This document shows, in pieces, positions 1-64,000 of a DNA stretch of 64,000 nt. The translations under genes were made by a program, and so were the position numbers. Under the pieces are notes generated by a model, which was not told where the DNA came from, searched no databases, and saw only the letters and a program-made list of their open reading frames with translations. The first letter of the stretch is position 1, and each line of letters opens with the position of its first letter. This DNA is from Heterostelium multicystogenum (taxonomy: Eukaryota > Evosea > Eumycetozoa > Acytosteliales > Acytosteliaceae): NCBI GenBank assembly GCA_003667245.1, contig RCNN01000032.1:1-64000 (forward strand). Reading direction: 5' to 3'.

Positions 1-1411
1 ATATAGTTTTATATGAACTAATACTACTACTATTGCTATTACTGATGTAGGATGCAATGTTTTGTTTTCTTTGTTTGAATAAAATGAAATTTAGTCTCAA
101 CTAACACTTTGTTTGGCATATAAAAGTGGGTGTGTTGGGGGGTAGTCTGACAGAGCTAATTATAGCATTATTTTAATTTTTATTAAATAGTTTGGGTTAT
201 TCTTTTTCATTTTCGTTTCGGAGAGTTCGAGAAATCTAGACAAGTCATCCTAAATTTGGCAAAGCGAGTTGAAGATCATTCATTGATCTTTCATTACTCC
301 TTACTTTAGCCACCAAAATAATTAATTGTTATTAAACATTCTTAAGAATAATGTCATGACATGATATTAATAAGAATTTATAGTTTTATCACCAACTAAA
401 TAGATATAATAGATAAAAATTGAGTTCTACTTATTTATTTGTAAGTAATAAATATTTCGATTATGATAATCATCATTATTGGAATGAATGAATGAATGAA
501 TGAAATGTATATAAAATGGTTACTCTTGCTGTTATTTCATAATATAACTATTATTTTATTGGGCGTATGGTCTTCCATAGTGAAGTGCAAAGTTCTTAAG
601 TTTGATATAGAATAAGTTGATTGTGAATAGGTAACTTCAAACTTTGATGTGGTTATTATTTGTCGAAGAGCGACCCGAAATCAATTGATACCAGAAGGGG
701 GAGGTTTGAATTTGTTGTCAATGATTTGAATAATTTTTCAAAAATTAAAAGTTTGAAAATTGTAAGAAATGGTTTGAATTGCTGTGGTTGTTTTTCCCTC
801 ACTCAAAAATTTGTGTTTTGTTTGTTTACCACGATTATTTATCTCATTACCGTTTTAATATAAACATATAATATCTTTATCTTATTTTTTATAGTCTATT
901 GTTTGTAGTGTAGTGTTGTTGCAGTAGTCTGTTGTTTTTGTTATTATTATCATTATTTATTATTATTTAATAATTATAATCATTAAATTATTTTCTCTTT
1001 ATACCCACCTACACTAACTATCTGTTATACTATCTGCTGCTGCTATGCTACACTACTGCTTCCGAGCAAAGCATCAATTAAATCACTAGTCGCACTAAAT
1101 CCTATATATATCACAAAAAACTTTAGAAATCTACTATAGTAGTTGTTTATTTATTTATTTATTTATATATTTTTAATCTTTATTTTATTAATATTGTTAT
1201 AGCTTATAATAATAGTATAGTTTATTACATAGTTTTTTTGGTTATTACGTTAGGTAGATTCGTTTTGTTTCTATTTTAATTATAATTGTAAATAAAGTAA
1301 TTAATATTTAATAATATACTTTTTGTGGAAAAACGAACAAACTTTAATAATTTAAAGAAGGAGGGTGTACATTTATTTATCATTATATTATTATTTATAT
1401 ATTTAGAAAAG
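1..1411. other. AT-rich intergenic region
   Basis: No convincing gene is visible. The stretch is AT-rich with short homopolymers and small tandem repeats. A 67-codon open frame near 660-863 starts at TTG, shows no domain and has no splice-linked partner, so I do not call it. The right end serves as the promoter and 5' leader of the kinase gene at 1412. Confidence 0.6.
483..503. repeat. (AATG)n microsatellite
   Basis: About five tandem copies of a four-base unit in noncoding DNA upstream of the kinase gene. Confidence 0.85.
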
Positions 1412-2665
1412 ATGCCAAACACAGAAGGTTCTATATATGAAGATTATGATATTACAGATATTATAGGAGAGTAGGTATAGAATTGTATATTTAGCATTTG
1501 ATTCTTCTCTAACAACTTTAACAAAAATTAGAGGTACTTTCTCATCTGTTACTTTAGCGACACATAAGAAAACAGGGAAAAGATATGCTGTAAAGGTATG
1601 TTTCATATTTAGAAATACTTGAATCATGGTACAATTAGTTAATTTCCTATTAAAATTAGATTATAGATAAAGAATGTATAAATAACCCTCAAAAGAAGAG
1701 AAATGGTAGATTGGGGAAATATCAATTCTCTCAAAATGTAAACATCCCAATATTGTTGAATTTTATGAACATTTCGAATCTGATCAGGATATATGTTTGG
1801 TCCTTGAATGGTAAGAGTTAAATAACATAACATTTGTTAATTAAATTCATATTAAATTTACTTTTTAATTCATAAATTTATTAGGATTCCAAATGGTGAT
1901 TTATTTGATAGAATAGTTAAAAAAGGAGTTTTCACAGAGGAGGAATCAAGGTTGACAATGAAGTCATTGTTTTCAGCGGTTGATTATCTCCATGATCGAT
2001 CTTTGGTACACAGAGATTTAAAGCCTGAAAATATATTATTTAATTCGGAGGACGGAGACGTAAAATTGGCAGATTTTGGACTTTCTAAATATTATGAAGA
2101 GTCTGTTGGAATGGAGTCTGCGTGTGGCACACCTGCATATAGCGCACCCGAAATCAATAACAACAAAGTCTATAGAAAAGGTGTCGATATGTGGAGTTGT
2201 GGATGTATTCTTTATTTTATTTTATTTGGAAGACCACCATTCTATCACAACGACGAATCAGAGATCTACAAGTTGGTATCAACAGGAAAGTGGTCGTTCC
2301 CATCGAATCAGGACGAATACTCTGAAGATGTAAAAGATATGATTAGAGGACTGTTGGAACACGATCCAGCAAAACGTTTAACAGCTAAGAAAGCATTGTC
2401 ACACCGTTGGATCACACAGGTTCATGCACCATCCCCACTTTTAACACCAATGACCTCACCATTGCTTGTACAATCACGAGAAATTTACAACAGCACACCC
2501 GACGTACAAAGAACACTCACACTTTCCAATGAAAACAGTGACAATGTTCCACCATCACCAAACAAATTAAGAGGATCCAATAGTTTCATCCACACCAATA
2601 CCAATCAAGAAACACGGACTACTAAGATCTTCACTCAACTCATCCATAGAAGCACACCGATTTAA
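1412..2665 (+). CDS. CAMK-like serine/threonine protein kinase
   Basis: Predicted exons are 1412-1470, 1532-1595, 1660-1810 and 1885-2665, joined by GT...AG introns of 61, 64 and 74 bp. Exon 1 plus exon 2 encode the glycine loop (GEGTFSSV) and the VAIK-type lysine (AVK). Exon 4 carries the catalytic HRDLKPEN motif, DFG, and the SAPE activation-segment end, so an active ATP-dependent kinase is expected. The layout resembles calcium/calmodulin-kinase group enzymes. The C-terminal ~90 residues are Ser/Thr/Asn/Pro-rich and unassigned. Oddity: exon 3 begins in the frame of IIDK but must move by one base near the GGGG run at 1713-1716 to read the conserved stretch SKCKHPNIVEFYEHF. The summed exon length (1055 nt) is one base short of a whole number of codons. 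I read this as a one-base deletion in the sequence, or a real break. Confidence 0.85.
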
Positions 2666-2922
2666 CGCACTTACACCACCAAGAGGTGGGCCAACGAAAC
2701 ATTGTTTTTGGGTATCAATGAGGAGAACCAAAACTGAAGTGATTTCCGAGGATGAAGAACAATTTATTTAGACTTTTTTATATAACCAACTACAGCTTTG
2801 ACAACAAACAAAGATTAAAATATATAGGGAAGAGTTTGAAATTTTTTCTTAATGATTACTATAGTTATTAAATTAAAATTACATATTTTATTTTCGAATG
2901 GAATTAGATTGTCTACACTACA

Positions 2923-4671
2923 TCAATCTAGTTGTTCATTATGATTTATATTTGTAAATCCACAAAATGTTAAGTCTTCTGACATTAATAACAAGTGGTC
3001 AGAAGAAATTCGTATTACATCTATATCATGATTCAATGATTTGATTTTCCAACGCAAAAGTGTTTTAGGTAGAGACTTGGATGCTATGCGATTGTAGGTG
3101 ATGATCTCTTTGTAGTCACTAAAGTTGTGTCCAAACTCAAGAGTTATGAGAGAGTCAGGAAAAGATCCATATTCAATTGGTTTGTTTAAAAGAACCTAGT
3201 TTTGAGTGTCTCGAGATTGGGTGGCAACACATGTTGGTTTATGGGTTGATCAAAATTATCTCCCAATATCAAGTGTCTCAAACTCATTGGAAGAACAAAC
3301 GGTAAAAGAGTTTTGTTGTAGAATTGGCCAAATTGCAGTGTTTCCAAGTATTTTGGAAGTACATTAGGCTTGATAGATTGATTAAAAGTGCCATCGAGTT
3401 TTAAAAAACTTTACCCGATTCAGGAAATATGTCTTCTGATTTCCAAAATACACGAGTTTCTGTTCAGGAATATTATTGTGTGCAGATGTTGAGGAAGCAT
3501 ATTGCGAGGTATAGGCGTTGAATAACGATAGCCAAATGTTAGTTTTTGATATGTACTGAGGAAGAGTGTCACCATTATTGAGGTTGTCCGAAAGAGTTAG
3601 ATTTTGGAGAGTATTGGGATTCTCAAAAGCAAGTATATCAAAGATTCGAGGGAGAAGTAAAGCACGTTACCGAGCTAGGAATAGAACTTGCTTCATACTT
3701 TGTGAGTTCTCCTGAAATTAAATGTTCCAATCCATTTGGTAAATATCCTACTTTGATATTGAAACTTTGAGAATGAAAATGAAAATCCAAGTATCTTAGA
3801 GTTGTAGGAAGCAATCCAGGAGTCAAGGGTATTGGAGCTTTCAGTATCAGTTTAGTCAAGTGTTTTGGTTGAGTTTCAATTGTAAATCCAATATTGGGAC
3901 AGTTACCAAGCTTTAGTGTCTCCAGGTGATAAAGGTAAGCTTCCATCATCAATCTTGCAATTGCCTTTACATGAAGCTCTCGTACAGTTTGGGGTAAAAG
4001 ACCACTAGTTATATGATTACCATAGTTTTGATCTAAAAGATATATTTTCATTGATCTAACATTGGTCAGTGATTGTAATGAGTTGATTCTAACATCTTTG
4101 TACCAAGGACTCTAATAGCTTTAAAGTTTAATTGTAATCTTAAATTCTCAACATCTTGACTATCGTTGATATATAATAATCTTTCGTTGTTGTAATCTAT
4201 AGATTGTATTGTTTCATCTCTATTATTAATATCAATTTCTTATTTTTTGTTCTGTCAAATAGATTAAAGCGATATTGTTAGTTATAATACTACCATTTGA
4301 TATTAATAACTTTAAATCATTTCCTTGTCTTTGCTTTGGTAGATATAGATCGTATGATTGCTGGCAATACTGAGCTTGTGCAAGTTGGTTTTGTCGAGAA
4401 AGATGCTGTTCATATTGTTGGCACATTGCATCTTTAAATGAGCGTAAGTAAATACGTTTTGGTGCTAGTACTTTTGGATAGAACTTAAACACAGAGAGCT
4501 TATGACGATTGAGATAGAGGGATTTACAAGTAAGCAACAAACATATTTGATCTACATTTGAATTTAATAATACAATGATTTTCTTTAATCAATCGATGAT
4601 CAAGAGATAATAAAGTAGTAGTAGATGTTTCATTCATCATTTGTAACAATAAAAATATTGGGGAAGTTCAT
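2923..4671 (-). pseudogene. FNIP-repeat protein gene, frame-disrupted
   Basis: Read on the minus strand, this encodes the typical dictyostelid FNIP arrangement. An N-terminal F-box-like segment contains VDQICLLLTCKSLYLNRHK (about 4520-4570). A middle part has IDINNRDETIQSI and LLPQTVRELHVK. FNIP repeats follow (FNQSIKPNVLPKYLETLQFG, FDQPINQHVLPPNLETLK), then a C-terminal cap ending at a TGA at 2923-2925. Reading it requires moving between frames at several points: just upstream of 4560, near 4232, near 4100, near 3640 and near 3200. The family's role is unknown, and F-box-like heads suggest SCF ubiquitin-ligase substrate adaptors. Either this is a decaying family member or the sequence carries indels. 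The start is uncertain; the ATG at 4669-4671 is a guess. Confidence 0.7.
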
Positions 4672-4682
4672 GATTCATCATT

Positions 4683-5187
4683 TTATTTTAATTTAGGGAA
4701 AGAGTTATTTGACTCGATTATAGTTATTTCTAATAACAATAATAGTGCTTCTGCTATATATGCATTTGTTATAAGTGATAGAAATATCTTGATTCTGTTT
4801 CTTTTTATGAGTGTGTTGGCCATGCTTTCGGTGACAGCAGCTTCTGGTAGCTTTTCAATCTCTTTAGTTCGTGGAATAAAGTAGAAAGAAGTCGAGTACT
4901 CGCTCAATGGAATGGCTGGTTGCACCAATAGTGATAGGAAACAGAGCGTCTCTATGATTCTGATAGAGGTAGATTGAATAGATAACCGATAATTCAAAGA
5001 TAATTGTACCAATTTTCTGAACATTTCCATACTTCTCGATGCCACCAGCCTTTGGTTGTATGAGCGATGGCTTCTTCGCCCACTTCCTATCAACCAAGAG
5101 TATCTCGTACAGCTTGCCACCAAACAGTGTCAGTGACAACGCCAAGCCCAGCGACAATGGAAAATAAGAAAGAAATGCCTTAACCAT
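4683..5187 (-). CDS. Small multi-pass membrane protein, possibly TMEM205/DUF4149-like
   Basis: The ATG at 5187 opens a frame with hydrophobic segments at LGLALSLTLFGG, IGTIIFELSVIYSIYLY, LFPITIGATSHS and LDFFLLYSTSFYF. The continuation beyond about 4880 (FIPRTKEIEKLPEAAVTE, then IFLSLITNAYIAEALLLLLE) lies in another frame, so one base step near 4865-4890 is needed to give about 165 residues with four membrane spans. The PRT motif after the third span and the acidic/basic segment that follows resemble the TMEM205/DUF4149 pattern, but this is pattern matching only. It lies head-on with the FNIP gene downstream; their ends are about 12 bp apart. No function is claimed. Confidence 0.5.
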
Positions 5188-5729
5188 TGATTGATAAAAT
5201 ACACTTCAATTAAATATAATTAATTCTAATTTATTTGATTGGGTGGTTCTTAATAATTATGTTGTACAATACTCCCCAATTTCGACGACAACCCAACTTA
5301 GATAGGTTATAAATTAAATTTTGACTTAACTTTTTAGAATTTTTAATCTTTATTAATAAAGTTGCATTTTATTAATTATAATTTATTTTATTATTATTAA
5401 TAAAATACACCACATTACACACACACATCTGAATTGTATTTTAGATTAATTAGGGAGATGTGGGGGTGTTGTTGATACGATAATAAATCTGTCATGTTTA
5501 TTGTACAACTTTAAACCAAAAAGTTAACTAAAGTTTGGTTGAATGAATTTATAATATTGGAATTATAATAAATTAATAAACTAGTGTCAGATAAAGAAAG
5601 GTATCTGGTGAAAAGAAAGATTAATAATAGGATAGGTTGCAACTCAAGCAAACCTTATCAAATCTAAAGTGAACATTATTATTACTATTATTATTAATAA
5701 AGATATATAAAACCAAAAGCAAAGAACCA
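5188..5729. other. Divergent intergenic region
   Basis: AT-rich spacer between two divergently transcribed genes, with no coding signal. It is the likely location of both promoters. Confidence 0.6.
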
Positions 5730-7108
5730 ATGTCTTTAGCTACTTCGCCTTTATTGTCTTGCTCTGGGTCGACGACACCACCGAACACCAAAAACATGTT
5801 ATCTCTGCCCCATATCATTTTAAAAAACATTATCAATAGTATTGAGGATAACACTGATAGAATTTGCTTTGTCTTGACGTGCAAGGCACTCTTTACGAAA
5901 CCGTGACAAGTATCTGATATTCTCTGTCGACACTGCCAATGTATAATCACTCCAAGGAGTACTACCACCAACACAAATACTGTCTACACTCATTCTCTGA
6001 ACAGATTATACAATCTCTAAATCTTAGTACGCCCAATTCTTCGTCTCTACTCTCCATGACTCTATCACAAAATGAGCCACCAACCAACTTTATTGTCAAC
6101 TCTCTTGATCCAAGTAAGCATTCAGTTTTGATTTTTATTAAATGAAATGAATCATTGTCGTTGCTAACCAATATCAAATTCAATAGACACAGGAAAAATA
6201 CCTAATATTCCAAAGGATGTTATGAATCTGACATTTGGGAATAAGTTTAATTATTTGATTCCCCCTGGTACCTTGCCAGAGTCAGTTGTATCACTACAGT
6301 TTGGATTTGCCTATAACTACGACATCACCTTGAATATGCTTCCTGACAGTATTACCAATCTTACATTTGGTTGGTATTTGATGCTAATATCGCACCCTTA
6401 AGTCTTCCTTCAAAGCTAAAGACTCTTACATTCGGCTTCCACTTTGACAAAGTGCTTGAGCAAGATGTTCTTCACAAGGACTACAAAAACTGGTACTAGG
6501 AAACATGCTACAACCAACCACTCTCCCCCATGTTTTACCAGATAGTATAACACATCTAGAGCTATCGGACCACTATGATAAGCCATTGGACCTGGCGTGC
6601 TGCCTCAAAACCTGGAGTACCTCAAGTTTGGCAATTCATTTAATCAACCTCTGGTGCCAGGCTCCCTTCCTGGTAAACTGATACACCTGCTACTTGGACG
6701 TAACTTTAACCAACCAATTGAATATAACGTACTTCCAAAATCACTGATACATCTCGAGTTTGGGAACTTATTCAATCAAGCACTGAAACCCAATGTTTTG
6801 CCTCATGGGTTGAAAACACTGAAATTCAACGAGACTACATTATAAAGTTCCCAGAGAAATCAATTCCAGATTCGGTCAGACACATCACACTTGGCCGAAA
6901 GTACATCAAACTACATCCATTCTACACGATTCCTTCAAGTGCCATAATCAAGATACACGAAAGCTCCATTGAAATCCACAAATACTATGAGCCCTATATC
7001 TTAGCATTGTCTGGCTGTTTCGATGGTGGATTCATGACAACATCCGATCTTAAACGTTTACTTTTACATGGAAACCAAATAAAATATATGTTATGTGATA
7101 ATGATTGA
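5730..7108 (+). pseudogene. FNIP-repeat protein gene, frame-disrupted
   Basis: Starts at the ATG at 5730 with an F-box-like head (SLPHIILKNIINSI, then NTDRICFVLTCKALF). After frame steps near 5895 and 5938 it reads NRDKYLIFSVDTANV and YNHSKEYYHQHKY. A GT...AG intron lies at about 6114-6185. It is followed by FNIP repeats, such as FNYLIPPGTLPESVVSLQFG, FNQPLVPGSLPGKLIHLLLG and FNQPIEYNVLPKSLIHLEFG. The C-terminal cap ends at TGA 7106-7108. Further frame steps are needed near 6370, 6480, 6590 and 6835. It is a paralogue of the minus-strand FNIP gene to its left; the two are divergent and separated by the small membrane-protein gene. As there, the many breaks mean either a pseudogene or an error-rich sequence. 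Confidence 0.7.
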
Positions 7109-7292
7109 TATTTTTAAGAGTAATCAATTCACACAACAAAATCAAAAGGAATTTCCACTACATATTTTTAAACTAGTCTCTTTTTTTTGAATTCAAAAGT
7201 AAAGATCTAACATTCAAAAACTTTTAATTAAACAATAAGTAAACTAGAAGATCTTTTATCTTTTATTTTCATATCTTTATACAATATAGACC

Positions 7293-7788
7293 ATGCCAAA
7301 GCTAAAGACAAAGAGAAAGAAGTACCCAGAAGGATGGGAAGATATTGAACCAAAATTAGAAGAATTCCAACAACAAATGAGAGAGGGTAAGATCTTTAAT
7401 GACTTTATTATTCATCGTTTTATTAACTATTGATTTATTTGTAGCTGAAAATGAACCACATGAGGGCAAAAGAACAGCAGAGCTTTTATGGCCAATATTT
7501 AAAATACATCATCAAAGATCGAGATATATATACGAGTTATTCTATAAGAAAGATGAAATAAGTCGAGAGTTGTATGAATTCTGTTTGAACGAAGGATATG
7601 CTGATAAGAACCTTATTGCAAAGTGGAAGAAGAGTGGTTATGAAAGACTATGTTGTTTACGTTGCATTCAATTGAAAGATCATAATCATTCAACATGTAT
7701 ATGTCGTGTACCAAAAGATAAATTAGAAGAAGGAAAAATCATTCAATGTGTACATTGTGGATGTAAAGGTTGTGCAAGTGGAGACTAA
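7293..7788 (+). CDS. bud31: BUD31/G10 splicing factor homologue
   Basis: Two exons, 7293-7386 and 7445-7788, flank a 58-bp GT...AG intron and give 145 residues, the usual BUD31 length. The N-terminus [20 protein letters not shown] and the C-terminal cysteine cluster ([29 protein letters not shown]) are diagnostic. BUD31 is a core spliceosomal protein of the NTC-associated set, found in activated spliceosomes. The zinc-cluster cysteines are all present and the frame is intact. It is transcribed on the plus strand with only about 180 bp separating it from the FNIP gene upstream. Confidence 0.96.
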
Positions 7789-8074
7789 TAAACAACAACT
7801 TGTATTATTCAAACATTAGAAGAAAGAATAGAATCGAAATGAAGATCTTGATAAGATTACTACAAATTCATTAATAATAGTTGATTAGCAATTGCTTGAT
7901 TGTTTAGTAGTTAAATAAATATTATTAAATTTTATTTATGTATATGTATTTATACACTTTGATATGATGTTGAATGTTATATTACAACTGAGATTGATTG
8001 ATTGATTGATTGACTGATTCATTGATGGATTGCTGTTGTATTTGATTGTTGGTTGTAATTTAGTAAATGATTGA

Positions 8075-11000
8075 TTATCTAGTTTCTGAACGCATCACTG
8101 AATTCAATGATGTTGTGCTACTTTTCATTGAACCTTCTCTTTGGAACGATTCCTTAGAAGGTGTTACGTATGCCATTTTGGTTGTGTTTGTGGTCTGCTT
8201 AATGCCTCCTAGATGTCCTTGGTTGTAGGAGTAGAGAATACTCATGACCGGTATGATTTCAGTGACGATAAGTCCAACGAAACTGAATACGATGTTGGAT
8301 GGGTTGGCAGCGACCAAGATCAATACAAATACGCAATGCAAGATGAAACCAATGGAGCAAGCATGAGTGACAATAAAGATACGTTTCTGTTGGGCGGAGG
8401 CTGTACTTTCGGCATTGACACTCTTTTTGAATTTCATCATAAGGTAGATTGAACCACCAAGATAGACAAAGGCAGTACCAATGATCAAGGAAATGATTGC
8501 CTGTACCACAGCATAGAAGATTGATACGATTCTCTGAGGAGTGGTGTTCGATTGTTCGACGAAAAGACGCGAACCGCAGTCATTGGAGTACTTGCGCTCT
8601 GAGAAGTTGAATACTAAGACAATGATGATAAAAAGTACGTAGAGGATGATGTTGATGACACCGATGATGGTTGAGAACTTCGAGAGCACATTTTTGCTCA
8701 GCTTTGAACGTACAATAACGTACCAGAGGACGACAATGATTGAAAAAGAAGTGAAATAAATAAAGGTTGGAAGCACTACGAGAATATAGTCGGCAACACT
8801 CGACTGTGAGAGCTTTCCACTTGGCAGAATGAAGAAGTAGATTGCTCTGATCGTGATGAATACTGTTACTGTTGTGATCAAAAGATGTACCAATTTGAGT
8901 TGCTCTATGCCGCAGAATCGACGGTACATAACGAGAGCCATTTGAACGAAGCCCCAAAGAGAGTTGAAGGCAAAGATGGCACCGAGAGTATAGATCATAG
9001 CAGTGGCTGAACGATCAAAGATCTCTTTTTGGACATTCTCCCAGTCGGAAACACGGATAATTGGGAGATAGGAGTTGTATGGAGTTGAGAAGTTGGCGCA
9101 GATCATAACTGGTGAGCCAGGCTCACGAACAACTGTGATCTCTGCATCCAGAGGAACAAGCAAGCTAGAGTCATTGGCACTTTCAGTGGCAAAGTCGTAG
9201 TATTGGAACTGAGATGTAAGTTCACCAGCTTGAAGACAAACTCCATAGTTGTTGACACCTGTTGCCTGTACTTTTGATACCGTCGTTCAATAGTGAACCA
9301 ATGAGACCACCATGTGAGTTGTAAATTGCATAGTTGTCAGGTTTCTTGTATGACACAAAGTCAGAGCTGAGCGAAGTTTGTGTTGTAGCTTTGAAGAGTT
9401 GCTTGCTAATCTGTGAAACGATTACACTGTTACATGAGCTTGGCACTGAATCGGGATTGAAATTGAGCTGACCAAGAGAGAATTTGAAGATGGAGGAATC
9501 TAGTGCACAAGCCTGTGTTGTACCGAGAAGAATAGCTGATGAGGTGAAGCATTGCGATCCACCTGGTCCAGAAACAACTACATGCAATAGAGCCAAGTGT
9601 CTCTTGTAGACGCTCCATTCTACACATAGCTGAGGAACGTAGTAAGTCGACGACATGTCCAAAGTAAGCATTGGACATTGCTTTAGAGAAACCTTGAATA
9701 TCAAATGCGGGCTCCCATTTAGTTATATATTTAGGCTCTGCGCTTTTCCAGCTGACAGGAGCCAACACTCCAGGTAGCCAACGTCCAGGTGTCCAAGTGA
9801 ACATGTTGGTCCACTCGTGATTGTTGTTGCAAGAAGAACACTGATCTTTTGTCATCTCATTGAAACGATGCTGATTTTGAGCACTAAACTGCGCCTCATC
9901 AGCAATTCTGCAACCAAAGTGTGATTCACATGAGGTTTTGTTGTAGGACTGTTCCCACCAAGTGTAGTTGGCACCAAGTTTCTGGCAGTCAGTCTTGGTA
10001 TATGCTTTTGGGAAAATGGAGTAGCATCCTTTAGGAGAATCATGTTCGCCTTCGTAGCTGCAGGTAGGGATATTGTTTTCACTGAAGTAAGCAAAATGTC
10101 CGTGGACGCATTTACCCAAGCTCGGTGGATAGTTGGCTACGTTTTCAGGCGAAAAGAAGTATTCATCTGAGCATGATCCACCTCTAGATTCGCACTGTTG
10201 CTTGTTGGCACAACCTATATCTTGTACTTTACAAATGTCATTTCCACGCAGCTGGTAATAGCACTCTGAAATAGCGGTACCAGCACAGTTCATCCACTTG
10301 TATTTGGTGCCGGTGCATTGTGCCTGAGTGAAATTGTTGTAACAGTATCCTAGCTGGGAGTTCCAAACGGCAAATGGCACATTTGCGGTGGTACAGCTGG
10401 CCTGATTAATACTAGGGGCAATGCATACTTTGGTTGGACCGGCGCATTGCTTTCCACAAGTTCCAGTACATTTTCCGAGGGCGGCACATTCGGTAGCGGT
10501 TTTGTTGATTACATATTCACCATTTGGAAGCAAACATACCGTCTTGTTTGTACAGGTGAGCTCACTTGGATACTGGCTAATATAGTGGCAGAATGTTTCG
10601 TTATTCGTGCAGTGTCCACAGAAGTTGGTTTTCTGTGCGCAATCTGCCAGACATTGGGGGTCGTCGTTCAGACACCTGATCCAAGGACACAAAGAATTTT
10701 CGAGGCACAACTCTGGCGAGTATTTATTGGTTTGCCAACGGTAACCTCCAAAGTAACCGTCATAGCAGACGTCGTGCACAATCTCACAAGTTTGGTCAAT
10801 GCATGATGGTGGTGGATAGCAGTGTGAGACATTGGCTGGCGACTCGTATGAGTAACGTGTACGATAAAAGTTTCCGGTGTGATATACACAGTCCTCTTTC
10901 AAAAACGAGTTGTAAAGATCCTGTGCTGTATTCCATTGTCTTTGATTCTTGAGGAAGTAGATGGTTGCAGACGAACTAGAGTTGATAACACATTCAATGT

Positions 11001-13381
11001 AAGCGAGATCTTGATCAACTCTGCTTGGCTCACAGACACGGGAATACAAGTTGCAGGTGCTTCCATCGCACTGGTCATCGTTATCGCAGTTAACAAGATC
11101 ATATATACGCTTGCAACTACGAAGAGTGTTTGCAATGCTCGATTGGAATGCTTGGTAGTCAGCATAGGTGATGGCGCAGGCTCCATCCTCGACATCAGAC
11201 AGCGACTTGTAGTAGTCGTCGAGAATCGATACAGTGCATCCATAGCTTGAGCATTGCTCATTCACTTTTTCATTGTATACACCGATGAAGCTCTTTGTGG
11301 GTACTGTTACATTACGAGGAGTACAGCACTGGAAGAATTGCTGAGTGGAATTGCAGCATGGGTCCAACTGATACTCTGGATCGCTTGGTGCATATGTACA
11401 AATAGTTGACAACTGTTCAGTGACTACAGTATCGATCTGCAAAAGGTTATTTGCCTGTCCCATGCATCCTACCCAGCTATCTCTCAATGTATAGATATCG
11501 ATCATGTATCTCAATGTTGAGACGACATCATAAGACTTTGAAGTGAAGATACTGTCTTCGGTTTTCTTAATCATTTCCAACAGTTGATTGAATTGATCGT
11601 AATCGCATTTCGAGTTATTTAAAGAGAAACCTACAGTCATATCCAATGGCTATAATAGGAGAGTTTGGTTAATTGATTCGCTATGTTTAACAAGTATAGA
11701 CGGTAGTACTACATACACGACCATTGGAGTCAATTAAAGTGTTAAGGAATTGAAGCTTGGATGCGACAATAGTGGAAATGTCGCTGTGAATGGTGAGCGA
11801 GTCCTCACGATAGGATAAGATAAAAGCAGCTTGGAACGATCGGTTCTTTGGTGGATTATCGAATTCGTCGAAATGGATATTGTCAAAAAAGTCAATCTTC
11901 TTAAAGAGGTCAAATGATTCCAGTAGATATGGAATTGGCCACAGTGGGTTGCTGTTCACTCTTGGAAAGGAAATGAAGAATGGTCTGGTGTTCTCCCAAT
12001 AGTCACTACGGGTGATAGCACCATCTGGATACAATAATCTCGCTGCACCCATGAGATTGTAGGTTCCTCCTGTTGGTGAGTTGTCCACAATTGAAACTGG
12101 CCAGACTTTAGCCGAACTCGTTACAACACACGAGTAGTTGGAAGGATAATAAGGCACAATTGAAATATAGAGTACTTTCTCTGTACCATTTTCGTATGGA
12201 CCAATTGCCAGTGTCACATAATCGTCAACTATTATTCAATGAGAATGATGGGTGTAAGCTCTCTGGATGTATCTGAGTGGAGTTTATAGATGAGCAACTT
12301 ACCAGGATGGTTATAAACCCATTTGATATTTGGAGATGAAGCAACTGGATACTGAACAGAGGGATCATCTGAGATGAAAAAGTCGATATCCTCTTGAAGT
12401 GCTGGACATCCAATAGAAAGATTCATTGGCTTGGTGACAGTGAATGTGTAGAATGTGGGCTCCTCAATAATGTTTCCGGTCGACTGACCAAGAATATGCT
12501 CACCGTCATTGATACACTTATGATCTGGTGTGAGATCTGTGCACTTTGGCGCAGATGGTGGTGCCGGACTTGAAATTCCAGCGGAATAGAGCGAGAGTGA
12601 AAATGAAATGCTCGGAGATGTTGCGATAATCTTGATGAAATAAGTGCTGTTTGTCCAAGCCAAGACATTTGCCCATCCGATATTGTCCGTGGGGCATATA
12701 TTTAAAACGTTGTTCAGATATGGATTTTCATAACCAATCATTCTACCATATTCCGAGTTGTCAACGGATGAAAACAATAGAAAACTACCCTGTTCTTGTG
12801 ATGCGTATAGCTGTCATATTGGTGTAATGAATGAGTCAAAATTAATAAGTGGATAGTCCGACGCTATCTCGAGATGCTTACTCTTATTCCTTCGCAGTAG
12901 GATGTATTTGCTTTGTAACGGAAATTCATGGTTCCTACATTACTATATTTGTAGGTTTGATTTGCGTGAATAGTGATCCAAGGATCGTTGTCAAAGTCGC
13001 AGAGATGATAGACAACTTCATCTGGTCCATAGTAGACGGTTGTATTGGTTGGACAGGGAGGGCACGAAGGGTGTCCAGAGACCGTCTGGCCACACTTCAG
13101 TGGGTCAGTATAGTCGCATGTGCAGTCAATATTGTTGCTGGGTGATTGGCAAGTGAAGTTTGGACAGGCTACTGACTGCATCATGTAGAGTTCACTTTCA
13201 AAGTTGACCTCCATCAACGCAAAGTTCATGTCCAAACCGACGACATTCGTACTTTTTTCCGAGACAGTCGACGATCTAATCTGGACCTGGGCAACGACCA
13301 GCCACCCAAAAGTGAGAACACCCACAACAAAATTGAAACTCTAACCAACAATTTCAAATTCATTGTTATCTTCATCACCAT
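8075..13381 (-). CDS. Large receptor-like protein: Cys-rich ectodomain plus THH1/TOM1/TOM3-type 7TM
   Basis: Minus-strand gene with predicted introns 12811-12881 (71 bp) and 11650-11716 (67 bp). The first ~30 codons are a signal peptide (MNLKLLVRVSILL...). About 1,200 residues of Cys-rich, N-glycosylation-rich ectodomain follow (for example CPPCPTNTTV, CTGTCGKQCAGPTKVC). The last ~280 residues form seven membrane spans. LPTFIYFTSFSIIVVLWYV, FVYLGGSIYLMMKF and VTEIIPVMSILYSY align by eye with the plant TOM1/THH1 domain (Pfam THH1_TOM1-3). Frame steps of one base are needed near 13,330, 12,232, 9,655 and 9,255. The short cytoplasmic tail is Ser/Thr-rich. A surface sensor or adhesion receptor is an inference. 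No ligand-binding fold is recognised in the ectodomain. Confidence 0.72.
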
Positions 13382-14932
13382 CAAATAAAAAATAACAACA
13401 ACCACCAAGAACAAATATTATTACTCTATTTTCTTTTTGTATTTTTATGTTTTCAAAACTAATTTTATTATTTATCTCAAAAACTATAATACTGTATAAA
13501 TAACTATATCTTTATATCTTTATATCTTTATATCTTTATTAAATCGAATCGATTTAAATGTATATTATGATTATTATTATTATGATTACTTATTATTTGG
13601 TTATTATTATTATTTGTTGGTTGATTAATTGATTGTTTGTTTGTTTGATTGTTTGATTATTGATTTCGATTAAATGAATTTTGGGAGGAGTGGACCACTA
13701 ACCACAAAAAAATCTACTCAAAGATTTCTTAGTTTGTCCGAGTGCTAAAGTTCTTTTAAGAGATATGTTTTTAAACTTGGTAATTTGGCAATGGGGGTGG
13801 AAAACAGTTTTTTGATAGATATTGATTTTATTTCGAGAAAACATGATCCTTGGGATTGATTTTTATTTTACAAAAGCTCATTAATCTTTAAAATTACAGT
13901 CACTGGTTAACTAGATTCTCTTGTTGTGTGATGATGATTTTTTGTGTTTAAAATGTTGTTTCGCTAAAAAAAATCAAAAATGACCAAATTTCTATTTAAA
14001 TTTATATGGTTTGAGGAATTTGGTGACACAATGCAAAAATAAGTCGACACGCACTGAACCCACAAAAGAACTGAGTCCTAAAAAGAAGTGATAGATTAGC
14101 CTTGTAATTTTTTATAATTGGAAAGGTTTTTGTATTATCATAATCTAAAATCAATCAACATTTCAGAAAATAATAATAAACAATAAATATAATCAATTTT
14201 CTAAAGACTAATAAACAATCAATGCAAAGTTAGTTGAAAGAACCACAGCAAAGCAAAACATCATCATCATCATCATCATTGACAACAATGAAATTCATAG
14301 GGATAAAAACAACAACAAAGGTAATTATAGTTTATTATTTTAGCTACCCGACTGCTTAGATACTCTACCACCAAACTCAAAATAATTCTATTTTTAACCA
14401 AAGACATACAAGTATCATTATATTTGATTTAATTAATTGCGTGATTGATTGATTGATTTTGGATGATGCTTTTTGAAAAGTAGAATTTATCAAATAAAAA
14501 ATTATAAACATTACAATTGTAAACATTATTATTATTTGAATATGAAAATTAATCAGTAATATTTATCTGTTTTATCATATATATATTGATTTTGATAAGA
14601 AGTTAACTTGCTATGACACTAACTCTGAATGAATGCTATATATTAATTAAACATTGATGTATATGTATATGGGGTAGATACAGTTAATTTATATAAACAA
14701 TGCATAGAAATAGGTTCGATTACCTTGAACAAGCCAATTTGTAGTTGTGTAAATCGCTTTGATATCAGATGAAATAATAATATAATGAAAATACATTATA
14801 ATAATAATTGGTGAATTTTTAAATAACACTCACAACCACTCACATCTCTCTCTATTCTTACTTCTTTCCTTTATGATATGATATCAAATGATATGAATAT
14901 GATATTCTAACCACACACACTCCTACGACAAA
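13382..14932. other. Intergenic region
   Basis: AT-rich, with tandem 9-mers near 13506 and a short (CAT)n near 14260. A short in-frame ATG stretch near 14288 leads to a GTAAT donor, but I found no matching exon. No gene is called. Confidence 0.5.
13506..13540. repeat. Tandem 9-bp repeat (TATATCTTT)n
   Basis: Roughly four direct copies of a 9-base unit, upstream of the 5' end of the large 7TM gene. Confidence 0.85.
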
Positions 14933-15593
14933 TCCTGTTCCTTAGTTGCCAATTTAATACAATCAACAATCTGTGGTGTTTGCATAATGTGTTGTAATTG
15001 ATGTTGTTGTTGATTGCAAGTGATTGCTCCTTCATTTTCAATAGATAATAAAGTGAGCAAATATCATCATTTCATTGTTTGTTGATAAACATATCTTATC
15101 CTATCATATGATACACCAATGGTGCTGCTACGTACCTGCTTGCTAGTTCTGCACTTTCACAAAGATTGTTAATTACATTGTAAAAGATTAAAATGAAATA
15201 GAGCTAATTGTAGTGTAGTTTATTTATAATGAACTGGTAGGATTGAGATTAAGTACTTATTCTTAGGTGTGGTAATAAATAAATATTTATATAAATACAT
15301 ACCCTACAGGCTACACACTAGACTTTATATAATATATTATAAATAAGGTAAGCATTAATTAATTAAAGAGTATGGAAGGGAACATTTGATAATACTAACA
15401 TCTTGGCATTTTGGAAAGCGTACGGATAATGATGAGTGTGTTGATGAAACAATAGTGATTTTGGTGCTATATCTTGCAAGCTATGAATGCCTAGTGAGAT
15501 GAGCATTGATTGATACCCTACTCTATGTAGCACCCTAAGTAAACCACTGAGTTTGATTAGATCTGATGTTTCAGTATTTTGATATTCATTCAT
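14933..15593 (-). CDS. Hypothetical small multi-exon gene
   Basis: The minus-strand frame beginning at 15593 (MNEYQNTETSDLIKLSGLLR...) has protein-like composition through about 15400. A second exon-like block near 15140-15220 (YNVINNLCESAELAS) ends at a strong CAG|GTACGT donor. A third block near 14935-15050 (LLSIENEGAITCNQQQ, then IVDCIKLATKEQDLS) ends at TAG 14933-14935. The phases of the second and third blocks do not join cleanly, so an exon boundary is misplaced or a base is missing. I recognise no family; length would be about 130 residues. The three blocks could also belong to two genes. Confidence 0.35.
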
Positions 15594-15966
15594 TATTTTA
15601 AATTGTAAAGAATGGAAGCTACATAGTGGAATGGAATGTATTGTGTGGAGTGTTTGTAAGTTTATGATGTTGAACGAAGTTGATATACAAGTAAGTAGGT
15701 ATATTTAAACACACTAAGCAGAAACACAGCAAGCTGGTTCTACCGTACCACCTACTACTAAAAAAGAGTCAACCAGTTGCAGACATATATAATATAATGG
15801 CTGTTGTTTTGAAATTAATATTCACCGTCAGAAGGTCTATAAATACTGACCATTGATTAGAGAAATAATCATTGTTCCAAATCATTCTGCAACAACAACT
15901 ACAACAACCCAACATCAGCAATCTATATTTCTATAACTCATCTTATACATATCTATACTTAAAATA
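15594..15966. other. Divergent promoter region
   Basis: Spacer between the uncertain minus-strand gene and the secreted-protein gene. It holds a TATA-like element at 15838-15843 and an A/C-rich leader (CAACAACAACTACAACAACC) directly before the start codon, typical of highly expressed dictyostelid genes. Confidence 0.55.
15838..15843 (+). promoter_or_regulatory. TATA-like box
   Basis: TATAAA about 123 bp upstream of the ATG at 15967, positioned for transcription of the secreted-protein gene. Assigned by motif only. Confidence 0.4.
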
Positions 15967-16784
15967 ATGAGATCAATTCTCTTGGTATTCATTGTTGCCC
16001 TTTTGGTGACTGGCACATTTGCAAAGGAGAAGAAGTCAAAGATTGCCAAGCAAATCGATGAAGAACGTATTATCTTCTCTACCGAGTTTAGCATCTACGA
16101 CTTTGGTACCTTCATTGGTGGTGTATTCCGTGGTATTGAGGTAAGTCCATTTAAATATAGATAAGCAAAGATTGCAATAAATTAATGAGTATTGTTTTCT
16201 ACTTATATTACTTTGTTTTCCATGGTTAGAATGGTGCTAACCCAGCCAACGCCTCAAAATGTTTCAGCCAAGCTGATGTTGTTGGACAACACTTCGGAAA
16301 GGCTTTCCAAAGCTTGACCATTGGTTTCACCAATGTCTCTGCTGATTTAGTCAACCAATCCATTGATGAGTTGGGTGTTGCCTTCAACCTCTTGAAACCA
16401 TTGCTCCAAGCCTGTGGTTCCACCACCCTTGTCATTGATATTGCCAAGATTGTCCACACCATCCAGACCGGAGGGTAAGTCTTGACATGAATTGATAGTT
16501 AACTGGACTGAAAAAGTTCTAACTCAAATCCTATTTTTCCATTTTTATTCACATAGTATTGCTGCCTTTGCCGCCCAAGAAGGTTTGAAGGTCTTGTCCC
16601 ATAAGAGTGATATTTCTAATGAGATAAGAGTAAGTTTAGCAACACCAATACATTCCATAACTTGATATACTAAGAATTCTTTGGTTTATTCAAATAGGGT
16701 ATTACTGCCAACTTCCAAGCTGGAAACTACGATTCCGCTGGTGAAGCTTTGGGTAAATTATTGGCACTTGTCATCGTTCCATAA
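15967..16784 (+). CDS. Secreted glycoprotein-like protein, unknown family
   Basis: Four exons, 15967-16140, 16230-16474, 16557-16629 and 16698-16784, join in frame and give 192 residues. The N-terminus MRSILLVFIVALLVTGTFA is a clear signal peptide with cleavage likely before KEKK. There are three N-glycosylation sequons (NAS, NVS, NQS) and two cysteines in the mature part, and no second membrane span. Codon choice is strongly biased to C-ending codons (GCC, ACC, TTC, AAG), unlike the neighbouring genes, which suggests very high expression. The family is unrecognised. A secreted or matrix protein is an inference from signal peptide and codon bias. Confidence 0.88.
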
Positions 16785-16933
16785 ACTGTTGATCACTTTG
16801 TTGATTAAAATTTAAAAAAAAATGAATAAAGATTAATCCATATCTATCATAAAATGTATATCAGCTTGCATAGATCAATATTGATTGACATTATATATTA
16901 CATATATTTATTGTTGGTGTGATTATGTCTTTT

Positions 16934-16934
<1 letters not shown>

Positions 16935-17002
<68 letters not shown>
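16935..17002. repeat. (ATT)n microsatellite
   Basis: About 23 uninterrupted trinucleotide units, ending directly at the stop codon of the minus-strand TSPOON-like gene. It therefore lies in that gene's 3' UTR and between two convergent genes. Confidence 0.95.
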
Positions 17003-17007
<5 letters not shown>

Positions 17008-17683
17008 CAGTTTCTTTCTTATCATGTTTCAATAAACTATAGTTTGAAATGCTTTCGAATTGAATTTGATCCAAATGACCCTGATGAGTGAAGTAATGTT
17101 TAGTTTATTATCCAACAACAACATTATGTTGTATGTACATACTCTTTGTAAAACTTCATCTAAATATAATACAAGCTTTGGTATTTGTTCGATTAAGTAC
17201 AATTCAGTTACGCTCTTTTTCTTACAGACATCTTTGATACATTCTGTTATTGGTTGTAATACGTCTGAAACTGTGTTGTTGTATTGATAATGGTTAGTAT
17301 TCTATTGCTCAATCATAATCAATATGGTTGATAATTGAATGATACATACGTGAAAGCTCATCATAGACATCAGAAGATCCCACTAAGAATATCATTAGTT
17401 CACCAATATTAGTATATACAGCTATACTTTCACTATTATAGATAGTAATAATGATTTCGTTAATATCTATGCAAAATATAGCCAGATAGGCTACATTGTA
17501 GTGTATGTATCTACCCAAATTCAGCAACCAAGTGTTTTCATTCTTTGCATATGTCCATTCGTCTTTTGTCAACTGATACAGAGATTTCTCCAAATCTAAT
17601 TGTTTCTCTTCGTTCGTCGTATTATAGTGCTTTGAGAATATAACATTTCCATTTAGATTTGTAATTGTAATTGAAGTTATCAT
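17003..17683 (-). CDS. Longin-fold coat small subunit, probable TSPOON (TSET) / sigma-zeta family
   Basis: Three exons on the minus strand, 17350-17683, 17143-17270 and 17003-17080, with introns of 79 and 62 bp, give 179 residues in an unbroken frame. An in-frame TAA upstream fixes the start. The N-terminus MITSITITNLNGNVIFSKHY has the beta-strand pattern of adaptor sigma and COPI zeta subunits. The blocks ELMIFLVGSSDVYDELSLSD, then ITECIKDVCKKK, and PKLVLYLDEVLQRGHLDQI match the C-terminal helices of zeta-like chains. The extended tail after the longin core favours TSPOON of the TSET coat, which is retained in Dictyostelium and lost in animals and fungi. COPI zeta or an AP sigma chain is the alternative. 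It would act at endocytic or secretory membranes. Confidence 0.6.
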
Positions 17684-17866
17684 CTTTGAGCTGATATCTT
17701 AATTATTGTTGATAATGTTATCTTTAAATGAAATTGATTTTTTAAATGAGAAACAGCTCCTTTGTCACTTATTTTATATGTTTTTGCTTGGACTAGATAA
17801 AACTTAAAGTAAAACCAAATAATCATATGTTTGGATATTATTATTTATTATTTATTACGAGAATCT

Positions 17867-20800
17867 TTATACTTGATTGCGTTTGTTGTAGTCATTAAAT
17901 AGATCATCATCGTTATCATTTGATGAGTGTGTAGTTTGGGTTGTTGATGAAGTTGAAAAAGGTGAAGTTGGTTCTGATTGATATTTGTTCTTTTTGTTTC
18001 TGTTGAGATTTGTTCCTGTTGTTGTTATTGTAGTTGGTACAACTGCTGTTGGTATATTAAGATTATTAGGATCTGGTATAGAGTGAGAAATATCTGAATT
18101 ATATATTGTAAGATTATTATTATTATTATGATTGTTTTTTCTTTTTACTCTTCGGTTTGGATTTGGAGTTGCTTGTTGATGTTGTTGTTTGAGATTTAAA
18201 GGTAGAAGCAGGTGATGGTGTATCTATTATATTGTTTCTTAGTTTTATAGCTGTTGGTGTATCGGGTGTAAAATATATCTAGGTTGGCAAGGTCTAGGTT
18301 ACCATCTTTATTCCCATACATGTTATAGAATTGTAGGATATCTTTATTTCTTTCCAACTCTTTCTTTTGATACTCAATTAGTTTTTGGTCAACTATTACA
18401 TTAGATAGTCGATATAATTATAAGTATACTAAAATTGAAATGATATTATTTTGTTGTTAAAGAGAATGAATACTTACACTCATGACAACATGACGCTTTC
18501 TAAGTATGACATAGAATTTGGTACCAAAGAGAAATATCAAGGTACACAGTATGAATGCACAAATAATACTTGAAGTTGTAATAAATTGTGCTTTAAAGTT
18601 ACCTGGGAATGAGAATCTTAGAGATACAAATACTATTATTAATATAATATAGTTGTATATCTTTGATAAAAGTTAGACAATGTATGTTAGCTATTCATTG
18701 ATTTGTTAAACTTACAAGTATGGCTATATAAGTTGGCTCGTTATAGGACCCAGGTGATGATCTAAAATCTTCTTCCCATGTATACATAAACACAGCAAAA
18801 TAATCAGCAATATCATCAAGTAGATCAAGGTAATAACAATATAGATCCATCCTTCAGGATTCGAGCAGACATGACTAACTTCTCTCTCATCTATCTTATA
18901 TATATATCTTGGTTTAGAGTTGGATACTGCAATATTGACAATCATTAAAATCTGTTATTCATCCTGTAGTTAGTACTAACTAAATAGAAGAGTATATGAT
19001 CAACTAGTACATACAATAGGTATTATAGTTAGAATGATCAACCATTTAAAGAAGAACCAAGTACCAAGCTATTAATTGTTTCCTATTAGTATGTATATAT
19101 ATGATATAGATCGAACAATAATCAATGCTTACATTAGATTTCTCTTTGATAGATGTATCCTTTCTAAATTTCCATATAATCCATTCTTTGATAATAATCG
19201 CATTGACACAAAATGCTAATACAATCGGTACTGAAAACGAGCTTTTCCAATACAAGAGAATCTGCTGATTCCAAAAGCAAGAAGTTCGCCGCGCATAAAG
19301 TTAATAGGCCTACGATCACAGTCGAAAGAAAGAATGGATTCGAGTTTTGAATGATGGTGTTTTTCCAATGGTAAAGCAAGAGCACTCCACTTGCCAAGGT
19401 GAGGACTATTAGGATGCCAGTGATAATAGATATTATTATCTTCGATGTTTCTGAAATGTCTTCTGCTTCAGACAATAGTATTTTCCCACTGAATGGATAT
19501 GGTTTGTAGTGCTTTCGACAGGGTAAAATGGTTACTCTGAAAGAAGATCTCCAGTTTGAGGCAGGAGGTGAAGATGAATATACTAGATCACAATAGGTAC
19601 CAGGTACTCCACTGACCTCAATATTATACATAATAGAGCGTCCTGTTGGGTTCAATGGGACTTGTTGGATTCCACTTATATTACATTAGAACAGTTCTCT
19701 GTAACAAAAAGATTGGTCTCTCACGACCTCTATATATTATTTCCAAACGAGTCAAAAGGCATTGATAATAACTTGAATAGTCTCTGGTGTATCTAATAAG
19801 TACGATTGAGATACGGAAAATTTAAAAGTATTTCACTATTAATCAGTTGACCAATCCTGGAGGTATTATTCAAGAAACGACTATTTTCAATGGAAAGCGG
19901 ACAACTAAAATTTGGGTTGAACGAGTAGAGAAATACTCCAGCAATATCTGCATAGTTCGAGTAAATGTGGAGTTGTTAACTGTACAGTTACAAGAATTTT
20001 GGATATCCCTTTTCTAATTCTCTATAGGTCAAGAAGGTTCCATATGACGCTGTATTGTTAACAAATCGTATTTTCTTTGCTAAAAAGATTCCAGATTGAT
20101 CCAAGGAAAGAAGTCCTTTCCGTCTGGAATTTTGATTCAAAACTATTAGTATCATTCTTTGAAATATTATATTATATTATATTTACCTTTGTTGCATTAT
20201 TATTTTGTATTAAGGATGTTAACAGATTGATTTGATAATTTTAACTCACCATATATTAATCCCTTTTCAACTTTATTCCATAGGAAATAGCTGATGAATA
20301 TAGTGATATTTGAATACAGAGATACTGAAATTAATTTCGAAGCAGTATTATTGGATATATATAGTCCGAATGCAAAAAATGTTGCACTATCTGTGAATAG
20401 AAATAGAGAATCTTTACTTTTACAATTTACTACAAAAGTTGAGATAACCAATAAATTTCCACCTCCATGTACTTCTATCATGACACCATTTATATCTATA
20501 ATTGAAAATAAAATGTGTTAAAGTTTGGTTGTAAAATTGTAATGATACCTCTTACTTTGGAAAACTGAGTTCAAAAATGGTTTACAGTGGTAATGGAGTT
20601 AGATCTAATCACAGTTCCAATAATATTTGAAAATACACAGTCGTTTATAGTAAGGAACCCGAATCAAACACTGAGATAGAATGTTGATTCTCTTTGTCAT
20701 TGGAAAAAATGGTATGTTCAATTTCAAAAAAAGTTGATCCAGTACCTATATCAGAGGCAGCAGGTCCAAAGTTTTTCCTAAATATGCATGACACAATACT

Positions 20801-21955
20801 TATTCAAAATTATTAAATATTTTTCAAGTCATTAAAAGTAAACAACTTACTAACCAGAACTTTGATCTGAAATATATATATGATACCGGCAGAAGTAGAG
20901 GAAGTGTTTTCATCGAAAATGGATTGTTCAATTATAAGATTGGAGTCAATACTTATCATTTGACCAATAAAGGATAAATTATATTGGATTCTACACATAA
21001 TGGCTTTAAAAACAGACTCGACTATTTTATTGGAGTTAGTATTGGAAAGATTCCTTAAAAATAATACTTACAAATTATTAATCCATAGGTTTGAACTATT
21101 ATAAATAATTAAAGTTTGATTAAATGAAATAAAGGAATCATTGGAACTCATTATAGCTTGGGAAAGAGAATTACTTATTATTCTAAAACCAGAAAATGAT
21201 ATCACGCTTTGTGATGCTTCAAATAAAGTTGTATATTGGTTTTTATGTATCAAAATATTCCTTGCTTCTAAGAATTGCTTTATGTGAGTTAATATATATT
21301 TTCTCTCTCTAATTTAATAAACTATATTTACAATTATCTATCATGAATAATAATCTTCTGGTGTTATTAAAAATTATTATGTCTTCAAAAATTAATGATG
21401 AATTGCTGATAATGAAATCTGTTGGATTAGGACGAATTGTTCTCAAGATATTGTCGAATTTGTTCCCATTACTCGTAAATATGATGATAGATGTAAATAA
21501 TACTTGTTTAATAATTGAGTTTACGATGGTAAAGTGTGAAACTATTGCCATGGAGTCATAAAAATAGAGAAATGCTCCATAATTCGGTAATATAATTTGA
21601 GTTTGATTTGCTTTTCCAGCTTCACCAGTAATAGTAAGATTATAACTTCTTCTTATTTCCAAACTAGGTAATCTACTATAATCATAGATTCCTGGCAAGA
21701 GTTGAATGGTAAAATTATCATAGTTATTACTAGTAGTATTGGTAAATGCAAAATAAATACTAAAGCAAGCATTTTCAACTGAAGATCCACATCCTATTTT
21801 ATCTACTCCAGTTGGCGAAAGAAATATATTGTATCCATCTGAAATCAAATAAATATTACTGTATTTTTTTAATACAAATATATATAATTCAATTACTTAT
21901 ATAATTGTTAATAAATATATAAAAATAATAAAAATAAATATTTATAGTTTGTCAT
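17867..21955 (-). CDS. Beta-helix ectodomain plus class C (7tm_3) GPCR-like receptor, paralogue A
   Basis: Multi-exon minus-strand gene. A short signal-peptide exon starts near 21955 (MTNYKYLFLLFLY...). The ectodomain opens with DGYNIFLSPTGVDKIGCG and continues as Asn/Ile-rich strands typical of a right-handed parallel beta-helix, down to about 19700. The 7TM part includes NSNPFFLSTVIVGLL (TM2), IIIKEWIIWKFRK (end of TM3), SNPEGWIYIVITLIYL and SPGSYNEPTYIAI. The last matches the class C pattern around the fourth to fifth spans. A cytoplasmic tail with QFYNMYGNKDG and a Ser/Thr/Asn-rich end stops at TAA 17867-17869. Several one-base frame steps are needed, for example near 18,270 and 18,755. 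The Cys-x2-Arg-Pro block of TM3 in paralogue B is replaced here. Signalling through G proteins is inferred from the family. Confidence 0.7.
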
Positions 21956-22363
21956 TCAATTATTAAAGAATAATGAAATATTTATTAGATATAATTATAT
22001 AATCATAGTAATTGTAAACTGATAGAAGGAACTGAATAATTTATTTAATCAGAATCTATTTAATAATATAGGTTTTTTATATAAATTTGAGAATGTTTGA
22101 AATGAATTTATGAGAAAATACATTTCATATTATGATAAATATTCATTCATTATGATAATGAATATAATTCGAAACGAATTTATTTGATTTTGGTTTATTA
22201 ATTAGCATACCAATTTGAAAAAGTGTGTGAAAAAGTGTGTTTTGATTATATAAATGATTTATTTGCCAATAAAATTAACATCATGTTTGTTGTGTATTTC
22301 CAATAATATTATCATGAAAGCATTTTATTTCTAACAAACTTAGAATAATAAGTATCAGAGGTT
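21956..22363. other. Intergenic region
   Basis: AT-rich spacer between the start of receptor A and the end of the coiled-coil/fimbrin gene. No coding or RNA signal is seen. Confidence 0.6.
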
Positions 22364-25300
22364 TTATATCAATGACATTAGGTCAAGTATAAACAACATG
22401 ATCATGTTAGCTTTGACTTCAACTATATTTCCCAGAAAATGATTGCAGTGGAACCTAACCTTCTTGCTACACTAATAACATATTTGGCATTGGATTTTCT
22501 GGATTCAGCTTTGTTTTGTGATAAAGTGTTAGTATATGAATATTATTATTCAAGATTGTTAATTTAACAACATACCATCTAAGTTCCTTAGTAAATACAT
22601 TTGAGAATCAATACATCCTTTACATATGGATTCTAAAAGGTCAAATAAGAATAAACTATCTTTCAAAGAAGAGTCACTAAAACTCTTGATGCTAGTATGA
22701 ATTCCAGCCGAAGCAACTTGGCTATTAGCCCATGAAACAAGGTCTGCTTCAGTGACTTCTTTTCCATTCTTTCCCTTGAGATTGACCTTTCTCAACACAC
22801 TGTATCTCATCATTTGCCAGACAAACGATAAAAGGAACTTCTTGTGACCATCAACAAAATCCTTACCTGCAATTCCTACCAATGAGAATCTTAGATCTTT
22901 TCCTAATTTAACACAGTAGTTGCAGTTTTCAGTCATGCTGTAAAGGTTAGTTGGGTTGGTATTAACATTCTTCCAGTTGACAATACCAGGTGAGACTTGG
23001 TCGAGTGCTCTGAGCAGTAGTAGACCATCTCTAAAGTCATCCATACTAGCAGCAGAAATATTACAGTTTTAAGCCATTGCTTGGCGGCTTTCTCCTCACT
23101 AGTTACCTCCGGTGAATCCGAAGCAATGGTTTCTTTATCCATATTCAAAGAAATACCCGAATGTTTGTCAAACAATTGCGCCAAAAATAATAAAGTTGAG
23201 TGTAAGTTTGTATCGTTCACCAAATCCTCCTTTGAGATAATGCCTGCATCCGATTCTATTACAATAATTCATCATAGAATCAATATTACCATCTTGGAAG
23301 TCAGGATATAGTTGGGCAAACAATGAAATAAAGTTCTTCTCGGACTGTATTTAAATTATTAATAAATAATAAAAAAATTAGTTGTAGCTTTTTTGATTTA
23401 ACATACCATTTTAGATAAATGGGTAATCAATGGTTGTTGAGTTTGTTTCATGAAATAATTAACCCATCTTTGAAGATAAACAGGTGGCTTCATGTGCAAT
23501 GAAATTATCCCAGCTCTCTTTCTTATCGTCATCCGTTTTCTCTGGATTGTGTTTCCATAAATAGGCCAACTCTGGATGGTATTTCAAATTCACTTTTTGA
23601 AGGAATCCAATATAAATAATTTCAAATAATAATTTGAATAAAAGATTATCATTCTAATTAATGATAGATAAGTAAATATGTGATAGTATCGTATTAATAT
23701 GATTATATTTACATTTATATCCAAGTTTGATAGTTTTCCATCTGCACCATATGGTCTGAATTGAATTTACAATAAGATTTATATTTTGTGACATTTGGGA
23801 TTTATTACAGGGCGTCTTGTGCAATGCTCTTGGATCAATTCCATCATCGATAAAATAATTTACAACATGACTGTAATCAAGACAAGAAGTTAGTAAATGA
23901 TTTCACTTTGTTATGAATGGAATAAAATAGTTTTCATACCAAAATACAAATCCATCTCGAAGTTGAGATACAGCACAGAATCTGCAATTGGCTGAAATTG
24001 GAGTTGGTATGAATGTGTTGATATATTTTATCATCTCATAGTCCCTACCAACTAGAGATTGGTCAACACATTCATGTGTATCAACCACTTGTGTCGATGT
24101 AACCTGAGCCAATTTTGCTTCTAGATGTTTGTTTTCTTCCATCATTACAATCAAAAGTGATTGATCTTTTTCCAACTTCTTTTGTTCTTCCAGTTGTTGT
24201 CTCAGTAGCTCGCTTTCTTTCTCAAAGAAATCCGATTGACTCTTTTTCATCTCCTGTCTAAGTTTATGGTTTTCATTTTCCAACTCAGTAGCCCTCTGAT
24301 TTCTCTGTTTCAACTCGTCCAACTCTCTGCGTAATGCATCAATCTCATTCTGTAAAACCAACACAAGATTCACATACGCGGGGGCTATTCTTAAGAAGCT
24401 CAAGATGCAATCTCATGTCTTCTACCTGTTTCTTATGTAATTGAACTACTCCAACCAGTTCATCACATTTCTTCTTAGTTTGGCTGTGTTCCAGACAACC
24501 TTGGCACTCACGCTCCTCCAAGCTTTTGATTTCATTAAGATGCTTAGAATTCAATTTCTCGATCTGTGACTCAAATTCATTAAGCTGACTTTGTAAAACT
24601 CTTCCCCTCTCCAAATGCTTCTGGCACTCCAAACATTCCTGAATTTTTTGGGCACTCTCTAGGTCTTTCACCAGCAAATCATATTCATCCTCTTTGCATT
24701 TAAGTAGACGCTCGAATTCCAACAGTCGTTTCTGTGTATCATCTCTGTATTCTGAAAATATCTTATCCTTATCACTCAACTGATTCAACAAATCTGATTT
24801 CTCATTCTCCATTCTGGTGACCAAGCCATTGCTATTCAACAAACCTGCCTCCAAATCTCTGATTTGTGATCTAAGCAACTCCATGTCGTTCATACTTGTA
24901 TCATTTGATGATTTGAAGTCTTGTATTTTGGTTCTGGAGTGATTGATTTTGTTTGTCCTTTTCTAATAATTCTTGTTCCAAGTCCTTTTCTTTCAACAAC
25001 AATTGCTCATAGTCAGAATGTTTTTTAGCTAATTCTTCACAGTTTGCCTCTAATTTCGATTTCAAACTCTCAATATTTGACTCCAAGAGCACAATCTTTG
25101 AGTGAGACTCATCGTTTGAATTGGATTTAGATGTTAAATCGATGCCAAGTTGATTTATCTTTTCATTCAATTGGATATCATGTCTTCTTTTGACTTTAGT
25201 TGCTCATTTGAGAGATCCTCCAAATTCTTTAACTTGGCAGTCAGCTCATTGATCAAAGATTTCTGTTGTTCAATCTGACTATTAAGATCTGCAATAGTGG

Positions 25301-27820
25301 AATGTAATGAATCGATAGTATTTTGCTTCTCTTGAATTTGATTCACCATTGTGTCCAATGTCTGTTTATAATCATGTGCACCTTTTCCATAGCCATTTCG
25401 CTACTAAGTTGCATTTTCAGCATTCTTCTCCTTAAGTAATTCAATCTCTTTTAGTAGATCAGTGATCTTTGACTCCAAATCGCCTGATTGTTTACCATTG
25501 AGCTCTTTGTAACTATTGATCTGAGCCAATAGGTCCTCAATCTTCAAATCGTTTGCTTGGATGGTCTTTTGATGATCCTCATACAATCTATCATATCTTT
25601 CATTCAAACTTGCTAACTTCTCCTTGTAGTCATCACACAGCATCTGATTATCAGTATTCATTTTTGCCATATCATTCTGTAAACTTTGATAATCTTGTTG
25701 CATTCTCTGATAGCTCTCTTCTAACATTTGATATTTCTGAAGAAGTTGAATGTTAATATAAACTCCTGATATCGATGATAAACCACGATTCTTACCTTAT
25801 CATTTTAATTGAGAAGATAGCTCTTCCTGCAAATGCTGAATCTCATTGTTCTTATCTGTCTGCAATTGATTATAGTTATGCTGTAGAGATTCAATCTCGT
25901 TCTGTAGCGATTGAGTCTTCTGTTGGAGCTCCTCGATTAGATTTTGATTGGAGAGCGAATCCATTTCCAACTTGGCATTCATCTTTGTATTGATTTGCAA
26001 CTTCTCTGTCATCTCTTTGAGATCCTCTTGGAGCTCTGACATTGAAGTGATGTTCTTATTCAATTGTTCATTGAGATCCCTATGTTTATTGCTGATATAC
26101 AATGCAATAAGCTGGACTCATCCAATCCATAATATTAGTAATCGTCATTACATATCATCATAGATATACATACCAAGAGTATAGAACTTCGAGATAGATT
26201 TTGAGTAGATATCTCAATCTGTTTAGCGAGTTGACTTTCATGGAATAGCTTTTGGTCTTCTTCGCTTAGATCGTCTTCCATTTGAAGTTGTATTGACTCA
26301 TCATCTTCGACAAAACTAGAGGTAGGGTCATCTTTACTTTTCAGTAAACTCACTAGCTGCAATACAATGGAATTACTATTCTCACTAGAAGATACAAAAG
26401 AATGGTTAACATACATAATAATATATTATATTAAATATCACTTGTACATTACTTACTTTGTAGTTAGTTTATCTATAGTTTCTCTAGCTTCTTGTAATAG
26501 CTTAACTTCCTCCTCGGCATCATATGATCTTGAAGTTGCCGTATTGGTAATGATATTCTCCAACGATACTTCGAAACTCTCTTTAATTAAATTATATTCG
26601 TCAACAATCGATTTCTTGGTTGCAATCTATATCGTTGTAAACATCTATTAGTAAGTCATCGAATGAAAAAACATATCTCAAAGTAACAATAACCTACATC
26701 TTTAGCTAGACTTAATAAAGAATGATTCTTAACAATCATGTATTGATATTTTTCTTTTACCTGGTTATAGTCTTTGAGGTACTCTTCATAGTCATTTACT
26801 TTATTCTGTAGCTTCTCATTCTTTTCATTAAGAGATTCTATTATTTGGTTGTTAGTTAAGATTGTTAACACCAACTAGTTGACTTTGATAAAGATAATCT
26901 TACCATTATCACATTTTAGCTTTATCAAAATCTTCTCTCTTGATAGATCCTTGGAATTAAGTGCTTGCAACTCTTTTTGGAGCAGGTCTACTTCAACTTG
27001 CGATGATTTCTTTGACTTTTTGCTGGATTGTTGTTGACTCTTGATCTTTGCCAAATCGGATTGGGCCTCATTCAATTTGTCGACCATCAACTCATTCACC
27101 AAAGTCGCTTCTTTCAGGTTCGTCGAAAGAGTTTCATTTTGCTAAAAATAAACCACTATCAGCAAAGTTCTCAAATCCATCGGATTTCCCGCCATGTTGT
27201 TGAAACTTACATTTCTTAAAACTTCATTTTGAGCAAAAACATCAATATATTTCTTTTCATAGTCAAACAGCTGGGCCACCTGGTATTCGAGTTCACTATT
27301 CTTTTCCAAAAGCAACTTTCCAATCTCAGCAGCAAGCTGCACGTCTTTCTCTCTTTCCTCCAATTGCTTCGAAACTTGTTCCAAAGAATTGATTAAACTG
27401 TAGGGAGTACTTGGCGACCCTGGTGAATCAACCGCCATTGTATTTTGATCTCTGTCGACCTCTTCCCATGGTTGGAGTTCCAATCCATCCCAATTGTTGG
27501 ATCTTTTCTTTAAATTGTGATACCATCTCTATGGGTGGTGTTTTATTACTGCTACTGGTCATGCTGTTATTGGCACGTGAGAACATAGGTGACATGGGTG
27601 GCGAAAAATTAGGATTGGTATTTGTCCTCGAGATACTGAAAGGTGACATGCTCGAACTCTCATTGTTGACTCTATTATTATTATTATTATTATTGTTGTT
27701 ATTATTATTATTATTCATATTACTTTCGGTTGCTTTTGCAAGAGGAGAGAACTCTGATGGTGATCCAACAGAAGATGAAACTGATTGTTTAAATTGATTT
27801 TTCATTGTATTTGCAATCAT
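22364..27820 (-). CDS. CC1-box coiled-coil protein fused to four fimbrin-type CH domains
   Basis: The N-terminus (from 27820) is low-complexity with a 14-Asn run. It is followed near 27300-27370 by DVQLAAEIGKLLLEKNSELE, a clear match to the CC1 box (AAxxG) that binds the dynein light intermediate chain in BICD/Hook-type adaptors. About 1,000 residues of heptad-rich coiled coil span 24,050-27,250 in many short exons. A single exon (23903-24403) links coiled coil to the first CH domain. CH2 includes PPVYLQRWVNYFMKQ; CH3 includes MDDFRDGLLLLRALDQVSPG and FSLVGIAGKDFVDGHKK; CH4 includes KSNAKYVISVARRLGS and IVEVKANMIM. These are in plastin/fimbrin order. One-base frame steps occur near 27,480, 23,780, 23,490, 23,255 and 22,430. 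D. discoideum is thought to have fimbrin-like proteins with long N-terminal extensions, so orthologues may exist. Linking dynein to F-actin is an inference. Confidence 0.8.
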
Positions 27821-28902
27821 TCTACTGCTAATTCTATATTATCTACTATGTCCTATTTTCTTTTATATTTGATCAAGCTTTATTTGTTATCTTTGCTGTA
27901 TTGTTATTGTAAAATTAAAACAATCAAAACTATTTGCAAATTTCACATAGACTACAACAACAACTACTACTCCTTTTACTTCTACTTCTACTTTAATTTA
28001 TTTATTTATAAATATGTTATTCTATGATATATTAAATGTGGCAATAAATATAAACTCAAAACAATATTACTGCAAATATATATTATTAGTACTATTGTTT
28101 ATTTCACTAATAATAGTAAAATATTCATATTATTATTTTTTATTTTAATATTATTATCAATACACAACAACACTGTAGGACACTACTTCTCACTCACCAC
28201 TCATTCAACTCAATTCTCATATTTATTTATTTATTGTCGAACTCTTTAAACATCAAAAACAACATACAGCAGCAATAAATAACAAACACCTATAAACAAC
28301 CTATTATATTAATAGTTGTATAAAATAGAGTTGTTTGATGTGTGAATAGCCGGGGGATAATGCATTCTAGGTCTTATCATTTTGATAATGAATTATAGCA
28401 ACACTTAACTATTAAGAGTTAGAGCGACAACAACAAAATTTATTAAACAAGCACAATCTTGTTAAGGTTAATTATATTTTGTGTAAAATTGAATAAATTA
28501 ATAATAATTATTGAATATAGTCGATATAATGATGGTAGTGGTGTTTGTGTAATATTTACTCACATTTGGGGTAATTAACAACATCAAAAACCACTATTCA
28601 CATAAAATGATACCCACACATGGGATAAAAGATAGGAATCTAAAATTTTAAAGAAATTACACATGATGGCCAAATAAATATTGATTTACTTTCTTTTCTT
28701 TACTAGTTCATGGTCAACTTGATCTTGGACTATGACAGATTAATAATATTATGTTGAATCTTTATACTAAAATGCAAGTTTATTATAGACCATCTTATCT
28801 CCAAACGATTATTATTTACAAAAGTATGAGGATAGGTATCATTAGATGAGGTGCTAGTGTTTGATTAAGGTTTGTAAGCTTAAGAATAAAAAAAATAAAA
28901 AC
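27821..28902. other. Intergenic region
   Basis: AT-rich DNA upstream of the coiled-coil gene, ending at the truncated TRE copy. No gene is supported. Confidence 0.6.
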
Positions 28903-29419
28903 TTTTTTTTTTTTTTTTTTTTTTTTAATCATCCAGGTGATCATAATTTATTAATTAAATAATAAATGGTGAGGGTCAGAACCTCCAGTGTACTATATAT
29001 ATATATATTTCACGACACAGAGGGACAGTCCGTGATTGTCCGAAATATATTTTTTTTTTTCATTTTTCCCCGTTTTCCTGTTTTTTTTTTTTTTTTTTTG
29101 TTTGTATTCATATCCAAATGAAATATTAATCTATAAATGAACGCGGGAGCGCAGATTGGGGATATCGCAACCAGAGATGGTGAAAATGTTCCAGTCTTTT
29201 TTGAACTCATTGATAGCAACGGTGGTGGCTGGTTCAGCAGTGCCTTTGGAAAGTCAGCGATAAACAGAGCTTATGGTAATTTATTGCAACCAAGTTTTTT
29301 ATAGTACTTGCTTGACAACTTAGGAATGTTAGTGAAGTCAAGTGTCTTATCACCATACAGATTGTTGGACACCACTCTCCATATGGCTCTGATTATGCAC
29401 GCGGTTAAATGCAGAAACG

Positions 29420-29421
<2 letters not shown>
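28903..29421 (-). mobile_element. 5'-truncated TRE-type non-LTR retrotransposon, 3' end
   Basis: The reverse complement matches 53590-54114: the last ~100 codons of the zf-RVT-bearing ORF2, the 3' UTR and a 24-base poly(A) tail (seen here as the T-run 28903-28926). It is truncated in the ORF at 29421. Beyond that point the element strand reads a 48-base T-tract (A-run 29422-29469 on plus). Small differences from the other copy, including an extra base in the 3'-UTR knot and changed homopolymer lengths, show it is a separate insertion. Confidence 0.85.

Positions 29422-29469
<48 letters not shown>
29422..29469. repeat. 48-base A/T homopolymer
   Basis: Uninterrupted A-run on the plus strand. 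Read on minus it is a T-tract between a structured RNA candidate and the 5' edge of the truncated TRE. True length is likely uncertain because such runs sequence poorly. Confidence 0.9.
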
Positions 29470-29471
<2 letters not shown>

Positions 29472-29485
29472 AAGCAGATTAGAGC

Positions 29486-29590
29486 ACTACAACTATCTTG
29501 AGATTTGCTTAGAATCTCGACGGTCATCTATGTGTAGTGAATCGGAGTTAACTCTGATTCACCACCTGCATCGCGCTCTGATAGTGTAGT
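29486..29590 (-). ncRNA. Candidate structured Pol III-type RNA, unassigned
   Basis: This ~105-nt segment has a more balanced base composition than its surroundings. Three helices are visible. A closing stem pairs 29486-29497 with 29580-29590 (11 bp, one bulged A). A hairpin at 29537-29562 has 11 bp including one G-U, capped by TTAA. A second hairpin lies at 29500-29518 (6 bp, 7-nt loop). On the minus strand it is followed within ~20 nt by TTTC and then a 48-T run, which would serve as a Pol III terminator. No perfect A or B box, snoRNA C/D pair or U6-type motif is seen, so the class is unknown. It could also be a fold formed by chance. Confidence 0.35.
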
Positions 29591-29591
29591 C

Positions 29592-29946
29592 TTACTTCGT
29601 CATCCCTGCCTAAACAAAGGTTACTAAAGGAAATTTTAGTAAGTTAGAACAAACTCATAGATATGATCCTAAGAATATGGTCTATTAAAACAAAGAATTG
29701 CTCAAAAAAAATAAACCAGAGTTTTCGACTTTCGTTTGTTGATTATGGGTTGAATTAAACAAAAGTTTTTGACAAAAAAACGAACGAAAGAAAAATAAAT
29801 TAATTAAAAGCTACGCACTTCACAGAATCATATTATATTCGAAGTTTTAATTAAATTGAGGTCTTTTGTCCTGTTGTAAAGTTGAGTAACCACATTCATT
29901 ACTTTCTAAATTTACTCTTTTTTTTGGTATTAATTGTTGTTTTTGT
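29592..29946. other. Intergenic region
   Basis: Spacer between the structured RNA candidate and the end of receptor B, with no coding signal. Confidence 0.5.
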
Positions 29947-30040
29947 TTATTTTCCCATTGGTGTTGATCTTTCTTCTTGGGAACTGGGTTCGTGATTATT
30001 ATTATTATTATCATTATTATTATCATTATTATCATTATTA

Positions 30041-30093
<53 letters not shown>

Positions 30094-33000
30094 GTTGTTT
30101 GTTGTTATTATTATTATTATTGTTGTTATTGTTGCTAGGGTTTGTAGGTAGATTTAAAAGCATACTTGTGTCATTCTGATTATTGTCAGTGTTGTCAATT
30201 ATTATGGTTATTATTGTCATTCTGATAAATATTGAGCAAAATCTGCTGATGAAAGATTCAGTGGAGATACAGCATCAGGTGTGAAAGATATCTCTATTGG
30301 CAAAAATTAGAAGACCATCTTGATTTCCATAGATTTCATAGAATTGCCAAAATATCTTTTGTTCCTTTCTCTTTGTTGCTCCTGTTCCTCAATGAATTTC
30401 ATCATCTTTGATTGAAAAGATATTAGTTAAGAGATGTTCAAGTATTTGAAAATTATATGAATACATACTGTTAAGACTATTTTTTGTTTCCTGAACAATA
30501 GATAGAAATTTCGGCACGTACAATACAAGTAATGTACAAATAACAAAAACAATCATAATAATCGATATAATCAAAAAATGTGCTGTCGAACTGAATGGAA
30601 ATGAGAATCTCAACGGAATCAAAAAATAATAATTAACAGAATATTTAATAAATCTATATATTATTGTTAAATATATATGTTAATAATTTAGCTTGCTATT
30701 TTCTATGAGTAAACATACCAATATTCCAATATAGGTAGGCCTCGTTAAATGTTCCTGGAGATGATCTATATGGACGTCCCAAATACACCAAAGCACTACA
30801 ATATATTAACAGTAAAGCCTAAATCGTAAGAAAGGTTGTTAGTAGTAAATTTAATATTATACCATTGAGAAGATAATTACTAGGTAAACTAAATGTGCAA
30901 CTGTATAGATCCAATCTAGATGTGCAATACAAGCATGTTCGATTTGATATTTATATACTGTAATCAGTTATATACATTGGTTTAGCTCTGGACAGTGCTG
31001 TATTTAATACTAATAAAATCTAAATAATTATCAACCATGATTTTAATTAATATCTCCTTCTTAACAGAATAATAATAATTGCTAACTATAAAGATAATAC
31101 TTACAACTGGGATAATCCATAAAACGGTCAATCTTTTAAAAAAAATATCCAGTTTCCATCTATTTGTTTTTCCATGTAATATTTGATTAGTGATTTGCTA
31201 TTTCCATGTCAAAATTATTGTGGATAAATTATAATTACCATTCTTTTTGTTTGGAAACTTGTTTCTTTTCTCTTCCTCCATATACTCCATTCTTTTACAA
31301 TGACAGACAATGTGACGAGGTAGAACCCACACGGAATAATAATGGGCCTTACTATACATGAAATAGTAGTGGTAACAATGCTGGGTATGATCGAGGTAAG
31401 CATGACCATACATCCGAGTAGAGTCAACATTAGAAAGTAGGGATTGGAATAGTTGATAAGATAGTTGTGTCGGTATTTAAAAACCAGGATGAAGAAGACC
31501 ACCGTGAAAATAAATACGAATGCAGCAACCGCTACAATGGCAGTCTTGGTGACTGACGAGAGTCCACCTTCGTGGAGACAGTAGAATCGATCGTTTGCTA
31601 GGAAAACCATGTCTCCTTTTTTGCATTTCTTGAAATATATAGGGTAGACTAGTACGCCGGTGGCCGAAGGAGGTGATGAAGTGAGCACCAGGTCGCACGA
31701 TGTCCCAGGATAGCCTGAAATTTCGAGATTATACATGATAAGCATACCTGCTGTGTTGATTGTGACCTGCTTGATTCCAGTAATGTTGACATTGGTACAA
31801 TTCGGATATGTCAATTCAAATATGACGTCGGTGTGTCCACGATAGCGTTGATTGAAAGCATCGAGAGCTGTTATTATTATCTGTGTGGTCTGAGGTGTAG
31901 AAATTATCTTGCTTGTTGAAATAGTAAAGTTGTAGTAGTCACTGTTGATGATATCGCCAAACTCTGCAGTATTATTCTCCATATAGCAATTGATACACAG
32001 GAAATCGCAATAGATGTCTGTTGTGTAGTATATCAATGCGCCAGAAGTCTGCGCAAAGTTGTTATAAAACGTTAGATTAACCATGGTATCCGGTATACAT
32101 GACATCTGATTCACAGTTGCAGGCGTATAGTAAATGAATGGTCCATTTGGTGAAACATTTCCAACAATCTTTGAATTGAGAGCCGTTATATTACCTGTTA
32201 GATCCAGTTCTAGGATTGATCCTCGCTAGTTAAAATCGATGAGTGAATGTAAGTAGATAGTCCCCGAAACTCATAAAAACACAATCATAAACATACATAG
32301 AAACCAGTTGTGCCATAGAATATACAAGCGTTAATGAAAAGCTGATATCCATTATAGCAGCAAATGATACTTGATAATACGTGATTATCGTAGAAGTAAC
32401 CTCTAGCGACCACCAGGTAGGTACCAAAGTTTGATTGCAGGAACGACGCAGCCGATGCTGAATAGACTCTAATGTCATAGAGGAACGCAGTCACCTTGTT
32501 TGAGATTAAGTTCAGTTGGTCAAATGATCCGCAGTGATCAAAAATAATAGACGCTAGAATAATATGACCTGATCCATATGACTCAAATATTCTCCCTTGA
32601 ATAACTAGATGTTAAAGTAAAGATAGTTCGGTTAGTGGAGAAGATCTACAATCTTTTTGTACTGGCGATACCAACAAGTGAATACAGTATCGAGCACAAT
32701 CATGATTGAACTTGAATCAGATGAGAGTAAAACTCCATAGATATCGGTAAATGCACAGCCATAGATGTATAGCTGACCGGTGGAGTATACAGAGATGAAA
32801 ACTGAGACTTTAGATGATGTGTTGAACCAAGAATTATCGAATAACAGTAGTCTACCTGAAGTACCTGCTATAGAACTTCCAACTGCATAGTTATCTGTGA
32901 ATATATTTAAAATAAACCTGTAAATCCAAGGATAATTAATATCATCATTGAATTGTTGGACACATGATTGCCATACTCTCCAATTGAGTTATCATTCAAA

Positions 33001-34197
33001 AATGCGATCCCGGATGCGGCAGCGGCAGTATTTTCAATAAACATTGTATTGGCACACCGCAGTCTGGAACTTAGTGCAATAAATATTCCAATTTCACCAG
33101 AGTTTTTCTTAAATATACAAGATCTTACTTCGACAAGTGATTGAGCTAGTTGAAAAATAAAAAATAGGTTAATAAATCATAGGAATATATTGTATTGACA
33201 TCCCAAAAAATAAACATTACATACTTAATACCATTCCATATACTGAAATATTATAAATTAATACTGTTCGATTAAATAGTAAATCCGAATCGTCGGATGA
33301 CAATAAAGTATCGAAACTATTACTAATCAACTTGGTATGGTTGAAAATAATATGAGAACTAATTGAATTCATAAGAACTTGATAGATATTCATTTGAAAT
33401 ATACAGTTATTAAAAACTATTGTACCTATTAATTTAAAAGTGGCAAATTAGACCCATCTCTAATACAAAATGTGATTCTTATACCTACTTCGGTTTCCTA
33501 GAATTAGATTGTTGTTTGAATTATTAAATATTAATACATGATCGAAAGTTACAGTAGAATTGAAAAATGTGAAATCTGCTCCCATAGAAATATATAATGG
33601 GTCTATTTGATCATCGTAGTCATCACTATCATCGTGATTTACATGTTTATCGACACTTGTAAAGAAGTTGAAATTTGGTCCTCTTTGGTAAGGCCTATAG
33701 GAGTGATGACTAGTTTGTATATCTAAAACTCTGTTATGAGAAAATTGAATGTTTCTAAACTTGACAAATGAGTTGCTGACTGAAAGGGTCTTTCCTTTAG
33801 AAGCAAGATTAATCGTTGTCGAACCACTACTGTACCCATGTATCAAGAGGTTCGTATTTTTGAAAATAGCCATCTCTTTCTTCGAATAATTATAAAGGCC
33901 TGGAAATAAAAAAACATCTAGTTGTGACTCAGTATAATGTTTTGACACGTGTGCTAAGGAATAACATGGATTATCTATTCTGTTTCCACAAGTATGTTCA
34001 TCTTTTCCATCAACCGATAGGTATATATTTATTCCATCTAGATTTTATTATAATAATAATAATCAATTAATAATCAATGTGAATATTCTTTAAAGAAATT
34101 ACAAATATTTTATTATTATATAACTAAACATACAAATTGGATAGTAACTAAATATCTTTATAAATAATAACAATAAAAATATATAAAATAACTTCAT
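29947..34197 (-). CDS. Beta-helix ectodomain plus class C (7tm_3) GPCR-like receptor, paralogue B
   Basis: Exon 1 (34134-34197) encodes a signal peptide (MKLFYIFLLLLFIKIFS). After an intron at 34038-34133 the ectodomain begins GINIYLSVDGKDEHTCG, matching paralogue A, and runs as beta-helix-like repeats to about 32,000. The 7TM region contains YSNPYFLMLTLLGC (TM2), SCIVRPIIIPCGFYLVTLS then VIVKEWSIWRKRK (TM3 with the class C Cys-x2-Arg-Pro signature) and RSSPGTFNEAYLYWNI (the FNEA motif). The tail includes QFYEIYGNQDG and SFTPDAV, then a long poly-Asn/Asp run at 29995-30170, ending at TAA 29947-29949. Several one-base frame steps are needed. Transcription is co-directional with paralogue A, about 8 kb away. 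Class C receptors in Dictyostelium include GABA/glutamate-like sensors; the ligand here is unknown. Confidence 0.75.
29995..30095. repeat. (ATT/ATC)n repeat coding poly-Asn/Asp
   Basis: Trinucleotide run within the C-terminal tail of receptor B. On the minus strand it encodes a run of Asn interspersed with Asp. Confidence 0.85.
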
Positions 34198-35161
34198 TTT
34201 TATTAGTTGTTATTATATTCTTTCTTTGTTGGAGCTGGTTAAATATATGATTCTCTGAAATTAGTAACATAGTTCCATTTATTGATAATGATTATCTTTA
34301 GAAATATAACAATAAATATATGTTATGTTTGAATGTAAGAAACTGTATTATTTATATTCCTTTACTTTTTAAATTGTGATTCAAATCTATTCTGTTCTGT
34401 ACTAATCAAATTTATTTATTTACTAATTTTTCTTAACATTACAAATATAAATATGAAATAGTTTATTAATCTTAATCATAACAAACAATCAATGATCTGA
34501 GTGTTTCATCATGATTTGTGGTAACAAAAAGAACCACCATCATCACCAATAAATTAATATTGTCAAATAATTTGTATATCATTTTTTTTATCAGTATGAT
34601 AGATATAAAATGAAACCCCCTTCATGAGTAATAAGAGGAGGTGGTGGTTCTGCCCATCCTACTCATTTTTAGCTGTTGAAACTTCATTCTGATTCAAATT
34701 TATCATAATAATATGCTGTAAATATATTTAATAAACAAGCATATAAATATTTTTGGAATCCATGTTGATTGGAAATATATCTTGATCAAGCTATATTGAT
34801 CTTGTCATGGTGCAGTACTGATCCTATTTTGCCAACAAAGGAAGATTGTTTCAGCTTTATGATTATGATATATACTGTTATTATTAGATCCACACAACAG
34901 TATATGTGATTTGAACTTTATTTTAAACGACAATATTATTTCTGATTTGTTAAGATTGGTTTTGTTTCTTTGTTTGGAATTGATTCTCAGTTGGAGCTTT
35001 GTTATTTGCTATTTGCTATTATATTTGTCGATCACAAATATCTATTTGTTATTATTATATTTAGTTGTTGAATTTTAATTAAAGGTTGATGAGATTGATT
35101 ATTTGATTTTATAAAGTCCATTGATTTTAAATCATATGATACTGATTAATCCTGTACAGTG
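34198..35161. other. Intergenic region
   Basis: AT-rich spacer; no gene supported. It contains the upstream region of receptor B and the 3' flank of the vasculin-like gene. Confidence 0.6.
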
Positions 35162-37253
35162 TTAAATTATTTGATGAGTCGAATTTCTTTTCATTTTCAT
35201 GCTGATCTCCTCCATTTCAGTGTCGGAAAGTGGGTCTTCTTCAGCTGGTACCCAACCAAGACCACGGAGGAAACGTTCCTCGTGCTCTTCGTCTTCCTCT
35301 TCGTCATTACTGCTGCTGACACTTCCGCTGTTGTTAATATCTATACCAATGGGTGGAGGTACATGCTTGGTGTCGTGGCTGCTTGCTGAAGAGTGATCAC
35401 TGTGGAGCTCGTGAATGGTAGTATTCACAGGAGAACCAGCAACAACGGTTGGAGAAACAGAGAGTGCTTCTGGTGCGTCTTTGGAAGCGATGACCGATGT
35501 GATGTTGATTGTGGCTGGTGAGTTGTAAGGAGATGTTGAGGTGGAGCTTGAGATTGGTGATGCAAGTATTTCGCTTGGAGTATTTTTAGTGGCGCTAGAG
35601 TCGGATGAGATAATCTTGAGGTCGGTAGCCTCAGACATGATCTTCTCCTGTTGCTTCTCGATTTCCTCACGAGAAAGACCTTCCTCTTGCAGTTTCTTGG
35701 CCATGTCTTCGGTCTTTTGAATTTTCTCATAGAAAATATTTTTGGCCATAAGTTTTTCGATTTTTGGTGTCTTTGGTTTACGTGATGGATCTGTCAACTG
35801 CTTTCTGGAGACAGATATGACATCGTCCTTGTTTCCGGGTGCCTGGAATTGGACCTTGTAGATTAGGCTCAGAGTAGGCACGGATGAACTTGGGGTTGGC
35901 AATACCAGTGCGAATGGCGGGCTTGGTAAGAGTTCCTCCTTGTTGTTTCTTGAGTGCTGGATTGGTCATACTTCCAGACTGAGAGAGCGAAGTGACGGTT
36001 TTGATGGATTTGCCAATGATAGATGAAGCGCTGGTCGGTGGGAGAATAGGAACGACGACTTTGGCCTTTTCTTTCTCTTTCTCTTTTTCTTTGTTGAGTG
36101 AATCTTCGGAGGAGGAATTGAGCGGAGATGATGATGGTTGAATGGTGGGGGTAATTAATGCTGCCATTGTTGGTGGTAGGAGTGGTGTTATGCTTGGTGA
36201 AAGTGATGCTGCGGATGGGGAAAAAATTCTGTTGATGATGACTATGTTGCTGAGCGGAATTGGTTGGAGAAATGGATCGTGTATTTAAACTAACAAGTGT
36301 TGTTTTAGGTGATTTTGGCTGAATGAGTGGTGGAATTGTTCATTCTCTCGAGGCGGATGTAGTTGATTGTGGTTGTCATTCACAGAGCTATGGTCATCAT
36401 TATTATATTCATTGCTGTAGCTGTTATTGCTATTGGTGTGATAATTCGATATGTTTGATGGTGAGTGGCTGTGGTAGTAGTTGTTGGATCCATGGACAGG
36501 AAAATGATTAGATTGATCCTGGCTGGATTGATGTTCGTTAGTTTGGAGGTGATTGGGTGAGGTGGATTGATAACGCGGTTGTAGATGCTGTGGTTGAGAA
36601 TGCTGCTTCAGAGCAATCGATGCTTGATCAACACTATTAAGATTCGGTTGAGATTTGTGGCTTACTAATGATGGTTTTGATTTGTATTTGGTGAATGAGG
36701 AGTTACTATTTAAAATAAAATTATTGTTGTTATTGATACTGTTGATGTTGATACTGTTGGCGGTGTTGATTGAACGGAAGGTAACATTTGATTGTAATAC
36801 CGGTGAAGATGTAACTCCTCTATCATGATTTACATTTGTTGAACTATTATGATGTGAAGTTGTTGATTGTTTATTACTATTAAAATTACTACTATTATTA
36901 TTGCTGCTAATATTATTTGTACTATTTATCGATGAATTATTACTTGTTGAGTAATGATGTTGTGTTGGTGGAGATAAAGAAGAGGAAGAAGAAGAAGAAG
37001 AAGTAGATTGTTGTTGTTGTTGTTGGCGTAATAATTGAGCAGCCTCTTGAACATTTAATTCAATATGTGGAGATGACTTTGATCGATTTAATTTTGGTAT
37101 ATTAACATTTTGTGATTGATCACTTGATCCAATTGGTGGTGATACATTAAGAACAGTGCGTGGTGAGATATCTATGTTTAAGTTAGTGACCGTCTGCAGT
37201 ATTCGAATTAATAATATTATTTACCTTGAGATACCTCCTTTGAACGTAGCCAT
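35162..37253 (-). CDS. Vasculin/GPBP1-like protein
   Basis: The C-terminal part (35162-35902) carries EERFLRGLGWVPAEEDPLSD, which matches the conserved vasculin (GC-rich promoter-binding protein 1) C-terminal signature of a Leu-Gly-Trp core followed by acidic residues and a helix. Upstream are YSEPNL and KFIRAYSEP blocks and a very long Ser/Asn/Gln/His-rich region reaching about 37,190, including short poly-Gln and poly-Ser runs. A start at ATG 37253 (MATFKGGIS) is likely but the first splice junction does not keep frame, so the 5' end is uncertain. One-base frame steps are also needed near 36,290 and 35,870. Vasculin is linked to transcriptional regulation in animals. Its role in amoebae is not established. 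Confidence 0.6.
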
Positions 37254-38993
37254 TCTGGTACAAAAGAAGAGGATTTCATATGATGATCTCCCATTCAAAT
37301 TTGAATGGATATTCCGCTGTCAATTCAATGAATTCCCAAGAATGATAAATAAAATGTATAATTTAAGATAAAGTTGTTATAATTATTATATTATTGTTAT
37401 TATATTGGTTGTTGATTTCTTTTGTTGTTATTTGTGCCAATCGATTGAGATGAAGGAGGAGATAAATAGAAAGAGAGAGATTAGAAGACACTACAACTGT
37501 AAAGACTTGTACTGTTTATTGCTAAATAGATGATGAGGATGTTGGTGATGTGGTTGATTGAAAATTAAAAACTTGATACAATTTAAAAGAAGGCTAACTA
37601 ACCTTCTTAAAATGTAATATAAAATAACCTACGAAAAGTTATTAAATAAATATAAATAGATATAAATAATAGTTATACTGTAATGTGTTTATTCAATGAA
37701 TACCTATTACTTTTAAAAATACAACAAAACGAAAATTTTATAAGAATAACTAATAATAAAAAATGAAACAATAATAAACAATATTATTAATGGGTGAAAT
37801 AATCTTTAAAATGCTGCTTGAATGAGCTTCACTGACAAATCGTACCTAAGTTTGATTGAAAAATAAAATATCAAAAGGAAAAGTTGATGGTATGAAAAAG
37901 TGGAGTGTGGAAGTTTGGATTCCAATTACAAATGATCTAAACAACTTATTATTTTTATATGCTATTTAGTTGACTGAATAAGGTAGTTGTTGCTGCTGTG
38001 CTGCTGCTGTTGTTATTATTATTACTATTATTAAATATCTAAATATTATAAAGGTATTAGATATTGGATTGGTGTGTAATTGGTTTGTTTGATTGATTGA
38101 TTGATTAATTGTGTTTGGGTTGACTATTGCTATTATTCTAGAGACGGATGAGTTTGTTTATCAATATTTCTTGATGTGTTGATGATGTTGTTATTACTAT
38201 ATAATGAAAGTTTGAATGTTTAAGAATGCTGTGAAATTGGTTTGTGTGCTTGTAATATTTTTTTTTGGTTTTGTTATTTTTTTGGTTTTTTTTTGGTTTG
38301 TTTTTTTGTTTTTTTGGGCTTTGATGTTGTTGACGCAAATGATGTAATTGGTGGGAAGATGATGGTTAATGGGATGATACGACTAACCAAGTTTAAACTA
38401 AAGAGGGAGCAGTCGTGTTATTATTATTAATATTATGTACAGGTGAATATCGTTGTTGCTATTGTTGTTGCAATGATAATAGGAAAAGATAAACAATTTT
38501 GTTTATTATTTGTTATTTCTTAGTAATGAACTAGTCGGTAGTAGTCTGACTAATTCCTCTTTTTGATTAGATTAAGTTATATTTATATATACAGCTAATT
38601 AATATTTGTATAATTAATAACGTAAAATAATAATAAAATAAACTATAGAATAAGAAAAGAAGAAAAGAAGATTATAAATAGATGCAGTAATATATATTTA
38701 TAAACTTCAAATAATCTATCTTCACTCTATTATATTCTACTGTTTTTTCCACCATTAAAAATAACTAAATAACTTTGGTAATAAATAACGCTAAAGCTCT
38801 TTGCTTTATATGAAGCTTAATGTGATCCTTTAAATGATTGATCGAGATTGACTGATATATTGTGCTTGATTAATAGTTGTTTGGTTTGTTCTTCTGAGTT
38901 TTAGTTTGTTGATTAAATATAATATTCAATTATTGAAATATAAGTAGTGCAATTGTGGCTAGCTAATTCAATTCAACTTGATTCTGCTTGCAA

Positions 38994-39028
<35 letters not shown>

Positions 39029-39814
39029 GTATATTATAATAATATTATTAAATATAGGTGGTTAATTTTATATTTAAATTGTTGTTATTTTTGTTGTTTA
39101 TTCTTTATTTATATTATTGATTAATTAATAATAATATAATAATATAATAATATAATAATAACACAATAAAACAATATAAAAGAGAGATTTATGTTGTTGT
39201 TTGTTGTTTGTTGTTGTGTTATTGTTTTGTTTTGTTTATGTTAATTTTTTGGTTTTTTATTTATTTTAATTTTTTTTTAGTGTTTTTTCAGTGTTGACAC
39301 ACACACCTCATAATAATTCACTACTCGTAAAACACTGTGGATTGCTTATGATGTTTGGTTTGGTTTGGTTTTTTGACAACATTGTAAATATGTTGTTGAT
39401 TTTTAATGATCAATCAATTCGAATAATACATCTATGACTTGGTAGTGATGAATGAGAACTTAAACTAGATATTAATAAATAAAGATATTTATTGGTTTTG
39501 CACATCAAAAGACCACACAAATATTAATTTCCTATTTTTAGTTGAACAAACCATGATGGTAATGTAATGTGCCACAGGAACAACACATCATATATCTGGG
39601 GTTTATTTTTTGTTTTGAGTTTTTGATCGACCGGAGGGAAGGGTGCACTTGTCATTATGAGTGTGTTGCTTTGTTGCCCTGTTCCAGCAAACATCAAAAA
39701 GTCACAAAAAATTCAAATTTTACTTTAAACCAAAGTTGAAATGAATGAATTTGAGTGGTGGTGTGGGATTCCAGACTGTATGGAATGGATGGATTGGTTG
39801 TTTTGTTAGTTTAA
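37254..39814. other. Gene-poor 2.5-kb block
   Basis: AT-rich, with many T- and A-runs and simple repeats. Short frames occur on both strands but none has a domain, splice-linked partner or composition unlike the background. Probably the 5' region of the vasculin-like gene and the 3' flank of the RNF10-like gene. Confidence 0.6.
38994..39029. repeat. (AAT)n microsatellite
   Basis: About eleven trinucleotide units in noncoding DNA. Confidence 0.9.
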
Positions 39815-41933
39815 TTAAAATCCAATAGCATCAACCCAGTGGTAAGATAAGAGATGTAACTTCATTGTTGTCATCTTCTGTGTCTGTTTTTCTTTGGTGT
39901 TGGAGTCACTGAGTGAAAATTTGAACTCCTCCTCTGGACACTTGTACTTGTTGATGGCATTTATGAAGGAGTTGGTCTTGGGCTTATTGGGGTTGAATGG
40001 TTCATTCTTCAGTCTTTCGGCCTCTTCGGCGTCCTCTCGCTCTTTTTTCGATTTCTCTTTCTCTCACGTTCCTCCTCTTGTGTCTTTTCGTATTGCTCTT
40101 TTGATCTCCTTGGATCTCTTAATGTCGTGCTTTCTTTCCATCTCTTTCTTTTCTCTCTTTCTGGATTCTTGTCTCTTCTTGGAGTTTCTTGCATCGCTTC
40201 TCTTCTTGAGCAGTGGCGCAAACTCATCTAGTACCGCCTTGACACTACATTATTAGTCAGGTCAACCTCAATGAACCAAATGGAGGTGGTCAATGCCAGC
40301 AATTCAGTGATCTTAGACGTGTCTAGACTTTTTGGAAATTTTCATATGGTTCCATCTCGAGTACCTTCGACTTTAGTATGACTGGGAGTACAGTGGCCGG
40401 AGTTTCAGTTGCACCTCGAAGCGATGCCTCCTTCCACAGCATATTCATATTAATTGGATGAATGAAAATGGGTTGTCCGTCCACACATTGGTAGAGATAA
40501 AACAAGCCTCCAACTGGCTGATTTACATAAGAGTATGAATTATAAGCTTCGAAGTTTTGATTGTCGTCAGAGGAAGAGTTTGGCAATGGTTTTGCCACTA
40601 TTTGAATATTGGTCAATGGTTTGGTTGATTAATTTCTGCGGAAATTCTTATTTGTGCTTGTGCTTGTCGTAGTTGTAGTTGTAGGTTGTCCTGTATCATC
40701 ATCTGTTGCGTCGCCTCCATTATCATTGTTGTCTTATATCATCTGAAGAGTCTTCCCATTTCATATTCATTGCTTCCGAGTAGTATTCTAATAAATCTAT
40801 TTTTACATTGCCATTGTAGCTAATTTGATATGGCTGAAAATCTTGATTTGGACCTCTTCTAGGAATAAGATGATATGATAATTTGTCCCACCACTTTCGT
40901 TTCGCTTCTGTTCCAACCATTTTCTGATAGAGAGATAGTCCGCTCCTCATTGTCTCTCTCAGCATTAGCAAGGAATCTCACTGTTTCAAATTCACCTTCG
41001 CTCATCGCAATCTTCTTTGCAGTGGCAATCTCAATGCGCTCCTTCTCCATGACCTCATCGATTCCATAGATGATGGAGAATCTAGAATATAATGCATTGG
41101 CCTCATCGAAGCGCGGAAAAGAGATCAGCTCAGGAATCGTCTGAATCCACAAGGTAGGCACTGTTGTCTCCTCACGGTATTTAAGTAATTGAAATTCAAA
41201 TTTGGTCACCCTCATTGTACTTTTTCGACTTGACAATGGTCCACACTCTTCAACTCTGACTTTTCAATTGGCTTCAAACACAGAGGACATTTGTTGGAGT
41301 GCGTAGACTTCGTAAGATGCATCCATAGCAAGCTATATGTCCGCATTTTCGTCACCTTCCTGTTGGACGTATTAGTAATTCCTCGTCATATCCGTTCAAG
41401 ATACGATCCCAACAACTTACGGAGCAACAGGAGACTCGAAGCAAATCGGGACAAAGAAACTCCGATGAGTCTGACAAATAGGTAACCTGCTCAATCTTGT
41501 TTCCACGCCACAATATATTCCGGGTTGGACAGGCTGGATTTATAGTTGGCCATAGGGGATTTTACCTTGAATAAATAGCTATTATCGATCGTCATCAATC
41601 AGTGTTAGTTTAGTGTCCTTGCCCTCTGATGATCGATAGATCGATCATCAATCAAATCTAGTAATTCATGTGTACGTACTTTGCTTGTAAAAATGAGTTT
41701 GGGATTGGTTGGTTTTGTTGCTGTACACTCTTTTCCTGTTTTGGTTGCCACCACTGTTTCTTGATGATGAAGAATGTTGAGTGGTGGTGATGACTCGAGG
41801 TGGGTGTGCTGCCACTACTTCTAAAGTCCCAGTGTGAGTGTGGTCCTTCTTGGTTTGAAATGTACTAAGATGCGTCATATCTTATGTTATTCTTCTTTTT
41901 ATGTTTGCCCCTGCCTTTGCGTGTTGTTTGCAT
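39815..41933 (-). CDS. RNF10-like RING finger protein
   Basis: RING-finger E3-ligase-like protein on the minus strand. The RING is split by an intron. CPICFESPVAP (needing one fewer C in a CCC run near 41,440) is followed after a GT...AG intron by VTKCGHIACYGCILR and then NKCPLCLKPIEKSELKSV. Together they form a C3HC4 ring followed by the RNF10-type LKSV. Downstream, LFYLYQCVDGQPIFIHPINM and KVLEMEPYENF match the RNF10 post-RING region. A basic, charged coiled segment (about 40,009-40,227) and the tail ending WVDAIGF complete it. Frame steps occur in at least four places. The 5' exon from 41,683 to 41,878 (MTHLSTFQTKK...) is Ser/His/Asn-rich and the true start could be the ATG at 41,933. Confidence 0.75.
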
Positions 41934-42931
41934 TTGAGTTGCCACCCAGATGCCACAGACGCAGGTGACACGGTTGCTAAATTTATCATGAGTTGTGCTT
42001 GCTGTTGTTGTTGTTGCTGGCCTGCTATTGTTAAAACAACGATATGATCATAGTGATTATTAATAATATTAGCATTGGTTTAGTTTGTTTTTGGTTATCA
42101 TTAATTTACGTAACACAACGCATGTGTGCTGTATTCACTAATTTAATAATTCATTCATCAACTTACTTGCTCAAATTCAACCTTACTTCATTGCTATGGC
42201 AAGTTCAAGTCTCTGAATTATATTGAAATATCATTTGCAGTTGTTGTTTGTGTATTTACAAAGTTGTTGTTTGTTTGTTGTTGATGATGATGCTGTTTTT
42301 GGTGTTTCTTAGTATTGTCTCTTTTTTATTATTAAGATATAGGTTTTATTACTATTATTGCTATTGTTGTTTACAACTTGATTCTTATTTTGTTTTTTAT
42401 AGGTTAGGTGTGATTGCAAAGGAGATGAAAGCATGGTGGATTTAATATCAGCTGCTGCAGTAGTTTGCACAGACTATTGTTGCTCATGTTTAACGGTATT
42501 GGTATTTTATTAATTAAAGTTGGTGATACTATATTAGTACTAAATATTAATGTTATTCGAATCCCTTATAATTATTAGTATTTATTATTATTATTCATTA
42601 TGAGTAACCCAAAAGGTTGGTTGCTAACAAACACAGTTAACCATTAAAAATTAATAATATTAAATTAAACACTCTTAGTCCATTTTAAATTATGAAAATT
42701 TTAGGAATTCTTATTTTTATTCCAATGTTTCAATGCACTATTTACAAGTTACATTGACCTTGGAGTTGTAAAGGGCAAGTATTTGAGATGGAGTCCAATG
42801 CACCTATTCAAATGACAAATTAAATACAAAACACATATTTGAAGATCATAAATCAATTAAATATTAAAACTAATAATAAATAATATCATTAATAAATTAT
42901 ATCTATTAATAAATAATAAATAAATAAACAA
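41934..42931. other. Intergenic region
   Basis: Divergent promoter region between the RNF10-like and dehydrogenase genes. AT-rich with T-rich patches; no gene seen. Confidence 0.6.
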
Positions 42932-43980
42932 ATGTCAGCTCAGAAATTGGAAATAAGTCAAGTGATAAGTATGGTATATTACCGATCATCCAAAGGTATT
43001 GGATTGGTCATGGTTAAGAAAACTTTTGGACTAACGGATTTAAGGTGGTTGGTAACATCTAGAGACATCCAACAATTAATTATGAAGTTGTTGGGCAGCC
43101 AACGATAAACTTCCTACCTGTTCAAGTTGATCTTACCAATGAGGAGAGTGTCAAGCAGTCTCTAAATGCAGCACTCTCAAAGTTTGGAAAGAATTGGCAT
43201 GTTGTTGTAAACAATGCCGGCATTCCTCTATCAATGAGCCCTAAGGAAACCCCCTTGGAGGATGTCTTCCAGAACTTTAATATCAATGTATTCTCAGTGT
43301 TTTCAACTGTACTTTCGACAAGTTTCACCAATTTTTGAGAAACCAACAGTCTGGTCATGTCTTTCAACATCTCCTCAATGGCAGTCTCAAAAAGAATTCC
43401 AGGTCATAGTGCATATTGTGCAACCAAGTTCGCCTAGATGGATTGAGTGAGTCTAGTGCTGGTTACTACTCTCAACCAGAAGTAAGACCACATGGTATCA
43501 AAAGTTACTGGCTGTCAATCTTGGTGCATTCAGAACCAATATATTAAAGTAAAGTGATTGAAAAGATTATTACAATTACATTTCTGTAATATTAACTCTT
43601 ATCAATCAAAAGGTGAATAGATATATAACGCTATCAAATCAAAATGTGCATCGGCTTTTAAACAATCTCCCAAAGATTGATGCTTATTCATCTATTCATG
43701 GTGGTTAATGAACTTAATCGTCAATCAGCTCAGTGGAGCTCAAAGAGGTGATCCATCTAAATTGGTTGATCTACTGATTAGAGTTTATCAAGCCGAAGGA
43801 AATGACACTCAGCACCTCTTTGTTGGTCCCGACTCCAACCAAGTTTTGCTTTTCAAACTCGATGAGCTAAGTCAAGATTCAAAAGCGGATGGGCCGAGTA
43901 TACCAATAACACCGACTTTGACCACTACGTTGAGACAGCTTACAAATTCACTTACCATCCAAAGCAAATGGAAAAACTGA
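42932..43980 (+). CDS. Short-chain dehydrogenase/reductase, frame-disrupted
   Basis: Classical SDR features can be read in order across frame steps. These are a Rossmann glycine motif (SSKGIGLVMVK) near 42,990, FLPVQVDLTNEESVKQSL, the structural NNAG motif (VVVNNAGIPL) near 43,210, a catalytic Ser segment (NISSMAV), the catalytic Tyr-x3-Lys (AYCATKFALDGLSE) near 43,415, and a C-terminal part DPSKLVDLLIRVYQAEGNDT. One-base steps are needed near 43,060, 43,340, 43,480 and 43,900, plus a probable intron at about 43,550-43,610. It would be an NAD(P)-dependent oxidoreductase; the substrate cannot be inferred. All catalytic residues are present, which argues for sequence errors rather than a dead gene. 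Confidence 0.7.
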
Positions 43981-44060
43981 GACCTCTTTTAATTTAGACA
44001 ATAACTTGTATATTTTGTATATAATTAATTAAACAAAACTTTAAGTTTATTGAATTTTGT

Positions 44061-47000
44061 TTAGAGAAATCGAAATTTAATTGTATTGATGGTTTGGTTG
44101 GCAATTTGATCTCTTTCTTTGCTGGTTGTTCGAAGCTCTGGCGAATCGATTGGTTCAAGTGTTTGTTTCTGGTCCAAAGGCAATGTTGCAACTACCTCTT
44201 TGAAATGTTGTTGAGTAGATGCATAGTTCAACAATATTTGCAAAGTAGGCTGATGTAAATTGGATGTTGGTTGTTGAGGCTCCAAAAAGAAAATCATAAT
44301 CTGTACAATCATTTGTAAAAGTTTACATTCTATTATTGATGTTAAAAGTTAGTTATAAACTTCTATACTATTATATAATCTTATATTAGAGGGGAGTTTG
44401 ATTCTGTTGAACTTACTTTGATCTTCATTCTTTAGTAGTGTTAATGAAAGTGTAAATAGTTTAAATATTTCTAGGGTAATTGGTTCGTTTTCTTTTTGCT
44501 GTTGGCTAGTTGGGATGACGAGCGAGGATTGCAAGTCAATGAATAGCTCACCAATGAGTTTAGAGGAGAATCTGAATGTTGGTGAATCAATGTTGTTGGA
44601 TGCACCAGAGTTTAGGATATTTCTCAATACTTGAAGTGTGTAAAGCTTGTCCTTGAGGTTTGGGTTCTTGAGCTGTATTGATGAACTAAAGAATTGAACA
44701 ATGGATCTTGTAATTTCATCATTGACATCTTGTTGATTAATAATCAATGTGGAAAGCAACAAGAGCAATCCTTGTTTAGATTCACTACTGTTAAGTTTAT
44801 CGATGGTAGTATTGAGTGCCGCATTGAGAATCTCGTTGAACTTGGTGAAGTCTGGTTCCGGTGATTCGTTTACCTTGGAAATGAAAAGCTTGAGTAGAGC
44901 AATGGTAAATTGGATTGCTGCAGTTATTTGGTTAGGGTGGGGAGTGTTCGATAGTGTCTGCGTTACTGTCTGCAAAAAGAGTGGGCAATACAGTTGGATT
45001 TGAGCGGTATCCATCAGCTTGATGATATAGCTACAAAGTTGTAGAATTTGATTTGATATTCTTCATTCTCGGGTCTTGCCGGTTCAAATAATACCTTCAA
45101 TAGCAAGTTCAATATCTCAGACCTTATGGATTCCATATATTATTGGTTGATGGGTTAGAATGATAGATTCATTGGTCTTAAGAGTTATGCATAGCTTACT
45201 CGTTTATAATTGATTCACCAAAGCAAAGGAATAGATTGTTCACAATATCAATGAGGAGAGTGTGGATTTTTGTTAGAGTTGAAACAGCACTGACTGGAAC
45301 AAGAATCTGACATATTTCAATGATACGATCCAGTTGGAATTGCTCGATGTTTGTTGACGATGGTTTGCAGAGTGAGCGCAATAATCTCAAGTGTCAGGGA
45401 CATCTGGTTGATATTTAGATTCTTTTCGACAGGGTCAAGCAGGAACTTCTCTTGTGGAAGCAACGAAAGTCCAAGCACCAAGTTGATTATCTTTCCAATG
45501 CCTTTGTTTTCTGACAGAATAGGATCGTTACTGTTATCTTTCTCCTTTTCCTTTTCATTTTCTTTGTCGTTGTGTGGAAGAGCACTGTTTTGTTGATCGG
45601 CATCTTTTCTTCCCTCCAACCAATAAGGTGTTCCAATAAGTGATGATAAAGCCTTGACAACGAATGGATATGATTCTTTTGAAGTAGTCGACAGACTCAT
45701 TGAAGCTGTGTGGTGAAAATAGCATTGGATTGCATACATGATAGATAGATGGAGGTTGCGATACCAACAATGAATATTCTTTCAAGAATGTCAGCCAATG
45801 TACTCTTAGATATGGAAGAATTCTGAAACAGGGAGTGTAAGTTAATCAATGTCAATTTGCTTGTAGTCGAGCTGGCTACTTACGGACTAATAACAGGAGA
45901 GAGAATACTATTCAAAGATTCCTTCTTTTTACAGAGTAGATAGAGTTGAGCAAATGTCTTTAGAATTGAAAGTTGTACAAGGGTAGTTGCTTTTTCGTTA
46001 TACATTGGGAAGTTAAGATCTAGGAGGGTGGGTAGGGTAAGTTGTAAGTTTCGATCATATTGGTACAAATCAAAATATAGGTTACTTACTTCTTAGGTTC
46101 TTAACGGTTGTGGCAAGTTGAGTAGTTGTTTTTTTCAGTGCAGAGCTATCGTAGTGAAGCGAACCCTCAACAAAGTTGACAAATACTGAGCATCCAACGG
46201 AAAGAAGGTTGGGAAGTGCGTCTGGTGAAAATGCCGGACGGAGAGCAGACATAATCTGAGCTTGGTACAGCTCAAGGAGGAGATGACCCTCGTAGTCTGG
46301 ATCGATTGAGCTGGAGAAGCTTTCTAGAATGTCTTTCAAGAGAAGAATTCCAACTGGTCGCATTGTGTCAATCTGTGATGTGGCAGCTTTGAATGCAATT
46401 CCTACAAGATCGTGGAGGTGGAGAATAAGATGATTGTTTCCGCGTTGGGTGTTCTGATTGGCCATTGCCAGTAGCATGTTGAAGTGTTCTGGCTTGTTTC
46501 TGACAACAGAGATAACACGTCTAACACACTCGATGGCAAATACCTTTGTGAACCAACGATATACATATTCAATCTTGTCGGATGATCCTTGTTGGACAAC
46601 GACCTTTACATCCTCATCATCATCCTTATCCTCATCGTCAGAGAGTGGCGAAGCTGTTGGCGGCGCACCAGCGGATTTGGTTGTAGAATTTGTTGAAGTT
46701 GACAGTGGTTCGCCAATCGTTGAGTCCTTTGTCATTTGCTTGGAAGACAATATAATATTCATACATAGTAGGAGCCAAATGGATGGATTGTTTGGCGCCA
46801 TGTTGTCAATGATGGTGTTGATGAGAAGCTTAATTTCCTTTTGTAGGTTTTGATCGCTCTCTGTGTCGATCATCATGAACAGATCATCGACAACATTCAT
46901 ACCAACTTCGTACGACTTCTTGTTGATCAACTGCCGTAGGCATGTTACAGCTGAGATACGGAGCATTGGTATGGACTTTTGAATTGGCTGATCAACACTT

Positions 47001-50000
47001 GTGTCATAGATTCATTCACAGTTCCTGGTGCAAACATAATCAATTTCTGGAGATAATAAATTGACTCTACACGTACCATTGGTATTTCATGGCGTTTGAT
47101 AATGGCGCATGTGGCCGTACACTTTGAGAGAACATCGCGATTTGTCTCCAGCTCAGGACCAAGAGCAATTACAATGGAATTGACGACACGACCAAGCAGT
47201 TGGTAAGGCGGATTCTCTCCCAGAAGAATTGTTTGTAGCAGCATGAGTGTTGGTGATGCAAAAGAGTTGAAGGAGAAGCTTGAAGACTGGATCGTAACGT
47301 ACAGTGCATGAAGGGCGTGGCTGCTAACCTCGGGAGCTTGCTGGTCTTGTGCAAGCACATGGAGATTTGCAATGGTGGTTGGAAGGTGTCTTTGTGACAT
47401 CATTCCTCCAACAGATCTCTGTATGCAACCAAAAACAAGAGCCGATCCAGCACGGGCCATGCTTGGTTACTTCACGTGATGGTTTTCTGATTAACTCAGT
47501 AAGAGACTTGATGATGGCAGTGGTAACGTTTGTCACCTTCAAGACGACAAAGTACTCCAAGACATTCAGCAGATGCACGACGCAGAAGTGGATTGGCATC
47601 ACCAAAAATATCTCTGCACGAATCGCTGTATATTTGATGCAACGTCGCTCTTTCCAAAAGCCATATTGGAGCTGACCATGCTTTTAAGAATGTATAGCAA
47701 GGTTGCCATTGAGTTGACAGTCATTACATGCTTTTGTTGTGGATTATTGCATTCCTTGATGCAGTTGGAGAAGTGATCTAGAAGTTGTGTTCTGTGGTCT
47801 GTCTGGTTGAGAGATAAATAAGGTTGAAAAGAGCTCGATTGAAGCGTTTACAACTCGAACCTCCAGGTTCTGAGTGAGATTTGCCAAGTAGCAGTCCGAC
47901 ACATGTGGAAGTGAGACTAGAGAGCTGTCTTGACTGGACAATGGTATAAGGAATTGGCTCTCAAATTGTTGTGCTGTAGAGTTGAAGTCTGGCAGGAGAG
48001 TATCCTGGTCGTCCTTGGAGAAGAGTGTAGGTAGGAGGGTGGTGTGGCTTCCATCAAGGATGAGTGAGGTTACGACGGTCATGAGCATAGTATGCTGGGT
48101 GGCATAGCTGGAAGCGGGTAGCGCTTGGAAAGCACGAATCAAGTTGAGTTCCAGCATTTGGGTTATCTCATTTGTGGACAACTGGAATGAAGTTGAGATG
48201 GCAGGCAACTCGCTCACAGTCTTGAGAGTATTTGAGAGGAAAGTGACGATGGAAAGCAATCATTTTACTGTTCATGAGCTTTGGACTGTTGACAATGAGC
48301 GAGTGCAAAGGGAGCAGAGCATCGGCACGAGTCTTTGCAAAAATGACAATGTCACGCTCCGCAGTTGGATGCACTGTTGTAATGTTGAAGCATTGCTTCC
48401 AGCTCGCGAAAAAGATGTGGAAAGAATTTCAGAAACAAATGTTTCTCCCATGTATTTGATCAGTGAGTTCATGACCGACCATCCAGCCTCCAACTTGGCT
48501 AGTGTGATGGCCGGATTGAGGAAGTCTGGATTGGCCAGAAGCGACAAGCTGGTCTTGGTGATTTGCTGAATAAGAGTAGTCGGAACACCGAGCTCCGAGG
48601 TCTTAAGAGTAGCAATCAATGCTGCAATGCCAAGGGAGTTTCCTTTGACGGAGTTCATGATCTTCTTGAGTGGATCGGGTTGAATGTTGGGCTTCTCAAA
48701 CTCCTCTAGAATCGAAGTGAGATTCAACAAGCACTGGCTAAGGAGTTTGAAAGTCAGTTTAGGTATGTTGCTGGCCAACGATCTCAGTCCAATCGCCGAC
48801 CACTGTCTAGTTGATTGATTTCTGTCGTTCAGCAGTGAGAATAGATAGGTTGCGAGATCATCGTGCTGGAGTACACCACCTTCACCCAGCTCAAACAACA
48901 ATTGGCTATAGTAGTTAAATGCGCAGCTAGTTAGTAACTGATCAGCGATCACATTATAGGATTTTGACATACGATAGCTCTTTTAATGATACAACAATAG
49001 TTAATTCATTGAATGTGTCGGCTTGTGAAATGATGTTGGTAAAGTATCTAACCATAGATTGCTGTCCGTTCTCACTGAGATTCTGTCCAAGTCCGTGTCT
49101 GAGTATATATGATATCGATGTTCTTGTTTGTGCTTGGTCCTGTGCTGTCGATAGATTACGATTGCTGCTTCCAAGTAGCTTCAATAGATGTGACAATATA
49201 GAGTCAATCTCCTTTTCCAAATCCAACAACTTAATGTTTTGTAATAATGTACAATATGCTATAGATAGATTAATCTTTATCTCTTTCTTATTTGTTGATA
49301 CTATGATTGATGGTTTGAATGAATGAATGAATGAATGAATGAATGATTAGTAAGAGGTGAAGAGTCATGCGATCGTCACTGAAGTTGGATATCAATGTGA
49401 TGACTACTTACTAAATTGTTACCAATGAATTGTAAACAGTTTTCTAGTGACCAGTTGGATTTCTGGCTGGACAGTATGTTTTGATTTTACAATGCTTCCA
49501 GTGGTTGTATTGCTGTTGTCTTTGTAGAATAGTGCTGCTAGCATTCGTCCAAGCAGTTCAGATGCACGTTTGTTGCAGCTGTTTGAGTCGGCTGTGCTCT
49601 GTGTTGCATCGTTTGCAACTACTTCCAATGTCGCCTTGAGAATGAAGTTCAATATCTTTTGATCTAATCCATCCATTTTGATATCAGTGTTGTTGTAATG
49701 CTTGACAATCGGCAGTACAGTAGCAAGACACTCAAGCTTGAACTCATTAGTGTTGGTTGCAGTGTTGTATATCGACTTGATCATCTTGAAGCACTCCAGG
49801 TGTATAGGGTTTCCCGATGGGCCAATGCTCTCCAGCATCATGCCGATTGCACGCATACATCCAACTTTTGCTTCACCGGCCTTAATCAATCTAGCAAATA
49901 ACTGAAAGCTTTCTGACATATATACAACAGCCAGTGTTTTGCTATTCTTGAATATGATGCCCAGTACCTCAGCTGAAGCGCTGCAATGAAACAACAAGTA

Positions 50001-50397
50001 AGTACATAGAGTCTCTGAGACATCAGCTTCCATCGTCAACTGCATACATACGATTTAGTTGCTGGGATGTTTGTTTAGTAGATAGAGATGTAATGATGCT
50101 CTTTACAATGGTAGTGGCGACTTTCGAACCGGTTGGCAGGTCGAACAGCCTGCTGAGGATGTCACCGATGAGGGTAGACATTGATATTCCATTGGCCTGC
50201 AGTAAGCAGTTGCTCAGCAGTGAAATCCATTTCGATGCATTGGAATCTAGTTCCGACTTGTTCATACGGTCAAGCAATTGATCTACATTGCATATGATAT
50301 CAAACTTGAGCAACTGATTGTTTGATTTGGCACCATCTGCAACAGCTTTACTCAGCGAAACATAGTAGTTCTCTAACAATCCAACCACTGAGCTCAT
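44061..50397 (-). CDS. HEATR5/Laa1 homologue (HEAT-repeat AP-1 accessory protein)
   Basis: A long minus-strand, multi-exon gene encodes about 2,000 residues of HEAT-type alpha-helical repeats, the size of animal HEATR5B. Diagnostic blocks include RAGSALVFGCIQRSVGGMMS (near 47,430), APEVSSHALHALYVTIQSSS, LGRVVNSIVIALGPELETNR and FQLFARLIKAGEAKVGCMRA. The N-terminus (MSSVVGLLENYYVSLSKAVA) starts at 50397 and the C-terminus ends near FKEVVATLPLDQKQ. In yeast and animals these proteins help localise the AP-1 clathrin adaptor to the trans-Golgi and endosomes, and that role is assumed here. An intron near 49,317-49,345 contains a (GAAT)n repeat. Several junctions need one-base steps, for example near 47,460 and 48,270. 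Confidence 0.85.
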
Positions 50398-50909
50398 ATC
50401 TTGATCTTTTTAACTGCTTCTACTTTTGCTGCTGTTGTCAATTGATATAAATCAGTGATCAAAATCCCAAGTCAATTGCTAATCCTATCCTAATCTATCT
50501 TTATTCGATATAATTCCTTTTATATCTTAGTAATATCACTGATTAGGAAATAATATTAGAGTCTCTTAAATCTGTAAAAAAGAAAACAAAAAAAAAAAAA
50601 GTAAATCTTTTTGTTTTTTCAATTATATATGTATGTATTGTTAGGTGGTGAGTGTGAACCTGAATAGGTGTGTTATTTATAGGACTATTTGATAATTTGC
50701 ATTTTTGCATTTTTCAAAAGAATTTGTTTTATTTGATCAGATCACTTTTCTTTGCTTTTATTTTGTTTCTGTACTGTCTCAATGCATTCATAGAGAGAGA
50801 TGCTGAGTTGTAGGCTCACCTGTGCATCCAGAGATTGAAGAGAAATCAATGAATTGTTTAAACTGCATGATAAGTCCAATTGAGAGAGTGTGGAGATTGT
50901 AGGAACCAA
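50398..50909. other. Intergenic region
   Basis: AT-rich promoter-side region of the HEATR5 gene; no other feature seen. Confidence 0.55.
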
Positions 50910-51080
50910 CTACCATGGATCATTTACATTCTTAATATTTGGAAACAGATATATGATAACATTTTGAAAGTTATTCTTATCTATAATATAGCTAAATGGT
51001 TCCTTCGTTTGGGTAGAATCAAATTCTCTGAATAGAGATATCACATATTTTCCACCAAGGATCTTATTGAAGAGAGAGAC
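50910..51080 (-). pseudogene. Orphan terminal-exon-like fragment
   Basis: Directly after a strong acceptor (TATATATTTCAG, rc at 51081-51092), 56 codons read openly to a TAG at 50910-50912: VSLFNKILGGKYVISLFREF, then TKEPFSYIIDKNNFQNVIIY. Composition is protein-like, but no start or upstream exon can be joined; the flanking minus-strand DNA is full of stops. I recognise no family. It may be the remnant of a gene broken before the neighbouring tRNA and mobile-element cluster formed. Confidence 0.3.
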
Positions 51081-51638
51081 CTGAAATATATATATATATT
51101 GTGGCTGTTTTTTTTTTGATAACTAGCTCCTTATCAACAGCACTATATTATAATTATTGTTGATTGGTCAAATATTATTGTGGTTGTGAAGTTTGGTAAT
51201 TAGATTATTTTCCAAGTCTTCCAAGAGTTCAAACGATTAAAGTTTTCATTTGGTTAGGTATTTATCAGAACATCAATACCTTCAGAATTCTTCTTGATTT
51301 AGGAATATAAATTTAATGATAAGTCAAAATATATCAAAAAGAAGTCTGAATAGTTTGTTTGGAGATATTGGATGTTTTTTCATTTAAATATAGATCTAAG
51401 GTTGTATATAGATTCTTTCATTGAATCTTTCTTAACACTTTCATCCTGATGTATTATGTATCAGAATACTTTTGAAGATTTTGAGCTTTCATCTTTATTC
51501 TAAATATCCCAGTGTTTCAAAATTGAATTTTGAACTATCTTTTGAAAGTATTCTGATTCATAATGGAAATATAAATTTAAATCTCCAACTTGAGTACTTA
51601 GGGGGACAGAAGAAATTTTACTGCTCACTCCAAAATAC
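51081..51638. other. Intergenic region
   Basis: AT-rich. A 70-codon open frame at 51472 runs into the T-tail of the SINE-like element and has no support as a gene. Confidence 0.5.
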
Positions 51639-51647
51639 CTATGTTTT
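51639..51647. repeat. Target-site duplication, left SINE-like copy (tail side)
   Basis: CTATGTTTT at 51639-51647 equals the sequence at 52060-52068 on the head side. Because the element's tail is a T-run on this strand, the last four T are ambiguous; five bases (CTATG) are certain. Confidence 0.7.
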
Positions 51648-52059
51648 TTTTTTTTGTTTTTTTTTTTTTTTTTTGTTGTTATAACCATACAGTTGTTTAT
51701 TTAAGGTAGGGTTTAGAAGCCTACAGATTTCTTTTTTACAACCACAGGCCGGTTGTGATGACCATCATTTTATAGAGGCATGACTGCCTATTATTATTTG
51801 GAGCAAGGTGTTTCAACAGTGGACTGTTAAGTATTTCGAAGCGACAGAAGATTTTAAGAGTACACCAATGGTTTACGTAGTTGAGGGCTTCGCTTGTCAA
51901 TTTACATATTCTTCATGGCGGGATGGTATCATACAGACTTGAAAGTACATGGGTTCACTTGAAGTGTATGGGAAAAAACTGGAAAACCTGGGATTCGAAC
52001 CCACGACCCAAGGCGTCACAAGCAGACTACCATACCACATCAGCTATTCTTCCTTGGGC
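51644..52059 (-). mobile_element. tRNA-derived SINE-like retroposon, left copy
   Basis: On the minus strand the element begins GCCCAAGG at 52059. It has an A-box-like TAGCTGATGTG (52036-52046) and a perfect B box GGTTCGAATCC (51991-52001), then a ~300-bp body unrelated to tRNA and a poly(A) tail (T-rich run 51644-51674). The body has small inverted repeats (AGGCA/TGCCT, ACAACC/GGTTGT, ACAGT/ACTGT). It is nearly identical to the inverted copy at 52753-53159 but is flanked by a different duplication. The A/B pair would allow internal Pol III transcription. It lies ~78 bp behind the tRNA-Arg at 52137-52209 in the same orientation. No protein is encoded; open frames crossing it are chance. Confidence 0.75.
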
Positions 52060-52068
52060 CTATGTTTT
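52060..52068. repeat. Target-site duplication, left SINE-like copy (head side)
   Basis: CTATGTTTT abutting the first base of the element; matches 51639-51647. Confidence 0.7.
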
Positions 52069-52136
52069 ATTCTCTGGTATGTGGATATGGATAAAATCTA
52101 TTTTTACCGCATCCGTTAAAAATAAATTTAAATATT

Positions 52137-52209
52137 TGAGGCATGCAGGGCTTGAACCTGCGACCTATTGGTTCGTAGCCAATCGCTCTTCCAACTGAGC
52201 TAAAGCCCC
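52137..52209 (-). tRNA. tRNA-Arg(ACG)
   Basis: A 73-nt cloverleaf without intron. D arm is GCTC/GAGC, anticodon stem ATTGG/CCAAT with loop CTACGAA (anticodon ACG, read as ICG), T stem GCAGG/CCTGC with loop TTCAAGC. The acceptor stem GGGGCTT/ATGCCTC has one U-U mismatch at 6-67 and one G-U. Identical to the tRNA at 52629-52701 in inverted orientation. Internal A box TAGCTCAGTTGG and B box GGTTCAAGCCC are intact. Confidence 0.9.
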
Positions 52210-52628
52210 ATTTTTATTTTTAATGACTGTATAAGCATATTCTTGAGTGGATTTTGTGCCTCTTTCTAAGGTGGGCTTAGTCAAATTCTTCTTTTAAGTT
52301 CCCCATTGGACTGCAGGAACTGACAGTTGGTAAAAAACTGAAATAGTATTAATCTTGAGCAACAAAATTGTCTCTATTTTCTTCTCTTCTTTTCTTCTTC
52401 TTTCGATACGGATACGGTCAAAGTTGTCCTTGGAAAAATTGTTTTCGAAATGTCTTTATAGGTGGGGAATACCTCTTTGTGATCTATTTTAAATGTGTTA
52501 GCAGGACGTTGAGAAGTCCTCTGGGAGAATGCTAATTGCTGAGATAAGTCGTTTTGGTTTTGATTTTTGTTTTGAAAAAGAATCTTATTATTTTTTAAAT
52601 TTATAAAAAATAATGGGGGGATAAAAAT
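52210..52628. other. Spacer between inverted tRNA genes
   Basis: About 420 bp, unique, with a pyrimidine-rich patch near 52380. Immediately upstream of each tRNA both sides share a short AAAAAT. No other feature seen. Confidence 0.6.
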
Positions 52629-52701
52629 GGGGCTTTAGCTCAGTTGGAAGAGCGATTGGCTACGAACCAATAGGTCGCAGGTTCAAGCCCTGCATGCCTC
52701 A
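52629..52701 (+). tRNA. tRNA-Arg(ACG)
   Basis: Identical 73-nt sequence to the minus-strand tRNA at 52137-52209, with the same ACG anticodon and the same acceptor mismatch. The next ~29 bp of 3' flank, including a T5 terminator, are also shared between the two copies before the flanks diverge. That shows the tRNA and its flank were duplicated before the SINE-like insertions. Confidence 0.9.
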
Positions 52702-52743
52702 AATATTTAAATTTATTTTTAACGGATGCGAAAAAATTTGCAG

Positions 52744-52752
52744 ATCTTTGTA
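52744..52752. repeat. Target-site duplication, right SINE-like copy (head side)
   Basis: ATCTTTGTA directly before the element head; repeated exactly at 53159-53167 after the poly(A) tail. Confidence 0.8.
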
Positions 52753-53159
52753 GCCCAAGGCAGAATAGCTGATGTGGTATGGTAGTCTGCTTGTGACGCC
52801 TTGGGTCGTGGGTTCGAATCCCGGGTTTTCCAGTTTTTCCCCATACACTTCAAGTGAACCCATGAACTTTCAAGTCTGTATGATACCATCCCGCCATGAA
52901 GAATATGTAAATTGACAAGCGAAGCCCTCAACTACGTAAACCATTGGTGTACTCTTAAAATCTTCTGTCGCTTCGAAATACTTAACAGTCCACTGTTGAA
53001 ACACCTTGCTCCAAATAATAATAGGCAGTCATGCCTCTATAAAATGATGGTCATCACAACCGGCCTGTGGTTGTAAAAAAGAAATCTGTAGGCTTCTAAA
53101 CCCTACCTTAAATAAACAACTGTATGGTTATAACAACAAAAAAAAAAAAAAAAAAAAAA
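52753..53159 (+). mobile_element. tRNA-derived SINE-like retroposon, right copy
   Basis: About 385 bp plus a 22-base A tail (53138-53159). The tRNA-like head has an A-box-like segment at 52766-52776 and a perfect B box at 52811-52821, 34 bp apart. A complete cloverleaf cannot be drawn because the anticodon stem is poor, as expected for a SINE head rather than a working tRNA. The body matches the left copy with only a few substitutions. The flanking 9-bp duplication ATCTTTGTA marks retroposition. It starts 51 bp after the tRNA-Arg at 52629-52701 and points the same way. It would need proteins from a LINE such as a TRE, but its 3' end does not resemble the nearby TRE 3' end. Confidence 0.8.
52811..52821 (+). 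promoter_or_regulatory. Pol III B box of the SINE-like head
   Basis: GGTTCGAATCC, a perfect match to the eukaryotic B-box consensus, present in both copies. Confidence 0.85.
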
Positions 53160-53167
53160 TCTTTGTA
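53159..53167. repeat. Target-site duplication, right SINE-like copy (tail side)
   Basis: ATCTTTGTA following the A tail; identical to 52744-52752. Confidence 0.8.
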
Positions 53168-53194
53168 TTTTTTTTGTTTTTTTTTTTTTTTTTT

Positions 53195-53899
53195 AAAGGC
53201 CTCAGTGAAATCTACGGGAAGTTGTTTAAGAAGGATCATCCTTACATCAGAAGAACTGATGGTCAAAGTACCATTTCCCTGCTGACTAGATTCTCTTTTG
53301 ATGAGCAGTTCAAGAACATAGCCAAAATCAAAGGTCCGGCCTGTCGAGACGTTATATTCCGTTTCTTCGCCCACGCTCTCCCCATTAACCATCTCAGGGA
53401 AGAGCATAACTGTGTCCTGTGTGGTCTTTCAATAGACTCAAAGCCATATGACCATTATTTCTTTGGTTGCATTGCTCTTTTTGGGTTAACTTTACTATCA
53501 AAAATCAAGAATCAATATAGAAGATATTGCGGTTACAATCTCCTAAACTGGTCTATCACTAACATCTCTTTTATAAATACCAAATCAGGTAAGAGAACCA
53601 AACTGCCGTTCCTGCATTTAACCGCGTGCATAATCAGAGCCATATGGAGAGTGGTGTCCAACAATCTGTATGGTGATAAGACACTTGACTTCACTAACAT
53701 TCCTAAGTTGTCAAGCAAGTACTATAAAAACTTGGTTGCAATAAATTACCATAAGCTCTGTTTATCGCTGACTTCCAAAGGCACTGCTGAACCAGCCACC
53801 ACCGTTGCTATCAATGAGTTCAAAAAAGACTGGAACATTTTCACCATCTCTGGTTGCGATATCCCCAATCTGGTGCTTCCGCGTTCATTTATAGATTAA
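53195..53899 (+). pseudogene. TRE ORF2 C-terminal fragment with zf-RVT domain
   Basis: About 235 codons, open and without a start. The sequence has RFFAHALPINHLREEHNCVL, then CG...YDHYFFGC, the C-x2-C...H-x4-C zinc-binding motif of the zf-RVT domain at the end of LINE-type reverse transcriptases. Endonuclease and polymerase parts are absent, so the copy cannot move itself. It ends at TAA 53897-53899, followed by the 3' UTR. Confidence 0.85.
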
Positions 53900-53982
53900 T
53901 ATTTCATTTGGATATGAATACAAAACAAAAAAAAAAAAAAAAACAGGAAAACGGGAAAAATGAAAAAAAAAAAATGTATTTC

Positions 53983-54012
53983 GGACAATCACGACTGTCC
54001 CTTTGTGTCGTG
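53983..54012 (+). other. Predicted H-type pseudoknot in the TRE 3' UTR
   Basis: GGACA (53983-53987) pairs with TGTCC (53996-54000), and CACGAC (53990-53995) pairs with GTCGTG (54007-54012). The strands interleave, giving a compact pseudoknot. The copy at 29011-29041 (minus) keeps both helices with one extra G in the second. It may be a reverse-transcriptase recognition structure. Confidence 0.5.
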
Positions 54013-54288
54013 AATATATATATAGAACACTGTGAGGTTCTGACCCTCACCATTTATTATTTAATTAATAAATTATGATCACCTGGATGATTAAAAAAAA
54101 AAAAAAAAAAAAAATTTTTTTTAAACTCGAGTACTTATATATTTTTAGATCTCAAAGAGCCACTTCACCTCTTTTAAACATAAGAATCTAACTAACCCAT
54201 TATATCAATAAGGGCATGAAAAATAAATTCTGAAAGAAAATGTAAATTTATTTAATCATATAAATATAAGTGTTAATTTATTATTAAA

Positions 54289-55370
54289 TTATGTAGGTTT
54301 GTTTGTTTGTTGTTGATTATCTATTGTTATAGAAACATCTTCACTATTAGAATATAAAGCATCTGAGGTTGATGTATTTGCCTGTGTAGTACTATTTTGA
54401 GAAGTAGGTGCCTGAACTTTTCTTTCATCCATATTGATCTCACAAGTCTTATTTTTATATTCAGTTGTTGATACAGATTCTCCACTCTGGTCTTTTCTGG
54501 ATTTTCTGTGAGCAGGTTTTCTATTGAGTAGGAGAGAGAGACCAACCATCAAAATGATAAAAGTTACTGAATCTAATATTCTGTAGACATAAAAGTGTTT
54601 TTGATCTCCTTTCTTTATATAGGCATAAATCAAGTATACATCAAGAAGAACGATTAAAGCAAAAAGTACTATTGAAATAATTAAAATCTTCAAAAAAGAG
54701 AATATTAGTATTGATATATTATTCTATACATTAGACAAACATACTCTATCATTTAAATCGACTTTTCCAGTATTTTTAGAATTTCTCCAAAGTAGAAAAC
54801 CAAAGATAGTAAAACCAATACCAAGTAGTCCGGCATATATTATAATAAAAATAATATATACATTGTTATAAAAAAGATTGAACATCTGGTCACCATCATT
54901 TGAAATCAGAATAGGAATGAAAATTCCTATCATTATCAAATGAACTAGAATGAATATGTAGGTGGTGAAATGTCTTAACTTGAAAATTGCTTGTTTAACC
55001 TTGAACACATTATGATACAATCGTATCCAAAGAATCAATAACATGCTGTATGAAGTATATTGTAACATTCTTGAAAAAAGAAATCCAATCATAATGCCAT
55101 TGAACATTCTATGTTCCCAAGGTACCCATTGTAATTGATCGTAACAACAGATGAACAGATATCGTACTAATAGATTATATTTAGAGGAAGATCAGTAATT
55201 AATATTAATCAACTCATTTATTAAATATATTTACGGAAAAGAGCAGCTATAATAAAATAAAAAATTACCAATTTGAAACTTTTGAATGTTTTAGTTCGAA
55301 TGATTGTATTCATGGTTATAACAGAAACTATTGCAAATGCAACAAGGAATAAAAAATGATAAAATGCCAT
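54289..55370 (-). CDS. THH1/TOM1/TOM3-like 7TM protein
   Basis: Three exons, 55235-55370, 54745-55166 and 54289-54687, with introns of 68 and 57 bp, join cleanly to give 318 residues. Seven hydrophobic spans are visible: FYHFLFLVAFAIVSVI, LVIFYFIIAALF, FSRMLQYTSYSMLLILWI, YIFILVHLIMIGIFIPI, YIIFIIIYAGLLGIGF, IISIVLFALIVLLDVYL and ILDSVTFIILMVGLSLLL. They are followed by a Ser/Thr/Gln-rich cytoplasmic tail. The spacing and the aromatic/Ser-Tyr third span resemble the TOM1/THH1 family, but without a diagnostic motif. It lacks a large ectodomain, unlike the TOM1-like gene at 8.1-13.4 kb. Start chosen at ATG 55370, since the upstream ATG at 55458 does not connect in frame. Confidence 0.65.
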
Positions 55371-56919
55371 CTGCAATAAGTAGTGATTTCATTGAATTAA
55401 TAAAATCACTATAATCGTGCAAAATCATTGCCTTCGTATCATTTGTATATGGAAACATCTTTATTGTTGCCTATTTGTTTTCCGAAAACAAATTTTTAAT
55501 ACTATTATATTATTAATATAAATTCTAAAGTTTAATCTGATTATTATTATAATTTATTATTATTATTAAAATTGTATCTTAATATAATTTACAAATTATT
55601 AATATATATGGATTGATACTGGTAATATTATATTTTGTAATGAATAAATAAAGTATAATTTGTATAATGATCAAATATCAATATCACTAAAATATAATAG
55701 GATTATTATTTTTATTATTACTATAAATAAAAAGATTTATTATTGATTATGTTTAATTAATAAAACAATAACCATATTTAGTTTGTTTAGAATCAATATC
55801 ATTGATGCACGAGTATCCCCTTATCTTCAAACATTTCATTTCCAACTATTATCAGTTTGAGCAGGCCTGCTTTTGGTGAGTATTAATTTAGGTGGTTTTC
55901 TGTTAATTAAAGTTGGAGGTGAAAGGAAGCAAACAATAAAAGTTTATGTGTGTGTGTGTGTGTGTGTGTTCTGAAAGATAAGATATACTAATGTGATTAA
56001 TTAAAATAAACTAAAGATATGTATTTAGGTGGGTGTGAACCAGAGAAGTTATGTAATTTCACCATCAGCATCATCAACAGCCAATATGACCGGTGTTTTG
56101 ATAAACTACCACTTTTACTACTATTAATATATATTGTTATGAATAAAGGGAATTGGGATAAGTATGAATATCATAATTTTGGCAATATATCATCATTCTC
56201 CTAATGATATCTAACTCAGTAGCGTCTCAACTTGTATAAATTGGCAGTGAGTATTTATGATTTCAATCACACCTACTCCAATCTCACACAGAGAATAAAT
56301 TAAACAACTTAAAGGTGTTGTTAATATATTCATTCTCATTCCATACAACACACACTCACACTCACACTCAATTCAACTCTATGATCAATAAAATGTGTGT
56401 TTAGGACATTATCAACTATAAACAGACAAACACATAACCATCCAACATAACAACCAATCAAATGATATTTAATATTAATTTACTATAACTAAATAACATC
56501 AACAACAACAACCTCACACATACAATCACACCCATTCAACAGACGATCACCAATAACCATAAATATATTATATGTTAAATATGGGAAACCTATTGTTAGT
56601 ATAATAGCCACACACAAACACACAAACACACACACAAAACAATCAACCAACCAACAACCATCTATCCAAACTTACCACTCGAATATATATGTCGACTTTA
56701 TATAAATTGAGTGGTATTGTTAGTGGAATATTTTTTATTATTTATAAATAGAATAAATACTATATACACAATAACCACAACATTTTGTGTACCTTCTAAA
56801 AAGAACACATACAAAATTAATTAAAAAACAAAAAAGCTTGTTTGAAGGTGTGAAATACCAACATAACAATTACAACAAACAACAGTCCAATCTGAATTAC
56901 TAGTAATAGTTACAGGTAT
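55371..56919. other. Intergenic region with C/A-rich leader
   Basis: 1.5 kb between divergent genes, with a (TG)n repeat and several A/C-rich stretches (CACACACTCACACTCACACT-type) near 56350-56660. A short open frame at 56019 is not supported. Confidence 0.55.
55946..55969. repeat. (TG)12 microsatellite
   Basis: Twelve dinucleotide units in noncoding DNA. Confidence 0.95.
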
Positions 56920-58649
56920 ATGATGAAAATGATGAATATCTTCACTCTCAAGCTGACTAGATTACCATCTAATGATTGTCAGCTCGTTACACTCAATGAT
57001 AATGCGCCATTTATCATCGGAAGAGGTGTTATGGGTATAGCAGATGAAGATACCAGAGTCAGTAAGAATCAATGTATGTAGTTGATTTGTTGGTTGGTTA
57101 ATTGATAACTCATGATCATCTGCAGTTGATCTGTGTGTGGTTTCAATCTTATCATTTAGAACATGTTTAATTATAGACATTACCTATTGATATTGACAAG
57201 GGTAAACTAATTATAACTACATCCAACGATTTCATTTCATTTGTTGATACTACTACATTATAATGTATAATGTTGATTTGTTATTTGTTACTGTTAATTA
57301 TAGCTGTTTAGCTTGTAATATAGTATTGTAAGAATAATCAAAACGAATCAATCTTTCTCATTCTTTCACTTTTGTAAATAGGTGAAATAAAGGTGACCAA
57401 TGATCAATGCAAACTGTTTCATGTAAGTGTTACACTAACATATATAAAATTGTCAATTTAAAGATAATATCTGAAATCTCTGATTGTTGTTAACACTTAT
57501 TGTCTGTCCATCAAAATACAGAGGGGCGTTAATCCTACATTTGTACAATCGTTGCAGAGATATAATGAGCTAAAATCAAAACAGAGTATATCTTTGAAAG
57601 AGTTACTTGGCAATCAAGTCGAAAGATCGGTTGGATATCCATTATCAGATAATGTAGTGTCTTTTCTTGTGCCAGATCAAGATCCAATTCAAATCCAACT
57701 AAATATTACTGAGCAAAAGCAAATACAATCTGCAGATAAAGATAATACTGACAAATCAACAACCACAACTACAACAACAACTACCACCAAAACATCTCCA
57801 AAAAAGATTACAAAATGATAATGATTCCAAAAGCGAACAAGACAACTATCAAGCTACAAAGAAAGCAAAAGCTGATTCTACTCCAGTTCCAATACAAAGA
57901 TTACAATACCTTTGAACCATGATAAAAAAGCCTCAACTGAAAAGGTAAATGCCATTAAATCCACAGGTAACAGCTGGAGTGATGCCCTGAAACCCTATTG
58001 TATTTCACCCGAGGACCACAAAGACTCGGTAGTTTATTACGATGACCAAATTGTTATTATCAAAGATTACTACCCAAAGGCAAACATCATTATCTTACAA
58101 TGCCAAGAAAATTAGTAAGTTATATTTAATTAAAACTCTTTATACATCCCACTAATATTAATTTTCATATAGATTACATCTATCAATGATTTAAAGATAA
58201 CTGATGTGGAGCTTCTGGAACTTATGTACAAGAATGCAACTAATTTCATTACCAATAGTCTTAAATGTGATTTGGCTATTTTTTAAAATTGGATTCCATG
58301 CAATTCCATCAATGAGACAAGTTCACATGCACATGATTTCAAATGATTTTGATTCGCCATCACTAAAGAAAAAAGAACATTGGATATCATTTACAACCGA
58401 TTTCTTTTTGCCATATGAATCGCTCATTAACAATCTTAAATCTAATCAAAAGATTATTGTTAGTATTATCAAACAAAGTCTGCACTGACTCAATTACTAA
58501 ACCTTTTCATTTAAATATAGATTGATAAAGAAAAGTATAAATTATTGAAATCAGAACCAATGAAATGTCCAAAATGCTTCACGGTATTTAAAACATTGCC
58601 AAGTGTCAAAGAACATTATAAAACTTTGCAAATAAATAAAGAAATGTGA
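56920..58649 (+). CDS. aptx: Aprataxin (DNA-adenylate hydrolase) homologue
   Basis: Exons 56920-57073 and 57383-57423, then one beginning at 57522. The FHA domain is at the N-terminus (APFIIGRGVMGIADEDTRVS, then CEIKVTNDQCKLF and GVNPTFV). A low-complexity Lys/Thr linker includes a poly-Thr run. The HIT domain has DYYPKANI, MPRKLITSINDL and the active-site block IPSMRQVHMHMISNDFDSP. A C-terminal C2H2 zinc finger is present (CPKCFTVFKTLPSVKEHYKT). Aprataxin removes AMP from 5'-adenylated DNA ends during break repair, and the FHA domain recruits it to XRCC1/XRCC4-type partners. Frame steps are needed near 57,815, 57,905 and 58,085. The domain order is complete, so the breaks look technical. Confidence 0.88.
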
Positions 58650-58678
58650 AGACATTGATATATTTAATTTATAATTAA

Positions 58679-61600
58679 TTAAGTATTAGTATTTAAAATA
58701 TTTATTAAAAATTGTTTATGATAATGGGTAAGTGTCTTTGGGATTGGTTTATTTTGTTGAAAAGATGGGTTGAAATGAGATGGCATATATTGTTGTGATT
58801 GTGGGTTATAGTAGTTGTTTTGGTCGTTGGTGGTAGCACGGTTGTATTGTCCCTTACCGTATTGACCGGAGAGGTCTGGAGCGGCAGTATTTGGTGCAGA
58901 TTGAGAGTTTGATGGTGTGGATTGGTGAGAGTTAGCATTTTGTCCGAAAGACTTTGAGCTGGTTGGTGAACTGCTCAATGGTTGTTGACCTGGTTGTTGA
59001 ACGAGTTTAGCTTGGAGTGATGGATCGGTGTTGTTTGGGAAGTAGGAGTAGCTGTACATGTTCTTAAACTCTTCTTGATCTGGGTAGGCTTGGGTTTGGT
59101 TTGGATGGTAACGTTGCATGTTCAAATAGTGCTTTGGATAGGCATATGGTGGGAACTGGAATTGAGTGCTTTGGTTTGGATATGGGGTATACTGAGAGTA
59201 GGCATATGGATATCCGTATTGGTATGGGAATGGTGATTGTTGTGGAAGTGGTGGTGATTGTGATGATGGGTGAGTCGATTGATTTTGGCCATCTTGGTGG
59301 AATTTATTGGTGTTATCACCAGATCCGCGGAATGATTGCTGGTTCTGGTTTTGATTACGCTGGAATGATTTGTTGGTGTTGGTGGAGGTGTTATCGTTGA
59401 CTGGTGAGGTGGTACGTCCACTGTAAGCATTTTGGTTGTAGGTATCATAGAATGGTTGTTGACGGCTGAAACCATTGTCATCGAAAAAGGCTGGCATCAT
59501 TGGGACCATGTAATGGGTATTGGTATGACATGTGTTGGAGATCAGTTTCTTGCATCATGTGTTGTGGGTCCATTGATGGCATATTTGGATTTTGATTCAA
59601 TTGGAATGCTTGGTATTGTTGTTGTACAGAGGTTTGGATTCCAGCGTTTTGACCAACTACATTGTGGTGGTGGTGGATTGGTTGTTGTTGTTGAACAGCA
59701 GGTTGTTGATGTTGCTTTGGTGGTTGGACAACAGCAGGTTGTTGTTGTGGTTGTTGGACTGGGGCAACAGTTGGTGGCTGAACGACTGGTTGAACTGGAG
59801 TTGGGGTGGCAGTGGTTGGTTTGTGATGGGTCTTTACCAAACTGAACGTCATAGTTTGGATCAAAGTTGAGAGCATCTGGCAAAGCAACTGGGGCATCAA
59901 AGATTTTACCTTGCTGTTTGGTACCAATTGGTTGTCTAGAAGCATTTTGTTGGTTCGAAGCAGATGTTACAAGTGGTGAGGTGGATGGAGAGTCCTTTGG
60001 CTTCCAGGCGTGAGTGCTACCTGGCTTTTGACCAAAGTTGGTACGTTGTGTAGTTGGGGCACTGGTGGCTTGTGAGGTGGCAACTGGAGTTGGTGCTTGA
60101 GCAGCGGTGGTGGCAGTGGCAGTAGTGGCAACTGGAGTTGGTGCAGCAGTGGTTTGGAGCAGCAACTGGAGTTGGAGTAGCTACGACGGCTGGAGCTGAA
60201 TTTGCAGCAACTGGAGCTGGGGTGGAAATTGGAGCAACAGCGGCTGGAGCGGCAGCAACTGGAGCTGGAGTGGCAGTTTGAGCGGCAGTGGTTGTAGTTT
60301 CGGCAGGGGTTTGAGTGGTGGTGGCGGCGGCGGCAGCTGGAGTGGCAATTGGGGTTGGCTTTGGTTGAGTAACGGTAGTGCTCTTATTTTGAGAAGCAAG
60401 AATGGAAGCATAGGTTGGTTTGACTTGGGGTAGTAGCAGTGGCAGGTGTGGAGGTGGTAGCAGTTGGATTTGGAAGTGGCAATGGTGATGGTGCTGGGGG
60501 CGGCAGCTTGTGTAGTTTGTTGTGATTGGTGGGCAGCAGCATTTTGTTGCTGTTGTGCAGCCTTTTGGGCTTGTTGTTGTTGCTTTTGTTGTTGTGCAAC
60601 ACGTTCCTTTTCCTTTTCTTGAATCAAAGCACTCATTGATGGCATACCCTTACCACCGATGGTTGGGTGTGATGAGCTATCGATAGATGATGCAACTGAA
60701 ACTGCTGGAGTTGAGGCTACGACTGGTGCTGATGGAGTTTGGTGTGTGGTGGTGGAGGTGGTTGGTTGTGATTGTTCGATTGGTGATGGTGTGGCAATTG
60801 GGTTTGAGGCAGAGGTCGGTGGAGAAGATGGTGATGGTACTGAATTGCTGTGTTTGTCTTCTATTGTTGTCTCTTTGTGGTTTGTTGTTGTCTCTGTGGT
60901 GATTGTTGTGGTGATGTAGCATCTCCATTTGACTTGTTCTTGTTGAATTCTCTTTTTTACCAACACGGTGGTCACCATCTCTGTCGGTTCTATCTCTATC
61001 ACCTCTGTGCTCTTTCTTCATTGGCTTACCTCCCTTGTCATCTTTATTCTTTCTTTGTTCGTCTCCCTTGTTCTTTGTCTTTAAGATGTCACTCTACAGA
61101 TAGGGTGGAAAAAAATAAAAAAAAATAAAATAAAATTTTAAAATAAAAAATACGTTAGTTATATTTATACAATGCTAATTTAAATAGAAAAAAAAAACAA
61201 CACAATAAACAACTGTAATAGATAATATGATACTATGTACTAGTAAAGTCTCTATTTATCTATAGAGAACATATACTTCACATTTATAATTTGAATAACA
61301 CAAATTATAGATCTAGAGATCAGATATAACGAATATTTTATGATGTTCATTGAGTTGTGTTGTTGTTGTTGTTTTAAATCTATATTGTATTGGAATTTAA
61401 AATTATAACTTACTCTCTTCTTTACTTCTTGCCATTGACCAGATTCTTGCTTTAATACACCATTCAAGATGTAATCTATAGTAGTCTGAACATCAAAGTG
61501 GCATTCTGAAAGAGCCTTGACAATATCTTCCTCTTCAGTCCAAGCAGTGACTTCTCTAATAAGTTTGATCTTGTCTTTATGCTCTGAATTCTGTTTAGAA

Positions 61601-61698
61601 GTATTGTCTGTGTGTTCTTGCTTGACGGCTGCTACTTTACACCCTTGCTGCCCTGAGCGCCGTTATTCTTTGAAGTAATCTGTATCTTTTTGCACCAT
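58679..61698 (-). CDS. UBAP2L/lingerer-like protein with UBA-like head and Q/N/P-rich tail
   Basis: The N-terminal region (about 61,400-61,600) reads KIKLIREVTAWTEEEDIVKA, then LSECHFDVQTTIDYILNGVL and WQEVKKR. This is the UBA-like helix bundle plus Trp/Lys end found in UBAP2L, lingerer and plant GIP1. A basic RDRD-type segment (EHRGDRDRTDRDGDHRV) follows after an intron, then ~700 residues of Gln, Thr/Pro/Val, and Asn/Tyr/Gln low complexity with poly-Gln runs. UBAP2L proteins scaffold stress granules; the prion-like tail fits that role, but it is inference. Frame steps occur near 61,670, 60,960, 60,390, 60,150, 59,850 and 59,510. SPATS2-type proteins have a similar head and are the alternative. 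Confidence 0.6.
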
Positions 61699-62320
61699 TT
61701 TCTGAGTGTCTATATGTATATGTATGTATATATGAAGAATGTGAATCTTTATTTGCTTATAATTTACTACTGCTGCTTTGTGTTTTTTTTTTCTGCTGCT
61801 ACTACTCTTCCGATAATCCGTTCCGTCGTTGATAGCGTTCTCGTCTATGTTAAGAAAGAAGCAGGAGTAGGAAGGGGAATACAATTGGAAACTAAAGAGT
61901 GAGTGAGTGTGATGGTGTTTTTGGTTTTCTAAATCGTTAGTTGAAGTTGATTATCTCAATCTAAAAACTAAAAGTTATCTATGTGTGTTTGGATTGTGTA
62001 TGTGAAGTGAAAACCAAAAAAAACATCGAAACATATAATTGAAAAAAAAAAAATTAAAATTCAATATTTAAATAATTGAAAAAAATAAAATTAAAAATAA
62101 ATTTTCAAGCTTGGACCATTTCAAAAAAATTCAGAAATAATTGAGGCGTGCTTCTCGTTAGTTTGTGTTCAATTCAATTGAATTGCAAAAAACTGTTGTG
62201 TTGCAGACACATGCTAACCTCTAACTTCAATTTCCAAAAATTGAGAAAAACTATTGAAACGAACCTAAATTATAATCTAGATAAAACCTAAAATATTAAT
62301 CTTTATAAATTCGTAAGAAT

Positions 62321-62351
<31 letters not shown>

Positions 62352-62616
62352 GTTGTTGTAATTGGTTGCATGTGGAGTCAAGTAAACACTTATAACTGAA
62401 TATGTTATATTGATCTATATATATTAATATATAGATAATTTGTATATTTAACTGTAATATCTTGTTTTTTGGTAGTATTAAAACCAACATAACATAGTCA
62501 GTTACTTACTGATTACTGTGTATCGAATTAAATGGATCAAGATGATTGATTATCGAGTTGTTTAAAAATACAAATAGACAAAGTTATTTATTTTATTTAT
62601 TATTATTATTATTGTT
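61699..62616. other. Intergenic region
   Basis: AT-rich, with A-runs and a short (AAT)n/(ATT)n inverted repeat near 62,325-62,352. No gene supported. Confidence 0.6.
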
Positions 62617-64000
62617 TTAATTATCTTCTGATTCTGAACTTGATTCCTCAACTGGTTCAATCTCTTCGATTTCTATTGGGACTTCGGAGAAGATTTGGAG
62701 TCTGAATGAACGGTTTACACCCTTTTCGAAAGTTGATGGGAATAACAGTGAGTTCGTGGGATTGGTCTGGCTTGACTGTAACACGACAGGCAATGTCGTT
62801 TCTCTTCTCCCAGTTATTGGTCTTGGTGAAAAGATCTTCGTTTTGGAAGGTGGTGGCTTGCACTGGTTTGTCGTGTGAGTCACGGGTGATTACGACGAAA
62901 CCGATACCCTCGTCGTTGAGGGTGGAGTCTTGGACGAGTTGGACGACGAAGGAGATCTCCTCGCTTCTGTCCTTTGGCAACTTCAAACGGAATTGTGGGT
63001 TGTTGAAAGAAGGAAGCACCGTTGTTTGGACTTCCACCAGCACTCTTACCAACCCATGTACCCTTGATAACTTCAGTCTCCTTCCAGGTGTGTGTGATTG
63101 TGCTGAAAGTAGCCTCTTGGTCGTCTGTGTACAAGGTGATGTGGTAGGCACCCTCCAGACCTTGATCGTAGGTAGATGGGATGACGATGTAGTCTCCCTT
63201 CTCGAGGGTCATTGTGCAACCATTGTGGCATGATGGCTTGAAGGCCTCAGTCTTACCAACTTGGTCTCTGAATTCGACGAGACGCTTACCAACATCGGCT
63301 GTTTGCTTGAGTACGTAGAAACCAATCGACTTCTCGTTGTCGTCTTGTGAGAGGAGGACGCAGGCTCTGGCCTTCTTTGTGAGGTGGATGGCGTATTGTG
63401 GGTTCTTGGTCCAGTGGAGTACGTTGATGTCACCACCACCGTTGATTTGGGAGGTCCAGAGTCCCTCGATGGTGACCTCCTTCCATTGGCATGATGGGTC
63501 CTTTGGCAATGGGTACAACTCAATGTTGTCGAGTTTCTCAGAGTCTACGTTCAACTTGTAAGTTCCGGTGAATCCAAATGTCTCTGCGTATGGTACGATA
63601 CAGTATTGTCCAACTTCCAAATCGATTTGACAGTCGACTGCAGTTGCTGCGATTGGACAAATGAAGTTATCGACCTTCTTGATATCGTTGACAGTGTCCA
63701 AAATTACTTTCTTGTTTCCATTATAGAATGAATCGTAGTTGATGACAAAGAAGCTGACACGTTGGTCGGTACCCTCTGGTTGACGGAGTTTGAGGGTGAG
63801 TGGAGTGGATTCGTTCTTGACAGTGAGTAAATATTGCACACATTTGATCCAGTGTGGGTTGCTGGTGAGACTACCAACGCTGTTTTCTGGGGTCCATTGG
63901 CCGTCCAAGATGATACCCTTGAGTACTTCCTTGGGTGGCTCGTTCTTGGTGAATTTGATTTCCAAACAGATTTCGGGTGGGTCCTTTGGTTTCTTGGTAG
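62617..64000 (-). CDS. Calpain domain III (C2L) repeat protein, partial at right edge
   Basis: Open to the window edge (no start seen) and ending at a TAA at 62617-62619. At least three tandem C2-like calpain-III modules occur. One is GQWTPENSVGSLTSNPHWIK; a second is GLWTSQINGGGD, then NPQYAIHLTKK and SIGFYVL; a third is GTWVGKSAGGSPNNGASFFQ, then NPQFRLKLP and GIGFVVITRD. The tail is acidic (EEIEPVEESSSESEDN). One-base frame steps are needed near 62,995 and 62,725. No cysteine-protease domain is visible in the window; it may lie upstream or be absent, as in the calpain-like protein of D. discoideum. C-ending codon bias suggests high expression. Calcium-dependent lipid or protein binding is the family expectation. 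Confidence 0.8.

Follow-up and report, generated by a model that had tools for sequence, protein, structure and literature searches.

A tRNA-related SINE family located downstream of tRNA genes in the dictyostelid amoeba Heterostelium multicystogenum

We have found a young family of tRNA-related SINEs in a dictyostelid amoeba, Heterostelium multicystogenum. The family displays tRNA-downstream targeting, with a same-strand tRNA gene upstream of 62 of 66 copies and within 160 bp of 43 of them, which bears out what an earlier note had proposed from two copies. Very probably, a TRE3-like LINE mobilizes the SINE in trans and passes its own targeting on to it.

Two copies lie in the window, which is the whole stretch of 64,000 nucleotides that was analysed. 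Its relevant features are:

51639..51647, - strand: target-site duplication CTATGTTTT (+ strand reading) of the left SINE, 3' side; up to 4 bases possibly tail
51648..51674, - strand: A tail of the left SINE, a T run on the + strand
51675..52059, - strand: left SINE copy, 385 bp, full length
52060..52068, - strand: target-site duplication CTATGTTTT (+ strand reading) of the left SINE, 5' side
52136..52210, - strand: tRNA-Arg(ACG), target gene of the left SINE
52628..52702, + strand: tRNA-Arg(ACG), target gene of the right SINE
52744..52752, + strand: target-site duplication ATCTTTGTA of the right SINE, 5' side
52753..53137, + strand: right SINE copy, 385 bp, full length
52766..52777, + strand: A-box-like TAGCTGATGTGG of the right SINE
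52811..52821, + strand: B box GGTTCGAATCC of the right SINE, perfect
52834..52838, + strand: TTTTT run of the right SINE, possible Pol III terminator, directly behind the tRNA-like head
53138..53158, + strand: A tail of the right SINE
53159..53167, + strand: target-site duplication ATCTTTGTA of the right SINE, 3' side; first A possibly tail
53199..54093, + strand: LINE-A copy, TRE clade, 5'-truncated, with the C-terminal part of ORF2 and the 3' UTR, then an A tail

The earlier note had described two near-identical elements of about 385 bp, each with a perfect B box, an A-box-like segment, an A tail and its own 9-bp duplication, which start 50-80 bp downstream of a tRNA-Arg(ACG), run in its direction and stem from two retroposition events rather than one duplicated block. 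This description held in the details examined. The copies differ at 4 positions over 385 bp (98.96% identity) and their orientations diverge; both have a perfect B box GGTTCGAATCC, an A-box-like TAGCTGATGTGG begins at position 14 of the element, and the gaps between tRNA gene and element are 76 bp (left) and 50 bp (right). Because the target duplications differ (ATCTTTGTA at 52744/53159, CTATGTTTT at 51639/52060), the two SINEs arrived separately. The tRNA genes belong to a separate 116-bp inverted duplication (52102-52217 / 52621-52736, 98%) that ends before either SINE insertion site. The LINE-A fragment beyond the right SINE and the TTTTT run at element positions 82-86 had not been mentioned. 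Elsewhere in the window, an open frame at 62880-63965 matches Acytostelium subglobosum LB1 with 71% identity over 92%.

With the right SINE copy as query, the 29.7-Mb genome yielded at least 51 matches (40 of 102 first-look candidates scored). A 34-base B-box pattern, with up to 3 mismatches allowed, gave 65 matches genome-wide and 0 for the reversed control; all 34 bases are exact in 48 of the 65, the pattern itself containing the B box. These 65 matches and one older fragment make up the 66 copies covering the B-box region, and 50 of them (those starting no more than 3 bases from the 5' end and reaching position 375 or beyond) were used for duplications and divergence. Measured against the majority sequence of these 50 near-full-length copies, the median divergence is 0.52% substitutions (range 0-1.83), and the SINE family is therefore young. 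Older SINE pieces, many at 69-91% identity, adjoin younger copies. Exact duplications of 7-14 bp (median 9.5), all different, flank 30 of the 50 copies, and re-paired flanks give such duplications in 1% of 2458 trials. No exact duplication of at least 7 bp was found in the other 20, among which are copies whose 5' flank now carries a LINE-A tail (e.g. C55, C56, C92, C2). The elements are short, non-coding and multicopy, with an A/B-box head, an A tail and target-site duplications, as SINEs are. At C18, the 5' part of a SINE copy is inverted (L052 502-370 and 517-694), as in twin priming. The earlier note had named a lack of further copies, or their confinement to one larger segmental duplication, as outcomes that would count against it; what we found are many copies with independent duplications at different tRNA loci.

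A same-strand tRNA gene ends within 160 bp upstream of 43 of the 66 copies and farther upstream of another 19, and none was found in the flanking DNA examined for the remaining four (C18, C95, C217, C340). With 400 tRNAs assumed, 0.05 of the 66 copies would be expected by chance in this interval behind a tRNA, and random SINE placement is rejected. In 38 near copies the 5' end is intact, at 48-152 bp (median 77) downstream of the tRNA, in agreement with the TRE3-type rule (40-150 bp downstream, same orientation); in the 5 near copies with a truncated 5' end, the matched part begins -1 to 85 bp from the tRNA. Since these tallies sought same-strand upstream tRNAs only, strand bias was taken from the nearest tRNA on either strand. 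The examined flank of 62 copies contains at least one tRNA, and for 61 of these copies the nearest one is upstream and on the same strand. At the remaining copy, C92:108070, a tRNA-Lys lies 4.6 kb off on the far side and a tRNA-His upstream beyond a LINE-A. No opposite-strand or 3'-side tRNA was found within 300 bp of the 43 near copies, the examined flank reaching about 100 bp past the tail in L050-L072. The tRNAs at these copies comprise 16 amino-acid types and some left unnamed by ARAGORN, and Rfam at gathering scores, run on 47 loci, returned tRNA and nothing else.

A view independent of the SINE was obtained from a covariance search, which listed at least 63 tRNAs (63 of 1723 candidates scored), of which the 53 outside contig C17 were used. 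A same-strand SINE starts within 160 bp downstream of 11 of these 53. Within 1 kb of them there are 12 same-strand downstream SINE copies, 0 same-strand upstream copies and 2 on the opposite strand, both of the latter being the other member of the inverted pair in the window. Contig C17 itself carries 10 of the 63 listed tRNA matches, all on one strand, and is perhaps the mitochondrial genome.

Selection could in principle produce such a pattern, had the SINE inserted at random and survived only behind tRNA genes in a compact genome. Dictyostelid genomes are described as gene-dense in the available text of PMC5006619. If survival were the sole filter, however, copies would also be expected upstream of tRNA genes, in reverse orientation and in other spacers, whereas the nearest tRNA is almost always upstream on the same strand, the 38 intact 5' ends stay at 48-152 bp and the copies are young; we consider this explanation very unlikely.

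Still less credible is spread of the copies by duplication of tRNA loci or gene conversion in place of retroposition. The window tRNA pair is itself a 116-bp inverted duplication, and some of the 703 pairs formed by 38 loci have sequence in common: for 8 pairs it lies in the 250 bp ahead of the tRNA, for 4 between tRNA and SINE, and for 23 in the 300 bp that follow the SINE. Yet the near cases span 16 tRNA amino-acid types, 30 target duplications are distinct and no more than 4 of the 703 pairs have a gap in common, the window pair among them, while the 23 downstream-sharing pairs would be expected where older elements sit behind the same kind of site. The distinct target duplications rule out segmental duplication as a general account, and retroposition next to tRNA genes is the reading that we retain.

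An off-target reading of the copies that lack a near tRNA was also rejected, as in most of them the tRNA is separated from the copy by LINE-A, LINE-B, an LTR element or another SINE. In 16 of the 19 farther cases there is an intervening element in the gap (LINE-A, LINE-B, an LTR element or a younger SINE) or the SINE is split by a later insertion, several gaps being partly covered. The tRNA-His at C92 was found in a 551-bp stretch past the LINE-A, its position having been predicted from the length of the C49 LINE-A. Beyond LTR elements, tRNAs were found at C77, C168 and C80; at C217, which has a same-strand LTR directly upstream, there was none within the 3 kb upstream examined. Further upstream stretches yielded a tRNA at C2 and C44, and at C159 only after neighbouring pieces were joined; the further stretch at C340 yielded no tRNA. 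The intervals at C27, C159 and C362 had no independent element match. The element library holds one entry from C159 and two from C168; C159 is not counted as explained because its entry derives from C159 itself, and the C168 LTR element is backed by its own 99% terminal repeats. The upstream LTRs at C18 and C340 were dropped as same-strand support, the LTR being inverted there.

The LTR-type elements lie on the same strand between tRNA and SINE at three places (L024/L074, L029/L075, L033/L076). Their terminal repeats are about 300 bp long with 99% identity at C77 and C168, and none were found in the C80 element. These elements behind tRNAs are reminiscent of Skipper-2.

The 3' flanks of the tRNA genes have a feature of their own. 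A palindrome-like CCGCATGCGG (core GCATGCGG, at most 1 mismatch) occurs 17-27 bp behind 39 of 60 tRNA genes, compared with 0.7% of random 100-bp stretches, and is present in the window at 52107-52115 and 52720-52730. Intact SINE 5' ends, at 48 bp or more, lie past it. It is possibly a factor site. Because CCGCATGCGG has 39 sites genome-wide and the reversed control 30, it is meaningful only at its tRNA spacing. As for an external B box as targeting cue, one was present at 3 of 38 joined empty sites, with a background of 3.9%.

Two LINEs were considered as partners of the SINE. LINE-A was reached through the LINE part behind the right SINE and, with 40 of 67 candidates scored, has at least 43 matches. 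The C49 copy contains a 452-codon open frame followed by a 1184-codon frame at a -1 offset, with a 19-base overlap. Endonuclease (EN) and reverse transcriptase (RT) domains were detected in the 957 of 1184 ORF2 residues tested, a putative C-terminal zinc finger was recognized by eye with no Pfam match in the same 957 residues, and the best relatives with solved structures are LINE-1 ORF2 proteins. A tree of 20 rows (18 hand-picked proteins, LINE-A with 957 of its 1184 ORF2 residues, and LINE-B) places both LINEs inside the dictyostelid LINE group with support of 100/99, the outgroup branches being long. LINE-A has an Acytostelium subglobosum sequence as its sister and LINE-B groups with two Heterostelium album sequences, the rows bearing no TRE3 or TRE5 labels. 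The genome contains at least two TRE-clade LINEs.

Placement was inspected for 10 LINE-A and 2 LINE-B copies, hand-picked. Five of the 10 LINE-A copies lie 59, 79, 84, 99 and 140 bp behind a same-strand tRNA, and three (C32:53199, C246, C77) lie behind a SINE that is itself behind a tRNA. At C217 and the second window fragment, no same-strand tRNA was near in the examined DNA. That fragment, a LINE-A 3' end at 28926-29422 (- strand), has no nearby tRNA by ARAGORN. Junction repeats of 9-10 bp, scored with no shuffled control, occur at the LINE-A copies of C55, C96 and C246. C92 and C49 have 8-9-bp words off the 5' junction, C217 and C77 have 6-bp words and the two window copies have T-rich words; no junction word was found at C108. 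Because the SINE and LINE 3' ends have nothing in common beyond A runs, the pairing of SINE with LINE rests on placement and duplication length. A 20-base SINE match inside LINE-A ORF2 was discarded as being at chance level (E 0.95).

The earlier note had suggested that a SINE with this targeting would be a parasite of a tRNA-directed LINE. A TRE-clade LINE with the same placement does exist; that it moves the SINE is a step we infer. LINE-A is favoured as the driver because its placement fits the published TRE3 range and its 9-10-bp duplications fit the SINE median. It is rather unlikely that LINE-B or another TRE-clade LINE moves the SINE instead. LINE-B copies, too, stand downstream of tRNA genes, within SINEs into which they inserted, and have a poly-A end, and the 13-bp duplications of the two inspected copies fall inside the SINE range. 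LINE-B is also nearer than LINE-A to the tree group containing a D. purpureum sequence, and D. purpureum is reported, in the available text of PMC5006619, to have only TRE3-like sequences. The 9-10 bp of three LINE-A copies are nonetheless nearer to the SINE median of 9.5 than the 13 bp of LINE-B, in small numbers of copies.

With LINE-A as the preferred partner, it is hypothesized that the SINE RNA would consist of a tRNA-like head, an unrelated body of about 300 nt and a poly-A end, and that the ORF2 protein of a tRNA-targeting TRE-clade LINE would take this RNA in trans. By analogy with TRE5-A and TRE3, Pol III factors on the tRNA gene may recruit the LINE targeting complex, which would nick the DNA some 50-150 bp downstream of it. 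The nick would then prime reverse transcription, beginning on the A tail and always giving one orientation.

The best alignments of the SINE head, among 43 distinct tRNA sequences, are with tRNA-Val(AAC) (z 6.9) and tRNA-Cys (z 5.9) versus base shuffles, the B box driving much of the score. In the predicted fold, bases 1-9 pair with 46-54 and no cloverleaf was found, and the whole-element fold is no better than shuffles (z -0.08). At SINE positions 82-86 there is a T run. Among 50 copies, it is T5 in 37, T6 in 9, T4 in 2 and shorter in 2. A run of at least four T starts within 13 bp behind 41 of 60 tRNAs (38 of these T4 or T5), where 11% of random stretches would be expected to have one, and the SINE run has the length of these local tRNA terminators. 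The head's natural transcript is thus possibly only about 86 nt, and full-length Pol III transcription of the SINE appears doubtful on the evidence of the sequence. The SINE run is followed by C, a context in which yeast Pol III is leaky; 8 of the 41 local tRNA terminators are also followed by C.

The RNA could instead come from Pol II or read-through, the head being a relic or a targeting aid, which is compatible with the targeting reading and which we regard as possible, at somewhat less than even chances. That 46 of the 50 copies carry T5 or T6 after the head, alongside the terminator-like runs behind the tRNAs, is consistent with such a source. On the other side, 48 of the 65 matches retain an exact B box, though the pattern used to find them includes it, and the leaky context would allow Pol III to pass, yet the tRNA terminators that share it weaken this point.

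A self-feeding cycle may also be envisaged, albeit as a speculative and improbable one, in which each SINE B box would strengthen the Pol III platform and draw in more SINEs and TRE LINEs. A fresh B box would then stand about 130-230 bp behind the tRNA's own. If true, the cycle would account for the nesting of elements in stacks behind individual tRNA genes, and the external B boxes reported downstream of tRNA genes in D. discoideum could be worn-down SINE remains.

The earlier note knew of no described dictyostelid SINE with tRNA-downstream targeting, and our literature search, which covered few subscription papers, likewise found no description of a dictyostelid SINE family behind tRNA genes. 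RepeatMasker at default settings counted 88 SINEs in D. discoideum and 57 in D. purpureum, with no families or tRNA placement given in the available text (PMC4683709). The term SINE occurs 0 times in the available text of PMC5006619, and the tRNA-targeted retroelements covered in the accessible parts of reviews are LINEs, LTR elements or a shortened LINE (PMC5006619, PMC5911963, PMC5633606). That a SINE follows the same narrow target rule would mean that the choice of target is carried by the LINE protein acting in trans rather than by the copied RNA. The SINE is a small natural tag for testing how TRE3-type elements read Pol III genes, and it shows a low-harm way of life in a gene-dense genome.

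TRE3 elements of Dictyostelium are L1-clade LINEs that, in the available text of PMC5911963, lie 40-150 bp downstream of tRNA genes in the same orientation and have an oligo-A end. LINE-A resembles them in placement, -1 frame offset, EN and RT, whereas the SINE is 385 bp long with no coding capacity and a tRNA-related head, and the external B box, the reported TRE3 cue in D. discoideum, is absent as a signal at the 38 SINE empty sites. TRE5-A.2, an ORF2-less variant of D. discoideum TRE5-A, is non-autonomous, is moved in trans by the LINE and lands at the LINE's proper place, according to the available text of PMC5633606. The SINE is likewise non-autonomous and placed as a tRNA-targeting LINE is, and we infer its movement in trans; TRE5-A.2, however, is a shortened LINE located upstream of tRNA genes, whereas the 3' end of the SINE has only A runs in common with the LINEs found here. 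EhSINE1 of Entamoeba histolytica is likewise part of an amoebozoan LINE/SINE pair. Mammalian tRNA-derived poly-A SINEs have a tRNA-like head with a B box, an unrelated body, an A tail and target-site duplications, and are moved in trans by an L1-type LINE. Those SINEs are found genome-wide, whereas the present family is restricted to one side of tRNA genes and one range of distances from them.
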